Program-made: the position numbers and the translations under genes
Source: Fimbriimonas sp.
Lineage (GTDB): Bacteria; Armatimonadota; Fimbriimonadia; Fimbriimonadales; Fimbriimonadaceae
Direction: 5' to 3'
Length of the DNA stretch: 64,000 nucleotides
NCBI GenBank assembly: GCA_031292555.1
Contig: JARLGV010000104.1
Coordinates: 62,001-126,000, forward strand
Part shown: positions 1 to 64,000 of the stretch, in pieces
Position numbering within the stretch: the first letter of the stretch is position 1
Layout: the number at the start of each line of letters is the position of its first letter
The notes under the pieces: generated by a model
Database searches by the model: none
What the model saw: the letters and a program-made list of their open reading frames with translations, nothing else
What the model was told of the DNA's origin: nothing

Positions 1-2700
1 CCATCTCCCGCCGGTTTGGCTATACCGGCGAACGAGATTGTGCCACTGAGCGACAAACTCGATGGGCAAGGGAAGCTAACCTGGGACGTGCCGGACGGCG
101 ATTGGACGATTCTGAGAATCGGGCATGTACCTACCGGGGTCCATAACCATCCGGCTCCCCCGGAAGGAGATGGACTGGAGGTCGATAAACTCAGCAAGGA
201 GGCTCTCGACCATCATTGGGCCGGTTTGATGGCCAAAGTCGTCTCCGATGCTGGACGCCTCGCAGGAAAGAGTCTGAACAACGTGTTGATCGACAGCTAT
301 GAGGTCGGCACCCAGAACTGGTCTCCGAGCTTCCGAGTCGAGTTTATGCGCCGTCGAGGCTATGATCCGCTACCTTGGTTACCAGTCGTGACAGGAATGA
401 CGATCGACAGCCACGAGAGAAGCGAGCGTTTCCTTTGGGATCTCCGCCGCACGATCGCCGATCTGTATGCCGACAACTATTACGGCCACATGGCTGATCT
501 GGCCCACCAGAACGGTCTGATGTTCTCTGCCGAGCCCTATGGAAACGGCGGTTTCGACACTATTGAATCCGGGGGTAAGGAAGATATTCCGATGGCCGAG
601 TTCTGGCTCGGAGGCAGCGCCATGGAGACCACCAAACTCGCGTCATCGGTGGGCCACATTTATGGTCGACCTATAATTGGCGCGGAATCTTTCACAAGTG
701 ACGTGCCACCTGGCCGTTGGCTGGAGCAGCCATACGATATGAAGGCGCTTGGGGACTTGGCGTTTTGCAACGGCATCAACCGCTACATCTTTCATCGCTA
801 TGCCATGCAGCCGTGGCTTAACTTGAAGCCGGGAATGACGATGGGGCCTTGGGGGACTCATATTGAACGAACCCAGACTTGGTGGGGTGAGGCCGCCACT
901 TACATGCAATACGTCGCACGTTGCCAGTACCTGCTGCAATCCGGACTCTTCGTTGCTGACGCTTGTTACTACTATGGAGAAGACTCACCAAACGACTTGC
1001 TAAGCAGGTCAGCTTTGAAACCTGAGCTTCCGATAGGCTATGACTACGACGGTTGCGACTCGATTTCCCTCAAGAAGATGACGGTTAAGAACGGTCGTGT
1101 CGTGCTTCCGAGCGGTATGTCCTACGCCGTCCTCGTGTTGCCCAACTCCAAATTCATGACTCCGAGCGTTGCTCGAAAGGTTGAAGAGTTGGTTTCGGCG
1201 GGAGCAACCGTGTATGGTCCCCGTCCAGTTCAGTCTCCCAGCCTTCAGGGCTATCCGGCTTGCGACGATCAGGTTCGTGTCATCGGCGAGCGAGTGTGGG
1301 GCGCAGGTGCGGCGGATAAGCCGATCTCCCGTGCGGTCGGAAAGGGCCACATCTATTCGGGGCAGCCTCTCGTCAACGTCCTGGCTGCCGTCAATGTGCG
1401 GCCAGATTTCGAGTATCAGCCCATGAACTTCGCGACCAAGCTGGTTGACATTCACCGGCACATCCAGGGCGCCGACGTCTACTTTGTGTCGAACCAAAAC
1501 CAGCGGAACACAAGCGCAACGTGCTCGTTCCGAGTGTCCGGAAGAATTCCCGAGCTATGGCATCCCGAGACCGGAGTCGTCGAAGACGCTCCCGCATATT
1601 CTGAAAAGAACGGCCGAACATCCATTCACTTTGAGTTCGGTCCGTCCGAATCAGTATTCGTCGTCTTCCGGAAGTCTAGCCACGAAACACACCTGAAAGG
1701 ATTCAGTGCAATTCGAGGCGGGGCCTCGGGCCTGCATGTTCCAAAGATCGAGATCGAGAAGGCGAGATACGAATCGGTCGACGGTCGGGGGGCGGACGTC
1801 ACCGAAGTCGTCCGAAGTCTGGCTCAGGGCGGACAGCTCGAAATCCCGGCATCCAACTCAGTTTTCGGAGACCCGGTGGTCAACGTGGTCAAGCACTTGG
1901 TCGTCGAGTATCGCCTTGATGGCAAGTTCGTCAAAAGATCGGCAGGCGAAAACGAGACGCTGAACCTGACTGAAATTCACAATCCGGCGCCAGATGCTCC
2001 GGCCTACGAGGTTGTTCGAGCCGGAACGCGAAAGATCCAGTTGACGGCATGGAAACCAGCAAGCTTCGTGACCGAGGACACGAGGGGCACGATGCATGCG
2101 GTTACGGTCAGCGATCCGCCGCTCAAACTCGACCTCGGCTCCAACTGGCGGTTAACATTCCCTCCGCATCTTGGTGCACCCACGTCCGCGTTCTTCGGCA
2201 AGCTGATATCGTGGCCCACCGCTTCCGATCCCGGCATCAAGTATTTCTCGGGTACTGCAACGTATTCGAAGGCGATCACCGTTCCCGCGAATTTCATCGC
2301 CTCTTCGCGGGCGATTCGGCTCAATCTCGGCCACGTCATGAACTTCGCGACGGTCATCCTGAACGGGCAGACAATCGCCACGCTTTGGAAGCCGCCGTTC
2401 GCCCTTGACGTGACGAAGTACGTCCGTCCGGGGGCCAACCGGCTCGAAGTCAAGGTCACGAATCTGTGGCCGAATCGACTGATCGGCGACGAGCAGCTTC
2501 CTGCCGACGTCGAGTGGACGTCTGACGGGCATCTGGCAAAGTGGCCCGATTGGCTGCTTAACGGCAAGCCGAGACCGAAGACGGGCCGAATCGCGTTTGC
2601 GACCTGGCACTTTTGGAGCAAGGATTCGCCGCTCTTGGAGTCCGGCCTCATCGGTCCGGTCTCGCTTCAATCGGCGAAGAAGGTCACGATCCGCTACTAG
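1..2700 (+). CDS. Glycoside hydrolase, GH106 alpha-L-rhamnosidase-like (5' truncated)
   Basis: The frame is open from the first base, so the true start lies upstream and about 899 C-terminal residues are visible. The N-terminal half carries the conserved pattern of GH106-type rhamnosidases: a segment naming the cap of the catalytic barrel with motifs such as DSYEVG and AEPYGNGG, followed by a long beta-rich part. The last 180 residues form a GH2-type sugar-binding jelly roll (RAIRLNLGHVMNFATVILNG, then a VRPGANRLEVKVTN strand pair), as is usual in this family. The family removes terminal rhamnose from pectic or glycoside substrates and is usually secreted; the signal peptide would be outside the window. 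A perfect hairpin follows the stop. The exact substrate is inferred only from family resemblance. Confidence 0.8.
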   Translation, partial: PSPAGLAIPANEIVPLSDKLDGQGKLTWDVPDGDWTILRIGHVPTGVHNHPAPPEGDGLEVDKLSKEALDHHWAGLMAKVVSDAGRLAGKSLNNVLIDSYEVGTQNWSPSFRVEFMRRRGYDPLPWLPVVTGMTIDSHERSERFLWDLRRTIADLYADNYYGHMADLAHQNGLMFSAEPYGNGGFDTIESGGKEDIPMAEFWLGGSAMETTKLASSVGHIYGRPIIGAESFTSDVPPGRWLEQPYDMKALGDLAFCNGINRYIFHRYAMQPWLNLKPGMTMGPWGTHIERTQTWWGEAATYMQYVARCQYLLQSGLFVADACYYYGEDSPNDLLSRSALKPELPIGYDYDGCDSISLKKMTVKNGRVVLPSGMSYAVLVLPNSKFMTPSVARKVEELVSAGATVYGPRPVQSPSLQGYPACDDQVRVIGERVWGAGAADKPISRAVGKGHIYSGQPLVNVLAAVNVRPDFEYQPMNFATKLVDIHRHIQGADVYFVSNQNQRNTSATCSFRVSGRIPELWHPETGVVEDAPAYSEKNGRTSIHFEFGPSESVFVVFRKSSHETHLKGFSAIRGGASGLHVPKIEIEKARYESVDGRGADVTEVVRSLAQGGQLEIPASNSVFGDPVVNVVKHLVVEYRLDGKFVKRSAGENETLNLTEIHNPAPDAPAYEVVRAGTRKIQLTAWKPASFVTEDTRGTMHAVTVSDPPLKLDLGSNWRLTFPPHLGAPTSAFFGKLISWPTASDPGIKYFSGTATYSKAITVPANFIASSRAIRLNLGHVMNFATVILNGQTIATLWKPPFALDVTKYVRPGANRLEVKVTNLWPNRLIGDEQLPADVEWTSDGHLAKWPDWLLNGKPRPKTGRIAFATWHFWSKDSPLLESGLIGPVSLQSAKKVTIRY

Positions 2701-2705
2701 TACCG

Positions 2706-2741
2706 GGAGCGGCGCGTTCAGGGTTCGGAACGCGCCGCTCC
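2706..2741 (+). terminator. Perfect 14-bp hairpin after the rhamnosidase gene
   Basis: Bases 2706-2719 are the exact reverse complement of 2728-2741, with an 8-base loop. It starts six bases after the stop codon. There is no T run after it, so it may act as an mRNA 3' end stabiliser or a non-canonical terminator rather than a classical intrinsic terminator. Confidence 0.55.
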
Positions 2742-2792
2742 AGAGCGTGAACCGGTCGCCGTCAGATAGACTCTAGACTCGTCCGGGTAACA

Positions 2793-3479
2793 ATGACCCT
2801 GCTAGATTCGCTCAAACCCGCCTTTCGCGCCGTCATCGTCAATTGGAAGCCAATGCTGCTCATTCAGGTGGGCGCGATAGCACTGGTCTTAACCTACTAC
2901 CAGTCTCCCGGCCTTCAAGCGTGGTGCGTAGGTTTGGCGGGATTTAAGGAGCGCGGCGGACTACCGTTTGCCGCCATCGCCGGCGCGATCGCCGGTGGCA
3001 TCGTGCCAGAGGTCGCCAAGTTCTTAACGAACAATCGGGCGAAGCCACAGAGTTGGCGCGAGGTCGCTTGCGTCGCCGCTTATTTCGCCTGCATGGGTCT
3101 ATCGGTCGACATCATGTACACGGGCATGGGCCATCTCTATGGCATGGACCATCATGTCGTGACCGTACTGAAGAAGACTGCCACCGATATGGGCCTCTTC
3201 TGCCCGATCTGCGCAGTAACGACCACCGTCCTGGTCTTTACCTGGAAAGACTATCGATTCTCGTGGCCGGCAACGAAAGCCGCCTTTAGGGATGGAGGCT
3301 ATTTCGATCGCTATATCAAGGTCTTGTTGCCCAACTGGATGATCTGGATCCCGGTGATAAGCGCAATCTACTCGCTTCCGGTGAATTTGCAGTTCCTAAC
3401 CGCTCAACTTGCGGAAGCAGCATGGAGCCTTGTCGTCGTACATATTTCGCAAGGTGAAAACGAACAGGTGAAAGCATGA
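2793..3479 (+). CDS. Mpv17/PMP22-like integral membrane protein
   Basis: 228 residues with four or more hydrophobic segments (about residues 20-36, 60-75, 95-115, 135-150 and 180-215). The C-terminal part (LLPNWMIWIPVISAIYSLPV, then a final helix ending near the C-terminus) resembles the signature of the Mpv17/PMP22 family, in which an NW-x-x-W-P motif precedes the last helices. Bacterial members have no settled function; eukaryotic ones are inner-membrane channel-like proteins. The stop overlaps the start of the next gene by four bases (ATGA), so the two are translationally coupled. A possible -10-like TAGACT lies 13 bases upstream of the start and there is no clear ribosome binding site. 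Family assignment is moderate because only the C-terminal third matches well by eye. Confidence 0.6.
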   Translation: MTLLDSLKPAFRAVIVNWKPMLLIQVGAIALVLTYYQSPGLQAWCVGLAGFKERGGLPFAAIAGAIAGGIVPEVAKFLTNNRAKPQSWREVACVAAYFACMGLSVDIMYTGMGHLYGMDHHVVTVLKKTATDMGLFCPICAVTTTVLVFTWKDYRFSWPATKAAFRDGGYFDRYIKVLLPNWMIWIPVISAIYSLPVNLQFLTAQLAEAAWSLVVVHISQGENEQVKA

Positions 3480-4471
3480 AACTCTTGGTCTTGGGTGGTA
3501 CGGTCTTTCTTGGCAAGCATATCGTGATTTCGGCGTTGGAAAAGGGCCACGAAGTGACCCTCTTCAACCGGGGCAAGAGTCGCCCTGAGGCTTTTCCGGA
3601 GGTCGAGCAGATTCATGGCAATCGGGACGGTGGCCTTGACGCGTTGCAAGGAAGAAAGTGGGATGCAGCGATCGACACTTGCGCGTATGTGCCCCGCGTC
3701 ACTCGTCAGTCCGCCGAGGCCCTTGCAGGAGCGACGGAGCACTATACGTTCATTTCCTCTGTCTCGGTGTATAAGGAAACGGAAAACCGGACGATCTCGG
3801 AATCCGATCCAGTAGGCACGATCGATGACCCGACGACCGAAAAGGTTACCGGTGAGAGCTATGGACCCCTCAAGGCGCTCTGCGAGCAGGAGGTCCAAGC
3901 TGTCTATGGAGATCGGAGTTTGATCATCCGGCCCGGACTGATAGTAGGCCCGGACGATATCTCAGATCGGTTCACCTATTGGCCGACTCGATTCGAACGC
4001 GGTGGGGAAGTCCTCATCCCCGATCTGCCCGATCAGCCGGTTCAGATCATTGACGTGCGGGACCTTGCCGAGTGGACGGTCTTGATGGTCGAGAATCGCA
4101 TCGACGGCGTGTTCAACGCCGCTGGTCCCGAGGAGCCGTATCTTCTTGGTCCGCTGCTGGCCGAAATCCACGGGCTAGTCAATCCCAAGGCGACCCGTGT
4201 CCCAGTATCCCAGGAGTTCCTAGGTGAGAAGGAGGTCGGTGCCTGGATGGAACTGCCTCTCTACCTGGGGGGTGACCCGAAGGAGGACCCCATGATGAGG
4301 GCGGAGGTCGAGCTTGCCATCGCAGAAGGGCTGACGTTCAGGTCCTTGGAAGTTACGACTCGCGATACGTTGAGATGGGCGAAGGGCCGCCCCGCCGACT
4401 ATAAGTGGAGGGCCGGATTGGCCGCAGAACGCGAAGCAGAGCTGCTTCGGGATTGGATGGCGCGAGCCTAA
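3476..4471 (+). CDS. NAD-dependent epimerase/dehydratase (extended/atypical SDR)
   Basis: 331 residues. The N-terminus shows the GGTxFLG dinucleotide-binding turn (LVLGGTVFLGKHIV) and an N-R-G-K segment at the end of beta-2, as in the CSP41/isoflavone-reductase-like atypical SDRs. SSVSVYKE at about residues 98-105 lies where the catalytic Ser and Tyr are expected, followed by SYGPLKALCE, which supplies a YxxxK. IRPGLIVGPDD matches the conserved post-active-site loop of nucleotide-sugar epimerases. It is probably a cytoplasmic reductase or epimerase acting on a sugar or related substrate that I cannot name. It overlaps the upstream membrane protein by four bases, suggesting co-translation. Confidence 0.82.
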   Translation: MKLLVLGGTVFLGKHIVISALEKGHEVTLFNRGKSRPEAFPEVEQIHGNRDGGLDALQGRKWDAAIDTCAYVPRVTRQSAEALAGATEHYTFISSVSVYKETENRTISESDPVGTIDDPTTEKVTGESYGPLKALCEQEVQAVYGDRSLIIRPGLIVGPDDISDRFTYWPTRFERGGEVLIPDLPDQPVQIIDVRDLAEWTVLMVENRIDGVFNAAGPEEPYLLGPLLAEIHGLVNPKATRVPVSQEFLGEKEVGAWMELPLYLGGDPKEDPMMRAEVELAIAEGLTFRSLEVTTRDTLRWAKGRPADYKWRAGLAAEREAELLRDWMARA

Positions 4472-4494
4472 GTCCTCAAAAAGACTAAGGGCCT

Positions 4495-5319
4495 ATGATT
4501 GTATTTGTAGCCGCCGCTCTGACCCTATCTCCTGCCGCAAACAATCGAGATCTGGTTGCGGTGGTGGCGCGAATCTACTATAAGTCCGGCGACAAGCGCG
4601 TCTCTCGCAGCGGAATCTACCTCTGCGGCTTACATGGCGAACACCGGCATTTGATTGCCCGGCCACCTTTCGAGAATGCCGTGATCTGGTGGCGCGATCG
4701 CAACCATCTACGGTGGGCGCCTACCGCCGATAGATACGGAACGGGCACTCAACGAACGTACGCCGCTTTTGATTTCGATATTCGCAGGATGCAGGCACAG
4801 CAAATCGTGGTTTCGGCAACCGAATTATCTCACTCGCTCCAAAGCCAGTTTCTGCATGCGCCTGCTTCATTCGATATTCAGATTGGCTCGAAGAAAGCAC
4901 AGTTCAAGATGGGAGAGAGTATTGGAACTTGCAGGTTGGCAATAGGCGGGAAGGACGCGGCTGTGTCTTGCTCTGTCGACGATCCGGGTGACTTGATGGG
5001 GTACCTGTTCGACGCCCGATCAAAGCGACTTTGGCTTTGCACGGAGTTAGGGTTCAGTACCTGGGGACCGACCTATGGCATCTATCTTTTCGATAGTCGA
5101 CGGGTCGAACTAGTTAGCAAGATAGGGGGACACGAGATCGACTTCTCGCCGAGGCGCGATCTTTACGCCGGGGTCGAGCACCGAGATCTTGCTCCCTATA
5201 CGTCCGCCAAAAAGGTCTGGGTTGCACGGGCCTTCGCCGGTAACTGGCAAACGGGAGAGGAATGGACCGTACTGGATGGTCTGGCGGAAGCCACATGGGT
5301 CGCCCTCCGGCCCGACTGA
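4495..5319 (+). CDS. Hypothetical secreted protein, beta-rich
   Basis: 274 residues, unrecognised. The first 17 residues are hydrophobic and end in SPAA, consistent with a short signal peptide. The rest is rich in short strands and has repeated motifs of the type xGIYLCxL and YxIYLFDS, as in a degenerate propeller or TolB-like fold. It begins 23 bases after the SDR gene on the same strand, so it may be co-transcribed. Its stop abuts the stop of the opposite gene with no spacer. No catalytic motif is visible. Confidence 0.6.
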   Translation: MIVFVAAALTLSPAANNRDLVAVVARIYYKSGDKRVSRSGIYLCGLHGEHRHLIARPPFENAVIWWRDRNHLRWAPTADRYGTGTQRTYAAFDFDIRRMQAQQIVVSATELSHSLQSQFLHAPASFDIQIGSKKAQFKMGESIGTCRLAIGGKDAAVSCSVDDPGDLMGYLFDARSKRLWLCTELGFSTWGPTYGIYLFDSRRVELVSKIGGHEIDFSPRRDLYAGVEHRDLAPYTSAKKVWVARAFAGNWQTGEEWTVLDGLAEATWVALRPD

Positions 5320-7302
5320 TCATCTCGGAGGGGGAACGTCCTTGTCGTTCGGCTTTGGGGGTTTGGCCAGCTCGGCCCGGCGGGCCGATTCGACCTCGTT
5401 CCGGATCGCTTCGGGCAGTTGATCCAAGGTCTGGGCAGAAGGATCGAAGAGCGTCTCCGAGAGGCTTTCGGTCATCGGAACGTTTCCCGGCTGCAACGTG
5501 AAGTGCAAATCGTAAGCTCGGTGGACTCCTATCCGATATCGATCCCAAGCGCGGAAGTACTCGGCCGGAATCGACCAGTATTTGCTGCCGTGGGCGAGTG
5601 AGCGTCCCACCATGGCTGCATCGAGTGGCATCCTTGTAGGCTCTGGTCCCTTCGCCGATGACCAGCCTTCGATCACCGGCTTCTCAGAGATCGTCATCGT
5701 CACGGCGCCTCCCGCAATCCCTTGGGGAAACCGATCGGTTGGGTCGATCGAGAAGTCGTCGAGCCCATTGAACCAAAAGACGAGCTCGTTGATGTGAGTC
5801 CTGGCCTCGGGAGGCAAGTCGGCCAGGTTAATAGTGGCGCCGTGTTTGAGGGCCGCGCGGGCTCTCTCTCCCAACGAATCCCATAGCCGGAGTCCAAACT
5901 CGTCCAAGGTTGTTGCGATCGCGCTGTAGGGTCCTCGCCCGGGGAATAAGACGTGGAGATACTGGCCGACCCAATCCGTGAACGGGAAGCGTTCAGGAAT
6001 TTTCGCCGCCCATGCCGCTGCGCCGTCCACAGTGACTCCGCCTTGTTCCACGCATTGGCGAATCCACTGCCTTGCTTCGAATCGGGACACTCTGGTTCGG
6101 TACTCATGATTTCGAACCACCATCCACTTGTCCGGCTTCATTTGGATGTTGGCGGCATTGTCACTGAGGAACTGGCTCGGCATCACGTCGTGAGGCTCAT
6201 AGTAGTTGGCACCGATCTCGTCGTTTACGGTGCCGACCATGTTCTGGCCCGTTGCTTCGGCGTACGCGACCATGTCGGCGCCCAGGTGCCATTGAGTTGG
6301 TTCGTAACGCACGGGATCCTCCAGTCGTGGTTTCCACGCCTCAAGAATCGCGGCTCGCTTTGGGTCCTTCGACGAGTTCGAGAGCGCAATTCGTGCTTCT
6401 TGCGCTTCATGTGAGATCAAAAGCGGACTCTCACCCTTCACAGGCTCGACCTTGTCCCTCAAAGGGTACGGAATCTTCATCCGGTCAGAATCGTTGTTCA
6501 TCCGGACATTGGCAATGTCGACTTGCTTGCCTTTCGAATCGAGTCCGGTTAGGCTCACGTTGAAAGCAGTTTCCGTTTCCCATTTGGCAAACACGACCTC
6601 CACGCGGCGAACATCGATAGTGGGGGCCGATAGTGCTAGTTCCCGCCGATACTGGGCAAGAATGTCCGGGCAAGCATCGGGAAACGCGTGCTGCATGGGA
6701 GTGGGCGATTCGGCCCACACTTCGCGTGCGTCGTTGGGCATGTCAAGCAGTATCTGGGGATCGATGCATAGGATCAGTTTGGCGAGCGCTCGCCAGGCCG
6801 GAACCTCCTCGGTTATGCTCGATGCTGCGAACACACGTGCATAGTCTTGTGCCGCTTCCGCTGCCTTACGAAGCTTCTCCTCGTTGGCTTGCTTTGCTGT
6901 GATGACCTGTACGTCCTTTGCGGTCAGTTCTGCCGGCTCTGCGCCCAGCCGGTTACGTAGGTATTGCAGCGACCCGGTGAGAGTCCTGACGCCCTCTGCG
7001 GCATGCTCCTTTTCGCGGTGTCGGTCGGCCTCACGGTCGGCCACGAGCATAAGAGTTCCATCCGGCTGTCGTTTCCATGAACCTCCCATCGATTCGGCAA
7101 GGTGGGAGATAAGAGTGTCGACCGAAGCCTCCTTCAATCTGGCGAGAATCACGTCGTTTCCAAACGATGGCGCCGCCGCAATCGATTGGCCGCTGGCACG
7201 TGACAGCATGCGGAGGGCGATAGGCACGGGCGTCGGAGGGAACGTGATCGATATACGGCGATCGTCCAGCGCCATCCCGGCCAACGCAAGCTGCCAAATC
7301 AT
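5320..7302 (-). CDS. Large orphan protein with secretin STN-like N-terminal domain
   Basis: 660 residues. After a short hydrophobic start (MIWQLALAGMAL) comes a segment of about 70 residues (ISITFPPTPVPIALRMLSRA, then a turn and KEASVDTLISHLAESMGGSW) that has the beta-alpha-beta pattern of the secretin/TonB short N-terminal (STN) domain, ending in the usual LMLVADRE strand. The remaining 550 residues show no motif I recognise; they are mixed alpha/beta with a Pro-rich C-terminus. It is probably exported. The stop touches the opposite gene's stop, together forming the palindrome TGATCA. It lies 54 bases downstream of the sensor kinase and may share its transcript. A secretin core is absent, so it is not a secretin. 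Confidence 0.6.
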   Translation of the reverse strand: MIWQLALAGMALDDRRISITFPPTPVPIALRMLSRASGQSIAAAPSFGNDVILARLKEASVDTLISHLAESMGGSWKRQPDGTLMLVADREADRHREKEHAAEGVRTLTGSLQYLRNRLGAEPAELTAKDVQVITAKQANEEKLRKAAEAAQDYARVFAASSITEEVPAWRALAKLILCIDPQILLDMPNDAREVWAESPTPMQHAFPDACPDILAQYRRELALSAPTIDVRRVEVVFAKWETETAFNVSLTGLDSKGKQVDIANVRMNNDSDRMKIPYPLRDKVEPVKGESPLLISHEAQEARIALSNSSKDPKRAAILEAWKPRLEDPVRYEPTQWHLGADMVAYAEATGQNMVGTVNDEIGANYYEPHDVMPSQFLSDNAANIQMKPDKWMVVRNHEYRTRVSRFEARQWIRQCVEQGGVTVDGAAAWAAKIPERFPFTDWVGQYLHVLFPGRGPYSAIATTLDEFGLRLWDSLGERARAALKHGATINLADLPPEARTHINELVFWFNGLDDFSIDPTDRFPQGIAGGAVTMTISEKPVIEGWSSAKGPEPTRMPLDAAMVGRSLAHGSKYWSIPAEYFRAWDRYRIGVHRAYDLHFTLQPGNVPMTESLSETLFDPSAQTLDQLPEAIRNEVESARRAELAKPPKPNDKDVPPPR

Positions 7303-7356
7303 GCTGGAAAGACGGGATTGGGACTCCTTAAAGTGCGTAATACCTGGCAGTGATTC

Positions 7357-9969
7357 CTATCGGAGGTTCTTGCTGATGGAAGCGGCCAGTTCGGGTTCCG
7401 TGATCGGCTTTGGCAAAAAGTCGTCCATCCCTGCCGAGAGGCACGCGTCCCGGTCGAGTTCGGAAGCATTGGCAGTCATCGCGACGATCGGCACGCGCTT
7501 TTCGTTACCTATCTCTTCTTGGCGAATCACGGCCGTGGCCAGATATCCGTCCATGACCGGCATCTGGCAGTCCATGAAGATGATATCGAATCGCTGGGAC
7601 CGGGCGATCGAAATCGCTTCTTCACCGTTGGAGGCGACTTCAACGACGCAGCCTAGCGACGAGAGCATGGCGCCGGCAACCATTTGGTTGACTTCGTTAT
7701 CCTCAACGACAAGGACTCGGAGACCATTGAAGGTCTGGCGTTCGACGCGGCCGGATCCTATCGTCGGTGAAACATTCATGCAAAGCAACTCCGCCACGGA
7801 CTCACGCAATTTGGCTGCCCGTATGGGCTTGAGCAAGATGTTCACTGAGGGTGAAGCGAATCTGGATAGGTCCGATCGTTCAACTCCAATCCTGGAGAGC
7901 AAGAGGACTGGAGTGCACCGAGTTTTCGAGATATCGAGGAACCTGACAAGCGAATCGACACCAATCTTTGAGGAAGAGAAATCGATCACGGTCAATTGCG
8001 AGTTCGTGTCGACGGCATCGCAGTGATCGACCACCCGAATCGACGCACCCGTTGGGGCTAGCCCCTCCTGAACGATCTGTAGCGTATTAGCTTGGGTCCC
8101 GACGACCGTTATCGTGCACTCAGAGTATTCAGAAGGTACGTTGGGAAGCAGCGGATCCAAAGTCCCTTCAAGGACAACGTCGAACCAAAACGTGCTCCCT
8201 CGGCCAACTTCGCTCTGAACGCCAATCGAGCCACCCATCAGTTCGACAAGGCGCTTGCTGATCGCCAATCCCAGGCCGGAACCCCCAAACCGTCTACTTG
8301 TAGAACCATCTGCCTGCGTAAAACTCTCGAAAATTGACCCCTGTCGCTCGACTGGAATGCCTATGCCAGTGTCGCTAACCTCCACCTTGACTCGAACGGA
8401 CTGACCATCGTTCGGCTCGACGGCAAGCCGAACGAGTATCTCACCTGATTCGGTGAACTTCGCGGCATTGCCGATCAGATTGATAAGTACCTGTCGGAGT
8501 CGTGTCGGGTCGCCGAAGAGGCGCCGTGGGAAGTCATGGGGCACTGCAACCTGCAATTCAACCCCGTGTTGGTGGGCACGGACCGCCAAGGCAGAAGCCA
8601 CGTCGTCGCACAACTCGGGCAAGTCGAGATCTTTTCTCTCCAAAACGAGCTTGCCCGATTCAATCCTTGAGATGTCCAGAACGTTGCCGATGACCCCTAG
8701 GAGGGCGTCGCCGGACACCCGTATCAAGTTCGCGTACTCCCTCTGCTCGGCTGAAAGCTCGGTTTCGAGGAGTATTGATGCCATGCCTAGAACTCCATTC
8801 AGAGGCGTTCGTATTTCATGGCTGATGTTGGCTAGAAATTCGGTTTTTGCACGACTGGCGCTTTCGGCTTGTTCCTTGGCGATCCTCATGAGTTCTGACT
8901 GCCGGCGCGCGAAATCGGCATCTTGGCGGATGAGTGCGTTCTTGATTGCTGCATCGACATCCTGATTGAGGGTTTCTTCGGCGATCGCCAAGGCTGTTCT
9001 TAACTCTGCGACTGCCAGTTGGTGTTCGCCCACAGACTCATACGCCTCTGAGAGATGCTTGCAGACATTTCGGACAAGGCTGCGAAACGAATACAGCTGC
9101 CCTTGATCCTTGGCCCGTACAAGGCACTCGATCGACTCGTCGAGTTTCCCCTGTTCCAGGTAGGAAAGGCCAAGTTCCTCCATGAGCGCGGCATGGACGA
9201 AAGGCCTGCCGACTCGACTGGCGATCTCCTGGACCTCTTTGACAATCTTGGCGATTCCATCAAGGCTGGAGTCTTGGCTCAAGACGACCGCCTTGTTGCC
9301 CAGAAGAAATGCCCTCGGAAGCTCATCCGGTATTTGCTTTGCCAGTTCCAGACCCTGTTCGATATACGAAATCGAATCGACGTATCGGCGGAGGTCGTTC
9401 AAACTACCGGCGATGTTGTTGAGTAGATTGACGCGCCGAGCGACGGAGAGCGTGTCTGCAAATTCGGTCTCCACTCGCAACGCATATTCCAGAGCCTTGT
9501 CTGCCGCTTTGACTCGACCGTGATAGGCGCCGTGGGCGAGTAGAACTTCCGATATGCGTTCGCGACCGCAATGCATATTGGCTATGCTCTCGGCTTCCGT
9601 CAGAAGTGCGAAGGCGCCGGCATGATCGCCGATATGGATGTGGCACCCAGCCAGTGAAACTAGAACCTTGGTCTTTTGATCGAATGCCGCTCTCCGATCG
9701 CAGATTTCGAGCGATTGACGTCCGGCTTCGAGTGCATCGGGAAGTCGTCCGATCTCCCGAAGGATCTCGCACAGTCCACGAAGGATAGTCGCCTCGGCAA
9801 GTTCATTCCCATGGCGACGCGCCAGTTCGATCGCTGTTCGAGCGTTCTCGATCGAGACATCTTGAATCTCGCCATGCGGCGGCGCAAGGCCTTGTACGAA
9901 CCTCTCCAGTTCAGAGGGATCGTCGAGCCATTCGGGCCGCTCAATTATAATCTCGCTTAACTGCTCCAT
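7357..9969 (-). CDS. Hybrid sensor histidine kinase with TPR input domain and two receiver domains
   Basis: 870 residues, no signal peptide or membrane helix, so cytoplasmic. Residues about 40-345 are tetratricopeptide-like helical repeats. A coiled linker (345-375) leads to HisKA with phospho-acceptor His384 in [11 protein letters not shown], then HATPase with N box near 497-505 (NLIGNAAKF), G1 DTGIGIP (533-539) and G2 GGSGLGLA (562-569). A first receiver (about 618-730) keeps a central Asp663 and Lys714 but lacks the N-terminal acidic pair, so it looks degenerate. The second receiver (about 750-868) is complete: ED at 756-757, Asp800 in [11 protein letters not shown], Lys854. Without a DNA-binding output, the signal probably passes to a separate phosphotransfer partner. 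TPRs suggest sensing through protein partners. Confidence 0.93.
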
Positions 9970-10273
9970 CTGGCTTTACGTCAGCATAATCTTGGTTCGA
10001 ATGTTGTGTTTCGTAACGGGCAGCTGGAAAAAAGATACATAAGTCGCAATCGCACCCTGGCGTCGTTCTTGATGTCTGCCGTGCACGCTGCAAATCGACT
10101 CCTTTGATCTGCGCGAACGAAGCTACCCGAATAGGCGTCATCATATTTCCGAAAGATGCCCCCGCAGAATCACCGGCATTGCGAAGAGCCACAAGGTAAT
10201 AATGAAAGAGACGCCAGGCAAATTGCTTCACCGAGTTATAGAGAGCATGTTAGAACAAGGACTTAGAGAAAAA
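9970..10273. other. Intergenic region between divergent genes, no gene seen
   Basis: About 300 bases separate the kinase (leftward) and the lipoprotein gene (rightward). No RNA fold, repeat or convincing ORF is visible. It must hold the promoters of both genes; no hexamer pair stands out. The rightward ORF is open from 10202, but the extra N-terminal residues precede the lipoprotein signal and look untranslated. Confidence 0.4.
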
Positions 10274-11077
10274 ATGGTAGGGCTACCAGATAGAATGACA
10301 GTCAGGCGTGCCCTTGGCCTTTCGATTTTCGTGTTAGTCTTGGGTTGTGGCGGTGGAGGCGGCAGTAAATCCTCGTCGCCTACGGCCAAAACAAAATCGG
10401 ACGTTGGATCCCACTTGTTTGCCTACGGGCAAAGCATTGTCAGCACCAGCTTTGCCGCTTACGGTCCCAAGTTCCAGAACCACGGCTTGCCCTACTACGA
10501 TATCCCTCTCGGACTCTGGGCGCAGATTCGGCTAGGTTCCTCCAACTTCCAGGAGAACCTGTTCGTCGACCAAGGCGAAACTACGCCGGCAGGGAACCTC
10601 TTCTACCAGACGCATGATGCGACGATGTCTCAAAATGGCACGATTACGATCAGCGCCGGGCGTTTCAATGGACTTACCGGCACTCTCAACCAGACGTTGA
10701 CCGGCGGCGGATACAACGGTACGATCAGCTACACGATGCCAAATGTGGCGACTGTTGCGTGTCAGTTTGCGCTCGTGTCAGATGGAAATGGCGGAGCGTT
10801 CGGCACAGGTACGAACGCCATCGCCCTGCAATCTGGATACACCCAGAATGAGAAGATCCAGTACAAGGATGGAGGCACTCTCGTCATGACGACGACCGAT
10901 AGTCTCGGCTGCAGCAGTGCGTTCAATTTCACGCCGAACACATCTGGTAGCGGGCGGATTACGGGGAGCGATCCCGGCCTTCCTGCCAGTCTCAAGTGGG
11001 ATACCTCCGGTTCTGGAACGATTACATACGCAGACGGCTCGACCGGGACCTTCACGAGCTACCAGTTGTCAAACTAA
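10274..11077 (+). CDS. Putative lipoprotein, beta-rich, unknown function
   Basis: 267 residues from the chosen start. The N-terminus has basic residues, a hydrophobic stretch and a lipobox-like LVLGCGGGGG, after which a Ser/Thr-rich linker follows; the mature protein would be lipid-anchored. The body is rich in Gly, Thr, Ser and Asn with alternating strands (ITISAGRFNGLTGTLNQTL and similar), as in extracellular beta-sandwich proteins. I do not recognise a family. The start is uncertain: an ATG at 10295 also leaves an intact signal, while the upstream ATG at 10202 would bury it. The Cys followed by five Gly is also seen in the neighbouring peroxidase. Confidence 0.6.
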   Translation: MVGLPDRMTVRRALGLSIFVLVLGCGGGGGSKSSSPTAKTKSDVGSHLFAYGQSIVSTSFAAYGPKFQNHGLPYYDIPLGLWAQIRLGSSNFQENLFVDQGETTPAGNLFYQTHDATMSQNGTITISAGRFNGLTGTLNQTLTGGGYNGTISYTMPNVATVACQFALVSDGNGGAFGTGTNAIALQSGYTQNEKIQYKDGGTLVMTTTDSLGCSSAFNFTPNTSGSGRITGSDPGLPASLKWDTSGSGTITYADGSTGTFTSYQLSN

Positions 11078-11094
11078 CTTCGAGCAATGCTCGG

Positions 11095-12240
11095 CTAGGG
11101 TGTCCGGCTGTAACCATCGTTAAGGGTCTGTAAGAACGCAACGATTGCGTTAACTTCGGACGTCGTCAATTTCAGGTTCCCCAATTCGGTCGTGTCTTCC
11201 GTTTGAGGCACCTCGGGCGCGGCGAATCCGCCAAGATCCCTCGTGTTGTAGAAGTTCAGAACCTGGGTCAAGGTTGAGAAGATCCCGTTGTGGAAGTAGG
11301 GACTGCGCAATGCGACGTTTCGCAGGGTCGGCGTCATGAAGTTGCCGGCGTCTCCTGATTGGCCCGTTGTTATTTGAAGACCTAGATCAACGAAACTACT
11401 GCCAGCCGGATTGTACTGGGCGGGAATAGTGTAATAGGGGTTTGCTGGATTCTTCGGAAGACCGAGATTGGCATAGCAGAAATTGGTGAACAGCGGGGGC
11501 GTCCCGTCCGGCGAAGGCGAACTTGTGTGGCAACCCGAGCATCCTCCCTTACCGTTGAAGAGCCCCAGTCCTTGGATCTCGGTCGCGCTTAGTTGAGCAC
11601 GGCCAGCCAGAAACGCATCGTATTTGGAACTGAATGGTGAGACGGCGGGCGACTTTTCGAATGCTACGATCGCGTCGACAATAGCGTTGAATGCGGTAGT
11701 GGAGTCATTGAAAACACCTGCGCCGTATATCCGCTTCATGGGCGCCGATTCCGGACTAACTGCTACCTTGGCAACCATGGCGGCTTCAGTCGGGTTGTTC
11801 ATTTCGATCGGGTTCAGCAACGGGAAATGGACCTGGTCATTCAACGTCGAAGCGCGTCCGTCCCAGAATTGTCCACCTACCGCCCCGCCTGCCTCTCCAC
11901 CCGTCACCGAGAACGGTGGCGAGTAGGCCATGTAGCTAATCGACGGTGCGTGCCTGAAGCCGAAGAGACCGTTTACGGCGCCGGCGGAAGTGGGACCGGG
12001 ACGAGGATCAGAGAAGTTCTTTGCCGGAGAATGGCAGGTTCCGCACGACTGGCCGACCGGATTCGAGAGTGACGTGTCGAAGAACAGGGCTTTGCCAAGC
12101 TGCTCTTTGTTTGCTATTGTGCTAGAGCCGCCGGAAGGCGAGGATCCTCCTCCGCCGCCGCAACTCACCAGCGCACATCCGACGCCAAGGCAACAGAACA
12201 CCCATGCAAACGCGTGTAGTCCCCGATTCACTCGATCCAT
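11095..12240 (-). CDS. Di-haem cytochrome c peroxidase / MauG-family lipoprotein
   Basis: 381 residues from the chosen ATG. The N-terminus is a lipoprotein signal ending in ALVSCGGGGG. Two c-type haem motifs are present: CGTCH near residue 66 and CSGCH near residue 220, the arrangement of bacterial di-haem peroxidases. LGKALFFDTSLSNP before the first haem and the LRNVALRSPYFHNG segment after the second are family hallmarks. It would reduce hydrogen peroxide using electrons from periplasmic donors, or carry out MauG-like oxidation. The ORF could extend 16 codons upstream, but the chosen start places a -10-like TAGAAT exactly seven bases ahead and puts the signal peptide at the terminus. Confidence 0.9.
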   Translation of the reverse strand: MDRVNRGLHAFAWVFCCLGVGCALVSCGGGGGSSPSGGSSTIANKEQLGKALFFDTSLSNPVGQSCGTCHSPAKNFSDPRPGPTSAGAVNGLFGFRHAPSISYMAYSPPFSVTGGEAGGAVGGQFWDGRASTLNDQVHFPLLNPIEMNNPTEAAMVAKVAVSPESAPMKRIYGAGVFNDSTTAFNAIVDAIVAFEKSPAVSPFSSKYDAFLAGRAQLSATEIQGLGLFNGKGGCSGCHTSSPSPDGTPPLFTNFCYANLGLPKNPANPYYTIPAQYNPAGSSFVDLGLQITTGQSGDAGNFMTPTLRNVALRSPYFHNGIFSTLTQVLNFYNTRDLGGFAAPEVPQTEDTTELGNLKLTTSEVNAIVAFLQTLNDGYSRTP

Positions 12241-12247
12241 CACAATA

Positions 12248-12253
12248 ATTCTA
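12248..12253 (-). promoter_or_regulatory. -10-like TAGAAT, seven bases before the peroxidase start
   Basis: On the minus strand TAGAAT is followed by seven bases and the ATG at 12240. There is no Shine-Dalgarno sequence between them. This is the spacing expected of a leaderless transcript; it also supports the shorter start of the gene. Confidence 0.5.
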
Positions 12254-12323
12254 CTGGGTACGCCGTCGGCTTGCCACTCAACCTTCAAGACGAACTAAGC
12301 AAGGAAAAGAGCTTAGCCAGCGT

Positions 12324-12352
12324 TTGAGATCTTGGCGAACAAGCTGTAAAGT
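12324..12352 (+). promoter_or_regulatory. Leaderless-type promoter of the cNMP/thioredoxin-reductase gene
   Basis: TTGAGA (12324-12329), a 17-base spacer, then TAAAGT (12347-12352), followed after six bases by the GTG start at 12359. The -35 matches the consensus in five of six positions. Transcription would begin at or next to the start codon, and no ribosome binding site is present. Confidence 0.6.
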
Positions 12353-12358
12353 AGTCAG

Positions 12359-14008
12359 GTGAATTTGCATCCCGTCGCCAACGACGATCCGCGTAACGCC
12401 TTGGCATTTCCAATACTCACAGAGGCACAGATCGCCGCACTCAGTCAGTTTGGCGCACAGCGCCACATCGAAGAAGGTGCGAGCGTTTGGTTGGCCGGCA
12501 CTCCAAACATGTGTTTGTACTTGGTTGTGCAAGGGGAGATGACGATTCTGGACGGCCGGTCTGGCAGGCCGGTTGCTCGCCACGTCAAGGGTGAATTCTC
12601 AGGAGACATCGACATCATAACGGGACGATCCACCGTAGTGTCCGCTCATGCCGCCTCATCTCTCGATGTCGTCGAAGTTCCTGCGGACTGTGTTCGGTCG
12701 ATCGTGGAGGAGGAACCTGAATTGGGAGAGATTCTCCTTCGGGCGTTTCTCCTGCGCCGGCAACTCCTACAGGGAGCAACCGACGTCGGCCCCCTCGTTG
12801 TGGGATCCCGATTCAGCCCAGATACGCTTCGCATTCGCGAGTTCCTGGCTCGCAATCGCCTTCCCTTCAGCTGGGACGACTTGGAATCGAGCCGGGACAC
12901 CAATCGGCTGATCGCCGAGTTCGGAGTTACGGAGGATGAGACGCCGATCGTCGTACTTCCGAGTGGCGCTGTCATCCGAAGCCCGTCGAATGCGGAACTC
13001 GGCAATGCTCTTGGCATCGCTCGACGAGCAGAGCGGAAGGTGTATGACCTCGTGATCGTCGGCGCCGGACCGGCCGGTTTGGCGGCTGCCGTCTACGGCG
13101 CGAGCGAGGGGCTATCCACCTTGATTCTCGATTCGATTGGCCCCGGTGGCCAGGCGGGGACGAGCAGCCGGATCGAAAACTATATGGGTTTTCCCCTTGG
13201 CCTAACCGGCCAAGCGCTTGCCGACAGCGGCGTCGCCCAAGCTGAGAAGTTCGGTGCAAGAATGCTCGCCCCGGCAAGGGCCACGGGCATCGAATGTGAC
13301 TCTTTAGGCGGACACCTTATCGGCTTGGATAACCTGGAACCGGTAACCGCAAAATGCGTGCTTCTCGCCTGTGGAGCGTCCTACCGGAAACTTGACGTCC
13401 TCGGAAATGAGCACTTCGAAGGGCGAGGGATCTACTATTCCGCAACCCACATCGAGCGCATCCTTTGCGGTTCAAGGGCAGTCGCGGTTATCGGAGCCGG
13501 CAATAGCGCCGGCCAAGCAGCCGTCTACATGTCCGAGCACGCCAAGCACGTCTTTCTGATCGTTCGGGGCGATGACCTTCGAAAGACGATGTCAAGCTAC
13601 TTGGCCCGGCGCATCGAGCAGTCGCCAAAGATCGGCGTGCATCTGTGTTCCGAGATCTGCAAGTTGGAAGGCAGCGATCACCTGGAGTCCATCGAAATCG
13701 TGGATCGACGTGATGGCGGTACTACGCGAGAGGAAGTTGCCGGCGTTTTCGTGATGATTGGAGCGGTACCTCATACGGGATGGCTCCCTGAAACGGTCAG
13801 CCGGGACGAAAAGGGGTTCATCCTGACTGGTCCGTCGGTCGAGACGTCAAACGCCTGGAAGGCGCAACGGACTCCGTACTACTTGGAGACATCCTGTCCT
13901 GGCGTGTTTGCTGCCGGAGACGCCAGGGCAGGGTCTGTAAAGCGGGTGGCATCGGCAGTCGGTGAAGGTTCGATGGCCGTGACATTCGTGCATCAGTTCC
14001 TGGCCTGA
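12359..14008 (+). CDS. Cyclic nucleotide-binding domain fused to thioredoxin reductase-like flavoprotein
   Basis: 549 residues, GTG start. Residues about 20-135 form a cNMP-binding jelly roll. Residues about 145-222 look like a thioredoxin/glutaredoxin-fold domain that has lost its Cys pair (SRFSPDT at the active-site position; the cis-Pro TPIVVL remains). Residues 228-549 are a pyridine nucleotide-disulfide oxidoreductase: FAD motif VGAGPAG (234-240), NAD(P) motif VIGAGNSAGQA, C-terminal FAD loop GVFAAGDARAGSVKRVASAVGEG. The CxxC expected between the two nucleotide domains is replaced by YYSATHIE, so it cannot work as a classical thioredoxin reductase. It more likely passes electrons from NAD(P)H to another acceptor. 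Similar fusions are known as annotated 'thioredoxin reductases' without the Cys pair. It is followed after 34 bases by an S4 protein. Confidence 0.9.
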   Translation: MNLHPVANDDPRNALAFPILTEAQIAALSQFGAQRHIEEGASVWLAGTPNMCLYLVVQGEMTILDGRSGRPVARHVKGEFSGDIDIITGRSTVVSAHAASSLDVVEVPADCVRSIVEEEPELGEILLRAFLLRRQLLQGATDVGPLVVGSRFSPDTLRIREFLARNRLPFSWDDLESSRDTNRLIAEFGVTEDETPIVVLPSGAVIRSPSNAELGNALGIARRAERKVYDLVIVGAGPAGLAAAVYGASEGLSTLILDSIGPGGQAGTSSRIENYMGFPLGLTGQALADSGVAQAEKFGARMLAPARATGIECDSLGGHLIGLDNLEPVTAKCVLLACGASYRKLDVLGNEHFEGRGIYYSATHIERILCGSRAVAVIGAGNSAGQAAVYMSEHAKHVFLIVRGDDLRKTMSSYLARRIEQSPKIGVHLCSEICKLEGSDHLESIEIVDRRDGGTTREEVAGVFVMIGAVPHTGWLPETVSRDEKGFILTGPSVETSNAWKAQRTPYYLETSCPGVFAAGDARAGSVKRVASAVGEGSMAVTFVHQFLA

Positions 14009-14042
14009 AACCGTCTTGGATCAAGTTTGGCGTGGAACCTCA

Positions 14043-14288
14043 ATGAAGCAGCCTGACCGAGAACAGATTGAGCAGACGTTTGCTATCCGCGGGGACCTGA
14101 TTACGCTTGGACAACTCATTAAGACGCTCGGTCTGATCGGATCTGGCGCCGAGATCAAGGAGTACTTGGCCGCAGAGCAAGTTTTCGTCAACGGAGAACT
14201 TGACTGTCGACGTGGACGCAAGATTCGACCCGGTGATGCCGTTTTGTTGTCCACAGGAGTACTGGTGCGGATCACATCGCGGGGTTGA
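14043..14288 (+). CDS. S4 RNA-binding domain protein (YaaA/RlbA type)
   Basis: 81 residues, essentially one S4 domain: ITLGQLIKTLGLIGSGAEIK, then VFVNGELDCRRGRKIRPGD and a final strand. Small stand-alone S4 proteins bind structured RNA and are often ribosome-associated. The frame is open nine codons further upstream, but the inner ATG gives the usual family length and sits after a GGAAC purine stretch. It is close behind the flavoprotein and probably co-transcribed. Confidence 0.85.
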   Translation: MKQPDREQIEQTFAIRGDLITLGQLIKTLGLIGSGAEIKEYLAAEQVFVNGELDCRRGRKIRPGDAVLLSTGVLVRITSRG

Positions 14289-14334
14289 CGACCGTTTCTC
14301 AATGACTTTGAACGAATTCGTCTTCAGATGAGTC

Positions 14335-14363
14335 TTTTACAAGTTGTCGTTTGAGCCTATAAT
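14335..14363 (+). promoter_or_regulatory. Sigma-70-type promoter upstream of the Kelch protein
   Basis: TTTTAC (14335-14340), a 17-base spacer and a perfect TATAAT (14358-14363). Transcription would begin near 14370, giving a leader of about 150 bases before the TTG start. The leader has no RNA fold I recognise. Confidence 0.6.
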
Positions 14364-14522
14364 TACGTTCATCAAACCCGTATGTTTGCGAGGGAGTGGA
14401 ATTCATTGTGCCAATATGGCGGTCGCCTAACTTGCCAACGTAGTCCCCTTCATGTTATATAAGGCAGTTTTGAATTCAAGTGTGAATATTGGAGTGTGTC
14501 AGGTGGTTCGGGAGGACTTTAA

Positions 14523-16391
14523 TTGAATCGAAAAAACAGTGTTGCGCTCATTGCATCGTCCTTGATGTTGGTCGCTGTCGCGTATGGGCAGACTTGGACG
14601 CCGTTGGCCAAGACGCCAAACATCAGTGCGTACAATCCGACCCTCTTGACCGACGGCCGGGTTCTCGTTCAAGACGGGGATAACTTCGACTGGTGGATTC
14701 TGACTCCCAACATAAACGGCAGCTATCTGAACGGGACGTGGAGCTCGATTCCAACCACGCCGGGGTTCGGACCGTTGTATTACGCATCGCAAGTCCTGCC
14801 TGACGGCCGGTTTCTCGCGATTGGCGGCGAGTACAACTTCGGAACCATCGGTTGGTTCAATCAAGGCAACATCTACGATCCGCAGAAGAACACGTGGTCG
14901 CCAGTAAATGCCCCATCTGGCTGGAACCAGATGGGCGACACCGGATGCATAATGCTGCCACAGGGCTTGGTGCTCGTTGCGGATCCCCTGAGCAATCAGT
15001 GCGTGCTATTCAATCCAGCTTCGTCGTCGTTCGGCGCTCCCTTTGTGAATGGCAAGGCAGACGGGAACGACGAAGAGGGCCTCTGCCTGCTTCCGAGCGG
15101 CAACGTCCTCACGGTCGACGCTGTGAACACCCCGAATTCTGAGATCTTCAATTCGACTACCTTGCAGTGGTCAGGCGCTGGAAGCACGATTAACAATCTG
15201 GTGCAAGCTTCGACTGAAGAGATCGGGCCAATGGTTCTGCGTCCGGACGGCACCGTCATCTGCTTTGGCGGTTCGCAGCATAACTCGATCTACAACTCCG
15301 TTACCAAGACTTGGACGGCCGGGCCGGACTTCCCGACGTCGAGTGGAGGTCAACTGGACTGCGCCGATGCTCCTGCCTGCTTGCTGCCCAGCGGCAAGGT
15401 CATTTGCGAGACGAGTCCGGGGTTCGCCCAAGCTGGTGTCGAGTTCTTCGAGTGGAACGGCACGACCCTTACTCAGGTTCCCGGGCTGCCGACTTCGGCA
15501 GGCGATACGTCGTTTACCGGTAACTTCTTGACCTTGCCCACCGGCGAACTGCTCTTTACGAATCAGAGCCCAAACATGTACACATATGTGTCGACGGGCA
15601 CGCCCGATCCAAGCTGGTATCCAGCAATTACGGCTACGCCTTCATCTGTCGATCCAGGCTCGTCCTACATTATCTCGGGAACCCAGTTCAACGGGATGTC
15701 GGGCGCGTCTGCCTATGGAGACGACCAGCAGAACCAGACTAACTGGCCGCTGGTCCGAATTACGAACACCAAGTCCAAGCACGTCTTTTACTGCCGTGCA
15801 TTCAGTCCGAGCACCTATGCGGTTCAGACTGGGAGCAAAATCGTTTCAACGAACTTCCAGGTGCCTACTGCGACTGAACTCGGTCCGTCGACGATCCAGG
15901 TCGTAACTAATGGACTCGCCTCTGCACCGGTTAACATTATCGTGGGTCCGCCCGTCAAGGCCTCGACGGTTGTCGTGTATCAAGGCAAGTACCTGAGCGG
16001 CAGCAAGACCGATGTCGCAGCGGTAGATGGCAAGACCTACAACGCCCAGTCGGTGATGACATCCGCTGGTCAGACCGTTTCCATCGAAGCGGACTTCTTC
16101 CTGTCCAGTAACCAGGTCAGTTCGGTCGGAGTTTCTGCTTCGGGCGCCGCTGCCTCTGGAGTAACCGGGCAGGTCTACCTTTACGACTTTGTCGCCAAGA
16201 CGTTTGTCGTGTTGAACGCGACGCCGTTCGGAAAGAACCAGACGGCAATCTCGGGAAGCTCTTCGACTAACGTCAGCCGCTTTATCGGTCCAGGCAACGA
16301 AGTTCGCGCAATTCTCCGTGGCATCGTACCGCCCCACATCTCGACTGTTCCATTTACCCTGAAGGCCGACCTGATCCAAGTCTACGCTTAG
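14523..16391 (+). CDS. Secreted Kelch-repeat protein with galactose-oxidase-like E-set domain
   Basis: 622 residues with a TTG start, chosen because GGGAGGAC ends about seven bases before it and it opens a clear signal peptide (about 20 residues, cleaved after VAYGQ). Residues about 25-370 contain repeated Kelch-like blades with the pattern LLxDGRVLVxxG, LPDGRFLAIGG, LPSGNVLTVD, LRPDGTVICFGG and LPSGKVICE. Residues about 370-480 form an E-set/IPT-like domain (PSSVDPGSSYIISGTQFNG), the architecture of galactose-oxidase-like and hyphally associated proteins. The last 140 residues are beta-rich. I cannot see the Tyr-Cys radical copper site, so enzyme activity is not claimed; it may be a structural or adhesive surface protein. 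It has its own promoter and a strong terminator, so it is a single-gene unit. Confidence 0.8.
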   Translation: MNRKNSVALIASSLMLVAVAYGQTWTPLAKTPNISAYNPTLLTDGRVLVQDGDNFDWWILTPNINGSYLNGTWSSIPTTPGFGPLYYASQVLPDGRFLAIGGEYNFGTIGWFNQGNIYDPQKNTWSPVNAPSGWNQMGDTGCIMLPQGLVLVADPLSNQCVLFNPASSSFGAPFVNGKADGNDEEGLCLLPSGNVLTVDAVNTPNSEIFNSTTLQWSGAGSTINNLVQASTEEIGPMVLRPDGTVICFGGSQHNSIYNSVTKTWTAGPDFPTSSGGQLDCADAPACLLPSGKVICETSPGFAQAGVEFFEWNGTTLTQVPGLPTSAGDTSFTGNFLTLPTGELLFTNQSPNMYTYVSTGTPDPSWYPAITATPSSVDPGSSYIISGTQFNGMSGASAYGDDQQNQTNWPLVRITNTKSKHVFYCRAFSPSTYAVQTGSKIVSTNFQVPTATELGPSTIQVVTNGLASAPVNIIVGPPVKASTVVVYQGKYLSGSKTDVAAVDGKTYNAQSVMTSAGQTVSIEADFFLSSNQVSSVGVSASGAAASGVTGQVYLYDFVAKTFVVLNATPFGKNQTAISGSSSTNVSRFIGPGNEVRAILRGIVPPHISTVPFTLKADLIQVYA

Positions 16392-16415
16392 ATTATCGAC
16401 CTCTCTCCACGCCCG

Positions 16416-16452
16416 ACGGGATCCGCCAATGTTCTGGCGGATCCCGTTTTTG
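16416..16452 (+). terminator. Strong intrinsic terminator after the Kelch gene
   Basis: A 13-bp perfect stem (16416-16428 pairing with 16435-16447), a 6-base loop and a T-rich tail. It starts 25 bases after the stop codon and is the most classical terminator of the window. The following 240 bases up to 16690 contain no gene I can support. Confidence 0.92.
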
Positions 16453-16690
16453 GTTGCTGGACTGAATCGGTGAACAGTCGAGATAGACTTGGATTTGGCC
16501 CCTCGCGGGGCAAGGGTGGCGTTACTGTGGGATAAGGCATGGGCCGAACAGTCCAAGCTACCATGCGGTCTTGCAGACGTTACGCAGTTGGCGCCGTCGA
16601 CAATTGGGGCTTTGGATTCGTTCGACGAACAAATGAGCCGCTTTGGCGAAACTTTGGCCAGTTATGGAGGATATATCCATATAGAGAGCT

Positions 16691-17302
16691 ATGGTAACTA
16701 ATCGCATTGCGTTCACACTTGCCGGGCTGGGCATGCTCACGAGCTTTGTTCTCGCTCAGAATTCCGGTTCTATCGCCATCGGTCCGATCAGCTATGCCGA
16801 CGGCAACAAGACTTCACGCGAACTTGCCGTCGAGACGATTCGCAAGATTGTCGAGCACAAGGGCTATACGGTTCTTCCGCAGGAGCGGATTGATCGTCGT
16901 TTGGAGTCCCTTCAGCCGTCGATCGCCTACCGTAAGGGAGCGCCCGTGCTAGGCGACTTGGCCCGATTCGCCGCGACGGTCCATGCTTCGAAGCTGGTGT
17001 TTGGCAAAATCGGTTGGCACACGCGTAGCGTTTGGGTCGGAGCCGGTCCAAAGACGATCTCGACTGCCACGGTCGATATCGCGATCTACGATGCCAATCG
17101 CGATTCAGTGACTTACGAGAAGCATGGAATACAGGGCCGCAGCGACGAGAAAGAGGGCACGCTCAAGCTCATCGCCGACGTAATCGTTACTCCCTTCGTT
17201 ACGGTTGTAAGCGGTGGGCCATCGACTCCGCGAGAACAACGTGCCGTGCAAATAGCATTGGGCAAAGCACTGGAGCCGTGGGTGCACGGAGCGCGTCGCT
17301 AA
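16691..17302 (+). CDS. Secreted protein with CsgG/TolB-N-like fold, unknown function
   Basis: 203 residues with a signal peptide of about 22 residues ending FVLAQ. The mature part follows the pattern seen in CsgG-like and related envelope proteins: a first strand IAIGPISY, a helix TSRELAVETIRKIVE, a strand-turn GYTVLPQERIDRRLESL, a helix LARFAATVHASKLVFGKI and a pair of long strands (TATVDIAIYD, SVTYEKHGIQG). This is resemblance by eye, not a confirmed family. The upstream terminator makes it the first gene of its unit, and the AAA-WD40 gene starts 131 bases downstream on the same strand, so it could belong to that module. Confidence 0.65.
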   Translation: MVTNRIAFTLAGLGMLTSFVLAQNSGSIAIGPISYADGNKTSRELAVETIRKIVEHKGYTVLPQERIDRRLESLQPSIAYRKGAPVLGDLARFAATVHASKLVFGKIGWHTRSVWVGAGPKTISTATVDIAIYDANRDSVTYEKHGIQGRSDEKEGTLKLIADVIVTPFVTVVSGGPSTPREQRAVQIALGKALEPWVHGARR

Positions 17303-17433
17303 GAAACCTCCCTTAGTTTCCCATCCACCGACCAAGGGTTCGGTTTGTTGAGGATGCAACACGACCCGTCACGGTACGATAACTCGCGTCGTGGCGGACG
17401 TTTGGTGTATCGTGTCGTGAAGGCAACCGACCG

Positions 17434-20400
17434 ATGCGAACTGTACGCACCAACGACTTCTTTGTTTCTGGCGGGACGTTGCCGCTTGATTCTGCAAGCT
17501 ATATCCAGCGAGACTGCGACAAAGTCCTTTTCAATGCGCTGCGCGAGTCGAGATACTGCTATGTCCTAAACACGCGTCAGATGGGGAAGTCGTCACTTTC
17601 CGTGCGCGTGTTGGCGGATTTGGAGTCCGCCGGGTGGAAAACTGTCTCGATCGATTTGACTCAGATGGGCGGACGGAATGTCACGCCCGAGCAGTGGTAT
17701 GCGGGCTTGGCATCGGAGGTCGGGCGAGCCCTGGGCATTCGCGCCGAGGTTCTGCAGTATTACCGAGACCAGGAGGCGGTTGGACCCATGCGCCGCTTTT
17801 TTGCTGCACTTCGAGATGTCGTACTCGAACATTTCGAACAGCCGGTTACGATCTGCATCGACGAGATCGATGCGACACGCAACCTTCCGTTCGACACGGA
17901 TGAGTTCTTCGCCGGAATTCGTGAGTGCTTTAACCACCGGGTGGTAGATCCCGCCTACCAAAGGCTGACTTTCTGCCTCATCGGAGTGGCAGTTGCCAAC
18001 GATCTGATCCGCAATCAAACCACCACGCCGTTCAACATCGGCGAGCGCATTTATCTGGCGGACTTCACGCTTGCAGAGATGCGTAAGCTGGAATTGCCGC
18101 TCGGGCCGAATGCTCGCCAAGTCGTAGAACGTATCCACTTTTGGACCGACGGTCATCCTTTCCTTAGCCAAAGCTTGTGCTCGGCAATCTGGAATGACGA
18201 AGGGCTTCAAACTCGGAATGAAGTAGATCGACTTGTCCGTGACACTTTCTTGGGGCCAAAGGCGCGGGACCGGAACGTCAACCTTGCCGACGTGGCAAAT
18301 CGCGTGCTGAATTCAGCTCCGGTGGACGCCGACTCAGATGGATTTCGGGCCGATGTTCTGTCGACCTACCAGAAGATCCTTGCCGGAAGAGTGGTGTCAG
18401 ACGACGAGGCGAACAGGACGGTTAGTGTTCTTAAGCTATCGGGACTGGTTCGCTCTACGGGGGGAAGGCTTCGGGTTCGAAACCGGATCTACGAAAGGGT
18501 GTTCGACCGGGCTTGGATTCGCGAGAACATGCCTGGCCAAGAGGTCGCACGCCAGCTTCAGTCGTTTCGCCGAGGACTGGTTCGTGCCACCGTTGTGTAC
18601 GGTCTCGTCCTGGCCGCCGTCGCCATCCTGGGGTTGGCAACTTGGAACTCGGAACGAAAGGCGACTGCTGCGCGGGCCGCTCTGGATAGGGAAGTCTACG
18701 TTGCCGACATGAACAACTTACGGTCCTTCGAGGAGGATGGCGACGAGGCAAGAATCGCAGAGATCCTGGAACGGACTCGTAACAGCCCTTATCGAGGTTT
18801 CGAATGGGGGTATTGGCTTAATCGGTTGCACGATTCTAAAGAGGAGTATTCGCTCGACTACTTCGCTCCGGGTAAACGGGAACGAGGCGTGCTTTCGCGC
18901 GATAATCGATCAATTTGCCTGATCGACGATCTGACCTTGACAGCTTCGGTCGTGGACCGAGTGACCAAGAAACTCGTTCGGACGGTGCCGCTTCGGAGCC
19001 GTGACGAGGTGATGGCAACTCACATTGGCTTCGTCATCGTGAACTACGATACGAATCCGGGCACAGTGACCGAGCTTCTGACCGGCAAGCTAGTCTCAAC
19101 ATTCGGCGGGAGCCATGTCGGATTCGAACCTCAATCGTCTCAGGAAGATTCTGACTTCCTCCTGATCCGTGAAAGAGGTCCAAAAGGGCTTGCACCAGAC
19201 AACCTGACGCTTTGGAATGTGACTACAGGAAAGAGAGTCTTCGATTACACGGTTGGCAGTTCGCTGTCTCTCACGCAGGTCATGTACTCGAATGATGGAT
19301 CCCGCTTCTTGATGTGCGAAAACCGGGATGGGCTGACGAACGTGCGGGTGTCGGTATGGAACACCTCAACGAACTCGAAAATAGATGAGTTCACGTTGCC
19401 GGCTCGCAGTATGGTGTTGAATATCTCGACCGACGGTTCACAGGTCATCTATACCGACGGAACCAATGCGCTCGGTGGTCGAAACACTTTGTTTCATCAA
19501 GCAGTTTTCCGGCGATCTCTTGTGGCGGGCGAGAATCCGGTTGCCGCTCGCTTTGCCGATAAGGACAGGGCCATCGCTGTGATGGACGGAACGGGAACCG
19601 TTTCGGTAGAGGAATATCCCGCCGGTCGATCCATGGGATCCCGTTTCAATGTTTGGAACTTGTCGTCGTCCATGAACGGGGGCCTTTTGGTTACCTCCTC
19701 CTCTTCGGTTAGGGTTATCGATGTCCATCAGGTGGTAGCCGCAAGCGTAATATCGAGAGGATTTCGGGTGGGCCGGGACGGCCTCGGCCACATCATCGTT
19801 TTCGGCGTCAGCCCACGGTGGCTGCTGCAGTTGACGGACCCGACACTTTCGCCGATCCGATATTATGGTGAAAAACCAGGGTTGCGGATGTATACCTACA
19901 ATGGCCGGTGGGCCCTAATTGTCGATCAGCGGAAGCACGTCGCCTGGCTCAACGATACGTCGGGTCGCTATCCCGACGTTCAGATAGTGAAGGTCCCCGT
20001 CAACTTCTCATGCGGCTTGCAACGCGATACGATGGCCATCTATGTGCCGCAGTCAGGCGAGATCAACGGACTCTCGGCAATCGATGGCTCGCTGAGGTGG
20101 AGCTATAGACTCCCAGATCCACGAACAAACGGTGTTTGGGTCACACCGGACGGGAAGAACGTCATCGCCTTCTCCGGCGGAAAATATGTCGTTGTGCTCG
20201 ATGCGCGGACCGGGAAGTTACGTGGCGTGCTTGAACCCCACAACCTTCGCGTGTCGAACCTCACTTTCACCTCGGACGGCGCCGCTTTCTTTACCTTTGG
20301 GGCGGATGGACGGGTGACGCTGTGGGACATCGCAACGTTGACGCAGCGCATGGAATTCCGGGGAAACACCGGACAGCGCGTGACGAGCGCAGATCTTTCG

Positions 20401-20652
20401 CCGGACGGTAGGCGTGTTGTGACGACTACTGAAGGCGGAAGTTGGCTGATCTACGATGCAGCGACCGGCGTGCTGCTTACCACGGTGAAGGCAACTGTCG
20501 GGCCCCTGCGCGGCGCGTTGTTTACAAGTGACGGGAAACGTCTGGTGACGGTTGGCGCAGACGATGTCGTTCGGGTCTGGCAATCGCTCGACCGGGACCC
20601 TTCCGTGCGAGTTCCGGTGGATGCTGCGTTTCTCAAAGGCATCAAAAGGTAG
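17434..20652 (+). CDS. AAA-like NTPase with membrane helix and WD40-type beta-propeller
   Basis: 1072 residues. Residues about 8-345 match the 'AAA-like' (PF14516-type) NTPase domain: an unusual P-loop NTRQMGKSSL (46-55), Walker B ICIDEID (140-146), and the TPFNIGERIYLADFT segment typical of the family. A winged-helix-like stretch (305-365) ends the domain. One membrane helix follows (about 383-404). The outer half (about 430-1072) is a string of degenerate propeller blades, clearest near the end where TSDGAAFFTFGADGRVTLWD, SPDGRRVVTTTEGGSWLIYD and TSDGKRLVTVGADDVVRVWQ are three successive WD-like units. NTPase plus repeat-sensor architecture is typical of STAND-like switch proteins. The next gene encodes a related NTPase domain fused to TIR, 106 bases away. 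Confidence 0.85.
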   Translation: MRTVRTNDFFVSGGTLPLDSASYIQRDCDKVLFNALRESRYCYVLNTRQMGKSSLSVRVLADLESAGWKTVSIDLTQMGGRNVTPEQWYAGLASEVGRALGIRAEVLQYYRDQEAVGPMRRFFAALRDVVLEHFEQPVTICIDEIDATRNLPFDTDEFFAGIRECFNHRVVDPAYQRLTFCLIGVAVANDLIRNQTTTPFNIGERIYLADFTLAEMRKLELPLGPNARQVVERIHFWTDGHPFLSQSLCSAIWNDEGLQTRNEVDRLVRDTFLGPKARDRNVNLADVANRVLNSAPVDADSDGFRADVLSTYQKILAGRVVSDDEANRTVSVLKLSGLVRSTGGRLRVRNRIYERVFDRAWIRENMPGQEVARQLQSFRRGLVRATVVYGLVLAAVAILGLATWNSERKATAARAALDREVYVADMNNLRSFEEDGDEARIAEILERTRNSPYRGFEWGYWLNRLHDSKEEYSLDYFAPGKRERGVLSRDNRSICLIDDLTLTASVVDRVTKKLVRTVPLRSRDEVMATHIGFVIVNYDTNPGTVTELLTGKLVSTFGGSHVGFEPQSSQEDSDFLLIRERGPKGLAPDNLTLWNVTTGKRVFDYTVGSSLSLTQVMYSNDGSRFLMCENRDGLTNVRVSVWNTSTNSKIDEFTLPARSMVLNISTDGSQVIYTDGTNALGGRNTLFHQAVFRRSLVAGENPVAARFADKDRAIAVMDGTGTVSVEEYPAGRSMGSRFNVWNLSSSMNGGLLVTSSSSVRVIDVHQVVAASVISRGFRVGRDGLGHIIVFGVSPRWLLQLTDPTLSPIRYYGEKPGLRMYTYNGRWALIVDQRKHVAWLNDTSGRYPDVQIVKVPVNFSCGLQRDTMAIYVPQSGEINGLSAIDGSLRWSYRLPDPRTNGVWVTPDGKNVIAFSGGKYVVVLDARTGKLRGVLEPHNLRVSNLTFTSDGAAFFTFGADGRVTLWDIATLTQRMEFRGNTGQRVTSADLSPDGRRVVTTTEGGSWLIYDAATGVLLTTVKATVGPLRGALFTSDGKRLVTVGADDVVRVWQSLDRDPSVRVPVDAAFLKGIKR

Positions 20653-20758
20653 TTGAACGATGGTGGGGGTTGTCAGTTATCCGCTATCTTCGGCAATAAT
20701 GCTATGACTAAATACGAGGAACCGTCAGAGGAACGGGCCTGGAGGGTGAGGGCGTACC

Positions 20759-22219
20759 ATGGTGGTAATTCTCTATAAACGAAATGCTTCGCCGGATGAT
20801 CGCATTCTCGATCTCCTTGAGTCCGCGTTAACATCGCAAGGCATACCGGTCTTCATTGATCGTCATCTCAGGATCGGTGTGGAGTGGGCTCAGAAGATCG
20901 AAGAGTCGATCCGAGCGGCGAGTTGGGTGATCGCTATCTTGTCGGATGCGGCATCAGGCAGCGAGATGCTTGAATACGAACTGGAGACGGCCGCCGATGA
21001 ATTCAAGAAACGTGGCTCGCCTAATTTAATCCCGATCAAGGTGGGCGAGCTGAAGCCCTTGGAAGGTCCGCTTGCCTCGCTAGTCAACGGCGTGCAGTTC
21101 GCAACATGGCAAGGGCCGTCGGACGATGACCGGCTTGTGCGCGAAGTGCTCGAAGTTGTTACCCAGGAATCGAAATCTGCACGGAATTTGGGAGCGGCGG
21201 TCGAGAGAATAGAGGCCACCGGCGGCGCAGTTCCTGCTACTTCGAAATTCTATACGCTGAGGGATACCGACGCCGACTTTGAGGACGCAATTCGGGGGAA
21301 CGAGAGTGTGATTCTCGTAAAGGGGCCCCGGCAGATTGGCAAAACTTCGCTGATCGGTCGCGGCGTTGCCTTGACTCATCGCTTGGGTTGGCGTTGTGTT
21401 ACTACCGATTTTCAGGTGCTAAGCTCGTTTCAACTGCTCCACGAGGATCACGCGATGAGGGTCTTTGCCGCCATGCTGGCTCGGCAGACTGGTTTCTACT
21501 ACGACTTTGAGCGGGAGTGGCTCGATGTATTCGGGCCCTCAATGAACCTTGACCACTTTATGCGCGCATTCCTTGAGGATCGCGAGGAACCTCTGGTTTG
21601 GTTCATGGATGAGGCTGATCGTATCTTTGTGACGCCATTCTCAAACGACTTCTTCGGCGTTGTACGGTCCTGGCACAACGCCCGGGCGCGCGATCCTAAG
21701 GGTCCATGGGGTCGGTTCACCGTTGTCATCGGATATGCAACCGAGGCTCGCCTGTTTATACGCGACCTGAACCAGTCTCCGTTTAACGTTGGGCGTCAGA
21801 TCGCGCTGAAGAGCTTCACCATCGACCAGACCGCCGACTTGAACGACCGCTATGGCAAGCCGATCGATCGACGATCGGACCTGGAAGCGCTTCAATTCCT
21901 GCTTTCTGGCCAACCGTTCCTGACGAGAAAAGCACTTGAGCTTCTGGCGACCGGCAAGTTCACATTCTCGACTCTAATGGATGTCGCCGATCGAGACGAC
22001 GGGCCCTTTACCGATCACCTCCGGCGCATCTTGGTGTCTGTTTCGCACAATCCCTCGGTCCTATCCGTGATACGGTCGTCCCTGGCAATGCGGATGCCGG
22101 CGAACTCAGACAGCGTCGAACGGCTCCTTGCCGCAGGCGTCCTTAGGGAAACCCAATTTGGCGGAGTCGACTTGGCATGCGACCTTTACACCCGCTATTT
22201 GGCCAGACATATCCCCTGA
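20759..22219 (+). CDS. TIR domain fused to AAA-like NTPase
   Basis: 486 residues. Residues 1-135 form a TIR domain: first strand VVILYKR, helix, GIPVFIDRHLRIGVEW loop, SWVIAILSDAA strand, and LEYELETA in which Glu74 aligns with the NADase catalytic Glu of SARM1-type TIR domains. Residues about 162-430 are an AAA-like NTPase with P-loop GPRQIGKTSL (189-198), Walker B WFMDEAD (281-287) and a QSPFNVGRQIALKSFT segment matching the TPFNIGERIYLADFT of the upstream protein. The start has GAGGG six bases upstream. The likely role is a nucleotide-controlled NAD-cleaving or signalling effector, as in bacterial anti-phage TIR proteins. This is inference from domains; no neighbour confirms the target. 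The stop codon lies within a hairpin. Confidence 0.88.
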   Translation: MVVILYKRNASPDDRILDLLESALTSQGIPVFIDRHLRIGVEWAQKIEESIRAASWVIAILSDAASGSEMLEYELETAADEFKKRGSPNLIPIKVGELKPLEGPLASLVNGVQFATWQGPSDDDRLVREVLEVVTQESKSARNLGAAVERIEATGGAVPATSKFYTLRDTDADFEDAIRGNESVILVKGPRQIGKTSLIGRGVALTHRLGWRCVTTDFQVLSSFQLLHEDHAMRVFAAMLARQTGFYYDFEREWLDVFGPSMNLDHFMRAFLEDREEPLVWFMDEADRIFVTPFSNDFFGVVRSWHNARARDPKGPWGRFTVVIGYATEARLFIRDLNQSPFNVGRQIALKSFTIDQTADLNDRYGKPIDRRSDLEALQFLLSGQPFLTRKALELLATGKFTFSTLMDVADRDDGPFTDHLRRILVSVSHNPSVLSVIRSSLAMRMPANSDSVERLLAAGVLRETQFGGVDLACDLYTRYLARHIP

Positions 22220-22234
22220 CCGTCAAGTCAGGGG
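22213..22234. terminator. Hairpin spanning both stop codons of convergent genes
   Basis: Bases 22213-22220 pair with 22227-22234 over a 6-base loop. The TGA of the TIR gene (22217-22219) and the stop of the opposing dehydrogenase (22228-22230) lie in the two arms. No T run is seen on either strand. It could serve as a shared bidirectional 3' end. Confidence 0.5.
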
Positions 22235-23232
22235 GATCCGTACGCCGTCCAGTCGAACGCTGCCGTCATCACCGACCGATCGCTCTGAAGAAGTCCATAG
22301 GCTTCGGGAGCTCTGACCGGGTCCCCAAACCAGGTGAACAGATCGTCGACCATGCACCTTCCTTCGGCGATAATCGAGATCGATTCCCGAACTAGCGACG
22401 GGTTAGTGTCGCGTGGCATCAAGATCGTCAATTCCTTGCGGAAAGCGTCCTGATAGGGGAGCGTAAACGAATTGGGATAAGAACCCTGGATAACGAGTTT
22501 GGGGCCGTCGACGGAGCTAGTTCCCCATGCTGGTTGACGCAGCGCCGCCATCGAAAAGGGCAAAACGGCGGGAGAACCCGTGGCGTCGGCGACCACATCG
22601 ACGCCCTCTGGCGCCCACGCGCGTACTGTCTCCTCAATTGACCCGCGCACCTCGGTTGCTTCCATGCCCGCCTTCCGGGCGATCGCGACGCGAGCCGGCT
22701 CGAGATCTACGCACAGTACCCGGCACCCAAGCTCGCGGTATAGGCGCGCCGAAAGCATACCAATCGGCCCAAGTCCGACGACTACAACCGAATCTGTCGC
22801 ATTGGGATGACAGATACGGACTCCTCTGAGAGCGATGGCGACTAACTTGGAAATTGCCGCGCTGCGAACGGGCATTCCCTCTGGCAGAGGCATGACGTCG
22901 CCGAAGCCGGCGATGGCGTGAGAGACGTGGCCACCCCATTGGAGGTTGATACTGGCTCGACGGGTGCCGCTTGCGAATACTCTCTGTCCGACGCTGACCG
23001 GCGCATTTGGCGTTACTGCCGTTACAATGCCGGCCAACGAATATCCCGGAATATACGGCAACGCAACCGAATCCGGCTGTTTGCCCGCAAAGCAGCGCAT
23101 CTCTGTGCCGGGACTGACCGCAGAGACCTCGGTGCGGACCAACACCTCCCCTTCTTGCAGATCGGGAAGATCGATCGAAACGAGTTCCGCTCGCTCGATT
23201 TCAGTGAACGCGACAGCATGCGCCTTGGTCAT
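22228..23232 (-). CDS. MDR-family alcohol dehydrogenase-like oxidoreductase
   Basis: 334 residues with the two-domain medium-chain dehydrogenase layout. The N-terminal GroES-like domain includes VSAVSPGTEMRCFAGKQ and PYIPGYSLAGIV. The Rossmann domain has VVVVGLGPIGMLSARLYRELG (glycine turn near residues 160-170). The usual catalytic-zinc Cys in the first domain is replaced (VSPGTE), as in BchC- and sorbitol-dehydrogenase-like members that use other ligands or no zinc. It is a cytoplasmic NAD(P)-dependent oxidoreductase of unknown substrate. It converges on the TIR gene and is not functionally tied to it. Confidence 0.85.
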   Translation of the reverse strand: MTKAHAVAFTEIERAELVSIDLPDLQEGEVLVRTEVSAVSPGTEMRCFAGKQPDSVALPYIPGYSLAGIVTAVTPNAPVSVGQRVFASGTRRASINLQWGGHVSHAIAGFGDVMPLPEGMPVRSAAISKLVAIALRGVRICHPNATDSVVVVGLGPIGMLSARLYRELGCRVLCVDLEPARVAIARKAGMEATEVRGSIEETVRAWAPEGVDVVADATGSPAVLPFSMAALRQPAWGTSSVDGPKLVIQGSYPNSFTLPYQDAFRKELTILMPRDTNPSLVRESISIIAEGRCMVDDLFTWFGDPVRAPEAYGLLQSDRSVMTAAFDWTAYGSP

Positions 23233-23322
23233 CTTGGTCCTTGACGGTGTCTTATGCGGGCAAATCCGCGCAAAACGCCGCCACCCCTTAGACGGAGTAA
23301 AGTAGGTTTGTTCGAGCCGAGT

Positions 23323-23619
23323 TTAGTGGTGCTCGGCTCGGTTCGCCCACTTCTCTTCGCGCTGGGCATAATCGCGCTCCACCACTGGCGGAACGACGAT
23401 CGTTACGACGATCGCAGCAACGATCGTCGCGACAAAGAAGATCGCTGCCCATAGGGCGCCCGTATGTATCTGCGCAACCTGTAGGTCGACAATATGCCAG
23501 CGGTCGCCGAAAATGGTGCCAAGGTAGAAGCCCAGCAAAGTGATCAGACACGGGCTGAGAATCCATGCCATGAACAGAGCGAACTTCGTTTCGTGACGTT
23601 GGAACGATGGAGGTAGCAT
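23323..23619 (-). CDS. Small membrane protein with two helices
   Basis: 98 residues from the ATG at 23619. Two strong hydrophobic segments (about residues 15-40 and 52-80) are separated by a short GDRWHIVDLQVAQIHTG loop, and the charged tail ends EEKWANRAEHH. I do not recognise a family. A TTG six codons upstream is an alternative start, but a -10-like CACAAT ends seven bases before the ATG. A longer overlapping frame to 23710 is less likely because it lacks this clear membrane pattern. Confidence 0.6.
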   Translation of the reverse strand: MLPPSFQRHETKFALFMAWILSPCLITLLGFYLGTIFGDRWHIVDLQVAQIHTGALWAAIFFVATIVAAIVVTIVVPPVVERDYAQREEKWANRAEHH

Positions 23620-23764
23620 CCCACCTATTGTGTCCAAAAGGGATGTCGATTTGCACGTATCCGATGGCTTGCGGGATCACGCGAGTGTTCGGCAGACCAG
23701 GCGCTCCCACTAACTAACCTCCATTAGGGTGTAACCGATCGTCTTGTGAACCGTCATTTCCGAC

Positions 23765-24079
23765 ATGCGATACGGAACGATGACGATCATGATGTTGACT
23801 GCCGCGCTGGCGGTGGCGGGCACGGGTCTCAAGCAGCAATTCGACCACGCTCCCATCAGATTTGCCATTCATCATGCCGACCCGTGGGCCATCAAGGCAA
23901 TGCTTGAGGGAGCTTCGCTTACGAGTCCGGAGATGAGCGTTCTGTGGGCGTTTGGCGGCGGCGCCGGGGGTACAAACGCTGGAGCCGGAGCCGCCGGCGT
24001 GCCGTTTCTCGCCGATGGCTACCTGGTGGTGAATCCGACCGACAATAGCATCTGGTGGTACCCGAAATCCTACCGCTGA
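23765..24079 (+). CDS. Small secreted protein, STN-like
   Basis: 104 residues. A hydrophobic leader (about 20 residues, MTIMMLTAALAVAGTG) precedes PIRFAIHHADPWAIKAMLEG, which resembles the strand-helix start of secretin N-domains, then a Gly/Ala-rich loop and a final pair of strands (GYLVVNPTDNSIWWYP). It is probably periplasmic. It may belong with other STN-like orphan proteins of this lineage, such as the one at 5320-7302. The function is unknown. Confidence 0.55.
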   Translation: MRYGTMTIMMLTAALAVAGTGLKQQFDHAPIRFAIHHADPWAIKAMLEGASLTSPEMSVLWAFGGGAGGTNAGAGAAGVPFLADGYLVVNPTDNSIWWYPKSYR

Positions 24080-24094
24080 TCGAGGCTGCGAATC

Positions 24095-24856
24095 CTATCG
24101 ATTTGCGGTCTCGCCAACCGGCGACAGAACGAAGTTCTTGATCGTGTCGGTCTCGAAGCTCTTCTCCACGATTCCTCTTTGTGTCATCTCAGCGAAGATC
24201 TCCTCGGAGAGGATGTTCCGAATGTCCTTGTAGATCAGCGAGATACGCCGCGAACCGCCGGTGTCGTAAACCCAGAGTTCGCCACCGTCGTTCATCATTC
24301 CGAGGATCGCCGACAAGTCATCGACCTCACGGCCGACCTCTTCCTTGCCTGCGCCCAGGTTGCGACCTGGACGGCGTCGGAACTGGAACGCCTCAAGCAA
24401 TGGCATGCCCGACTGGAGGTTTTTGCGGAGCGTCATCTCGGAAACACTGCATCGCTCGTCTTGAGCCCATTCACGGATCGTCTTCGATTCGCCGAAGATC
24501 TCGTAAGTTGGACCATTCCCTTCGCGACGACCTCGGTTGACCGATAGCGGGGTAGTGAACGCAGCTTCGGGAGTCCATCCGTGCTGGATCCGTCGGATGA
24601 ACACGTTTGGCTTGACCAGAACGCGACCATCGTCCTTCCATTCGCTGATCGTCTTGCGGTCTCCGAAAGCCTCAATCGTCACAGGTGGTCGGCTGTACTT
24701 GCGCTCCTTGCGCTCAGCAGGTTGAGTGAGCGCGTCGGCAGCGGGCCACTCCTCGTCGAGTCGCTGAACAAGGGTTCCGTACTTTACGACGCAACGAGGA
24801 TCGCGCGACCACTCAATGATCGGCTTCCTTTCGCCAAAAGCCTCTACAAAAGGCAT
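24095..24856 (-). CDS. Protein with three AP2/HTH-like repeats (phage-type nucleic acid-binding motif)
   Basis: 253 residues. Three repeats of about 43 residues (4-46, 60-103 and 117-158) share the pattern E-(A/I)-FG-(E/D)-x-K-x-I-x-EW-x-x-D-x-R, a Val, then an amphipathic helix and an A-(L/F). The motif occurs in phage and plasmid proteins next to homing-type nucleases and is thought to bind DNA. The C-terminal 80 residues (175-253) are mixed alpha/beta without a recognised nuclease site. In-frame codons upstream of the ATG spell NNPLYRRF, which is also typical before this motif, so the true start may be a rarer codon upstream or the 5' end may be eroded. AT-rich DNA precedes it, suggesting a foreign origin. 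Confidence 0.65.
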   Translation of the reverse strand: MPFVEAFGERKPIIEWSRDPRCVVKYGTLVQRLDEEWPAADALTQPAERKERKYSRPPVTIEAFGDRKTISEWKDDGRVLVKPNVFIRRIQHGWTPEAAFTTPLSVNRGRREGNGPTYEIFGESKTIREWAQDERCSVSEMTLRKNLQSGMPLLEAFQFRRRPGRNLGAGKEEVGREVDDLSAILGMMNDGGELWVYDTGGSRRISLIYKDIRNILSEEIFAEMTQRGIVEKSFETDTIKNFVLSPVGETANR

Positions 24857-25198
24857 GAATCTTCGATACAGCGGATTATTACGGATGGAGGGCTCTCCTC
24901 AATTCAAGGTTTACGTCATCAAGGATACGCATCAGAGATTTTATAGAATTTGATGAATTGCTATCTGTTACCGATAACGATTCCGCAAAGTTTACACGAT
25001 TTGTATATATTAGACAACCTGTGCAGGCAGGATCTCTGCGAGACCATTATGTTTAGAGTACGAAATGTGGTTTGCGCGTCCGATTTAGGCTTTTGCAATC
25101 ACTAGATCGACACCAAGGATTCAACATTTGAGACGTGATCGCGGAAGTTGTGTTCCCGGTGTTTGTTCCTGATTTGACCGGATAAACTGGGTATTCGC
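24857..25198. other. AT-rich 342-base gap between divergent genes
   Basis: No gene or RNA fold is seen. Base composition is visibly more AT-rich than the rest of the window, particularly 24940-25020. On the minus strand TTGTCT (25012-25017) and TAAACT (24989-24994) are 17 bases apart and could drive the repeat protein. On the plus strand TAAACT at 25183-25188 ends ten bases before pheT and may be its -10. Confidence 0.35.
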
Positions 25199-27241
25199 AT
25201 GAAGTTCCCCTTTTCGATGCTCCTTGATTACGTTTCCACCGCGCTCGATGCGGCGGAAGTCGGCGATTTGCTTACCATGGCCGGTTTCGAACTGGAGGGC
25301 ATTGACTTGGTCGAGGGCCATTCGGTGCTCGATATCAAGGTGATGAGCAATCGCGGAGATGGCCTTTCCGTCTTTGGTCTGGCGCGCGAAGTACTCGCTA
25401 GAGACCCCGCCGCGAGCCCGACCGGCCTCTACCACCGGGCTGCGGGCCGGTTCAAGGACTGCGAAATGGGAACCGAGATTGCAGAGACCGATGTTTCGAT
25501 CGAGACTCCTGCATGCGGACGATACGCCTGTGTTCTCCTAAAGGGCGTTGCGAATGGCGACTCAATGCCTTGGGTCCAGGATCGGTTGGTCAAGGCGGGG
25601 ATGAGACCCATTAGCCTGCTCGTGGACGTGACGAACTACGTGATGCTTGAGCTTGGACAGCCTCTCCACGCCTTTGATTTTGACCGACTGGTAGGGGGAC
25701 GAATCGTCGTACGCGAAGCATCGCCCGGTGAACAGATCTCGACCCTTAACGGCATCGAGCATCAGCTGGAAGCTGGGCAAATGATGATCTGCGATGCCGA
25801 AAGGCCGGTGGCGGTCGCCGGTGTCATGGGTGGCGGCGAAACCGAAGTCGATGCTGATACATCGAACGTGCTACTCGAATCGGCCCACTTTTCCAGCATG
25901 AGCGTCCGAAAGACCAGGAAACAGCTTGGCCTAAATACTGAGGCCTCCTATCGATTTGAGCGAAGCGTCGATCCCGACGGAGTGGTAGCAGCACTTCATC
26001 GGTGTGTCGAATTAATCCGAGAAGGTTGTGCTGGAGTAGTGGGTACATCAGTCGTCGACCGGTATCCCGGCAAGTCGGAACGATCACCACTGGAACTGAG
26101 AGTTGACCGAGTTTGCCGGATGCTCGGGATGAAGGTTACGACCGATGAGGTGCGCGGCTACCTGACAAGACTGGGATTCGAGGTCCATGCAACCGAAGAG
26201 GGCGTGCTCGCCGTGACACCACCCTCATGGCGACCGGATGTCGTCCGTGAGATCGACTTGATCGAGGAAGTTGGGCGAGTTCACGGCTACGACCGAATTC
26301 CGGAGATGCTCCTGGATGGCGTGACGAAGATGGGTGGCCCGCAAGGCTTCGAACTCTGGACCGATTGGCTTCGGCAGGCAGTATTGCGAGCCGGCTTGAC
26401 ACAGACGATCAGCCATTCAATGCGAGATCTCCATCCGTTGGACGAAGCGGAGTCCAACCGAATTGGACCGCGGATACCGGCCTCGCCAGATACGGGGTAC
26501 TTGCGCAATTCGCTTCTGCCGTCCTTGGCTGATGCGGTGCGTCGCAACAATCCGAAGGAATCCCACCTATTCGAACTTGGTCGCGTTTTCTGTGGGCAAC
26601 ATGGCGAGTACCTTGAGACTCTTCGCCTGGCGGCCATGGTTGCGGGGCCGATCGTGCCCGCCGGCTGGTCCCATGCCGAGCTGGGCTCCTCCAGCTTCTT
26701 CACAGTCAAGGGCCTTCTGGAATCAGCGATGGAGGCAGTTGGGGTTTCTCTTCGCTTCGAAGCCAAGTGCTTGGACAAGCGTCTGCATCCGACTCGGCAG
26801 GCTCGTGTATGGGCAGGAGATAAGTCGATCGGCGTTATCGGCCAGTTACATCCAGATTCTGCCCAGCATTGCGGGCTTCCTGTCGAAACAGTCGTCTTCG
26901 AAATACTCGTGCGCGATGCGTTCGATTCACGGGATTCGGCCTTGCGGCTCAAGCCGGTGAGCCGTCACCCGGCGGTCCGTCGCGACATTTCGGTTCTAGC
27001 TGACCAATCGGTCGCATACGAGACCGTATCCCAGGTAATCGCCGGTGCGGTTGGGACCGTGCTTGAGCGGCAGTGGCTGTTCGATGAGTTCGTGGGGCAA
27101 GGGATTCCTGACGGGAAAAGGGCACTTGGAATCGCCCTCCAGTTTCGCAAGCCTGATTCGACCTTTACCGATGAGGAAGCGAACCTGGTGCGGGATCGAG
27201 CCGTGGCGGCGCTTGCCGAGATCGGGGCGACCACGCGATAA
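25199..27241 (+). CDS. pheT: Phenylalanyl-tRNA synthetase beta subunit, short form without tRNA-binding domain
   Basis: 680 residues against about 790-800 in typical PheT. The N-terminal 35 residues (MKFPFSMLLDYV, TMAGFELEG) match domain B1, but the sequence then runs straight into VLDIKVMSNRGDGLSV, skipping the B2 OB-fold (EMAP-type) domain of about 115 residues. The B3/B4 region (AGVMGGGETEVDADTSNVLL), B5 (PPSWRPDVVREIDLIEEVGR) and the C-terminal FDX-ACB anticodon-binding domain (KPVSRHPAVRRDISVLAD) are present. It acts with PheS to charge tRNA-Phe in the cytoplasm. pheS is not adjacent, unlike the common pheST arrangement. The last 77 bases overlap an opposing gene. Confidence 0.95.
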   Translation: MKFPFSMLLDYVSTALDAAEVGDLLTMAGFELEGIDLVEGHSVLDIKVMSNRGDGLSVFGLAREVLARDPAASPTGLYHRAAGRFKDCEMGTEIAETDVSIETPACGRYACVLLKGVANGDSMPWVQDRLVKAGMRPISLLVDVTNYVMLELGQPLHAFDFDRLVGGRIVVREASPGEQISTLNGIEHQLEAGQMMICDAERPVAVAGVMGGGETEVDADTSNVLLESAHFSSMSVRKTRKQLGLNTEASYRFERSVDPDGVVAALHRCVELIREGCAGVVGTSVVDRYPGKSERSPLELRVDRVCRMLGMKVTTDEVRGYLTRLGFEVHATEEGVLAVTPPSWRPDVVREIDLIEEVGRVHGYDRIPEMLLDGVTKMGGPQGFELWTDWLRQAVLRAGLTQTISHSMRDLHPLDEAESNRIGPRIPASPDTGYLRNSLLPSLADAVRRNNPKESHLFELGRVFCGQHGEYLETLRLAAMVAGPIVPAGWSHAELGSSSFFTVKGLLESAMEAVGVSLRFEAKCLDKRLHPTRQARVWAGDKSIGVIGQLHPDSAQHCGLPVETVVFEILVRDAFDSRDSALRLKPVSRHPAVRRDISVLADQSVAYETVSQVIAGAVGTVLERQWLFDEFVGQGIPDGKRALGIALQFRKPDSTFTDEEANLVRDRAVAALAEIGATTR

Positions 27242-28538
27242 CGATCAAATCGAGACCAATCCACAGAATTGTCACGGTCAGCAATGTCCGGAGCGCCATC
27301 GGCCAATAGTTGTAGTGGGCGAACTGCTTGACCCAGGCCATCGGCAGGAATGCGATGATGGACATCCCGTAGCCTGCCAGGGCGAGTATCCACCGTCGTC
27401 GCGCCTGGTAGAACGTTGTCAGATTGGCCGAGACCGAAAGAAAGAACGAATAGGGAGCGGGCGTCACGAAGATGATAAATCCACTTTCGATGTCGCTGAG
27501 AAACCCCTTAATGCTGTTAACGAATGGAAGGCCATAGTTGAACAGGGAGATGGCAACGCCGGGGCCCTTTCGAAACTGCTGAAGCTGATATCCCGAAGCA
27601 CCGGGTGGGATCACCGCTTTGCGTAGCAGAAGATAGCCAACCAGGATCAACCAGAAACCTGCTTGCCATCCCCATCGAACTCGGTAACCGCGAAAATGCA
27701 TCGTCACGGCAATTGCGAGCATGATCGCCGGCAGCATTACCGCTTGCTCATAGGCGCCGAACGCCAGGGCAACGCAGCCGAGGCTCAGAAAAGGTAGGGC
27801 GATGGCAGCTCTCGGAGCGTCATTTGAGAATGCCTTACTCTTGGTGGCCGGCATATCAAGCGCGCAGGGCGGCTTGATGAACATCTGCCCGGAACTCCTT
27901 TCGTATCGCGCATAGAGGGCCATCGCGGCCAGGGCAAACATCGTCATCACGGTCGCCGTGCGCCCCGGGAGCCAGCCGATCGTGCCGCTACCAATCGATC
28001 CCGCGGAAAGCGAGTCCATTCCCGCGAGTTCGGACATCGAGAAGAGAAGAACTAGGCATGCAGGAGCCCAGTGCCGGATGGATACTCCGTGGCGAATCAC
28101 ACCGATGACGGCCGTCACGATCGCCAGATAGTAGATCGGCGCCATTGCGTAGTTCTGCAGTCCCGTATGTTGGAGCGCGAACAACGCAGCGGCGCTACCC
28201 GAGATCGCCGGCGAGTCGGTCAACTCGCGCAAGAACCAAAACAGCATGAGCACGCAGGCCACGCACAGCAGCGCGTTTGTCAAGCCATACCCGGCGGCAT
28301 GATTCCGATAAAGCAGGTTATCAATTTCGAATGCAAGGGTTGAAACCGGCCGGTAGAAGTGGTTCTTGAGGGGCCAGTCGGTAATAAACCAACTAAGCGG
28401 GGCATGGCGATCTCGGATGGCCCCGAGAAGGACGCTCGTATCCGTATCCGCAAGTAAAGACGGGGAGGCCGAGCGAGCAAGCAAGATCGGAATGCAGGCC
28501 AAAACGACCGCAACGAACGCGCCGATCCACCGTCTCAC
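27165..28538 (-). CDS. Polytopic membrane protein, glycosyltransferase-39-like
   Basis: 457 residues from a GTG chosen just before the first helix. About nine to eleven hydrophobic helices are visible. An early loop (TDWPLKNHFYRPVSTLAFEI) resembles the first periplasmic loop of GT39/PMT-like or O-linked membrane glycosyltransferases in which acidic residues and the YRP motif are conserved. It would use a lipid-linked sugar outside the cytoplasmic membrane, but the substrate is unknown. The frame stays open to 28865, yet that would run into the opposite thioredoxin-like gene. Its 3' end overlaps pheT by 77 bases, so the last 25 codons are antisense to a conserved gene. Confidence 0.65.
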   Translation of the reverse strand: MRRWIGAFVAVVLACIPILLARSASPSLLADTDTSVLLGAIRDRHAPLSWFITDWPLKNHFYRPVSTLAFEIDNLLYRNHAAGYGLTNALLCVACVLMLFWFLRELTDSPAISGSAAALFALQHTGLQNYAMAPIYYLAIVTAVIGVIRHGVSIRHWAPACLVLLFSMSELAGMDSLSAGSIGSGTIGWLPGRTATVMTMFALAAMALYARYERSSGQMFIKPPCALDMPATKSKAFSNDAPRAAIALPFLSLGCVALAFGAYEQAVMLPAIMLAIAVTMHFRGYRVRWGWQAGFWLILVGYLLLRKAVIPPGASGYQLQQFRKGPGVAISLFNYGLPFVNSIKGFLSDIESGFIIFVTPAPYSFFLSVSANLTTFYQARRRWILALAGYGMSIIAFLPMAWVKQFAHYNYWPMALRTLLTVTILWIGLDLIVIAWSPRSRQAPPRLDPAPGSLPHR

Positions 28539-28632
28539 CCGGCGATTATGGCCGATTCGACGCTGGCGCGGCCGCCGAATCGTCAGCCTCGCCGTCCGCC
28601 CGTGCTCTGCGTTCACCCATAATAGAGATCTC

Positions 28633-29154
28633 ATGAAAACAACAAGCACCCTCCTTGTTCTCGCCGCTGTGTTTTCGTCGTCGGCATATGCCCAGGACGA
28701 CCCGAATGCCGGCCTAAAGACGCTTGTCGGTAAGGCGGCGCCTGGTTTCACGATGACAGACACCCACGGTAGGAAGTGGACAAACCAGAGCCTGAAAGGA
28801 AAGGTTGTCCTGCTTGACTTCTGGGCCACGTGGTGCGGGCCATGCAAGAGGGCATCGCCGGTCATGCAGAAACTTCATGCAAAGTTTGGCAGCCGTGGAC
28901 TAGTCGTCATCGGAGCGGAGACCCTTGAGAATGGTGCGCCAGCCGGCGCCAAAGCCTATGCAGCCGAGCACCATTACACTTACACGTTCACGACGGATAA
29001 CGATCCCTTGACCACCAAACTTGGAATCGGAGCGATCCCTGCGTTTGTTTTGATCGGCAAGAACGGTAAAGTCGTCTACACCGAGACCGGCGTGCCGGAC
29101 GATTTGGGCAAGCTCTACAAGGAATTCGAGTCAAAGATCAAGCCCCAACTTTAG
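28633..29154 (+). CDS. TlpA/ResA-like periplasmic thioredoxin
   Basis: 173 residues. A signal peptide of about 20 residues (ends SSAYAQ) precedes a thioredoxin/AhpC-TSA domain with active site WATWCGPCK near residues 65-73 and cis-Pro AIPAFVLIG. Such proteins reduce or exchange disulfides outside the cytoplasmic membrane, often for cytochrome c maturation. The start used here gives a signal peptide; a CATAAT lies nine bases upstream. It is divergent from the membrane protein, and a hairpin follows. Confidence 0.9.
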   Translation: MKTTSTLLVLAAVFSSSAYAQDDPNAGLKTLVGKAAPGFTMTDTHGRKWTNQSLKGKVVLLDFWATWCGPCKRASPVMQKLHAKFGSRGLVVIGAETLENGAPAGAKAYAAEHHYTYTFTTDNDPLTTKLGIGAIPAFVLIGKNGKVVYTETGVPDDLGKLYKEFESKIKPQL

Positions 29155-29164
29155 GGCACTCGTC

Positions 29165-29189
29165 GCCCCGCGTTGCCAGAACGCGGGGC
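29165..29189. terminator. 10-bp hairpin between convergent genes
   Basis: 29165-29174 pairs perfectly with 29180-29189 over a 5-base loop. It lies between the thioredoxin stop and the ABC permease stop. No T tract is present on either strand, so it may serve both directions as a weak or factor-assisted terminator. Confidence 0.55.
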
Positions 29190-29209
29190 ATCCTGGCAAG
29201 CCCCGTCAT

Positions 29210-30058
29210 CTACCTCCCGCCAAGCCCGCTCAGGGTGATCCCGCGCAGGAAATACCGTTGAGCGATGAAGAACAGCACAATCGTGGGCAAGATATGTAGC
29301 ACCGATGCAGCCATGACCTGCTCGAAGTTCGTTCCGAAGGTGTCCTGAAACATTCTCAGACCTATGCTTACCGTGTACTTTTCTGGCGTGTTCAAATAGA
29401 TCAGAGGACCTTCGAAATTGTCCCATTGGCCGAGAAACGAGAAGAGCGCGACAGTTGCCAGGACCGGCCCGGACAGGGGCATCAGCACGTTCCACCAGAT
29501 CCGCACATAAGAGGCTCCGTCGATCATCGCGGCCTCATCCAACTCGTGGGGGATGGACAGGAAGAATTGTCGCATCAAGAAAATGTTGAAAGCACCCCCG
29601 CCGAAGAAAGACCCTGCCAATAACGGATAATAGGTGTCGATCGCCCGCAGTTCACGCCAGATCATGAACACCGGAATCTGGGTGACTTGTCCGGGCAGCA
29701 TCATCGTGGCCAGCATCGTGAAAAAGAGGAAGTTGCGCGCCCGAAACTGAAAGCGCGAAAAGCCGTACGCCACGATCGAGCCGGTGACAACGCTGGCTAC
29801 CGTCGAGATCGCGGTGATGAGCACCGTGTTGAGCATAAAGCGGGCAAAAGGAAGCGCCGTCCATGCTTTGTGGAAGTTGTCCCAAACGAACCGGTGAGGT
29901 ATTAGGCGGCTTGGCGCTGAGGCGAACTCCTCTCCCGACTTGAGAGAGGTCATGATCGTCCAGACAAACGGAACAGTGAAGACAACCGCCCCGCTGATCA
30001 ACAGTGAGTAAATCGCGATCCTCGCGTAAGGATGACCATCGCGATGCGTCCCTCTCAC
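29210..30058 (-). CDS. Sugar ABC transporter permease, MalG type
   Basis: 282 residues from a GTG that overlaps the upstream permease stop by four bases (GTGA). Six membrane helices are seen, with the cytoplasmic EAA loop (EAAMIDGASYVRIWWNVLMP) that docks on the ATPase. It forms the inner-membrane channel with the MalF-type partner. The ORF extends much further upstream, but those residues are out-of-frame reading of the partner gene. The ATPase is not encoded here, as is common for CUT1 systems sharing an MsmK-like ATPase. Confidence 0.92.
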   Translation of the reverse strand: MRGTHRDGHPYARIAIYSLLISGAVVFTVPFVWTIMTSLKSGEEFASAPSRLIPHRFVWDNFHKAWTALPFARFMLNTVLITAISTVASVVTGSIVAYGFSRFQFRARNFLFFTMLATMMLPGQVTQIPVFMIWRELRAIDTYYPLLAGSFFGGGAFNIFLMRQFFLSIPHELDEAAMIDGASYVRIWWNVLMPLSGPVLATVALFSFLGQWDNFEGPLIYLNTPEKYTVSIGLRMFQDTFGTNFEQVMAASVLHILPTIVLFFIAQRYFLRGITLSGLGGR

Positions 30059-30957
30059 TTGTCGTCCCCCTCGTAGTGGACCCACCGTTTCGAGGTCTTG
30101 AATTGAATCAACGTCAGCACAAGAAGGATCGTGAACAGGATCCAAGCCATTGCTGAGGCTTTCCCGAGCTTGAAGTAGTTGAACGCGTTCCGGAACAGGT
30201 AGAGGGCGTAGAACAGGCTGGCGTTGTTTGGCCCTCCGCCCGTCATCACGTAGGCTGAAGTAAAGACCTGAAACGATCCGATGACTCCCAAGATCAGGTT
30301 GAAGAACATCACCGGGGATAGCAGTGGCAGCGTGACCTTGCGGAAGCACTTCCATGAACTGGCCCCATCAAGCTTGGCAGCCTCGTAATAGCTCTCAGGG
30401 ATGCCTTGCAGCCCGGCGAGGAAGATCACCATTCGGGCTCCGCCTACTCCCCAGAGCGACATGGCGATGAAGGCCCAGGGCGTGGCTCGCTCGTCCTGAA
30501 GCCATTGCGGGCCGGTGATTCCGATCAGGCGAAGAGTCGTGTTCAAAATGCCGTTATCGGCGTTAAATACCCATTGCCAGACAAGCGCAGAAGCCACCGA
30601 TGGGACGAGGGATGGCAAGTAGAAGCAGGTTCGAAAGATCCGCTGGCCGCGTACGTTCTGGTTCAGTAGGAGGGCAATCGATAGAGAACCGGTGATGCCA
30701 AGCGGTACCGAGAACAACGCATAGAAGACGGTGTTCTTGAGCGATTTCCAGAACAGCGGGTCCTCTTGAAACAGACGCCGATAGTTCTCCACACCGACGT
30801 AGCGGATGGACACGAGGTCGTACTTCTGAAATGACAGCCAGAACGAGGCGATCATCGGGCCGGCGGTGAATATCAAAAAGCCAAGCAACCACGGGCTGAT
30901 GAATAGGAATCCCCAGAACCCAGGCTGGTGAGTCAGCTTGCGCCGATTGACGCTCAC
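30055..30957 (-). CDS. Sugar ABC transporter permease, MalF type
   Basis: 300 residues starting at a GTG whose first base is the last base of the binding-protein stop (TAGTG). Six helices follow an N-terminal HQPGFWGFLFISPWLLGFLI segment typical of CUT1 permeases. The EAA loop reads YEAAKLDGASSWKCFRKVTL. Together with the MalG-type partner it would import an oligosaccharide or similar solute. Tight overlaps on both sides indicate translational coupling of the three-gene operon. Confidence 0.92.
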   Translation of the reverse strand: MSVNRRKLTHQPGFWGFLFISPWLLGFLIFTAGPMIASFWLSFQKYDLVSIRYVGVENYRRLFQEDPLFWKSLKNTVFYALFSVPLGITGSLSIALLLNQNVRGQRIFRTCFYLPSLVPSVASALVWQWVFNADNGILNTTLRLIGITGPQWLQDERATPWAFIAMSLWGVGGARMVIFLAGLQGIPESYYEAAKLDGASSWKCFRKVTLPLLSPVMFFNLILGVIGSFQVFTSAYVMTGGGPNNASLFYALYLFRNAFNYFKLGKASAMAWILFTILLVLTLIQFKTSKRWVHYEGDDK

Positions 30958-32285
30958 TAAAAGCCGGCCTCGTCTGCCAGGACTTTGTCTACTTTGATCT
31001 TCGCACGTCTCAGGACTGGTCCGGCGTCGCGCTCGCGTCCGGCGATCAGGTTGTCGATCTCGGAACTGAACGCCGTCATCCATTCGCTCCATCGGTCGTT
31101 GATCGGCAAGGGGCGGCTGTTTGCCACCGAATCGACAAACGCCCAGTTGTTGAATGGAGGAAGGCTCGACTTCAGGTATTCGGGCGAGTAGGCCATCGCC
31201 TTGCGCGTGGGGAAGCAGCGCCGCAACTTCACATACAGCTCATTTTCGGTCGTCTCGCTCGTCATAAAACGCTCGAATCGCCATGCCTCTTTGGGATGGC
31301 TTGATTCCGCCGAAATGACAAGCTGATTTCCTTTGCAGAGTGTCGGGTTACCGAATGGTCCGGAAGGTACTGGACAAACATCCCAGTCAAATTTGTGAAT
31401 GACCTTCCTGTATCGGGGAGTCATACCCATGAAGTCGAATACCATCCCCAACTTGCCGCCTTCAAAAGTGAACAGCGAGTTCGCGTCTTGTGCTTGAGTC
31501 GGACATGAGTGGTCCTTCCAGCGAAAATCGGCAATCATCTGGAAGGCGCGAATCGCCCCCGGTGAGTCGAAGACTGCATGAGTCATGGTTGGGTCCAGCA
31601 TGTCGCCGCCGAATCCCCATATCGCACAGGCGAGGACCGGAAAGGTCGATCCGCTGCCCGGGGCGCCAAAGCCGAATTGCGTCGGATGTCCGTCGGCGTC
31701 CCTTTTCGTCATCTTGATTGCCGAGATGCGGAAGCGATCCCAAGTCCACTGGCCCCTTTTCGCGAGGTCAGCCGGATCGTCGAGACCCGCCTCGCGAAAC
31801 ATCGATTTGTTGTAATAGATCAGCACCCCGCCGAACAGAACGTTTAGGCCGAACAACCTTCCCTTGTACAGGCATTCGTCAATCGCTTGAGGGAAGAAAT
31901 CGTTGCGATGGAACGAGGTGTCGGCATTTGCGAGATCGGTCAGGTCCAGGAAGTACCCTTTCTCGACTAGGCTCGGGAAGTTATAGTGGTCGACTCGCAT
32001 CACATCCGGAGCCGTATGGGATGCCAGCATCAGCATCATCTTCAGCCCATACTCGTCTCCCGGAACTCGAAGAAATGAGACATGCACGTCTGGATTCTTC
32101 TGGTTGAACTCTTCGCACAAGTGCTGTTCGAGCGCCATCTGCTCCGGATTGCCCCAAGCCATATAGCGCAGAGGCACTTTTCCGGCATTCGGATCGACGC
32201 CGCATCCACATGCCATGCAAATGCCCGCGAGCACGATCAGACGTGTGAATGGACGGGACCGGCAAGGCACGTTCCATTCTAACAC
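30957..32285 (-). CDS. Sugar ABC transporter substrate-binding lipoprotein
   Basis: 442 residues. A lipobox-like MACGCG lies near residues 24-29 after a hydrophobic stretch, so it is anchored at the membrane. Family features of the extracellular solute-binding protein family 1: YMAWGNPEQMALEQHLCEEF near the N-terminus, the hinge region APDVMRVDHYNFPSLVEKG, and KEAWRFERFMTS near the C-terminus. The start may be the GTG at 32285 or the next GTG at 32270. It heads the operon with the two permeases; nearby HAD, rhamnosidase and oxidoreductases suggest plant-type sugars, but the ligand cannot be read. Confidence 0.9.
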   Translation of the reverse strand: MLEWNVPCRSRPFTRLIVLAGICMACGCGVDPNAGKVPLRYMAWGNPEQMALEQHLCEEFNQKNPDVHVSFLRVPGDEYGLKMMLMLASHTAPDVMRVDHYNFPSLVEKGYFLDLTDLANADTSFHRNDFFPQAIDECLYKGRLFGLNVLFGGVLIYYNKSMFREAGLDDPADLAKRGQWTWDRFRISAIKMTKRDADGHPTQFGFGAPGSGSTFPVLACAIWGFGGDMLDPTMTHAVFDSPGAIRAFQMIADFRWKDHSCPTQAQDANSLFTFEGGKLGMVFDFMGMTPRYRKVIHKFDWDVCPVPSGPFGNPTLCKGNQLVISAESSHPKEAWRFERFMTSETTENELYVKLRRCFPTRKAMAYSPEYLKSSLPPFNNWAFVDSVANSRPLPINDRWSEWMTAFSSEIDNLIAGRERDAGPVLRRAKIKVDKVLADEAGF

Positions 32286-32313
32286 TCGTCGGACCCAAGA
32301 TAGGCAGTGACCG

Positions 32314-32334
32314 ATCGGGGCATGGCCCCCCGAT
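32314..32334 (-). terminator. 7-bp hairpin between HAD gene and ABC operon
   Basis: 32314-32320 pairs with 32328-32334 with a 7-base loop. It follows the HAD stop on the minus strand by nine bases and precedes the binding-protein gene. It has no T tail, so it may only partly separate the two units. Confidence 0.45.
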
Positions 32335-32343
32335 GAAGGAACG

Positions 32344-33114
32344 CTAGAGGCCTAGCAATCCCAGCAGTGCGGACAGCGAGCCAATCGTGGCGTCCGGCTC
32401 AGGGGCGCCTTGCGGCAGGGCCTCTGGCTTGAGAGTGTCGCCGCTAGCGCTTGGTGGTACGTCGGAATCGCGCAGAACCCAGATCGCATGCCAACCATAT
32501 TCCAAGGCGGCCCGGATATCGTGGCGATAGCTGTTACCAACCATCAATATCTCGTGACGTTCGCACCCCATGATCGAGGTTGCTCGATCAAACACGGATT
32601 TTGCCGGTTTCCCTTCACCCATCTCCCCTTCGATCAAGATGTGGCGGAAATAGGTTCCGATCCCCAAAGTCTCGATCTCCTGACGTTGAATGTCAGCCGG
32701 GCCGTTGGTGATCAGACCAAGCGGGAAGATCGGGCGCAGTTGATCCAGCACTTCGACTGCGTCTGGGAACAGCTCGAGTGAGCGATCCCGCTCCTCCATG
32801 TATGTCATGCTAAGGCGCGACGCAAGCGCCGGTTCGTCAATACCGATGCGGGCGAGCATACGACGCATCTGTTCGGTGCGAGTCGGCTCGCCAGTGAGCA
32901 AATAGCCGGGATACCAATCCGTCCTCTTCAAGTCAGGAGCAAAATCGCGAAACGCTGCCGCCCAATGGCGAACCAACTCCTCGGCGTCGAATCCCTCTGG
33001 ACCGTACTTCTCGAATGTCCGGCGAAGCCCGAGTTTTGAGGCATTCCAGTATCCGCAAAGCGTGTCGTCAAGATCGAAGTAGATCGCGCGGACGCTTTGA
33101 AGGCTGCCTACCAA
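32344..33114 (-). CDS. HAD-family hydrolase (phosphatase)
   Basis: 256 residues. All four HAD motifs are visible: I AIYFDLDDTL (nucleophile Asp in FDLDDT), II GLITNG, III the Lys in EGKPAKSVFDRA, and IV MVGNSYRHDI. The helical cap between motifs I and II is of the C1 type. It acts in the cytoplasm on a small phosphorylated substrate, resembling pyrimidine nucleotidase/YjjG-like or phosphoglycolate phosphatase-like members; the substrate is not determined. The ATG overlaps the end of trpS by seven bases, so it is coupled to it. Confidence 0.9.
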   Translation of the reverse strand: MVGSLQSVRAIYFDLDDTLCGYWNASKLGLRRTFEKYGPEGFDAEELVRHWAAAFRDFAPDLKRTDWYPGYLLTGEPTRTEQMRRMLARIGIDEPALASRLSMTYMEERDRSLELFPDAVEVLDQLRPIFPLGLITNGPADIQRQEIETLGIGTYFRHILIEGEMGEGKPAKSVFDRATSIMGCERHEILMVGNSYRHDIRAALEYGWHAIWVLRDSDVPPSASGDTLKPEALPQGAPEPDATIGSLSALLGLLGL

Positions 33115-34097
33115 AGTTTCATGGCCTCACGCACTTCCTGCAAAGTACCTTGGGCGACTTGGCGAGCCTGTGCCGCTCCCGTCCGCAATATGTCCTCAAT
33201 AGTGCCGTCATCGATCTGCGCCCGCCTTTCTCGCATGGGGCGTAGAAACTCGTTCACCGCTTCGATGCACTCATTCTTGTTCTGCATACAGCCGCGAATC
33301 CCGTCGCGATCCTCCTGCCACTGTTGTTCCCAGTTCGGTGAATACAGCTTCAGGTACTGGCAGACGGCACACCCCTCAGGAATTCCCGGGTCGGACTTCT
33401 TGATCTTGGTTGGCGTAGTGAACGCGCTTTTGATCTTCTTTGCCGTCTCGTCGGGGGACTCGTTGATATAGACGCAGTTGTCGTAAGTCTTCGACATCTT
33501 CCGCATGTCGAGTCCCGGGAGAACCGGCACGTCGCCGATGATGTTCACGAACTCGGGAAACACCTCGCCATACAGGTTGTTGAAGCGGCGTCCGATCTCG
33601 CGTGAAACCTCCAAGTGAGGCGCTTGGTCCTTGCCGACCGGCACACCATAGGGTTTGTAGAGGAGGATATCGGAGGCCTGCAGAACCGGGTATCCAAGGA
33701 GACCGTAAGGAACTCGTTCCGCGCCGCCGACGTCCTGCTGCTTCTCCTTGAAAGTCGGAACGCGCTCCAACCAGCCAAGAGGCGTGACCATCGAAAGGAG
33801 CAGGTGCAGTTCGGCATGCTCCTTGACGTGCGATTGAATAAACAGGGGCGACTTGTCGGGGTCGATGCCGCCGGCAATGAAGTCTTTGGCGACCTCGCGA
33901 GCGTTTCGGCTAATTTCGCTGGTATCGCTGAATTGAGTCGTAAGTGCGTGCCAGTCGGCAACCATGCAGAACATCTTGTATGTGTCCTGAAGCCCGACCC
34001 AGTTGCGAAGTGCGCCCTCGTAGTTGCCGATATGCAACTTTGGGCCGGTTGATCGCATGCCGCTTAGGATTCTTTTCTTGTCAGTGGTTGAACTCAT
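33108..34097 (-). CDS. trpS: Tryptophanyl-tRNA synthetase
   Basis: 329 residues, the usual length for bacterial TrpRS. The class I HIGH motif appears as KLHIGNYEGAL near residue 20 and the KMSKS motif as RKMSKTYDN near residue 198. GMRSTGPKLH and PLFIQSHVKEH are standard TrpRS segments. It charges tRNA-Trp in the cytoplasm. No ribosome binding site is visible; a TACAGT lies immediately upstream of the ATG. It leads a short operon with the HAD gene. Confidence 0.97.
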   Translation of the reverse strand: MSSTTDKKRILSGMRSTGPKLHIGNYEGALRNWVGLQDTYKMFCMVADWHALTTQFSDTSEISRNAREVAKDFIAGGIDPDKSPLFIQSHVKEHAELHLLLSMVTPLGWLERVPTFKEKQQDVGGAERVPYGLLGYPVLQASDILLYKPYGVPVGKDQAPHLEVSREIGRRFNNLYGEVFPEFVNIIGDVPVLPGLDMRKMSKTYDNCVYINESPDETAKKIKSAFTTPTKIKKSDPGIPEGCAVCQYLKLYSPNWEQQWQEDRDGIRGCMQNKNECIEAVNEFLRPMRERRAQIDDGTIEDILRTGAAQARQVAQGTLQEVREAMKLW

Positions 34098-34119
34098 AAA
34101 CTGTAGGATTGGGGGTGGC

Positions 34120-34803
34120 TCAAAGGTTCAGTTGAGTGTCTTCAATCGACGATCCGACTAGCAGATGGAACATCCAGGCGACCGGACCATGGGTCATGTT
34201 CACATGAAGCGCCTGTAAGGCGATCACAGCAACGAAGAGGCCGGGCATGCCGATCTGACGGTTGAATCGGAACCAATAGTATCGTGGTTTCTCCGGTAGG
34301 AGTAGGCCCACGAGCCAGTGACCGTCCAGCGGACCAAACGGGATCAGGTTGAAGCACGCCAACCCCAAGTTGATGATGACACCGCCAAACAGCAAATACG
34401 CAATGAAGAGATGAACGCTGGGCTCCGACAGTCCAGCAAGCAACTGGGTTCGCATCGCAATTCGAAGTATGAACGCATAAATCGTCGCTTGGACGAGATT
34501 GGATACCGGCCCGGCGGCAACCGAAACAAACCAATCCACCCGCGGATTACGCATCTTGTCCGGATTGACTGGCGAAGGCTTGCCCCATCCCAGCCCAAAT
34601 CCGCTCATGGTAGTCAGGATCATCATCAAGACGCCCGTGATCTCGAAGTGCTTCGTTAAGTCGAGCGTGACACGACCATAGAAGGCAGGAGTGGGATCCC
34701 CCGCCATGTCTGCAAACTTGCAGTGCGCGTACTCGTGAAGGCCGATCCCCAGAAAGAGGATCAGCGCCGTCGCAAGCATCATCGGAAGAGGAACGGTACC
34801 CAT
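34120..34803 (-). CDS. Site-2 protease family (M50) membrane metallopeptidase
   Basis: 227 residues and four to six helices. The zinc motif HEYAH is near residues 23-27 (GIGLHEYAHCKFADMAGDPT), and the second motif NLIPFGPLDGHWL supplies the Asp ligand. The mid-section AAGPVSNLVQATIYAFILRI is typical of the small M50 group that lacks a PDZ domain. It would cut a membrane-embedded substrate. It sits two bases downstream of lysA on the same strand, so the two are likely co-transcribed, though not functionally related. Confidence 0.9.
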   Translation of the reverse strand: MGTVPLPMMLATALILFLGIGLHEYAHCKFADMAGDPTPAFYGRVTLDLTKHFEITGVLMMILTTMSGFGLGWGKPSPVNPDKMRNPRVDWFVSVAAGPVSNLVQATIYAFILRIAMRTQLLAGLSEPSVHLFIAYLLFGGVIINLGLACFNLIPFGPLDGHWLVGLLLPEKPRYYWFRFNRQIGMPGLFVAVIALQALHVNMTHGPVAWMFHLLVGSSIEDTQLNL

Positions 34804-34805
34804 GC

Positions 34806-36116
34806 TTATGCCAAGTCGTCAGGCAGTATGTCCCGAGCGAGCATCTCCTCCCATGAATCGCGCCGCTGTATGACCGCGTGTGAACCGTCCTCGCGAATCA
34901 AAACGCTGGCTGGTCGCGGATATCGGTTGTAATTGCTGGCCATCGACGAGTTGTAGGCGCCCGTGCACAATACTTGAATGAGGTCGCCAACGGCGAGGTC
35001 GGCAGACAACGGAACCTCGTCGAAGAGCTTGTCCGTTTCGCAGTGCTTTCCGGACACCGTGAATGTGGCCGTTTTCTCGGATGGAGTTGGAGCGACCCTT
35101 TCCACCGTATATTTGGATCCATAGAGGGCAGGGCGGGGGTTGTCGCTCAGCCCGCCGTCCACGGCGGCATAGGTTCGCTTGCCGATTGTAGGAGACGGCA
35201 CGGTTTTGATGACTCCGACTCTATAGAGGGTGAGTCCACTCTCAGCTACGAGCGAGCGGCCCGGCTCTTGGCCGAGGACTGGATCGATTCCCGAACCTAG
35301 TAGAGTCTCGGTAACGGTCTGGACGATCAATCGGCAATAATCCTGCATCCCCATCGGTTGATCTTTGCTCGTATAGGTTACGCCGAGCCCGCCTCCTACG
35401 TTGAGGTACTCGGCACAAAAACCATGACGGTCTTTCATATCGATGGCAAATCGGGCAATTAACTCGCCGCCCGAACGCTGTGCTTCCGGATCGAGCAGTT
35501 GCGAGCCGACGTGACAATGAAACCCGTACAGGTTCAGCCCTAGTTTCAGACATCTCACTGTCGCTCGCTCAGCCGATCCGTCAGTGATGTTGAATCCGAA
35601 CTTCGTGTCAGCCTGGCCGGTCGAGATCTTGGCATGGGTTACGGGATCGACCCCGGGGGCCAGTCGAAGCACGATTTTCGTCTGGTTCGACTCTTCGCCC
35701 AGCAATTGTCCGAGCACTTCAATCTCCTCGAAGCAATCAGCAACGATGTGCCCGATGCCATTTGCGAGGGCGAATTCGATCTCGCTTCGCGTTTTGTTGT
35801 TTCCATGGAGATGGCACTTAGAACCGGGAACGCCGGCGGCTAGAGCGACTCGAAACTCCCCCTCGCTCGCGACGTCGATCGTGCAGCCTTCCTGATAGGC
35901 GATTTTTACCAGCGCCAGCGTTGAGTTCGCCTTGCTGGCCAAGCTGATCTCCGAACGGGAATAGGCCGCGAGAAACGCTTGACGATAGGTGCGGATGCGT
36001 TCTCGGAAGTGCTTCTCATCCACAACGTAGAGAGGCGTGCCATATGTCTCGGCCAACTCGAGGGCAAGAGCCTCGGTCAGGCGATAGCGCGTGTCCAGAC
36101 GTGGCGAGGAAATCAT
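34806..36116 (-). CDS. lysA: Diaminopimelate decarboxylase
   Basis: 436 residues from the chosen ATG. The PLP-lysine motif is SLASKANSTLALVKIA; family motifs include CTIDVASEGEFRVAL, LHGNNKTRSEIEFAL, GFHCHVGSQLLDPE and the second-domain CETDKLFDEVPLSADLAVGD. It catalyses the last step of lysine synthesis, meso-diaminopimelate to lysine, in the cytoplasm. The start 20 codons inside the longest frame is chosen because family members begin about here and a -10-like CATAAT lies seven bases ahead. It is divergent from dxr with a 76-base gap. Confidence 0.95.
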   Translation of the reverse strand: MISSPRLDTRYRLTEALALELAETYGTPLYVVDEKHFRERIRTYRQAFLAAYSRSEISLASKANSTLALVKIAYQEGCTIDVASEGEFRVALAAGVPGSKCHLHGNNKTRSEIEFALANGIGHIVADCFEEIEVLGQLLGEESNQTKIVLRLAPGVDPVTHAKISTGQADTKFGFNITDGSAERATVRCLKLGLNLYGFHCHVGSQLLDPEAQRSGGELIARFAIDMKDRHGFCAEYLNVGGGLGVTYTSKDQPMGMQDYCRLIVQTVTETLLGSGIDPVLGQEPGRSLVAESGLTLYRVGVIKTVPSPTIGKRTYAAVDGGLSDNPRPALYGSKYTVERVAPTPSEKTATFTVSGKHCETDKLFDEVPLSADLAVGDLIQVLCTGAYNSSMASNYNRYPRPASVLIREDGSHAVIQRRDSWEEMLARDILPDDLA

Positions 36117-36123
36117 GCAAGCA

Positions 36124-36129
36124 ATTATG
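36124..36129 (-). promoter_or_regulatory. -10-like CATAAT, seven bases before lysA
   Basis: On the minus strand CATAAT is followed by seven bases and the lysA ATG at 36116. No ribosome binding site is seen. Fits a leaderless transcript. Confidence 0.45.
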
Positions 36130-36178
36130 GCATGGCAGGACAACGAAGCCTGACGAGTCAGGGGGACTCTGCGCAAGC

Positions 36179-36184
36179 TACAAT
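36179..36184 (+). promoter_or_regulatory. -10-like TACAAT, eight bases before dxr
   Basis: TACAAT is followed by eight bases and the dxr ATG at 36193. No clear -35 or ribosome binding site is present. Together with the lysA element it makes a compact divergent promoter region. Confidence 0.45.
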
Positions 36185-36192
36185 CAGGTTCG

Positions 36193-37320
36193 ATGAAGCG
36201 CGTGGTCGTCTTGGGTTCGACAGGAAGTATCGGTACTCAGACCTTGGACGTCATCGCCCAACACCCCGACGAATTGCGTGTGGTCGGATTGGCGGCGAAT
36301 CGGAATGCCGACCTGTTGAGGCAGCAGGCCGAGCGTTTTTCAGTACGGCATCTAGCTCTTTACGAAGAGGTCCCAGGATCCGGCATCCCCTTCGGTATGA
36401 ATGCTCTCGTTCACCTGTCGACGATGGATGAGGCTGACATTGTGGTGATCAGCGTCGCTGGCGTGATCGGTTTGATGCCGACTTTGGCCGCTATCGAGGC
36501 TGGGAAGGATGTGGCGCTCGCCAGCAAAGAAGTTCTAGTGTCAGCCGGCGAAGTCGTGATGCCTCTCGTGCGGAAGCACGGCGTCACTCTGACTCCAATT
36601 GACAGCGAGCACAGCGCACTCTTCCAGTGTCTTCAGGGATATCGAACCGATCAAGTGGAATCGCTGATAATCACCGCAAGTGGCGGCCCTTTCCGTAGCC
36701 GAATCAAGAGCGAATTGGCCGATGTATCGGTCGAAGAGGCTCTGAATCACCCGACTTGGCGGATGGGAGGCAAGATCACGATCGACTCGGCAACTCTCAT
36801 GAACAAGGGTCTGGAGGCGATCGAAGCGCGATGGCTTTTCAATATCGACATCGATCGGATTCAAGTGGTCGTCCACCCCCAAAGCGTCGTTCATTCAATG
36901 GTTAAATTCAAAGACGGAAGCGTTCTTGGACAGTTGGGCTGGCCAAATATGCGGCTACCGATCGCCTATGCCTTGTTGTATCCTGATCGCATTCCAAACC
37001 TCCTTCCGCCCTGGAACCCGACCGACACGCCTACCTTGACTTTTGAGCCGGTCGACGAATCGACATTCGAATGCATCGAGATTGCCCGTCAGAGCGCGCG
37101 GATTGGTGGAACGATGCCATGTGCGATGAATGCTGCGAACGAAATCGCGGCGAACGCGTTCTTAAAGGGTGAACTCAAGTTCTTACAGATTCCTGAGGTT
37201 ATAAAACTCACAATCTTGGAACACCGACCGACCGTACCCACGTTGGACAATGTATTAGCCACCGACGAGCAGGCAAGGCAGTTTGCCCGTAAAATGATAA
37301 GCCGACTCCAAGCTTCATGA
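36193..37320 (+). CDS. dxr: 1-deoxy-D-xylulose 5-phosphate reductoisomerase
   Basis: 375 residues, normal length. NADPH motif GSTGSIGTQTLDV at residues 8-20, SKEVLVSAGE near 102, the ASGGPFRSR active-site loop, NHPTWRMGGKITIDSATLMN and the C-terminal HxP-like region are all present. It converts DXP to MEP, the first committed step of isoprenoid synthesis by the MEP pathway, in the cytoplasm. The stop overlaps the rseP start by four bases (ATGA), an arrangement also seen in other bacteria. Confidence 0.97.
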   Translation: MKRVVVLGSTGSIGTQTLDVIAQHPDELRVVGLAANRNADLLRQQAERFSVRHLALYEEVPGSGIPFGMNALVHLSTMDEADIVVISVAGVIGLMPTLAAIEAGKDVALASKEVLVSAGEVVMPLVRKHGVTLTPIDSEHSALFQCLQGYRTDQVESLIITASGGPFRSRIKSELADVSVEEALNHPTWRMGGKITIDSATLMNKGLEAIEARWLFNIDIDRIQVVVHPQSVVHSMVKFKDGSVLGQLGWPNMRLPIAYALLYPDRIPNLLPPWNPTDTPTLTFEPVDESTFECIEIARQSARIGGTMPCAMNAANEIAANAFLKGELKFLQIPEVIKLTILEHRPTVPTLDNVLATDEQARQFARKMISRLQAS

Positions 37321-38606
37321 GCCTAATCTTCTACTATTTGCTGACTGCCTTCGTGTTGCTCACCATGTTCACGGTCCTTGTGGCCGCGCATGAATTTGGG
37401 CACTATCTCTTCGCGCGTATCTTCAACATGGGCGTCGAGGAGTTCGCGATCGGCTTTGGTAAGCCGCAACTGTGGACTTACATGAGGCGCAAGTACCGCA
37501 TCCCGGTGCTAGCCGGCGAAATCTCGGATATCCGGCATGACGAAGTGTCCCGAACGGACGTCGAAGCATCAGTTCGACCGCCGGAGGATATCGTTGAGCT
37601 TGAAACTCCGGAAGGCAAGGTGCTTGAGGAGACGACCCGTTTCACTGTTCGTATGTGGCCGCTCGGCGGATTTGTACGGATCAAGGGCATGGTTCCCGAA
37701 GAAGATGGGAGCGAGACGAAGATTGCGGGCGGATTCTACAGCAAACCGCCGTGGCAGAGGCTGATCGTCTTGTTTGCTGGACCCGCATTCAGCGTCATTG
37801 CCGGGCTCGCGATCCTTATACCGAACTTCATGATCGAGGGGAATCCAAAGCTCTCCAACGTACCGAAAATCGGTCAAGTCATGCCTCACGGACCCGCCGA
37901 CAAGGCTGGACTGAAAGAAGGGGACTTCGTCAAGAGCATCGACGGGAAGCCGATCGCGACGTTCTATGCGATGAATCGACTCGTTCGAGACAGTGCCAAT
38001 CGGACCCTCACATTTGTAATCGACCGAGGAGGGAAGCAACTCACCGTTTCCGTTGTTCCCGAATTGGACGACTCCGAGTCTCCTGTTCTCGACGAAAACC
38101 TCAATCCAACCGGAGAGATGCGTCGCCAGGCGAAGCTTAAGACAGGCATTCCGTCCACACGTGAAGCGATAGGGTTCGTCAAGGCAACTGAGGTAGCCGT
38201 GAAGTACCCTGTTGAGGCCGTCACGGGCCTACTGGGCGTTGTCAGGCACCCATCGACGTTCAAAGATAATGTGGGTGGACCCATCATGATCACGCGGGTT
38301 GCATATGACACGGTGAGGTTCGGTCTTCCCGCGATTCTCGAATTGGCGGCCCTCTTGAGCATCTCGGTTGGAGTCTTTAACCTGCTGCCGGTCTTGCCGC
38401 TCGATGGAGGACAGATGGCGATGGCGATTGCAGAGATGTTCCGAGGAGGTAGGCGGCTGAGCATACAGGTCCAGAGCACTTTCAACGTCATCGGCTTAAT
38501 GTGCATGGTTGCACTCATCGTCACCGTCGCATTCGTGGATTTCGGAAGGATCGCTAGCCATAATTCGCCTCTTAAAGAGGCTCCCGCCAAAAAGGCCGCC
38601 AAGTAG
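37317..38606 (+). CDS. rseP: RIP metalloprotease (RseP/site-2 protease)
   Basis: 429 residues. The zinc motif HEFGH is at residues 25-29 in the first helix; a PDZ domain follows near residues 190-260 (KIGQVMPHGPADKAGLKEGD, IDGKPI), and the C-terminal NLLPVLPLDGGQ supplies the third zinc ligand. It cleaves membrane-bound anti-sigma factors or signal peptide remnants in the envelope stress response. The stretch between helix 1 and the PDZ is longer than in E. coli, with a charged insert (residues 58-105). Coupled to dxr. Confidence 0.95.
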   Translation: MSLIFYYLLTAFVLLTMFTVLVAAHEFGHYLFARIFNMGVEEFAIGFGKPQLWTYMRRKYRIPVLAGEISDIRHDEVSRTDVEASVRPPEDIVELETPEGKVLEETTRFTVRMWPLGGFVRIKGMVPEEDGSETKIAGGFYSKPPWQRLIVLFAGPAFSVIAGLAILIPNFMIEGNPKLSNVPKIGQVMPHGPADKAGLKEGDFVKSIDGKPIATFYAMNRLVRDSANRTLTFVIDRGGKQLTVSVVPELDDSESPVLDENLNPTGEMRRQAKLKTGIPSTREAIGFVKATEVAVKYPVEAVTGLLGVVRHPSTFKDNVGGPIMITRVAYDTVRFGLPAILELAALLSISVGVFNLLPVLPLDGGQMAMAIAEMFRGGRRLSIQVQSTFNVIGLMCMVALIVTVAFVDFGRIASHNSPLKEAPAKKAAK

Positions 38607-38633
38607 GGGCCGTATCGGGAATAATCGGACCCA

Positions 38634-39599
38634 ATGAAAGTCGGAATCGTTGGTACCGGCGGCATGGGTAACGTCCACGCCAAGCAGTATCGCAACATGC
38701 AGGGCATTGAACTCGGCTACTTTGAGCGCAATCCTCAAAGGGGCGGGAGTTTTCAAAGTCATTGGAATGCGCACCTGTGCGAAACGATCGAGGAATTGAT
38801 CGAGTGGTCGGACCTGGTGGATATCTGTCTGCCGACCGACATTCACAAGGAGTTCGCGCTCAAGGTGATCGCCGGCAAGAAGCCGCTCTTCTTGGAGAAA
38901 CCGGTTGCGCTATCTCTCGAAGAAGCCCAAGAGATCGTCGATGCCGCCGAGATAGGGAACGTTCCATTGTCGATCGGGCAGGTCGTCCGGTTCTTTCCCG
39001 AATATGCTCTGGCGCGACGAATGGTCCTTTCGGGTTCGATTGGAAAGCCTGCCGCCATTCGTATGAGGCGCGGCGGACCGTCGCCTGCCGGAAGCAGTAA
39101 GTGGTTCATGGATCATACGAGGTCTCTCGGCGTATTGGTCGACTTGGCAATCCACGATTTCGATTGGCTCCGTTGGACTTTTGGCGAAGTGAAGTTCCTA
39201 TACAGCCGGTCTCTGGGTGCGGCAAGTGGCCACGGTCCGGACTATGGGCTCACGACTCTGACGTTCGAGACAGGCGCCGTGGCCCATGTCGAGTCAACCT
39301 GGATGGATCCGGGGGGCTTCCGAACGATGTTTGATCTCGCTGGAAGCGAAGGGCTGCTCGAGTTCGATAGCCGCAAAACGCCGGCCCTTCGAACGAGCGT
39401 CAACCACTCGACGGCGATCGATCCGTCGATCGCCCCGCACGAGGACCCTTATTATTTGGAACTGTCTGGCTTCATTCGGGCAGTAAAGGACGGGACACCA
39501 CCGTTGGTTACAGGGGAGGACGGTATTGAGGCTCTGCGCATCAGCTTAGCAGCCCTCGAGAGTGCTAAAACTGGCAAAGTGGTCTACCTGAACCGATAG
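38634..39599 (+). CDS. Gfo/Idh/MocA-family oxidoreductase
   Basis: 321 residues. The N-terminal Rossmann motif is VGIVGTGGMGNVHAKQYRN, the EKP motif appears as LFLEKPVALSLEEAQ, and the C-terminal beta-sheet domain includes DLAIHDFDWLRWTFGE with the catalytic-type His. It is a NAD(P)-dependent sugar or inositol dehydrogenase or dehalogenase; the substrate cannot be read from sequence. Preceded by an AATAAT eight bases before the start, so it may have its own leaderless promoter, 27 bases after rseP. Confidence 0.9.
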   Translation: MKVGIVGTGGMGNVHAKQYRNMQGIELGYFERNPQRGGSFQSHWNAHLCETIEELIEWSDLVDICLPTDIHKEFALKVIAGKKPLFLEKPVALSLEEAQEIVDAAEIGNVPLSIGQVVRFFPEYALARRMVLSGSIGKPAAIRMRRGGPSPAGSSKWFMDHTRSLGVLVDLAIHDFDWLRWTFGEVKFLYSRSLGAASGHGPDYGLTTLTFETGAVAHVESTWMDPGGFRTMFDLAGSEGLLEFDSRKTPALRTSVNHSTAIDPSIAPHEDPYYLELSGFIRAVKDGTPPLVTGEDGIEALRISLAALESAKTGKVVYLNR

Positions 39600-39610
39600 G
39601 TCGAAGTACA

Positions 39611-39636
39611 CGAACTCGGGATCGTCTCCGAGTTCG
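39611..39636 (+). terminator. 9-bp hairpin after the oxidoreductase
   Basis: 39611-39619 pairs with 39628-39636 over 8 bases. It lies 12 bases after the stop. There is no T tract, so it is a candidate 3' structure rather than a proven terminator. Confidence 0.5.
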
Positions 39637-39651
39637 ACTACCCGAGCCGGG

Positions 39652-39657
39652 TACGAT
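39652..39657 (+). promoter_or_regulatory. -10-like TACGAT, six bases before rph
   Basis: TACGAT then six bases then the ATG of rph. No ribosome binding site. This follows the hairpin that ends the previous unit, as expected of a new promoter. Confidence 0.5.
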
Positions 39658-39663
39658 TGAACG

Positions 39664-40377
39664 ATGCGAACAGACGGCCGCCAGCCGGACCAACTTCGAC
39701 CCTTCACCCTCGAACGGAATTACGCCAAGTTTGCTGAGGGTTCCTGCCTCATCAAACTCGGTGATACCCACATGCTCGTAACTGCGACAGTGGAAGATCG
39801 AGTTCCGCCCTTTATGAAGAACAAGGGCAGCGGTTGGGTAACCGCCGAGTACTCCATGCTCCCCCGCTCGGGGCGACAGCGCAATCAGCGTGACCAGATG
39901 AAGCCTAACGGCCGAAGCATGGAAATCCAGCGCCTCATTGGCCGAGCCATGAGGACCGTCTTCGACCTTGAGTCGATGGGAGAGCGAACGATCACGCTCG
40001 ACTGCGATGCGATTCGAGCCGATGGAGGCACCCGGTGCGCAGCGATAACCGCCGCCTACGTCGCCGCCTACGATGCGGTTCAGTGGATGCTAAAGGAGAG
40101 GATGATCAAGAAGTCCGTGCTGCTTGAACCGATCGCCGCCATTTCGGTGGGCGTCGTTAAGGGCCAGGAAGTGCTCGATCTAAACTACGACGAAGATAGC
40201 ACCGCCAACACTGACATGAACATCGTCATGACCGGTAGCGGAAAATTCGTTGAGATTCAGGGAACTGCTGAGCAGGACCCGTTCGGCATCGATACCCTCG
40301 GACGCATGCTGAAGTTGGGACAAAAGGGAATCAACGAGTTGATCGTCGCCCAGAAACAAACCCTCGGTATTCTTTAG
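39664..40377 (+). CDS. rph: Ribonuclease PH
   Basis: 237 residues, usual length. RPFTLERNYAKFAEGSCLIK at the start, SGRQRNQRD (phosphate-binding Arg), LIGRAMRTVFDL, TITLDCDAIRADGGTRCAAI and DLNYDEDSTANTDMNIVMTG are conserved RNase PH segments. It trims the 3' ends of tRNA precursors using phosphate. It is followed six bases later by rdgB, a common pairing of these two genes. Confidence 0.97.
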   Translation: MRTDGRQPDQLRPFTLERNYAKFAEGSCLIKLGDTHMLVTATVEDRVPPFMKNKGSGWVTAEYSMLPRSGRQRNQRDQMKPNGRSMEIQRLIGRAMRTVFDLESMGERTITLDCDAIRADGGTRCAAITAAYVAAYDAVQWMLKERMIKKSVLLEPIAAISVGVVKGQEVLDLNYDEDSTANTDMNIVMTGSGKFVEIQGTAEQDPFGIDTLGRMLKLGQKGINELIVAQKQTLGIL

Positions 40378-40383
40378 CGCTGA

Positions 40384-41013
40384 ATGAGCGACTTGCCCTT
40401 CTCTACGCTTGTGATCGCCACGCATAACCGAAAGAAGGCGGGGGAGATGATCACAATTCTAGGCGGCCGGTTTCCCGAGTTATCGCTCGCGACGCTGGCC
40501 GACTACGATAATGCGCCGGAACCGGACGAGACTGGGAAGGACTATCCTTCGAATGCAACGATCAAGTCTGAGAGTGCTGCTGACTTCACCGGCGAGTGGA
40601 GCTTGGCCGATGACGCGGGCTTGGAGATCGACTTCCTTGATGGGGCTCCCGGACTTTACAGCAAACGATTCGGCGGGGAGGAACTCCCATTTCCCGAGAA
40701 GATTGAGTTGATCCTCGAGAAAATGAGTGGTGTGCCGACCAACCACCGTGGAGCCCGATTCCGATGCTGCGTTGCGCTGACTCCGCCGTTTCGAATGGGG
40801 CCCACGAAGGTGTTCACCGCAGTATGTGAGGGACGAATCGCCGAAGCTCCGAGCGGTGGCGGCGGCTTTGGATACGATCCGATTTTCTACCTGCCGGAAC
40901 TTCAATGTACGATGGCGGACCTCGCCGCTGAGCAAAAGCACAGGATCAGCCATCGCGGGAAGGTATTGGCCCAAGTAGCGCAGTATATCGACGCCGGGTG
41001 CCGAACGCTTTAG
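40384..41013 (+). CDS. rdgB: Non-canonical purine NTP pyrophosphatase (RdgB/HAM1)
   Basis: 209 residues. IATHNRKKAGEM at the N-terminus replaces the common ATxNxxK loop; SLADDAGLEIDFL, GAPGLYSKRFGG and GGGGFGYDPIFYLPE are the standard substrate and metal motifs. It removes ITP, dITP and XTP from the nucleotide pool. Six bases downstream of rph on the same strand, so very probably co-transcribed. Confidence 0.95.
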   Translation: MSDLPFSTLVIATHNRKKAGEMITILGGRFPELSLATLADYDNAPEPDETGKDYPSNATIKSESAADFTGEWSLADDAGLEIDFLDGAPGLYSKRFGGEELPFPEKIELILEKMSGVPTNHRGARFRCCVALTPPFRMGPTKVFTAVCEGRIAEAPSGGGGFGYDPIFYLPELQCTMADLAAEQKHRISHRGKVLAQVAQYIDAGCRTL

Positions 41014-41082
41014 GAGACACCGCGTCCACATCGCACGACCGGGGGGATAGGATTTGCCCCTCTCAAATGCTCTATAGCGTGC

Positions 41083-41088
41083 TACGAT
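41083..41088 (+). promoter_or_regulatory. -10-like TACGAT, eight bases before the DUF3667 gene
   Basis: TACGAT then eight bases then the ATG at 41097. It identifies this ATG rather than the upstream in-frame ATGs as the start. Confidence 0.45.
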
Positions 41089-41096
41089 ATCCAGCG

Positions 41097-42110
41097 ATGG
41101 ATTCCGACGCCAGCGAGGTCGTGAACATAAGTGGGGCTGCTCCGCGGCCTCCGGTGGGCTGCCGCAACTGCAGGCACCCGGTACATCTTCACTTCTGCCC
41201 TAGTTGCGGGCAACACATCGCCGATCACAATACGAAGCTTTGGAAGATTGTTCAAGAGTTCTCAGACGAGTTCATCAGGCTGGACTCCAAGTTCCTGCGG
41301 ACTGTCGTTCCGCTCGTTTTTAGGCCCGGCTTCCTTACCAAGCAGTGGGTCGATGGCAAGCGGGTCCGCTACATCACGCCGCTGAAGATCTATGTAACGA
41401 TCAGCGCGATTGCCTTCTTGATCCTCTCTTACCACATTAGTCAACAGAAGACGAGCCTGGCTGGATTGGGGATCAATGTCCACCGAGATGATGTTGCCGA
41501 CGCGAAGGAACTTGCTACAAAGCCAAGCGACAATTGGCTCGTCAGTGGCGCAAAGCAGGTAGCGCTCAATACGGCTTTGACGGATAGCCGAACCCTGACC
41601 GACCGATATGTGAGTCAGTTGCCAAGCGCATGCTTGGCCCTGGTTCCTGTTGCCGCAATGGTGTTCGGGTGCCTATACATTCGAAGAAAGAGATTCTATG
41701 TGGAGCATCTCGTGTTCATGCTCCACTTCAACTCGTTCTGTTTCCTGATGATCTCAGTTTGTACGCTCGTCCCAGGCTTTCCAGGCTGGCTTGCCTATCT
41801 CTGGGTGAACGTCTACCTGTTCATCGCGATTAGAGTGAACTACCAGCAAGGCTGGATCAAAACGTTCTTCAAATTCGGCCTATTCGGCTTCGCTTACCTT
41901 ATCCTGATCGCCCTCACGATGGGAATGACGGCGATTGCGGCCGCCATTATGGTTGGCAAGCCCGCGGACAAGGTCCCGGCGGTACCGGCCCCTGCCGCGG
42001 CGCCAAACACGCCGAAGTCTGTTCCCAGCGCGCAAAATACGCCCAAGGGACTCGGCGCCTCACCTGGTGCCAAGAGGCCAAGCTCCGGCAGCGATTCGAC
42101 TAACCCTTGA
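41097..42110 (+). CDS. DUF3667-like membrane protein with zinc ribbon
   Basis: 337 residues. An N-terminal zinc ribbon is seen as two CxxC pairs (CRNC and CPSC, residues about 18-35), then HNTKLWKIVQEFSDEF and LDSKFLRTVVPLVFRPGFLT, which match the DUF3667 family, then four to five membrane helices (starting ITPLKIYVTISAIAFLILSY). The C-terminal 60 residues are Pro/Ala-rich and probably disordered. Function unknown; the family is thought to bind zinc on the cytoplasmic side. Its 3' end overlaps the opposing proline dehydrogenase by 11 bases. Confidence 0.85.
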   Translation: MDSDASEVVNISGAAPRPPVGCRNCRHPVHLHFCPSCGQHIADHNTKLWKIVQEFSDEFIRLDSKFLRTVVPLVFRPGFLTKQWVDGKRVRYITPLKIYVTISAIAFLILSYHISQQKTSLAGLGINVHRDDVADAKELATKPSDNWLVSGAKQVALNTALTDSRTLTDRYVSQLPSACLALVPVAAMVFGCLYIRRKRFYVEHLVFMLHFNSFCFLMISVCTLVPGFPGWLAYLWVNVYLFIAIRVNYQQGWIKTFFKFGLFGFAYLILIALTMGMTAIAAAIMVGKPADKVPAVPAPAAAPNTPKSVPSAQNTPKGLGASPGAKRPSSGSDSTNP

Positions 42111-43083
42111 ACAGCGACTTGACGATAAAGAGAGTGTTTGCCGGTCTTTCAGCCAGTCTCCGCGAGAAATATGGGTACCAAGCGTCGCCATAAGGAACGT
42201 AGACCCGAACCTTGAACCCTTCGCTCGAAAGCTTGTCTTGCAGATCGCGTCGGATCCCGTAGAGCATCTGGAATTCGAAACGGGAAGGGTCGATCTTCCT
42301 TTCTCTGGCATAGGCAACGAGGGCTTCGATGATCTTCGCGTCCTGGGTGGCGAACGCTGGATAGGTGCCGGCATCCATCAATCGCTTGCCCAACGTCACG
42401 TAGGCTTCGTCGACCTTCGCTTTCTCCGGAAAGGCGACGGCAGCAGGCTCCAAGTAGGCGCCCTTGACCAGACGAACGCGAGCCTTCCACTCGATGACCT
42501 GTTCGACGTCCTTAGGAGTTCGGTAGAGATAGGTCTGAAGAACCGTTCCAGTGTTCTTATAGTCCTTGACGACGCGCCCCATAATCTCCATTGTTCGCTC
42601 TGTGTATTCGGACGATTCCATGTCCACGCGAACAAAGTTGTTCAGGCCCTTTGCGGTATCGAGAACATCCCGCAGATTGCGCTCTGCGAAGTCGGTGCCC
42701 TGATCGAATCCGCATTGTGTCAACTTGATCGAAATGTTGATCGGTTCGATGCCATCGCCCGTCACGTGAAGATTTGGGGACTGGGCATGATTCGCGTTCC
42801 AAGTTTGGATTGCGGGAAGCGAGGCGATTGCCTGCAGCATCTGGATGTAAGTCGACTTCGCTTGAAGCGCCTCCTGCTCTGAGGCGGTGTTTTCGCCCAG
42901 ATAGTCGAGCGACACCATTTGGCCCTTGGCAAGGATCGCTTCGCATGACTTAAGCGCCTCCTCAAGTGTGTCTCCAGCGATAAAGCGGCGCACCAGTGGC
43001 CGGAACAAGAACGATTTTCGGATAAGGTACTTGACCGGGCTTAGCCCTGCCGTCTTGAGGACGATTGAGCGAGCAAGCGACAT
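42100..43083 (-). CDS. Proline dehydrogenase
   Basis: 327 residues from the chosen ATG; the longer frame adds an unlikely 36-residue tail. It has the (beta/alpha)8 barrel features of monofunctional ProDH: SLDYLGENT, ISIKLTQCGFD, VRVDMESSEYTERT, ARVRLVKGAYLEP and the C-terminal RVYVPYGDAWYPYFSRRLAE helix that contacts proline. It oxidises proline to pyrroline-5-carboxylate with FAD and feeds the respiratory chain, probably at the membrane surface. A P5C dehydrogenase is not in the window. Confidence 0.95.
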   Translation of the reverse strand: MSLARSIVLKTAGLSPVKYLIRKSFLFRPLVRRFIAGDTLEEALKSCEAILAKGQMVSLDYLGENTASEQEALQAKSTYIQMLQAIASLPAIQTWNANHAQSPNLHVTGDGIEPINISIKLTQCGFDQGTDFAERNLRDVLDTAKGLNNFVRVDMESSEYTERTMEIMGRVVKDYKNTGTVLQTYLYRTPKDVEQVIEWKARVRLVKGAYLEPAAVAFPEKAKVDEAYVTLGKRLMDAGTYPAFATQDAKIIEALVAYARERKIDPSRFEFQMLYGIRRDLQDKLSSEGFKVRVYVPYGDAWYPYFSRRLAERPANTLFIVKSLFKG

Positions 43084-43132
43084 ATGTGTTTGTCTCAGTG
43101 TACTCAGTCTGGGCTGCCTCTGACTGGGGCGG

Positions 43133-43138
43133 TAAACT
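43133..43138 (+). promoter_or_regulatory. -10-like TAAACT, six bases before the GT2 gene
   Basis: TAAACT then six bases then the ATG at 43145. No ribosome binding site. Another case of the leaderless pattern. Confidence 0.45.
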
Positions 43139-43144
43139 CTACAA

Positions 43145-44032
43145 ATGGCGAGGGTTACGGTCTGCTTATCGGTATTTAACGGAGCCGACACGTTGGCCGA
43201 CTCTCTGGCATCGGTGTTTGCGCAGACCTATCGCGATTTCAACGTGCTTGTGCTGGACGATGGGAGTACCGACAATTCCGCCGAGGTTGCGAGAAGATTC
43301 AATTGCCGGGTTCTCGAGATCCCCAATGGCGGCCGTGGCGCCGCCCTTAGACGCATGGTCGAAGAGGCGGACGGCGAGTTCATTGCGCTGATCGATCACG
43401 ACGATGTCTGGTTGCCCGAGAAGCTGGCCAAGCAAGTTGAACAGTTGGATCGAACAGGCGCATCCCTGGTTCATGCGGACTGCTGGTACGAGCACTCCGA
43501 TGGAAGGGCGATCGACCGTGACCTTCGCCTTCCTCCGAATGCCTGCTCGTTCGATCACATCATTCCCGGAAACGAGATCATCGCCAGCAGCACCGTCTTT
43601 CGGCGCGATCAAATGATTGCCGCAGGAAACTTCGCCTCAGATACGCTTCGGTGCTGCGATTGGTACGGTTGGTTCGTGCTGGCCCCCCGCCACAAGTTCG
43701 ATCATCTGCCTGAAAAGCTCGTTCGATATAAGGTTCTGACCACAAGTCTAGCCAATGCGGGTTATCGGTTCTTCGAGGCTCAGCACTATCTGCTCAGCGA
43801 GAAGATCCTCCCGAGGGCGCACGAGCTGTTCGGCGATCTGCCTCCGAGGCAGGCACGTCGCTACAAGGGGATACTCATCCAAAAGTCGGGCATCGCACTG
43901 TCGTCGATGGCCCGGGCGATGGAGCAAAAAGGGGATAAGAGGGCTGCTCGCGCCTTGCATCGTCGTGCGATCCGGACGGCGCCGGGAGTGCTCCGGGTTT
44001 GGACTCGGGCGCTAAGATCGTTGGCCTCTTGA
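43145..44032 (+). CDS. Family 2 glycosyltransferase
   Basis: 295 residues. The GT-A fold is shown by the VTVCLSVFNGADTLADSLAS start, VLVLDDGSTDNS, the metal-binding LIDHDDVWLPEKLAKQ (DxD equivalent), and a C-terminal ARRYKGILIQ helical region. No membrane helix, so it is cytoplasmic or peripheral. It would add a sugar from an NDP-sugar to a cell-surface glycan; specificity unknown. The genes around it run on the other strand, so it is a single-gene unit. Confidence 0.92.
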   Translation: MARVTVCLSVFNGADTLADSLASVFAQTYRDFNVLVLDDGSTDNSAEVARRFNCRVLEIPNGGRGAALRRMVEEADGEFIALIDHDDVWLPEKLAKQVEQLDRTGASLVHADCWYEHSDGRAIDRDLRLPPNACSFDHIIPGNEIIASSTVFRRDQMIAAGNFASDTLRCCDWYGWFVLAPRHKFDHLPEKLVRYKVLTTSLANAGYRFFEAQHYLLSEKILPRAHELFGDLPPRQARRYKGILIQKSGIALSSMARAMEQKGDKRAARALHRRAIRTAPGVLRVWTRALRSLAS

Positions 44033-44063
44033 GCGATGGCCTACTGACTGATGGGAAGTGTCG

Positions 44064-45110
44064 CTAGACGCCAATGGCGGACGCATTCGTCGACGCAAGG
44101 AAGCCTTCGAGCAGATCCTGGAATTCGGATACGGTCGAACAACGCGTCAGACGATCTCGAATTTGAGAGGCGCCTGGCACTCCCTTGATGTAGAGAGGAA
44201 TTTGGCCGCGAAGTGCGCGACATGCGCGAAGCTGTGCGTCGGCAAATCCTGAGGATTCAATCGCTTCGTCATAGCTTCCGGCATCGGCTTCGCAAGCGAC
44301 CATCATGCGGATATGATCCAGGGCGACCGCTACGCGTTCCTCGAGCGTCGGATCGGACGGGATAGGCTCTCCGCACATACCTGCCCGGATTCGTGCAAGC
44401 GACCAAGGGTTCGAGATGGCGGCTCGTCCGACCATGACGCCGTCGCAGCCCGTCTCTTCGAGCATTTTGCGTGCGTCTTCGGCTGTTTTAACATCCCCGT
44501 TTCCGACTAAGGGAACGGACACCGCCTCGCGGAGATCGCGAATCAGTCGCCAGTCTGCCTCGCCGTCAAAGCCCTGCTTGGCAAATCGAGCGTGAAGCGT
44601 CAGCATTTGTGCTCCCGCGCCCTGAAACCGCTTGGCTAGCTCCGGCGCGGCGAACAAGGAGTAGTCCCAGCCCGCCCGAACCTTGACTGTCACGGGAACC
44701 TTGACGCCCTTCACGACGGTCGTTACGATTCTCTCCGCCAGATCGGGATCCTTGAGAAGAGCTGCGCCCGCGCCGGTCTTGCACACCTTTGGGACCCAGC
44801 AACCCATGTTGATGTCGATCAAATCGGCGCCCATTTCTTCGGCGATCAGCGCCGTCTCAAGCATGACGTCGGGTTCGCCTCCGAAGATCTGAATGCCCAA
44901 AGGACGTTCCGCGTCGGCGATGCGCATCTTCCGAAAGGTCTTGACGGCTCCGTAGTGGATGGCCATCGCGGACACGAATTCCGTGAACATGAGTCCCGGG
45001 CCTCCGATTCGCTTCGCGATCAGGCGAAACGGAAGATTCGTTACGTCTTCCATTGGGGCGAGCAACAACGGGGGATCGACCTTAACGGAACCAATTTGGA
45101 AGGCCGGCAC
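44064..45110 (-). CDS. dusB: tRNA-dihydrouridine synthase
   Basis: 348 residues, GTG start. The FMN-binding APMEDVTNLPFR at the N-terminus, catalytic Cys in NMGCWVPKVCKTGAGAAL (the Pro usually after Cys is Trp here), the TVKVRAGW segment, LHARFAKQGFDGEADWRLIR and VGNGDVKTAEDARKM are conserved in DusB-type enzymes. It reduces uridine in tRNA to dihydrouridine using NADPH. A CATAAT lies five bases before the GTG. An ATG five bases upstream is out of frame. Confidence 0.93.
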   Translation of the reverse strand: MPAFQIGSVKVDPPLLLAPMEDVTNLPFRLIAKRIGGPGLMFTEFVSAMAIHYGAVKTFRKMRIADAERPLGIQIFGGEPDVMLETALIAEEMGADLIDINMGCWVPKVCKTGAGAALLKDPDLAERIVTTVVKGVKVPVTVKVRAGWDYSLFAAPELAKRFQGAGAQMLTLHARFAKQGFDGEADWRLIRDLREAVSVPLVGNGDVKTAEDARKMLEETGCDGVMVGRAAISNPWSLARIRAGMCGEPIPSDPTLEERVAVALDHIRMMVACEADAGSYDEAIESSGFADAQLRACRALRGQIPLYIKGVPGASQIRDRLTRCSTVSEFQDLLEGFLASTNASAIGV

Positions 45111-45115
45111 GGCAT

Positions 45116-45121
45116 ATTATG
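45116..45121 (-). promoter_or_regulatory. -10-like CATAAT, five bases before the dus gene
   Basis: On the minus strand CATAAT is followed by five bases and the GTG at 45110. Supports a leaderless GTG start. Confidence 0.45.
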
Positions 45122-45218
45122 ACCAACCAGCCGATCTACGCCCGAATGATGCGGCACCCCTTGCGACCGTGGACTTTCAACGAGCAAAATGCCCAGTACC
45201 GCGACGAAGAGGGGAAGC

Positions 45219-46373
45219 ATGTCAAAGAAAACAATCAATGTCGGCCTGATCGGCTATCAGTTCATGGGCAAGGCCCATTCCAACGCCTATCGCCAAGTCG
45301 GACGGTTCTTCGACCTACCGGTCAATGTCCGCATGCACACGATCTGCGGCCGGAACGAAGCCGCGGTCAAGAACGCGGCCAACGTCTTCGGCTGGGACAA
45401 CTACGAGACCGATTATCGCAAGGTGATCGAAAACCCTGAGATCGACGTGATCGACGTGGCTACCCCAGGCAACACCCACGCCGAGATCGCCATTGCAGCG
45501 GCAGAGGCTGGCAAGACGGTGTTTTGCGAGAAGCCGATCGGCAACACGCTCGAAGAGGCAAAGCGGATGCTGGACGCCGTTCAAAAGGCGGGCGTACCCC
45601 ATGCCGTCTTCCACAACTATCGAAAGGCGCCTGCGGTTGCCCTCGCCAAGAAGCTCATCGAGGACGGTCGTCTTGGCCGGATTTTCCACTGGCGCGCGAC
45701 TTACCTTCAGGACTGGATCGTCGATCCAAACTTCCCGCTGGTGTGGCGGCTCCAGAAGGAAGTTGCCGGTTCCGGCGCCCTCGGCGACATCAACGCTCAT
45801 ATCATCGATTTGGGCCGGTACCTTCTGGGGGATCTCGATGAAGTTTGTGGCCTATTGCATACCTTTATCAAGGAGCGTCCGATCGCGGCCGAAATCGACG
45901 ACAAATTGGGGGCCAAGGCCAGCGACAAGATGGGCACGGTTACCGTGGACGACGCATCGATCTTCTTGGCGCGCTTCAAGAATGGGGCGCTTGGAACCTT
46001 CGAGGCGAGTCGGTTCGCGGTTGGACGCAAGAACTACAACCGATTCGAGATCAATGGGTCCGGCGGGAGTATTGTATTCAACCTCGAGCGGATGAATGAA
46101 CTGGAGTTTTATGACAACAGCGTTCCAGACGAGACGCATGGTTTCACCCTCATTCAGGCGACCGAGGGCTGCCACCCTTATGCTGGAAGGTATTGGCCGA
46201 CCGCGCACATCATCGGATATGGCGAGACGTTTATCAATCTCGTCGCCGACGCCATGACGAACTTGCACGAGGGTAAGCCGATCGAACCGAACTTTGTGGA
46301 CGGATACGAGAACCAGCGAATCCTGGATGCAGTGGAGAGAAGTCACGCGTCACGTTCGTGGATCAAGATGTAG
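45219..46373 (+). CDS. Gfo/Idh/MocA-family oxidoreductase
   Basis: 384 residues from the ATG that has GAGGGG four bases upstream; the frame is open ten codons further. Rossmann motif [23 protein letters not shown] loop as [17 protein letters not shown], the [20 protein letters not shown] helix and the catalytic His-containing [20 protein letters not shown]. It resembles sugar and inositol dehydrogenases of soil bacteria. It has a clear ribosome binding site and a terminator, so it is its own unit. The substrate is unknown. Confidence 0.92.
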
Positions 46374-46390
46374 TCGTCGAACTGCCTGAT

Positions 46391-46418
46391 CCCCGTGCCG
46401 CAAACGGGGTCTTTTTTT
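46391..46418 (+). terminator. Intrinsic terminator after the oxidoreductase
   Basis: 46391-46396 pairs with 46404-46409 over seven bases, followed by a T-rich run (46410-46418). It begins 18 bases after the stop. Confidence 0.9.
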
Positions 46419-46585
46419 GCGGTTTTGGGCGTAACATTCACATACTGAGCGCGTACAATATTTGGTGACGCATTTCGTTGTCGACCGTAAGGAAGCGGTT
46501 AACGGGGAATTGTCGCCTTAATGCCCATCCGGGTAAGCGGGATGTTCTAGAATAATAGTGGGGTTTTGTACCTCACTCAGAAGCC

Positions 46586-49500
46586 ATGGGAAGGCTAGGT
46601 AAGGGGTTGATAGGTGCGGTGATCGTGAGCGCGCTGCCAGTGGCGGCGAACGCTCAGGCACCTTTTGCGCTCGATTCCAACCAAACTCAAACGCAAAAGA
46701 CTTCGGAAGTCGGCGGCACGCCGGCCATGGATGTCATCACCCTGAATGTCACCGGGCCTGGCACTCCTCTTCGATACGGCAACATCGTTCCGAATTCTGA
46801 GAGCGTCCAGCTTGACGGCGTTTTCCTGAAACAAGGCACGGACTACATGATGGATTACGCGGTCGGCGTGGTCTACCTCATGGTCTCCCAGCGTTCGGGG
46901 CAGGTCTTGACGGTCTCGTACCACTACAAGGCGGGCGCTGCACCGGCTCAATCCAGCCAGTTTGCCGGCTTCACGACGTTCAAGTATTCGCTCCTTCCTG
47001 GCTCGCTGAACATGATCACCGGATTGGGAATGGCGGAGCGCGGAGAGAACGGCTCCGTCATGTCCAGCAACCTTTACGGTTGGAATAATGCCTTCAAATT
47101 CGGTCAGAGCGGCTCGGTTAATGGCATGTACATTGTCGACGAGCGGCAGCAAGTCAACAATATCGCTGGTCTAGGCTTGGATTCTACGACTGCCCGTGCC
47201 AAATCCTCGATCGGAAGTGGCAATACGCAGTTGATCATGGAAGGCGCCAAGACGTCGTTCATGGGCGGTCAGGCATCGATCGACTATCAGGACATCAGCA
47301 AGTCTTTCACCGGCTTTAATGCGGCCGCAACGTCTGGGCTGGACGACAAAGCCATCAACCAGCTTAAGGCGGAGCGGGGACTGAACCGTCTGGGCTTCTC
47401 CATGACCGACATGAGTCTCGGCGGCATGAAGCTGAGCGATTCGTACAAGACGGTCAAAGACGGCGAGAACGGAATTAAGTGGACGAACTTTGGGGTTGCC
47501 AACAAGGACGTCAAGTTCAATTGGTCTAGTCAGCGCGTCGACCAACACTTCATGCGCTCCAATGATCTGAGCGAGGCTGACAAGGCGCAGCTTGCGAAAG
47601 AGACCGGGATCAATCGCAACAACATGTCCGGCGAGTGGACCCAAAAGTTCGCCAAGCTGAACTACGCCAACAACACGATCGTTGACGCGGCGACCCACAA
47701 GCAGATTTCACAGAGCACTTGGGCTTTGGACGCTGGCAAGTACAAGTTCAACATGGGAAGTGAAGCCGTGGATAGCGGTTTCATGCGGTTCGGCAGCTTG
47801 TTGGCGCCCGAGATGACGACGTTCGGTCGTGAAGCGGGCGTGAACAGAAAATGGCTCGGATTCCAGGGCACGTTCCTAGGGAAAGACACGCCAGTCTCGT
47901 TCAATCAGACGAACATGACGTCTTCTACCGGGGCGAAGTACCTCGGGCAGGACGTGACGGTGACTTCAAAGGCGTGGAGCCTGAACCATGTCGAGCGGAA
48001 AGCAGATCTGAACTTCTCTCAGGTCGGCGCATTACCCGACGCCGAAATCAACAATGGCGTAGCGGCGATTGCTGCGATGTACGGTCCGGATGTAAAGCCG
48101 ACTCCGAACGACCGCGCCGAGTTCATTGCGACTCATGGCCTTGATCGTAAATACGACGGATTCACCGACACTTTCAAGGGCATCAAGTTGAACGCCGGCA
48201 TGCTCTCGATGAAGGGCATGACTGACGCAGGAAAGCTTGATACGTTCGCGATTTCAAGCAAGAACATGCTTCTCTCTTACAGACGAGAGAACCTGGGGGC
48301 CCAATTCAACGAGATTACTTCGATGATGGATGTCGAAAAGTCTCGGCTTGGAACCCTGCCGGGACTTAAGCGAACCGATATCGACTTTTCGGGCACGTTC
48401 GGCAAGAGGAAGCTAACTTTCGACAACATGAACGCCACGACGCTCACCGGCAATGTGGCGCGCACGTCGTTGGGCTATGAAGATACCAAGATCAGCATTC
48501 AAGCCAATCAGCGGAACGTTTCGAGTGCATTTGCGGACGCAAACAACCTGGTAGATCCAGAGAAGAATATCCTGAACCAGTTGATCGGCTTCCATGAGAA
48601 AGACGTCAAGGTCAAGTGGCAATTGATGTCGAACATGAACCTCGATTCGACCTATCAGGACATGGTCAACCCCGTCAATAATCAATCTTGGCGGATTCGA
48701 AACAACGTTCTGAACTGGAGCCCGGACAAGAACACCCAAATCAACTACACGGATATCGAGCAGCATAACTCGGATTCAGTGTTGGCGCTCTTTGACAGTT
48801 CGGTCGAAAAACTATCGTTGACTCGCAATATGGGTCGATACGGAGTCTTGACGTTGCTTGGAGAGAACGACCAGTACTCGGGCATCAACGCCAATCTGCT
48901 TAGCCAAAACCACGACTACGTGGCCTATGACGCGAAGTTGACGACTACGACGAGCTTTAAGACAGAGCAGACCCTGACGACCTATGCGAATGGCTCGCAC
49001 GATGAGGTCAACGCCAACACGTTGAGCACGCAACTCTCAAATCGGGCAGGGGTTAGTTTCACCGACACGCAAATCAACCGCCAGGGCTACAACGACGAAA
49101 CGCATCGGAACTACGGATTCTATTACGACCTCGGTAACGGGGTTCGGATGAGCTACGGTTACGCCATGCAGGGCTTGCCGAAAGACCAGGGCACTTCCAG
49201 TTCGTCGTTCACCCTTGGCAAGGCGCCACCGGCAACTACCGCGCTCACGCCAGGGCAGGTACAGCCAGTTCAGGCAGGCGATTTTGGAAACTTCCAGTTG
49301 GGAGCGGGATACTTCGCGAATCAGTGGGACGCTCAAAACCGGACTCAGACGAACGGCAACGTTTCAGTAGTTACGGCGAAGCCGTTCAATCTGGGCTTTG
49401 TGAAGAACGTGAAGATGGCGCTGAACATGGATACCGGCACGGACCATGCCGCTGTCATGCGCGAGAACAAGCTAATTGGCGTGTCTGGAACCTTCGGCAC

Positions 49501-50134
49501 CAATACAATCGGCTACGAATACAAGAGTCAGCTGGATCCGACTGGCTTGCGCGCGATCGATCGAACAGTAACTCTTCAGACTGATCCTTCAGACAAGAAA
49601 CTAGTCAATGTGACCTTGTCTTACAAGGATCGTACGACGACGACCGACCAACAGATTCTCATCCGGAATTATAGCTTCGCGATTCGACCGGTCAAGAATT
49701 TCGTCTTGACCAATCAGGTCCAGACGAATCCTGAAATCGCCAATGCCAGCGCAATCCTGGGCTCGCTGCCGCAGGCATCCAGCAGCGACAAGTGGCAATT
49801 GGACTACAAGCAGAATCCAAATTTCACGATCGGTGGAAGCTTCGAGGAACTGCTCAACAGCCAGACTCGATCGATGTCACGAACTGGTGGAATTACTGCC
49901 AAGCTGTTTGAGAAAGTCGGTTCGCCGTTAACGCTGTTTGTCGGCGTTGAGCAGGCAGATCAAGCAAACCTCTGGCGCAACACACGCCGATGGAGTATTC
50001 AGTTCGATCAGAAGCCGGCTTCCAACCAGACGCTGAGCTTCCTTGTTGGTAGTCTAAGCTACGAGCATAGTATTCCCGTGGGTTACCACCCTGAGAACAT
50101 GACGGTCCGCATGAATTATCAGTTCCGATTCTAG
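46586..50134 (+). CDS. Giant outer-membrane beta-barrel-like protein with internal repeats
   Basis: 1182 residues. A signal peptide of about 24 residues (cleaved after ANAQ) leads to a strand-rich globular part (45-115). Residues about 125-1182 alternate amphipathic strands and loops rich in Asn, Ser, Thr and Gly. The C-terminus ends MTVRMNYQFRF, a Phe-terminated amphipathic strand as in BAM-inserted outer-membrane proteins. At least six degenerate units of about 75-100 residues are seen near 245-283, 316-360, 392-432, 468-535, 571-611 and 640-686. Each contains a short helix-like stretch, then a G-hydrophobic-x-R motif, then a pair of strands ending in F-x-x-x-x-L. I recognise no named family. 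A TACAAT at 46454-46459 with GTAACA 17 bases upstream is a possible promoter. Confidence 0.75.
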   Translation: MGRLGKGLIGAVIVSALPVAANAQAPFALDSNQTQTQKTSEVGGTPAMDVITLNVTGPGTPLRYGNIVPNSESVQLDGVFLKQGTDYMMDYAVGVVYLMVSQRSGQVLTVSYHYKAGAAPAQSSQFAGFTTFKYSLLPGSLNMITGLGMAERGENGSVMSSNLYGWNNAFKFGQSGSVNGMYIVDERQQVNNIAGLGLDSTTARAKSSIGSGNTQLIMEGAKTSFMGGQASIDYQDISKSFTGFNAAATSGLDDKAINQLKAERGLNRLGFSMTDMSLGGMKLSDSYKTVKDGENGIKWTNFGVANKDVKFNWSSQRVDQHFMRSNDLSEADKAQLAKETGINRNNMSGEWTQKFAKLNYANNTIVDAATHKQISQSTWALDAGKYKFNMGSEAVDSGFMRFGSLLAPEMTTFGREAGVNRKWLGFQGTFLGKDTPVSFNQTNMTSSTGAKYLGQDVTVTSKAWSLNHVERKADLNFSQVGALPDAEINNGVAAIAAMYGPDVKPTPNDRAEFIATHGLDRKYDGFTDTFKGIKLNAGMLSMKGMTDAGKLDTFAISSKNMLLSYRRENLGAQFNEITSMMDVEKSRLGTLPGLKRTDIDFSGTFGKRKLTFDNMNATTLTGNVARTSLGYEDTKISIQANQRNVSSAFADANNLVDPEKNILNQLIGFHEKDVKVKWQLMSNMNLDSTYQDMVNPVNNQSWRIRNNVLNWSPDKNTQINYTDIEQHNSDSVLALFDSSVEKLSLTRNMGRYGVLTLLGENDQYSGINANLLSQNHDYVAYDAKLTTTTSFKTEQTLTTYANGSHDEVNANTLSTQLSNRAGVSFTDTQINRQGYNDETHRNYGFYYDLGNGVRMSYGYAMQGLPKDQGTSSSSFTLGKAPPATTALTPGQVQPVQAGDFGNFQLGAGYFANQWDAQNRTQTNGNVSVVTAKPFNLGFVKNVKMALNMDTGTDHAAVMRENKLIGVSGTFGTNTIGYEYKSQLDPTGLRAIDRTVTLQTDPSDKKLVNVTLSYKDRTTTTDQQILIRNYSFAIRPVKNFVLTNQVQTNPEIANASAILGSLPQASSSDKWQLDYKQNPNFTIGGSFEELLNSQTRSMSRTGGITAKLFEKVGSPLTLFVGVEQADQANLWRNTRRWSIQFDQKPASNQTLSFLVGSLSYEHSIPVGYHPENMTVRMNYQFRF

Positions 50135-50228
50135 GGTCGCAACCGCGGTCGGATCTAGATTCTGGCTTGGAGCGCAACATGACTCGCGCCGCCCTTATCG
50201 ACTCTCAATAAAGGGTAAAACCCGTTCA

Positions 50229-51128
50229 ATGAACGTGATTCCGTTTGCTGGCTGGGAAAGAAACGCCAAGATCGTCTGCAACGACATGGAAGTGGTTGTG
50301 ACCCTCGAGGTGGGTCCCCGGGTGATCTTCTTTGGATTTACCGGTGGCGCCAATGAGTTTGTCGTGCACGAATCCGAAGCCGGTGTGACGGGAGGCGACG
50401 AATTCCGCTCCTATGGCGGCCATCGGCTTTGGATTGCTCCGGAAGAACCGCTGCGTACGCTCCGCCCGGATAACGTTCCAGTCGACTACACGAGGGATGA
50501 AGAATTCCACGTGTTCACTTCGCCTGCCGACGAGTTCCATATTCAGAAACAGATTCGTATCAAGGCCGACACCGAGAATAATCGTTTTGTTATTGTGCAC
50601 CGCATCCTGAACCAGGGAGCCTATCCGCTCGAGATGGCGGCTTGGGCTCCGACGCAGTGCAGCGGGGGGACCGTGCTGTTTCCGCAACCGCCGTTCCAGC
50701 CTCACAGCGAACGGCTGCTCCCAACCCGTCCGCTCGTTATGTGGGGCTATACCAGGCTTCAGGATCCACGGTGGACGTGGGGCGACACGGTGGTCAAACT
50801 TCGCCATGACAGCGACATGGGACCTACAAAGATAGGTGCGCTGATCGAGCAGGGATATGCCGCTTGCGCGAACCATGGCAACGTCTTCTTGAAGCGCTTT
50901 CCATATGTGTCCGGCGCGACATATCCTGACTACAACAGCAATTTCGAGTCTTTCACGCGGCACGACATGCTTGAGATCGAGACACTTGGCCCGTTGGTTA
51001 CGGTGGGCATCGGCGACTACGTCGAGCATCAGGAAACCTGGTACTTGATCAAGGATCAGACGCCTCCTGACGATGACACGGCATGCGGCAATTGGTTGGC
51101 CGACCTTGCCTCGGCTCGGCCGCTTTAG
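50229..51128 (+). CDS. Mutarotase/DUF4380-like protein
   Basis: 299 residues, no signal peptide. The start (GWERNAKIVCNDMEVVVTLE, then GPRVIFFGF) and RSYGGHRLWIAPE match aldose-epimerase-like proteins annotated DUF4380, whose super-sandwich fold is shared with galactose mutarotase. FVIVHRILNQGAYPLEMAAW and TLFPQPPF-like segments also fit. It could act on carbohydrate conformers, but catalytic His and Glu are not certain. It is five bases from the stop of the opposite gene. Confidence 0.7.
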   Translation: MNVIPFAGWERNAKIVCNDMEVVVTLEVGPRVIFFGFTGGANEFVVHESEAGVTGGDEFRSYGGHRLWIAPEEPLRTLRPDNVPVDYTRDEEFHVFTSPADEFHIQKQIRIKADTENNRFVIVHRILNQGAYPLEMAAWAPTQCSGGTVLFPQPPFQPHSERLLPTRPLVMWGYTRLQDPRWTWGDTVVKLRHDSDMGPTKIGALIEQGYAACANHGNVFLKRFPYVSGATYPDYNSNFESFTRHDMLEIETLGPLVTVGIGDYVEHQETWYLIKDQTPPDDDTACGNWLADLASARPL

Positions 51129-51133
51129 GGATC

Positions 51134-51976
51134 CTATTCGTGTCGTCTGGCTGTCAGGGGCATTGGCCAGCGGCCGTAGATCACCTTGTTGCGATGCTCG
51201 ACGAATGCTACGTCGGGCTTCGCGACGATCAGTTGGCCGGATACGGTTAGGAAGTGACAACCGTCGTCGTGCCGCGATTCACCTTCCTTTCCGAATTTCC
51301 CGCCTGCGGAATTCGGGAAGGCCAGTCGCGTGGCAAACTGAGACTTGAGGTCGCCGTCGAAATTGTCGTTGTCCCATCCAATCACCATGCCGTCATAGGG
51401 CAGTTTGGCGCCGGAGCGATCGACGAACGGAATGGGATCGTAAGTGTTCGATGAGCCCAGGTTGCTCGTCTCACCGATCAGGATGGCCTCGTTCGGATCT
51501 TCAACTAGAGAACGATTGAAGGCTCCCAAGGGCGCGAACATCCCATAAGATACTGGAAACTTCTTGCTATCGGATCGCGGGTTCTGTGACCAGCTGTTTT
51601 CCTGGGGCGTCGCGGTCGGACAGGCGAAGGAAGCCCTCGGATTCATGTATTCGAACAGCTCACTCGCCCAAGTGTAAGGTGCTCCGGACGACTGGAGCAT
51701 AGGCTCATCAGCCCCGCCTGTTGCGTAGAGCGGGGGGAACTTGTCCTCGTTCAACGTCGCGTACTGGTTGATGGACGAGTTTATCTCCTTGAGATTCAAA
51801 ATGCACTTGGAGCTCTCGCTCTTGCGCTGGAGTACCTTAAAAATCGGATACATCATGACCGCCAACACCGCAACGGCGATGCCGACGATCTTGACGTCCT
51901 TGCGCGAAATGTACGCGGAACTCGATGGCGAACCGCCGTCCTGAGCCTCGGCTACTTCGTTTCCGTCCAGCCTCAC
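51134..51976 (-). CDS. Prepilin-like protein (DUF1559/H-X9-DG type)
   Basis: 280 residues. After about 28 polar residues comes a membrane helix (VGIAVAVLAVMMYPIFKVLQ), then SSKCILNLKEINSSINQYAT, the region where type II pseudopilins begin their globular part. The C-terminal RHDDGCHFLTVSGQL strand pair resembles the H-X9-DG ending of DUF1559 proteins, although the DG is changed. No classical prepilin cleavage site (G-FTLIE) is visible, so it may be a membrane-anchored relative. Its start overlaps the LCP gene stop by four bases, so the two are coupled. Confidence 0.7.
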   Translation of the reverse strand: MRLDGNEVAEAQDGGSPSSSAYISRKDVKIVGIAVAVLAVMMYPIFKVLQRKSESSKCILNLKEINSSINQYATLNEDKFPPLYATGGADEPMLQSSGAPYTWASELFEYMNPRASFACPTATPQENSWSQNPRSDSKKFPVSYGMFAPLGAFNRSLVEDPNEAILIGETSNLGSSNTYDPIPFVDRSGAKLPYDGMVIGWDNDNFDGDLKSQFATRLAFPNSAGGKFGKEGESRHDDGCHFLTVSGQLIVAKPDVAFVEHRNKVIYGRWPMPLTARRHE

Positions 51977-52950
51977 TGGGCGTCACCGGAGTCCGACGAG
52001 CTTGTGGAAGCCGGTGCATCGATAAGGCGATACTGAGCTAGTACTTTAGGCAATTTGGATTTTACGACTTTCAAATAGGAACCCGATGAATCGACGACGG
52101 GGATCTGCCCCCACTGGATATTTGTGGGGGGAACAGCCTTCGCGAATCGAGCGAGAGAGGCGATCTCATCGATGCTTAGCGCATTGTTGATAACGCCGAC
52201 ACCTTGGTTGACGATGCTGGGCAACTGGAGCCAGTCCTTTAGGACTTGATTTTTGAATGCGATGAGGAACTGTTTCTGCCGCTGTTGACGAACCAAATCG
52301 CTGTCGGCATGACGGAAGCGTACGAAGCACATGGCCTGATATCCGTTCATCATCTGGTATCCCGGCTTGAAGTGGATGTGAAGATTGCCGGCATTGTCCT
52401 CGTAATCCATCTTCTTATCGACGACGATAGGAACGCCTCCTACGAGATCGACCATCTGCTGGAAGGCATCGAAGTCCAGGGTGACGACACGGTCTATCTT
52501 GACTCCAGGAAGTAGATACTCTACAGCCTGTTGCGTGAGCTCGGCAGCCTGGTCTTTCTTTGCCAACTCGTGATAAGCGTTGATTTTCATCCGCTTGTAT
52601 CCCGGGAGTCGGCACTCTGTGTCTCTTGGGATTGACACGCCGGTAATCATGTTGTGATCAAAGTCGAGTCTGGCGACCAACATCATGTCTGATCTGGCGT
52701 ACTTCTTGAGGATCTTGTGCGTAAAATCGGCGACATCTTCGTCACAACCCAAAATAAGGAGTGTCACCGAGTTTGCGTGAAATGCTTCTTTGGGCGCAGG
52801 AGGATTAAAGAGGATCTTCGAGATAACGTCGCTTTGCTTGATCCATCCGGCGATCGTGCCGAAGGCAAGCGCCAAAAACAGGACAAGACAATATCCGGCG
52901 CCCCCGAAAGCTCTTCGAGCCATTGAAGTTTGGGTGGGCTTCTTTTTCAT
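51973..52950 (-). CDS. LytR-CpsA-Psr (LCP) family glycopolymer transferase
   Basis: 325 residues. A membrane helix at about 18-38, then LLILGCDEDV, SDMMLVARLDFDHNMITGVS with the catalytic-type Asp and Arg (SIPRDTE), INAYHELAKKD, VDLVGGVPIVVDKKMDYEDN and VRFRHADSDLVRQQRQKQFL, all hallmark LCP segments. LCP enzymes attach lipid-linked glycopolymers to peptidoglycan outside the membrane. In a diderm the acceptor is unclear. The downstream gene is overlapped by ATGA. Confidence 0.93.
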   Translation of the reverse strand: MKKKPTQTSMARRAFGGAGYCLVLFLALAFGTIAGWIKQSDVISKILFNPPAPKEAFHANSVTLLILGCDEDVADFTHKILKKYARSDMMLVARLDFDHNMITGVSIPRDTECRLPGYKRMKINAYHELAKKDQAAELTQQAVEYLLPGVKIDRVVTLDFDAFQQMVDLVGGVPIVVDKKMDYEDNAGNLHIHFKPGYQMMNGYQAMCFVRFRHADSDLVRQQRQKQFLIAFKNQVLKDWLQLPSIVNQGVGVINNALSIDEIASLARFAKAVPPTNIQWGQIPVVDSSGSYLKVVKSKLPKVLAQYRLIDAPASTSSSDSGDAQ

Positions 52951-53054
52951 AGATGCTGACGAATCCTAAGTATGACAGACGACGGGTTCAACACATGACG
53001 TTGCTTGACCGTTCCGAACGTTGCCGTAGTTAGCAATATGCCAACGGTTGGCCG

Positions 53055-54362
53055 TCACGATGGACAGTGCGGCACGGATATCGTAAAGGTCGAACCACGG
53101 CCCAAGACGCTGTCAATCGTTACTTTGGCGTCGTGGGTGGCGGCCAGTTCCAAGACGATCTTGATGCCCCAGCCCGATCCGCTACCCTTGTCCCATTGGC
53201 TGCGCGCGTTTCCGCTCAGGATGCGCTCGGCAGTCTCCGGAGTCATGCCGGGACCTGAGTCTTGAATCGCGATCAGGTGCATGCCGGCTTCGAATCGGTA
53301 TCGGACGGTGACCTTGCCGAACATCGGCGTATTCTCGACATCGTCGTCATCGACGTTACCATCCCAGTCGTCGGGAATAGTCTCCTTTACCGCCTTGATG
53401 GCGTTGCCGATCAGGTTCTGGATGATTCGGAAAAAGTAAAGCTCGTCATGCTTGGTGGGGGGGGCGTCAGGATCGATTTCGAGGGCGAGCAAAACTCGAT
53501 TGGATCGTGCATCGGTGCTGAGAAACGCAGCGCTATTCTCGATGGTGGCGCCCAATGATCCCATCACCTTGTTCGGGCGCAAGGCCCTACCGGCTGAGAT
53601 GTCTGAGACGAGTCGGGAGTACCCGACGATTCGATCTACCGAGCTCTTCAGTTCTGAGAAGACAGGCTCAACCGTTTCGATGTAGGCGCACACACGGTCG
53701 TCTTGCGTCTCCTCGCTGAGTTGCTCGCGTAGTCCGTTTACCGCCATCTCGCGATAGCTGAGGGTGGAATATAGGCTCGCCGCCAGGTTCCCGATATCGT
53801 GGCTGACCTTGCCCATACCAAGCAGAGTGGAAGCACGTGCGCTCTCCTCGGTCAGTCGGAAGTTCATGTAGGCCATCGTGGCAACGGCGGCGATGATATC
53901 GAGGACAGCGGCATCGGAGGCGTTGAAGCTGCCATCCTCTTTGTTAAGTAGCTGGACGACGCCGATAGGCTCTTCGTCCTCCATCATCAGCGGAGTAGCG
54001 ACCGTGTTAAGCACCGGCACGCCGGTCGCTCGCTCGAAGGAGTTCCACTCACTTTCCGGCTTCGATTCAAATTCATGCGCGATCGTCGACCTCGATTGGA
54101 AGGCCTGACCGGCCAAACCAAAGTCTTCAGCGATATCTTTAGCGGGCAGTTTGTCGGCGATGCCCTCCGGCAGCACATGCTGAAATCTGAGGCGATGAGA
54201 CGCGGAATCGTGGAGGTAGATGGTGCCTCCCGTTGCTCCGACGGCCTCGACGCAGATGGCAAGCACGTCCTTGATCAGCAAGTCGAAATTTCCGCTGCTG
54301 GCAAGCTTACGCGTCGCAACCTGTACGGCTCTGATGAGCTGGTCGTTCGTCGTCATTCTCAT
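53055..54362 (-). CDS. GAF-domain sensor histidine kinase
   Basis: 435 residues, soluble. Residues about 10-168 are a GAF domain (AICVEAVGATGGTIYLHD, VATPLMMEDEEPIGVVQLLN). The dimerisation helix has an atypical H box, GKVSHDIGNLAASL, with His188. The ATPase domain shows N box NLIGNAIKAVKE, G1 DSGPGMTP and G2 SGSGWGIKIVLELA. It senses a small ligand or redox state and phosphorylates a partner that is not adjacent. Start may be 54362 or 54356; a TAAACT lies four and ten bases upstream of these respectively. Confidence 0.9.
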   Translation of the reverse strand: MRMTTNDQLIRAVQVATRKLASSGNFDLLIKDVLAICVEAVGATGGTIYLHDSASHRLRFQHVLPEGIADKLPAKDIAEDFGLAGQAFQSRSTIAHEFESKPESEWNSFERATGVPVLNTVATPLMMEDEEPIGVVQLLNKEDGSFNASDAAVLDIIAAVATMAYMNFRLTEESARASTLLGMGKVSHDIGNLAASLYSTLSYREMAVNGLREQLSEETQDDRVCAYIETVEPVFSELKSSVDRIVGYSRLVSDISAGRALRPNKVMGSLGATIENSAAFLSTDARSNRVLLALEIDPDAPPTKHDELYFFRIIQNLIGNAIKAVKETIPDDWDGNVDDDDVENTPMFGKVTVRYRFEAGMHLIAIQDSGPGMTPETAERILSGNARSQWDKGSGSGWGIKIVLELAATHDAKVTIDSVLGRGSTFTISVPHCPS

Positions 54363-54494
54363 AGCGAGTTTACTTGAGCATCGCCCGATTAGGAAAACCG
54401 TTCGTGCCCCATGCTTCTCCGCTGAACTCGGGACGAGCTTTACTGCAAGCCTTTGCGATCGGATCGGAGCTGTGCTACGTGGGCCGAAGCGCTA

Positions 54495-55838
54495 TCATTC
54501 GGGCTTCGGCTTGAGGCGCAGCTTGCCTTCGTATCCGCGATCGGTCGGCTTATAGTATTCCCTTCCAACGAGACCGTCAGGCAGATACTGCTGTTCTACG
54601 ACGGCGCCCTCGAAATCGTGTGCATACAAATAGCCCTTGCCATATCCAAGATCCTTCATCAGGCCAGTGGGCGCGTTGCGAAGGTGAATCGGAACTGGGT
54701 CGTTTCGTGTCTTCTGGACGTCGTCTTCGACCTGCCCCCAGGCAACGTAGATGGCGTTGCTCTTCGGCGACGTTGCCATAAACGCGACAGCCTCGGCCAA
54801 CGCCAGCGCCCCTTCCGGCATGCCGATGAAGTGGACGGCTTGTTGGGCAGCTATCGCGATCGGCAAGGCTTGGGGATTCGCCAACCCTATATCTTCGGTT
54901 GCCATGCGTACGATTCTTCGCGCCAGATACATCGGGTCCTCGCCGCCGTCTAGCATGCGGGCCAGCCAGTAAAGGGACGCGCTCACGTCACTGCCTCGAA
55001 CACTCTTGTGAAGCGCCGATATGAGGTCGAAGTGCATCTCGCCGTTCTTGTCATAGAGGATCGCGCGTCGCTGGATGGAGTTGGTGACCGTTTCCATATC
55101 GACGACCAGATCGTCTGCCGGATCGATTCGGCGAGATTCGGCGACGGCAACTGTAAGCTCCAACATATTGAGCGAAGACCTTGCGTCTCCGTTCGCCAGA
55201 TTGATGATTGCCCGGTCTGACTCCTGTTCGAATCGGATCGGCAGGTTCCCAAAGCCTCTCTCTCTATCCGTGACCGCCCTTTCGAGTACATTCCCGATCT
55301 CGTCGTCGGTCAGGGCGTTCAAAACATAGACGCGCGTTCTGGACAGAAGCGCGGAGTTGACTTCGAACGACGGATTCTCAGTGGTTGCCCCGATAAGCGT
55401 CACGGTACCGTCTTCAACAACCGGGAGAATGGCGTCTTGCTGAGCCTTGTTGAATCGGTGGATTTCATCGATAAACAGGATGGTGCGCTGCCCGAGTCTA
55501 CGCCTGTTTCTAGCTAATTCAACGATTCTGCGTAGATCGGCGACGCCGGCTGATACTGCACTCACGCGATCGAAGTTCGCCGAAGTAACCTGAGCGACTA
55601 TCTCAGCAAGCGTTGTCTTGCCGACTCCGGGTGGGCCCCAAAGGATGACCGACCCAAGACGATCCGCTGTTACGAGCTTCCGAAATGCGGCATCGGGGCC
55701 GACCAAATGCCGCTGCCCGAAGAACTCATCGAAATTACGGGGCCTCATTCGCGATGCCAAAGGGGCATCGGTGCTCCCCACCATGCTCTCGAATAGCCCC
55801 GCCGCATCATCCGATTCGCGCCTCATCGTATTCACCAT
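54495..55838 (-). CDS. rarA: Replication-associated recombination protein A (MgsA) AAA ATPase
   Basis: 447 residues. PLASRMRPRNFDEFFGQRHL, Walker A GPPGVGKTTLAEI, Walker B ILFIDEIHRFNKAQQD and the sensor region VTLIGATTENPSFEVNSALL are typical of RarA, as is the C-terminal SDVSASLYWLARMLDGGEDP. It acts at stalled replication forks. An in-frame ATG four codons downstream (55826) is an alternative start. Confidence 0.95.
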   Translation of the reverse strand: MVNTMRRESDDAAGLFESMVGSTDAPLASRMRPRNFDEFFGQRHLVGPDAAFRKLVTADRLGSVILWGPPGVGKTTLAEIVAQVTSANFDRVSAVSAGVADLRRIVELARNRRRLGQRTILFIDEIHRFNKAQQDAILPVVEDGTVTLIGATTENPSFEVNSALLSRTRVYVLNALTDDEIGNVLERAVTDRERGFGNLPIRFEQESDRAIINLANGDARSSLNMLELTVAVAESRRIDPADDLVVDMETVTNSIQRRAILYDKNGEMHFDLISALHKSVRGSDVSASLYWLARMLDGGEDPMYLARRIVRMATEDIGLANPQALPIAIAAQQAVHFIGMPEGALALAEAVAFMATSPKSNAIYVAWGQVEDDVQKTRNDPVPIHLRNAPTGLMKDLGYGKGYLYAHDFEGAVVEQQYLPDGLVGREYYKPTDRGYEGKLRLKPKPE

Positions 55839-55893
55839 ACGCTATTTGCGTGCCGACTTTGTCCATGCCGGCGATGCCCGGTTCGATCGATCT

Positions 55894-56685
55894 TCAGCCG
55901 AAACGGCCCGAAATGTAGTCTTCGGTCTGTTTCTTCTGGGGATACAGAAAAATGTTCTGAGTCGTGTTGACTTCGATGAGCTGCCCGCCCATGAAGAACG
56001 CGGTAACGTCGCTCGCTCTTTGAGCCTGCTGCATGTTGTGGGTGACGATAACGATCGTGTAGTGGCGCTTCAGTTCAAAGATCAGGTCCTCGATGCGGGA
56101 AGTTGCGATCGGATCGAGCGCGGAGCACGGTTCGTCCATTAAGATGATCTTGGGCTCGACTGACATCGTCCGGGCGATACAGAGTCGCTGTTGCTGTCCG
56201 CCCGACAACGACAGGCTTGATTGCTTGAGTTTGTCCTTCACCTCGTCCCAGAGGGCCGCCTTGCGAAGCGAAGTCTCGACGATCTGGTCAAGATCCGCCT
56301 TGATCTTCATGCCGTGGATGCGCGGGCCATATGCGATGTTGTCGTAGATCGACATCGGGAACGGGTTCGGTTTCTGGAAGACCATGCCGACATCCTTCCG
56401 CAGCTCGACGGCATCGACGCCCTTGCTGTAGATATCGTTGCCATCGATGAGGATTTTTCCCTCCATCCGACCGCCATCGATCAAGTCGTTCATTCGATTG
56501 ACGCAACGTAGGAACGTCGTCTTGCCGCATCCGGACGGGCCTATCAGAGAGGTGACTCGGTTGGACGCGATATCGAGCGTGATATTGCGCAGGGCTTGAA
56601 AATGGCCGTAAAAAAAGCTCAAGTCCCTGGCAGATATCTTCGGCTCGATAGTCGACAGTGCCGGCGCGCTCATTTGCAAAGTCAT
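55894..56685 (-). CDS. pstB: Phosphate ABC transporter ATP-binding protein
   Basis: 263 residues from the chosen ATG. Walker [21 protein letters not shown], the PstB-specific [19 protein letters not shown], signature [16 protein letters not shown], Walker [21 protein letters not shown] and the H loop [13 protein letters not shown]. It supplies energy for high-affinity phosphate import. PstS, PstC, PstA and PhoU are not next to it, which is unusual. Alternative starts are at 56718 and 56673. Confidence 0.95.
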
Positions 56686-56725
56686 GATGCCAGATTTAGT
56701 GTGCGGCCAGGATGTCAACTGCAGA

Positions 56726-57817
56726 TTAAGTTGAAGTACCGCACAGCATTGCCGATTGTCTCAGGGCATGGTCGGCCAATACGATCGCGACCATTGCTTC
56801 AACCATAGGCACTGCGCGGGGAAGCACGCAAGGATCGTGTCGGCCACGTCCCTTGATCGTCGTGTTATTGTGCTCGGTCGTTACCGTGTGCTGTTCCATC
56901 ATGATCGTCGCCGTCGGTTTGAATGCGGCGCGTATCACGATCGGCATCCCGTTTGAGATTCCGCCCTGCACTCCGCCGCTGTTGTTCGAACGAGTCCGTA
57001 CAACGCCGTTCTCGTCGGCTTCGAATTCGTCGTTTGCCTGGAGTCCGGTGAGATCGGTCAGGCCAAATCCGGCGCCTATCTCAAATCCTTTGCACGCGGG
57101 GAGCGAGAGAACCGCCTTTCCGAGGTCTGCCTCAAGTTTGTCGAATACGGGTTCTCCCCAACCGGCCGGAACCCCTCTGGCAACGCATCCGACGATCCCG
57201 CCGATCGAGTTGCCTTCCTTTCGGATAGCTTCAATATGGGTCAGTATCTCCTCTGCTTTCTGCGGGTCCGGGCATCGAACAACATTTGATTCCACATCGA
57301 CCATCGAGACAGTATTCGGATCCACCGATGCCAGGATGTGGTGTACCTTCTCGACATACCCGACGATCTCGACTCCAAATCGCGATAGAATCGCCTTTGC
57401 GACGGCTCCTGCTGCGACGCGGCCAACGGTCTCGCGTGCCGAGGATCTTCCGCCGCCTGACCACGCCCGAATGCCGTACTTCTCGTCGTATGCGTAGTCG
57501 GCGTGGGATGGCCGGTATTTGTCGCGCATCTCGTCGTAATCGCGCGAACGCTGATCCTCGTTACGGACGACCATCGAGATCGGAGTGCCAAGCGACAGGC
57601 CGTCCAGAACGCCGCTCAATATATCGACCGTGTCCGATTCCTTTCTTTGAGTGACGATGCTGGATTGCCCGGGCCGTCGTCGGTCAAGTTCCAGTTGAAT
57701 CTGCTCCAAGGAGATCGCAATGCGCGGGGGGCAGCCATCGACGACGACCCCTACGCCTCCGCCGTGAGACTCACCCCAGGTGGTAATGCGAAAGAGCCTA
57801 CCGGTGCTGCTGGACAT
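56726..57817 (-). CDS. aroC: Chorismate synthase
   Basis: 363 residues, usual length. [20 protein letters not shown] at the N-terminus holds the His of the active site; [19 protein letters not shown] and the C-terminal [17 protein letters not shown] are conserved. It makes chorismate from EPSP with reduced FMN in the cytoplasm. EPSP is the product of AroA, encoded at the end of the window, and TyrA uses the downstream product. A TAGACT lies six bases before the ATG. Confidence 0.97.
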
Positions 57818-57823
57818 ACTGGG

Positions 57824-57829
57824 AGTCTA
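57824..57829 (-). promoter_or_regulatory. -10-like TAGACT, six bases before aroC
   Basis: On the minus strand TAGACT is followed by six bases and the ATG at 57817, with no ribosome binding site. Confidence 0.45.
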
Positions 57830-57915
57830 CCGCCACCGCTTAAAGCTGCTTCCCAGACGGAGTGGAGGGCTAACTACAGGCGTATGATAGGATCGTTGGC
57901 CACTTCGGAACCGTC

Positions 57916-59013
57916 ATGCTTCCTCATTTTTATTACTCACCCTCAATCCTGGATTATGACTTCGGACCACAGCACCCGCTTCGACCGGAGCGGCTGCGTC
58001 GAACCATCGAATTGCTCGCACGATATGGGGTAGCTCCAATCGATCCCGGCCCGGGAAGGCTCTCTGACCTACTGCGAGTCCACGACGAAGCCTATGTCGA
58101 GATCGTCATGGAGTTGTCCGAGAGGCTAAAGAACCGCGTCGGATTGTCGGACCGAGAGCGTGGACACCTTTTCTCGTTCGGCTTTGGAAGCGGAGACAAC
58201 CCACCTTTCGGCGGTATGTATGAGGCCTCCATGGCATACGCGGCATCCTCGGCGGCAGCGGCACAGGCGGTTAGGGAGGGTGCGCCGCTTGCGTTTGGCA
58301 TTGGAGGCGGTCTGCATCATGCCTTAAGATCTCGGGCAAGCGGCTTCTGCATTTTCGACGATCCTGCGATCGCTTGCGCGATACTACTTGAGCGGTTCGA
58401 CCGAGTGGCGTACGTGGACATCGACGTCCACCACGGGGATGGGGTCCAGTGGATCTTCTACAACGACCCACGTGTGTTGACCTGTTCGATCCATGAAGAT
58501 GGCCGTACGCTCTTCCCTGGTACCGGCGGAGTAGACGAAACTGGGGCCGACTTCACGAGCTTCAACGTGCCAATCCAAGCGCGTACGACCGGAGACGTTT
58601 GGCTTAATGCTTTCCTGGAGACAATTCCAGCGGCTCTAGATGTATTCAAGCCGGGAGCGATCGTCCTGCAAATGGGCACGGACACTCATGTGCTTGATCC
58701 TCTGGCTCACATTCGCTGCCTGCAACAGCATTGGCTTGAGGCGGTCCGGCGGATAGGCGGCTTGGGCATTCCTTTGGTCGCCCTCGGCGGGGGCGGCTAC
58801 AACTTGACGACTGTCCCTCGCATGTGGGTTTCTGCGTGTCTGACGCTTGGGGGGGTACCGTTCGACGATGAAGTGCCGTCGGATCTTGGAGAAACTTGGA
58901 AGATGCCGTATTATTCCGACATTGGAATTGATGAACCTTCCTTTGGGCAAGATCACGCTCGAAAGGTCATTGAAATCCTGCACGAGGACATGATCCCGCA
59001 CTTGAAACGCTGA
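57916..59013 (+). CDS. Histone deacetylase-family (AcuC-like) deacetylase
   Basis: 365 residues. HPLRPERLRRTIELLARYG at the start, GGGLHHALRSRASGFCIFDD (tandem His), VAYVDIDVHHGDGVQWIFY with the zinc Asp and His, and GGGGYNLTT near the end form the complete zinc-deacetylase site of the arginase/deacetylase fold. Bacterial members deacetylate acetyl-lysine proteins, polyamines or acetoin-utilisation targets; the substrate is open. Cytoplasmic. It begins 98 bases from the divergent aroC. Confidence 0.93.
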   Translation: MLPHFYYSPSILDYDFGPQHPLRPERLRRTIELLARYGVAPIDPGPGRLSDLLRVHDEAYVEIVMELSERLKNRVGLSDRERGHLFSFGFGSGDNPPFGGMYEASMAYAASSAAAAQAVREGAPLAFGIGGGLHHALRSRASGFCIFDDPAIACAILLERFDRVAYVDIDVHHGDGVQWIFYNDPRVLTCSIHEDGRTLFPGTGGVDETGADFTSFNVPIQARTTGDVWLNAFLETIPAALDVFKPGAIVLQMGTDTHVLDPLAHIRCLQQHWLEAVRRIGGLGIPLVALGGGGYNLTTVPRMWVSACLTLGGVPFDDEVPSDLGETWKMPYYSDIGIDEPSFGQDHARKVIEILHEDMIPHLKR

Positions 59014-59054
59014 TCCAAGGCCCAGCGAGTCAAACCCCAGGGTCCTCAACAGCG

Positions 59055-59060
59055 TATCCT
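59055..59060 (+). promoter_or_regulatory. -10-like TATCCT, seven bases before the UPF0182 gene
   Basis: TATCCT then seven bases then the ATG at 59068. A leaderless-type signal of weaker match to consensus. Confidence 0.4.
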
Positions 59061-59067
59061 TAGTGCA

Positions 59068-61866
59068 ATGCAACACGACCCGGGTTCTTACCGAATCCAA
59101 ATCGATCCGCTACAGATGAAGAGGGCGCTGAGAAGAGGACGGGCGATCGCCATCATCGCGCTGATCGTCGTAGCCTTCCTGACGTGTGTCGTTCCATACA
59201 CGGACTTCCTATGGTATGCGCACGACGCTCGGCACCCAGACGTTTTTGAGGTCTCTTACGGCACTCGCGCAACTTTACTTTTGGTTGCGTTCGTGTCGAC
59301 TTGGGCGGTGCTCTACTGGAACGTTCGCAAGGCGCTCAAGGTGAGCTTGATCTTCCTGAATGCACCGGAGAACCGTGGTCAGGCGATGCTTTCAAACGCC
59401 ATCGACTGGGTTACGCGGCAGGGAAGCGTTATCGTCATGGTCGGTGCGCCGATTCTTGCGTTCCTTCTTGCTACCGGTCTGTCAGGTGAATGGAATACGC
59501 TTCTGATGGCCCAGCACGCTCAGAACTTCCACGTCAAAGACCCGATCCTCGGAATCGACCTCGGATTCTATGTCTTCTCTCTCCCCTGGTACCGGGCTCT
59601 TTCGAACTACGTGTTCGGGCTCCTCTTCGTGACAACGCTCATCTCGGTTGGCGTCTATACCGGAATCCAGGCGATGGCTCTGATTGCCAAGATCGAAATC
59701 AGCCGTCCCCATATCCGGAGTCACGTATCCGCATTGATCGGACTGTCGCTGCTTGCCTATGCGTTTCAGACCTGGCTGAAGACCTATGAATACGGTCTGG
59801 TCGATAGCGGGCAGTTCACTGGAGCCGGGTTCTCCGCGATGTACCAGTTGACGCTGATGAGGTTCTTTGTCTGGTGTGTCGTCGTCGTCGGACTGGGAAC
59901 GATGCTGCTGCAAAAGGCAGGAAAGCCGTATTCGTTCGCGATCGGTGGCGGTACCGGTCTGTTCGCGTACTACGTTCTGTTGATCTTGGGCGTACCTTTC
60001 ATCGTGCAGCGATTCTCGGTAGAGCCCGATCGAATCCACAAGGAGGCTCCGTTCGCCCAGAAGGCGATGGACATGACTCGTTTTGCCTACGGTCTTGACA
60101 AGATCGCATACAAGGACTGGGATGTCCACGACTCGCCGACTCTCGCGGAGGTTAAGGCTTCAACCGCGACCCTGGACAATATGCGCCTTTGGGACCCGGA
60201 CATCCTTAGGCAGGCTCTCGAAGCGGTTCAGAGTGTTAAGCCTTACTACGCGTTCAACGACGTGGACATCGATCGATATCGAGTCGGCGGCAAGCAGACG
60301 ATGCTAATGCTCTCCCCTCGCGATCTTAGGCTCGGCGGACTTGATCCGGCCGCGCAGAACTGGGCGAATCAGCGACTGCGGTACACCCATGGCTATGGCC
60401 TAACCGTGTCTCAAGTCGACCAAGTCAGTGCGGATGGCCAACCCGTTTTCTTGGCCAGCAACATGCCGCTCCAGACCAGCCCGGAGCTCAAAGTCGAGGA
60501 GCCTAGGATCTATTTTTCCGATGACCGTTCGGGGGCCGGAGATCCAACCGATCAGTATGCGCTCGTGAATACCGGCGAGACCGAATTCGACTTCCCGCCG
60601 GCGCACGGCAACAAATGGACCGGTGACCGGGGAGTCCCGATCAGCGGACCGCTGGCCCGGCTTGCATTCAGCATCGCTCTCGGCGATGGAAACCTGCTCA
60701 TTTCGCAAAACATCACGTCGGACACAAGGCTCCTCATGCGAAGGAACGTGGTCGAACGCGCCTCCAAGATTTACCCGTTCTTGCGCTTCGACGACGACCC
60801 CTACATGGTGATCAACAAGGGCAGACTTACCTGGATACTCGACGGCTATACGTCGACCGCAATGATCCCGTACTCGGCTCGAGTCGACTCGCCCAACGGG
60901 GCCGTCAACTACATTCGGAACTCGGTGAAGTTAACCGTTGACGCCTATACTGGCGAAGTCGACGCGTATGCCATTCAGCCGGACGAGCCCATACTCAAGG
61001 CATATCGGGAGATCTATGCTGGGCTGGTCCATGACATGAAGGACCTTCCTGCCGGGCTTGAGCAGCACTTCCGTTATCCCGAAGACCTATTCCAACTGCA
61101 GTCGATGCAGCTTATGGAGTATCACGTGACGGATCCCACCGTGTTCCTAACGAACGCCGATGCCTGGAACATCGCTAGGGAACGGGGATTGATGGGTGAG
61201 AAGGAGGCGATCCGGCCTTACTACGTGCAACTCCAGTTGGAAGGGGAGGCGACGCCCCAGTTCCAGTTGATCCTTCCGTTCACACCCAACCAAAAGCCGA
61301 ACATGAGCGGCTGGCTTTCGGCCGCCTGCGATGTGGGTAGTTATGGGAAATTGACCCTCTATCGATTCAAGGGCCCGCTGCCGAAAGGTCCGGAACTGAT
61401 GGAGGCTGACTTCAGCAGCACTCCGGAGATCAGCTACATCAACCGGCAGTATCAGAACGATCAAAGCAAGATCATCGTGGGGAATCTCCTCGTGATTCCG
61501 ATCGGCCAAAGCGTGATGTACTCCGAATCGCTGTTCCTTCAAAGCCGAACTAGCGGTATACAGGCCGTGCCGCGTCTGTTTCGCGTGATCCTCGCCACTC
61601 AGAACAAGGTGGTCGTTGGCGAGACCTACGCCGACGCGTTAAGGCAACTGTTCCAAACGCAGGAATCGCCGGTCGCCACTAGCGCTCCACCTGCTCAGCC
61701 AGGTTCAACGACAAAGCTGCCGGCGTCTACAATTGCCACGGCAAAATCTGCGCTTGAGCAATTCGATCGGGCGAACGAGGCGTTGAAGAGCGGCGACTTC
61801 GCGAAATATGGCGAACTGCAATCTCAGTTGCGGAAGACCCTCACTCAACTGGCCGCTAAGCCATAA
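59068..61866 (+). CDS. UPF0182 family membrane protein
   Basis: 932 residues, the usual size of this family. About seven membrane helices lie in the first 320 residues (for example RAIAIIALIVVAFLTCVVPY and a final one near 305), with the conserved LWYAHDARHPDVFEVSYGTR motif after the first. The large remaining part is extracytoplasmic and contains the conserved RRNVVERASKIYPFLRFDDD, LTWILDGYTSTAMIPYS and RYPEDLFQLQSMQLMEYHVT segments. Function unknown; it is widespread in Actinobacteria, Armatimonadota and Cyanobacteria. It is followed by tyrA after eight bases. Confidence 0.95.
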   Translation: MQHDPGSYRIQIDPLQMKRALRRGRAIAIIALIVVAFLTCVVPYTDFLWYAHDARHPDVFEVSYGTRATLLLVAFVSTWAVLYWNVRKALKVSLIFLNAPENRGQAMLSNAIDWVTRQGSVIVMVGAPILAFLLATGLSGEWNTLLMAQHAQNFHVKDPILGIDLGFYVFSLPWYRALSNYVFGLLFVTTLISVGVYTGIQAMALIAKIEISRPHIRSHVSALIGLSLLAYAFQTWLKTYEYGLVDSGQFTGAGFSAMYQLTLMRFFVWCVVVVGLGTMLLQKAGKPYSFAIGGGTGLFAYYVLLILGVPFIVQRFSVEPDRIHKEAPFAQKAMDMTRFAYGLDKIAYKDWDVHDSPTLAEVKASTATLDNMRLWDPDILRQALEAVQSVKPYYAFNDVDIDRYRVGGKQTMLMLSPRDLRLGGLDPAAQNWANQRLRYTHGYGLTVSQVDQVSADGQPVFLASNMPLQTSPELKVEEPRIYFSDDRSGAGDPTDQYALVNTGETEFDFPPAHGNKWTGDRGVPISGPLARLAFSIALGDGNLLISQNITSDTRLLMRRNVVERASKIYPFLRFDDDPYMVINKGRLTWILDGYTSTAMIPYSARVDSPNGAVNYIRNSVKLTVDAYTGEVDAYAIQPDEPILKAYREIYAGLVHDMKDLPAGLEQHFRYPEDLFQLQSMQLMEYHVTDPTVFLTNADAWNIARERGLMGEKEAIRPYYVQLQLEGEATPQFQLILPFTPNQKPNMSGWLSAACDVGSYGKLTLYRFKGPLPKGPELMEADFSSTPEISYINRQYQNDQSKIIVGNLLVIPIGQSVMYSESLFLQSRTSGIQAVPRLFRVILATQNKVVVGETYADALRQLFQTQESPVATSAPPAQPGSTTKLPASTIATAKSALEQFDRANEALKSGDFAKYGELQSQLRKTLTQLAAKP

Positions 61867-61867
61867 T
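61862..61867 (+). promoter_or_regulatory. -10-like CATAAT, seven bases before tyrA
   Basis: CATAAT overlaps the stop of the UPF0182 gene and is followed by seven bases and the ATG at 61875. It may give tyrA a separate leaderless transcript. Confidence 0.4.
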
Positions 61868-61874
61868 CGTTCTC

Positions 61875-62696
61875 ATGACGATTGGGATCGTGGGGCTCGG
61901 ATTGATCGGTGGTTCGATCGGTCTCGCACTCCGCGAGCCCGATCGGAAGATCATGGGTTACGACCCCAATCCCGATGCCGTGAGAGTAGCCGGGGACCGG
62001 TTTTGTATCGACTCGGTGGGGACTCTCGATGAAGTCTCTCAGGCGGATGTCGTGTTTCTTGCCGTTCCACCGATTTATGTCGTATCGGCGTTGGAAGCGG
62101 TGCGAAAGGCCAAGCGCCCGGAAACGGTTGTGACCGATTGCACGAGCGCCAAGAATGCCATGGCCGACTGGGTCATGAAGATCAAGGATCCCACGGTAGT
62201 CATAGGACACCCGATGGCTGGACACGAGAACTCCGGCGCGAAGTATGCCTCGGCTTGGATGTTTCGAGGAGCGAAGTGGATCCTGTGTCCGGTCTCGTTC
62301 ACCGACAAGCAGGCTGTACGGCAAGTTGAAAGTCTCATAAAGGCGATGGGTGCATCGCCCGTGCGAATGCCGCCGGAACTGCACGATCGCCAGATCGCGA
62401 CTCTCAGCCACCTCCCTCATGCCATCGCCGGGGCACTCGTGCAGATGCAAGAGGATCTGGCCGCCGAAGATGTCTCGGGAGGCTCCTGGCGTGACTTGAC
62501 GCGTGTCGGAGGCGTTGACCCGAATTTATGGACGCAGATTTTCATCGAGAATCGCATCGAACTGGCCAGGGCGATCGGCGATCTTGAGAGTCGGTTGGGA
62601 ACACTCAAGACGGCGCTTGAAACGAACGACGACAAGACGGTTCGTTCGTTCTTCGATCGCGCCAAGAAGGCGAAGAAGGCATTCGAGATCAAGTAG
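61875..62696 (+). CDS. tyrA: Prephenate dehydrogenase
   Basis: 273 residues. Rossmann motif GIVGLGLIGGSIGLALREPD, VFLAVPPIYVVSALE, TDCTSAKNAM, and GHPMAGHENSGAKYASAWMF, in which the catalytic His of TyrA is found. It oxidises and decarboxylates prephenate to 4-hydroxyphenylpyruvate for tyrosine synthesis. There is no ACT domain, so no visible feedback site. It is 33 bases before aroA on the same strand. Confidence 0.93.
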   Translation: MTIGIVGLGLIGGSIGLALREPDRKIMGYDPNPDAVRVAGDRFCIDSVGTLDEVSQADVVFLAVPPIYVVSALEAVRKAKRPETVVTDCTSAKNAMADWVMKIKDPTVVIGHPMAGHENSGAKYASAWMFRGAKWILCPVSFTDKQAVRQVESLIKAMGASPVRMPPELHDRQIATLSHLPHAIAGALVQMQEDLAAEDVSGGSWRDLTRVGGVDPNLWTQIFIENRIELARAIGDLESRLGTLKTALETNDDKTVRSFFDRAKKAKKAFEIK

Positions 62697-62729
62697 GACC
62701 GGGAGGCTTCGCACCGCGGCTGACGTTTT

Positions 62730-64000
62730 ATGACAATCCATCCGATAACCACATTTCAAGGTGAACTTAGAGGTCCGAGCGATAAGTCGCTAACTCATCG
62801 ATCCTATATGTTTGCGGCAATCGCCCACGGCTCGTCGGTCGTGCGGCACCCGCTTCGGGGCGAGGACTGCGAATCGACACTGCGCTGTATGAATCAGCTC
62901 GGTCTATCGTACGAGTGGCTTGGCGCCGACGAGGTTCGATTGACGCCGCCCGAGCAATGGAGCCAGCCCTATGACGTTCTGGACTGCGGCAACAGCGGAA
63001 CGACGATTCGGCTTCTGAGCGGCTTGATCGCCTCTCGTCCGATCGAGTGCACGCTTGCCGGCGATGCTTCGCTATCGAAACGACCCATGAAGCGAATCGG
63101 CGTTCCGCTTCGGTTGATGGGCGCGGTGGTCGAGGGAGATACACCCCCCTTGCGCATCAAGGGAGGCAAACTACATGGTATCCATTACGAGTCACCGGTG
63201 GCGAGCGCCCAGGTGAAAAGCTGTTGCCTCCTCGCCGGCTTGGGGGCGAGTGGCTCGACGACCGTAACGGAACCAAGCCTAAGCCGGGACCACACTGAAC
63301 GCATGCTTCGGGCGATGGGTGCTCATCTTATTCGTTCAGGTGACGAGCACGTAAATGACGCATCCGATAGCAACGTGCACCATCGCTCTCACATGCGGCC
63401 ATCGGTTACGGTCCACCAGACATCGCGGCTAAACCCCTTTGAGTTCAGTGTTCCTGCCGATATCAGTAGCGCAGCATTCTTCATCGTGGCAGCCGCCATT
63501 CTGCCCCAATCACGCCTTTTGCTTAGGGATCTCAATGTGAATCCCACTCGAACCGGGATCTTCGATGTGCTGGAACAGTGCCGCATTCCGTTTGAATTTG
63601 GCGAATATCGGTCGGAACTTGGGGAACCGGTCGCAGACGTGTCGATCGGTTGGACATCGTCGCTTCAGCCTTTCACGATCGAGGGCAGCCTGGTTCCTCG
63701 CCTGATCGACGAGATTCCGGTGCTTGCAGTGTTGGCGACCCAGTGCGACGGCGTCAGCGTCATCCGCGATGCCGGCGAGATGCGCATCAAGGAGAGCGAT
63801 CGAATCGAGTTGATGGCGAGCGGATTGCGGCGGATGGGCGCCCAAGTGGAAACGTTCGAAGACGGAATGGCGATTTCGGGACCGACCGCGCTCAAGGGAG
63901 ACCGAATCGATGCGTGCCTGGATCATCGCATCGCTATGGCGTTCGCAATTGCCGGCCTCGTGGCCGATGGTGCAACCACCATCGACGGCGCCGAAGCGAT
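62730..64000 (+). CDS. aroA: 3-phosphoshikimate 1-carboxyvinyltransferase (EPSP synthase), 3' truncated
   Basis: About 423 residues are visible; the end is beyond the window but only a few residues should be missing. GPSDKSLTHRSYMFAAIAHG near the start, LDCGNSGTTIRLLSGLIAS (substrate loop), SLSKRPMKRIGVPL, DISSAAFFIVAAAIL, the DEIPVLAVLAT loop with catalytic Asp, and RIKESDRIELMASGLRRMGA. It joins PEP to shikimate-3-phosphate. LIRSGDE and neighbouring residues show no unusual change. Same strand as tyrA, probably one transcript. Confidence 0.97.
   Translation, partial: MTIHPITTFQGELRGPSDKSLTHRSYMFAAIAHGSSVVRHPLRGEDCESTLRCMNQLGLSYEWLGADEVRLTPPEQWSQPYDVLDCGNSGTTIRLLSGLIASRPIECTLAGDASLSKRPMKRIGVPLRLMGAVVEGDTPPLRIKGGKLHGIHYESPVASAQVKSCCLLAGLGASGSTTVTEPSLSRDHTERMLRAMGAHLIRSGDEHVNDASDSNVHHRSHMRPSVTVHQTSRLNPFEFSVPADISSAAFFIVAAAILPQSRLLLRDLNVNPTRTGIFDVLEQCRIPFEFGEYRSELGEPVADVSIGWTSSLQPFTIEGSLVPRLIDEIPVLAVLATQCDGVSVIRDAGEMRIKESDRIELMASGLRRMGAQVETFEDGMAISGPTALKGDRIDACLDHRIAMAFAIAGLVADGATTIDGAEA

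Follow-up and report, generated by a model that had tools for sequence, protein, structure and literature searches.

Conserved start codons other than AUG, GUG and UUG have been characterised for few bacterial genes (PMC5472188), and a survey of start-codon change reports two switches to AUU among all reconstructed ancestral AUG and GUG starts (PMC5622118). Non-canonical starts are repressed by IF3 in E. coli and Streptomyces, the described cases being infC itself and Streptomyces sigR, which starts at GTC (PMC5472188). The only E. coli genes stated to have AUU starts are two, infC and pcnB (PMC9410913). Conserved starts have also been mapped for S. aureus cvfC1 (AUU) and ccpN (AUA), and in poor medium these gave about 10% of the expression obtained with AUG; one of three S. 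aureus non-AUG starts, the AUU of cvfC1, is reported to be without a medium effect (PMC13009471). In the open-access literature, we recognised no report of an AUH-type start in the phylum Armatimonadota or of the repeat protein described below.

Here we describe a gene that most likely starts at such a codon, in a window (the whole 64,000-nucleotide stretch of DNA analysed) within contig C27 of a 6.46-Mb Fimbriimonas genome (G000). Read from its ATG, the open reading frame spans 24095–24856 on the minus strand and encodes 253 residues, comprising three copies of a repeat of about 43 residues and a C-terminal domain (hereafter the tail). The repeats lie at 24719–24847, 24548–24676 and 24377–24505 (minus strand; profile matches L001:2122–2250, L001:1951–2079 and L001:1780–1908, respectively), and the tail at 24098–24295 (minus strand). 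The gene is flanked by the divergent pheT (25199–27241, plus strand; identified with Pfam) on one side, and on the other by two conserved neighbours, a convergent 104-residue gene without a Pfam family (23765–24079, plus strand) and a gene for a small membrane-type protein (23323–23637, minus strand). A previous sequence-only reading had pointed out that NNPLYRRF is encoded in frame directly before the ATG, which we confirm, and had suspected a non-ATG start, which the orthologues support. The gene is thus proposed to run from an AUC codon (24884–24886) to its stop over 24095–24886 (minus strand; 263 codons before the stop), on the evidence of the open frame, the leader and the orthologues in four species.

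The ten-codon coding leader 5′ of the internal ATG (IRNNPLYRRF; 24857–24886, minus strand) aligns with the leaders of three orthologues, which read IRNKPLFRRI in genome G019, IPIPPYNRRF in G005 and IRTGPIHKRF in G004. Its first codon is ATC in the window and G019, and ATT in G005 and G004. A Shine–Dalgarno-like AGGAG (24895–24899, minus strand), read from the sequence and the alignment, lies 8 nt 5′ of the ATC; read by eye, 8 nt separate the end of such a core (AGGAG in three species, GAGG in one) from the ATC or ATT, and a scripted search with four-letter cores gave spacings of 10, 9, 10 and 8 nt. An in-frame TGA (24899–24901 in the window, minus strand) closes the frame four codons before the ATC or ATT in the window, G005 and G004; the frame of G019 stays open for 29 further codons upstream, with no usual start there. 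The codon corresponding to the internal ATG is ATG in the window and G019, GTT in G005 and ATA in G004. As comparison establishes, no ATG, GTG or TTG precedes repeat 1 in G005 and G004 (loci L007 and L008), whose open frames first contain one at codons 38 and 61. Leader differences at the three codon positions number 24, 22 and 36 of 54 comparisons each, and this third-position excess is a better sign of coding than a shuffle test (0 of 20,000), which is weak as it ignores the shared ancestry of the DNA.

A start-codon control, in which one frame was taken per place and pairs were scored by the number of identical residues that precede the first usual start, ranked the pairs of this gene as the top six of 60 orthologue pairs (9 to 42 residues; the next pair had 8). 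The window–G019 pair alone barely tops the next gene (9 versus 8 identical residues). This control replaced a looser version, whose many flagged pairs included antisense shadow frames and genes whose start falls slightly within the alignment; it speaks for parts of four contigs only, and 34 of its 60 pairs compare the window's genome with G019. The assignment of the AUC/AUU start draws on four orthologues, a small number, and in the window and G019 the internal ATG ten codons further on could in principle serve. Two more distant homologues appear to start at TTG (G017) and ATG (G008), so the AUC/AUU start seems confined to the pheT-linked clade.

In the genus, infC itself appears to use codons of the same kind, reading as starting at ATA in 14, ATC in 5 and ATT in 1 of 20 genomes (loci L101–L120), some of which are close relatives. 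These starts were read by eye in the 25 codons upstream of the IF3 family match, the start being called as the codon behind an SD-like stretch that opens a conserved I-x-x-F motif. The repeat-protein gene resembles infC (AUU, AUC or AUA start) and E. coli pcnB in that its near-cognate AUH start is conserved and preceded by an SD sequence, but it encodes a different protein and its control by IF3 is something we infer. It also resembles Streptomyces sigR, whose product is a regulator acting on DNA and whose conserved non-canonical start is misplaced by gene finders; sigR differs in that it is a sigma factor, uses GTC rather than ATC or ATT, and has control that is described as proven (PMC5472188). 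S. aureus cvfC1 and ccpN likewise have conserved AUH starts and encode small regulator-like proteins, but their starts were mapped by ribosome profiling and lie behind very strong extended SD sequences, as reported in PMC13009471, whereas the SD-like core here spans 4–6 bases.

The sequence-only reading had taken the gene for a possibly eroded foreign one, and the comparison with other genomes speaks against this. In G019, G005 and G004, the gene lies between a divergent pheT and the same convergent 104-residue gene; the small membrane-type protein comes next in all three, and a dehydrogenase beyond it was matched in G019 only. pheT is present in all 20 genomes of the genus, and the repeat-protein gene was found directly upstream of it in four and absent there in 16, with up to 1.5 kb upstream being covered. 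The G010 contig extends for only 155 bases there, and no copy was found in that genome. The two distant homologues are located elsewhere, away from pheT (G017 and the congeneric G008, a single contig of 5,231,762 bases). The GC content of the gene follows that of its surroundings in each species (56.7 and 56.5% in the window, 49.7 and 49.8% in G019, 54.2 and 54.6% in G005, 55.0 and 55.1% in G004). Identity of the repeat protein is 70.7% between the window and G019, 62.2% between G005 and G004, and 52.1–54.6% across these pairs; the corresponding values for pheT are 67.5%, 68.2% and 60.0–65.5%. As far as these identities indicate, the species pairing of the gene is that of pheT, with somewhat faster change across pairs. 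Homologues sharing the composition of their genomes and a common Met start would have contradicted a foreign origin according to the earlier reading; the composition is indeed shared, but the Met is not, since two of the four pheT-linked orthologues lack it. On the strength of these comparisons, settlement is established: a phage-type protein has long had its place next to pheT in a small number of Fimbriimonas-like bacteria from lakes.

The three repeats that had been read in the frame are real, and their proposed likeness to motifs of phage and homing nucleases is borne out: the protein matches PHROG 3377 (phage HNH endonuclease) beyond chance (E = 4e-13, profile positions 99–189 of 196). 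Five further homologues match the same profile at E = 8e-9 or better (L010, 1e-8). In all six family members scanned, the best stretch starts at profile position 92–104 and the nuclease half is unmatched, whereas Rhodococcus phage Peregrin gp61 matches from position 16. The family thus shares with these endonucleases the repeat at profile positions ~92–192, but it differs in the unmatched nuclease half and in having a tail of its own. The nuclease part is therefore missing, as had been suspected, but as the family's own architecture and not through the recent trimming that had been proposed, because only the repeat half is matched in six of six members.

A search with a repeat profile, as the sequence-only reading had suggested, picked up further copies in the fetched loci. 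Across 130 distinct rows of the repeat alignment, W and D are present in every row having the position (127 and 126 rows, respectively), and R in 126 of 128 such rows. Of the nine positions that vary most, five (23, 24, 27, 28 and 31) lie in the predicted second helix, each repeat being predicted by AlphaFold2 to form a β-hairpin followed by three helices. Compared with solved structures, a single repeat gave three Foldseek matches (best E = 1.7) and, in a second comparison, none at Z 2. A fold search against viral models returned four matches at E ≤ 0.001 with TM-scores below 0.4, from which we draw nothing firm. Designed PPR proteins were set aside as repeat relatives, their profile matches being sums of 1–2-bit hits to identical artificial repeats. 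With the whole protein as query, every Pfam family stayed below its cut-off (best, Lsr2_DNA-bd at 13 bits versus a cut-off of 26.9), and the best E-value listed for 93 single repeats was 0.011. NUMOD matches were absent for the protein and from the listing for the 93 single repeats, although such short motifs are easily missed. The repeat part is basic (pI 9.4–9.8) and the tail acidic (pI 4.4–5.6). As no solved structure matches a single repeat, DNA binding is suggested by domain company and charge.

Salmonella phage SPN9CC has one repeat after an HNH_3 domain. A protein search of 50,697 phage records gave matches in 14, each covering 17–22% of the protein, and a search of 72,556 plasmid records gave matches in three, one of which, on a Streptomyces plasmid, reaches 72% coverage and 34% identity. 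The gene for a Streptomyces plasmid protein with three-repeat similarity (L150, 1294–2151, plus strand) adjoins a Ku gene, and a Streptomyces frame (L073, 1182–3065, plus strand) has one repeat copy beside GntR-type winged helices. Among viral contigs, a single-protein query gave three pattern matches, none of them a relative, and an alignment query gave relatives in 7 of 19 stretches. Within the same class, the repeat alignment matches 16 of 113 genomes, and eight loci of these have arrays of 5–11 repeats (L048, with the array at 583–2853 on the minus strand; L061, L052, L049, L015, L016, L050 and L064); a further Armatimonadetes contig (L070) has eight repeats. These arrays share the repeat with our protein but have more copies of it, and the tail was not found outside six genomes of the genus; the arrays may represent modular DNA readers. 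The window's genome has further repeat copies, in which the matched stretches contain stops, TAA in one (G000:C81:81646–82338, L002) and TGA in another (G000:C16:28133–28372, L005). The repeat protein had no match among PADLOC models. Elsewhere in the window, at 17434–22219 (plus strand), an AAA_35 and WD40 protein (17434–20652) is followed by a TIR and AAA_35 protein (20759–22219) whose TIR part matches PADLOC TIR models weakly (best E = 3e-5); the two genes are possibly a defence or signalling pair.

The tail had been described as a novel partner domain, and its lineage specificity is upheld: of the 291 genomes of the phylum, six gave a match, and all six belong to this genus. It is predicted with pLDDT values mostly of 86–93 and aligns best with MarR-type winged helices, weakly (Z up to 5.9 over 63 residues, r.m.s.d. 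2.6). None of 996 chains compared reaches Z 8, and the best Foldseek match has an E-value of 0.074. A profile of the tail gave nothing below E = 0.065 against the sequences of solved structures, and a pattern scan of viral contigs gave 12 pattern matches with no relative among them. The predicted model thus appears weakly winged-helix-like.

The AT-rich flanks noted earlier were followed in a GC profile and reduce to the 312 bp upstream of the gene, with 42.9% GC, a value as low being found in 0.2% of sampled 312-bp windows. The gene itself has 57.3% GC when counted from the ATG and 56.7% when counted from the ATC; these values, its GC3 and the 60% of the 15 bp downstream resemble the window (56.5%). 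The AT-rich flank is thus only the upstream promoter and leader region. A candidate promoter, TTGTCT-N17-TAAACT (24989–25017, minus strand), was recognised in the alignment and lies 102 nt 5′ of the ATC; the pattern TTG-N3-N17-TANNCT recurs in all four species, 100–103 nt before the proposed start, with chance values of 1.6–3.6% per region that are post hoc. A generic promoter scan did not list this site and listed a different one at chance rate. The promoter assignment is tentative, as the pattern came from inspecting the alignment and went unreported in that scan. No Rfam match was found up to E = 1 in 23600–25300, where an RNA element in the leader would lie.

Three other accounts of the locus can be weighed against these data. 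Translation from the ATG at 24854–24856, with the ten preceding codons as untranslated leader, agrees with the presence of ATG at that codon in the window and G019. However, G005 and G004, with GTT and ATA there and no usual start before repeat 1, lead us to reject it; the conserved protein sequence of the leader, its third-position excess and an SD-like core placed for the ATC rather than the ATG all point the same way, and we regard this start as very unlikely. Frameshifting from, or reinitiation after, an upstream ORF is least probable of all: a 17-codon ATG ORF overlaps the start in the window and a TTG ORF crosses it in the window and L007, but in L006 and L008 the scan showed no ORF of this sort spanning the start, and an arrangement that is not common to all four is rejected. 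A decaying remnant of a foreign homing-type nuclease that has lost its catalytic half would account for the matches to phage HNH families and for the related, stop-containing repeat stretches elsewhere in the genome. It is contradicted by the intact, syntenic and composition-matched copies with conserved tails in four species, and is rejected as highly improbable on synteny, composition and species pairing; full-length orthologues at the same place, with GC like their surroundings, argue that the gene is no eroded newcomer.

We therefore lean, with some reserve, towards a domesticated, nuclease-free phage-type DNA-binding regulator beside pheT that starts at AUC or AUU, is scarce and is sensitive to IF3. 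A phage-type module without its nuclease would have acquired the tail and taken up its place next to pheT in a single Fimbriimonas-like clade. Its three hairpin-plus-helix modules would bind DNA, and the acidic, winged-helix-like tail may make a second contact, giving the protein DNA targets and a regulatory role. Translation most likely begins at the conserved AUC or AUU codon behind a well-placed Shine–Dalgarno sequence, a start with good support, and scarcity would follow from the known behaviour of near-cognate start codons. As with infC and sigR, a shortage of IF3 relative to 30S subunits would increase synthesis, and by this analogy the amount of protein made may track the condition of the translation apparatus. 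More tentatively, and with the balance of probability somewhat against it, the locus would be an IF3-read switch in Armatimonadota, independent of infC, pcnB, sigR and ccpN, in which a chromosomal DNA-binding protein becomes more abundant when the ratio of IF3 to ribosomes falls. The same start evidence would fit a real AUC/AUU start that only keeps a costly DNA-binding protein always scarce, IF3 level being no signal. That account, itself possible but rather doubtful, is favoured by the roughly tenfold lower output of S. aureus non-AUG starts in poor medium and the indifference of the cvfC1 AUU to medium (PMC13009471). Against it stand the repression of such starts by IF3 reported for E. coli and Streptomyces (PMC5472188) and the apparent retention of the same kind of start by infC in this genus.

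Conserved non-AUG starts are already known as a kind, and the gene beside pheT would be a new case. Gene finders cannot see AUH-type starts; the case was detectable because two orthologues lack any usual start, which provides a simple comparative rule for finding more. The repeat, having no Pfam family and occurring in long arrays, could be a modular DNA-reading unit. If control by IF3 is true, the gene would illustrate how a DNA-binding module of mobile elements became resident with its start codon as the point of control, in a phylum distant from the model species.

Follow-up and report, generated by a model that had tools for sequence, protein, structure and literature searches.

Introduction

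SprA (Sov), the translocon of the type IX secretion system (T9SS), is the closest described counterpart of the protein reported here. Its 36-strand barrel (PDB 6h3i) was described in 2020 as the largest outer-membrane barrel structure identified and, capped at the surface and open to the periplasm, it moves folded proteins (PMC7463736). Further large barrels are the 30-strand SlpA of Deinococcus (PDB 8ae1), three predicted 38-strand barrels of D. radiodurans (PMC9388160) and the 26-strand LptD. The growth of barrels by repetition has so far been studied on barrels of 8–26 strands (PMC6340704), and a literature search that covered few subscription papers or preprints returned no barrel of more than 38 strands.

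Here we analyze a gene in a 64,000-nucleotide stretch of DNA from Fimbriimonas sp. (phylum Armatimonadota), referred to below as the window. The hosts are diderm: outer-membrane and LPS genes have been reported in Armatimonadetes (PMC5629042), and BamA and LpxC were found in all 41 genomes scanned. The gene product, which we call the giant beta protein, represents a real, unannotated, phylum-wide family of outer-membrane proteins with unusual size and repeat architecture.

The gene and its surroundings

The open reading frame starts with ATG, ends with TAG, has no internal stops and encodes 1182 aa. The features of the locus are as follows.

46391..46417, + strand: terminator-like hairpin (CCCCGT...ACGGGG) followed by a T-run, TCTTTTTTTG
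46586..50134, + strand: gene of the 1182-aa giant beta protein (ORF, translation, orthologues)
46586..46654, + strand: signal peptide, residues 1–23 (cleavage at ANA/QA placed by eye)
50093..50131, + strand: last strand, ENMTVRMNYQFRF, presumed BAM beta-signal with terminal Phe (sequence, homologues)

The hairpin, a kind of site that is no more frequent in the region than expected by chance, lies between an upstream oxidoreductase gene and the gene of the giant beta protein. Given its position and the fact that no neighbor is kept beyond close relatives, the gene probably forms its own transcription unit, apart from the oxidoreductase. A search for a conserved operon around the gene found none; it stands alone, and outside close relatives the neighborhoods vary. 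One neighbor (window positions 51134-51976, - strand) encodes a protein whose hydrophobic N-terminus resembles by eye those of planctomycete type II pilin-like proteins, and members of its family were present in 14 of 23 neighborhoods. An envelope cluster with genes for a TamB-like protein of 1450–1515 aa, BamA, two Skp/OmpH-like proteins, an LpxD-like protein and LpxC was observed in the same genome (contig C68) and in a second one (G008).

By eye, residues 1–25 (MGRLGKGLIGAVIVSALPVAANAQA) form a typical signal peptide with charged, hydrophobic and A-x-A elements. The C-terminus reads ...VRMNYQFRF, with RF closing the last strand, and the homologues that were read likewise have an aromatic residue at or close to the end of the last strand. 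Both the signal peptide and the Phe-terminated last strand of the original prediction can thus be read from the sequence, together forming the export and beta-signal pair of an outer-membrane protein.

Predicted fold and repeat architecture

The full-length AlphaFold (AF2) model, built with 28 sequences (pLDDT 82, pTM 0.48), consists of a beta domain at residues 45–114 and, after it, about 55 antiparallel strands in succession, of 6–15 residues each, that run to the C-terminus. Helices of four or more residues were found only in the six repeat connectors. The layout, all on the + strand, is given below.

46718..46927, + strand: N-terminal small beta domain, residues 45–114, SprA-type 'G-x-DY-x-IDY-x-x-G' (AlphaFold, profile searches)
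46979..47296, + strand: strands 1–6, residues 132–237, outer face strongly hydrophobic (AlphaFold, hydrophobic-face scores)
47297..47539, + strand: repeat unit 1, residues 238–318, helical connector and strands 7–10 (repeat HMMs, AlphaFold)
47540..47770, + strand: repeat unit 2, residues 319–395, helical connector and strands 11–14 (repeat HMMs, AlphaFold)
47771..48004, + strand: repeat unit 3, residues 396–473, helical connector and strands 15–18 (repeat HMMs, AlphaFold)
48005..48295, + strand: repeat unit 4, residues 474–570, longer helical connector (insert of ~20 residues) and strands 19–22 (repeat HMMs, AlphaFold)
48296..48520, + strand: repeat unit 5, residues 571–645, helical connector and strands 23–26 (repeat HMMs, AlphaFold)
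48521..48670, + strand: repeat unit 6, residues 646–695, helical connector and strands 27–28 (repeat HMMs, AlphaFold)
48683..49090, + strand: strands 29–36, residues 700–835, strands 30–35 with a poorly hydrophobic face (AlphaFold, face scores)
49097..50125, + strand: C-terminal strands 37–55, residues 838–1180, strong alternation and hydrophobic outer face (AlphaFold, face scores)

A low-confidence insert, KAPPATTALTPGQVQPVQAGDFGN (residues 878–902, positions 49217-49291), separates two of the C-terminal strands and is far shorter in many relatives.

At least six degenerate repeats had been claimed, and six were recovered by HMMs built from single segments. In 25 aligned homologues each of these six HMMs matched other segments of the series, against 500 shuffled or 25 reversed sequences in which they almost never reached 5 bits. 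The consensus motif of the 25 homologues reads roughly V-D-x-G-F-x-R-F-x2-L-x3-E-x3-L-x2-E-x-G-L-x-R and occurs in six copies, with its conserved Phe at residues 241, 322, 399, 477, 574 and 649 and a period of 75–81 residues (about 77 aa), except for one unit of 97 residues. The 'G-hydrophobic-x-R core' described earlier is real, but it is the end of this longer motif, and four strands come after it instead of one pair. Within a protein the repeat cores are 20–43% identical, compared to 6.6% for random segment pairs (sd 1.7, max 13%), a comparison that is partly circular because it uses hand-chosen anchors. As the same unit series recurs in relatives belonging to several further families of the Armatimonadota, the duplication must be old, in agreement with the earlier view that the units are too diverged to be recent duplicates.

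The best Foldseek match was SprA, over the whole chain (E 5e-8), followed by apoB, LptD, SlpA and TonB receptors, so that every leading match is either a barrel of the outer membrane or a lipid-bound sheet; global superposition on SprA was poor (TM 0.13, rmsd 47 Å). VIA gave Z scores of 12–16 to porins and TonB receptors in two stretches with large rmsd, and a BFVD search returned only weak, unconvincing matches. Folded alone, residues 228–836 reached a pLDDT of 92 and a pTM of 0.74 as a sheet that stays open. This part differed from 14–22-strand barrels by an rmsd of mostly 13–23 Å over 200–320 residues and was more widely curved than they are; in a simple and crude geometric model, the curvature of the repeat half corresponds to a barrel of roughly 30–54 strands.

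Covariation was analyzed in an alignment of 123 homologues (Neff 87), in which outlier pairs dominated before clipping. Adjacent antiparallel strand pairs, including those that span the helical connectors of the repeats or reach strand 37, had far higher scores than distant ones (Mann-Whitney p 2e-21); parallel ladders were raised too, so part of this signal reflects mere proximity. Pairing of the first with the last strand was not seen in covariation, the score of strands 2 and 55 lying at about the 85th percentile of the background. The models and the covariation agree in an antiparallel up-and-down meander with strands of about 10 residues, and as a predicted structure an uninterrupted and very wide sheet has good support; from it we infer closure into one barrel. 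Of the large outer-membrane barrel initially proposed, the type of beta protein is upheld by AlphaFold, fold search, covariation and C-terminal signal, but not the closure, which was the key check named there: structure prediction supplied the strand count, while its models were open or poorly packed.

The best hydrophobic face per strand had a mean of 2.1 in strands 1–6 and 2.2 in strands 37–55, compared to 1.3 in strands 7–28 and 0.7 in strands 29–36. Individually, strands 1–6, 23, 26–29 and 36–55 scored high, strands 23 and 26–29 matching the chain ends, and strands 7–22 and especially 30–35 were weak. Such weak faces would not be expected of a wall in contact with lipid. These middle strands either are turned towards a sister subunit or partner proteins instead of lipid, or lie outside the membrane.

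Distribution and related families

Searches of Pfam, NCBIfam and PDB sequences returned no curated family over the full length of the protein; the original prediction could name none either. DUF2460 was considered and rejected: its matches, on the N-terminal domain of 15 of the 28 members, are weak (best 6e-4; 13.5 bits for the window protein, cut-off 30.4) and were taken as generic beta-domain resemblance. Pfam lists no S-layer, TonB-receptor or porin family for the protein, which counts as absence only.

In the Fimbriimonadales the gene is present as one copy per genome in essentially every complete member, with a match in 60 of 61 genomes, one of which (G039) has only the N-terminal domain, within a 618-aa protein. 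Among 291 Armatimonadota genomes the profile matched 202, some only through the N-terminal domain, and repeat-bearing relatives of 1030–1290 aa were read in several further families; named loci with a homologue include Fimbriimonas and Fimbriimonadaceae MAGs. The suggestion of a lineage-specific protein thus holds at the level of the phylum only, with a single copy throughout the order. Two near-complete 1.5-Mb genomes of the same family (G152 and G153), possibly streamlined, lack the gene and keep BamA, so the giant beta protein is not indispensable. A Fimbriimonadales-type homologue with 38% identity was also observed in JADZEW010000008.1, titled Methanoregulaceae archaeon and probably a mislabelled bin.

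The profile of the N-terminal domain matched region 686–732 of SprA with an E value of 4.1e-7, almost three orders ahead of any other PDB protein, which identifies it as a SprA-type beta domain. The same type of domain, often twice, was observed in a second unnamed Armatimonadota family of 850–960 aa (L105-L110), also strand-rich and with an aromatic residue at or close to the end of many members. Unlike the giant beta protein, this family has no repeat copy, differs in its strand-rich part and was not found in this genome. The one member scanned had no Pfam match, and a profile of these paralogues matched neither SprA nor any PDB barrel.

Alternative explanations

The top fold match, over the whole chain, the related N-terminal domain and the very wide antiparallel wall could suggest that the giant beta protein is the Armatimonadota SprA/Sov translocon of a type IX system. 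We regard this as very improbable, since the protein is half as long (1182 versus about 2400 residues), its ~54 predicted strands, for which closure is assumed, include six internal four-strand repeats not known from SprA, and Pfam found no SprA_N domain (PF14349) in 28 members. In the genome SprA_N scored at best 9.9 bits against a cut-off of 27, at another locus, and the Por_Secre_tail of T9SS substrates is absent. An LPS-inserting barrel in place of LptD is scarcely credible either, despite LpxC in 41 of 41 genomes, LptD and LptD_2 models (PF04453, PF19838) in none of them, and the likeness to LptD, which is a fold match and pairs a large outer-membrane barrel with a beta domain in the periplasm. 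The 28 members matched neither the OstA/LptD_N jellyroll nor the LptD barrel family, and relatives (L210-L212, L214) hold separate OstA-domain proteins of 776–806 aa with a strand-rich C-terminal part and an LptD-like look. Judging by these sequences LptD is probably present but diverged, so the giant beta protein need not export LPS, and the replacement was dropped. Hardly more can be said for an extended sheet, soluble or bound to lipid, in the manner of apolipoprotein B belts rather than a barrel: ApoB is among the Foldseek matches and the models are open sheets, but the aromatic C-terminal strand is kept in the family and the C-terminal third alternates strongly, a property whose statistics do not tell membrane beta proteins from soluble ones (the score of FimH is as high). 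A large barrel acting as outer-membrane scaffold or major pore rather than as gated translocon is unlikely, though less so. Its model would be SlpA, a large barrel of a deep-branching diderm and one of the fold matches; Deinococcus uses 28–38-strand barrels and its SlpA is structural (PMC9388160), and the single copy and the absence of operon partners fit such a role. However, neither an SLH nor any other S-layer domain was found in the 28 members, and the AlphaFold model, with no helix longer than 13 residues, has no coiled-coil stalk, so that the peptidoglycan tie of SlpA is missing. The same observations leave the surface-layer component offered in the original prediction without positive support.

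The weak hydrophobicity of the middle strands is the main reason for our moderate confidence and for considering another arrangement, the chief rival, to which we give a limited but appreciable chance. Here strands 1–6 and 37–55 would form a barrel of ordinary size, with ~24–25 strands, and the 30 middle strands (residues 240–836) would be an extramembrane insertion, for instance a surface wall or cap. The difference in face means between ends and middle agrees with this, as does the confident folding of the middle part alone. Yet that part remains open on itself, strands 23 and 26–29 are as hydrophobic as the ends, strand pairing goes on past the connectors and reaches strand 37, and the Foldseek and VIA alignments span the borders of the middle part.

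Discussion

We consider the chances even that the protein is a giant wide-sheet outer-membrane barrel, and its mode of action is most likely that of a giant barrel of the SprA kind, outside the T9SS translocon family. Export would be by Sec, with chaperones accompanying the chain in the periplasm and BAM inserting it by means of the aromatic C-terminal strand. First in the chain would come a small SprA-type beta domain, located in the periplasm, and then one antiparallel up-and-down sheet of ~54 predicted strands, about half of which are predicted to be six ancient copies of a four-strand unit; this sheet would close as a single, very wide barrel. At one rim the six helical connectors, which are conserved, would make up a ring. 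By strand parity, counted from the C-terminus, this is probably the outer rim, an orientation that hinges on how many strands the low-confidence stretch 860–905 contains; outside the cell the connectors could form a cap. The lumen may be a large conduit through which folded proteins or polymers pass and which, as in SprA, is closed off by the helical ring, the N-terminal domain or partner proteins. This large gated conduit is proposed solely by analogy with SprA, and the conduit role taken alone is possible but rather doubtful; as no partner genes are kept beside the gene, the neighborhood gives no pointer to its cargo. Only tentatively do we suggest the complete proposal, in which a single chain is both a closed ~54-strand barrel and a protein or polymer translocon independent of type IX, arisen by six-fold duplication of the four-strand unit before the Armatimonadota diverged.

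A closed barrel would surpass the 36-strand SprA in size and exceed the largest solved single-chain barrel, and it would provide a sequence-level case of barrel growth by repetition of a four-strand unit. Even if only part of the protein lies in the membrane, it would still be a phylum-wide outer-membrane protein without annotation. If the proposal is true, a little-studied diderm phylum would possess a conserved, unnamed large conduit, and the SprA-type domain would occur outside the type IX system.
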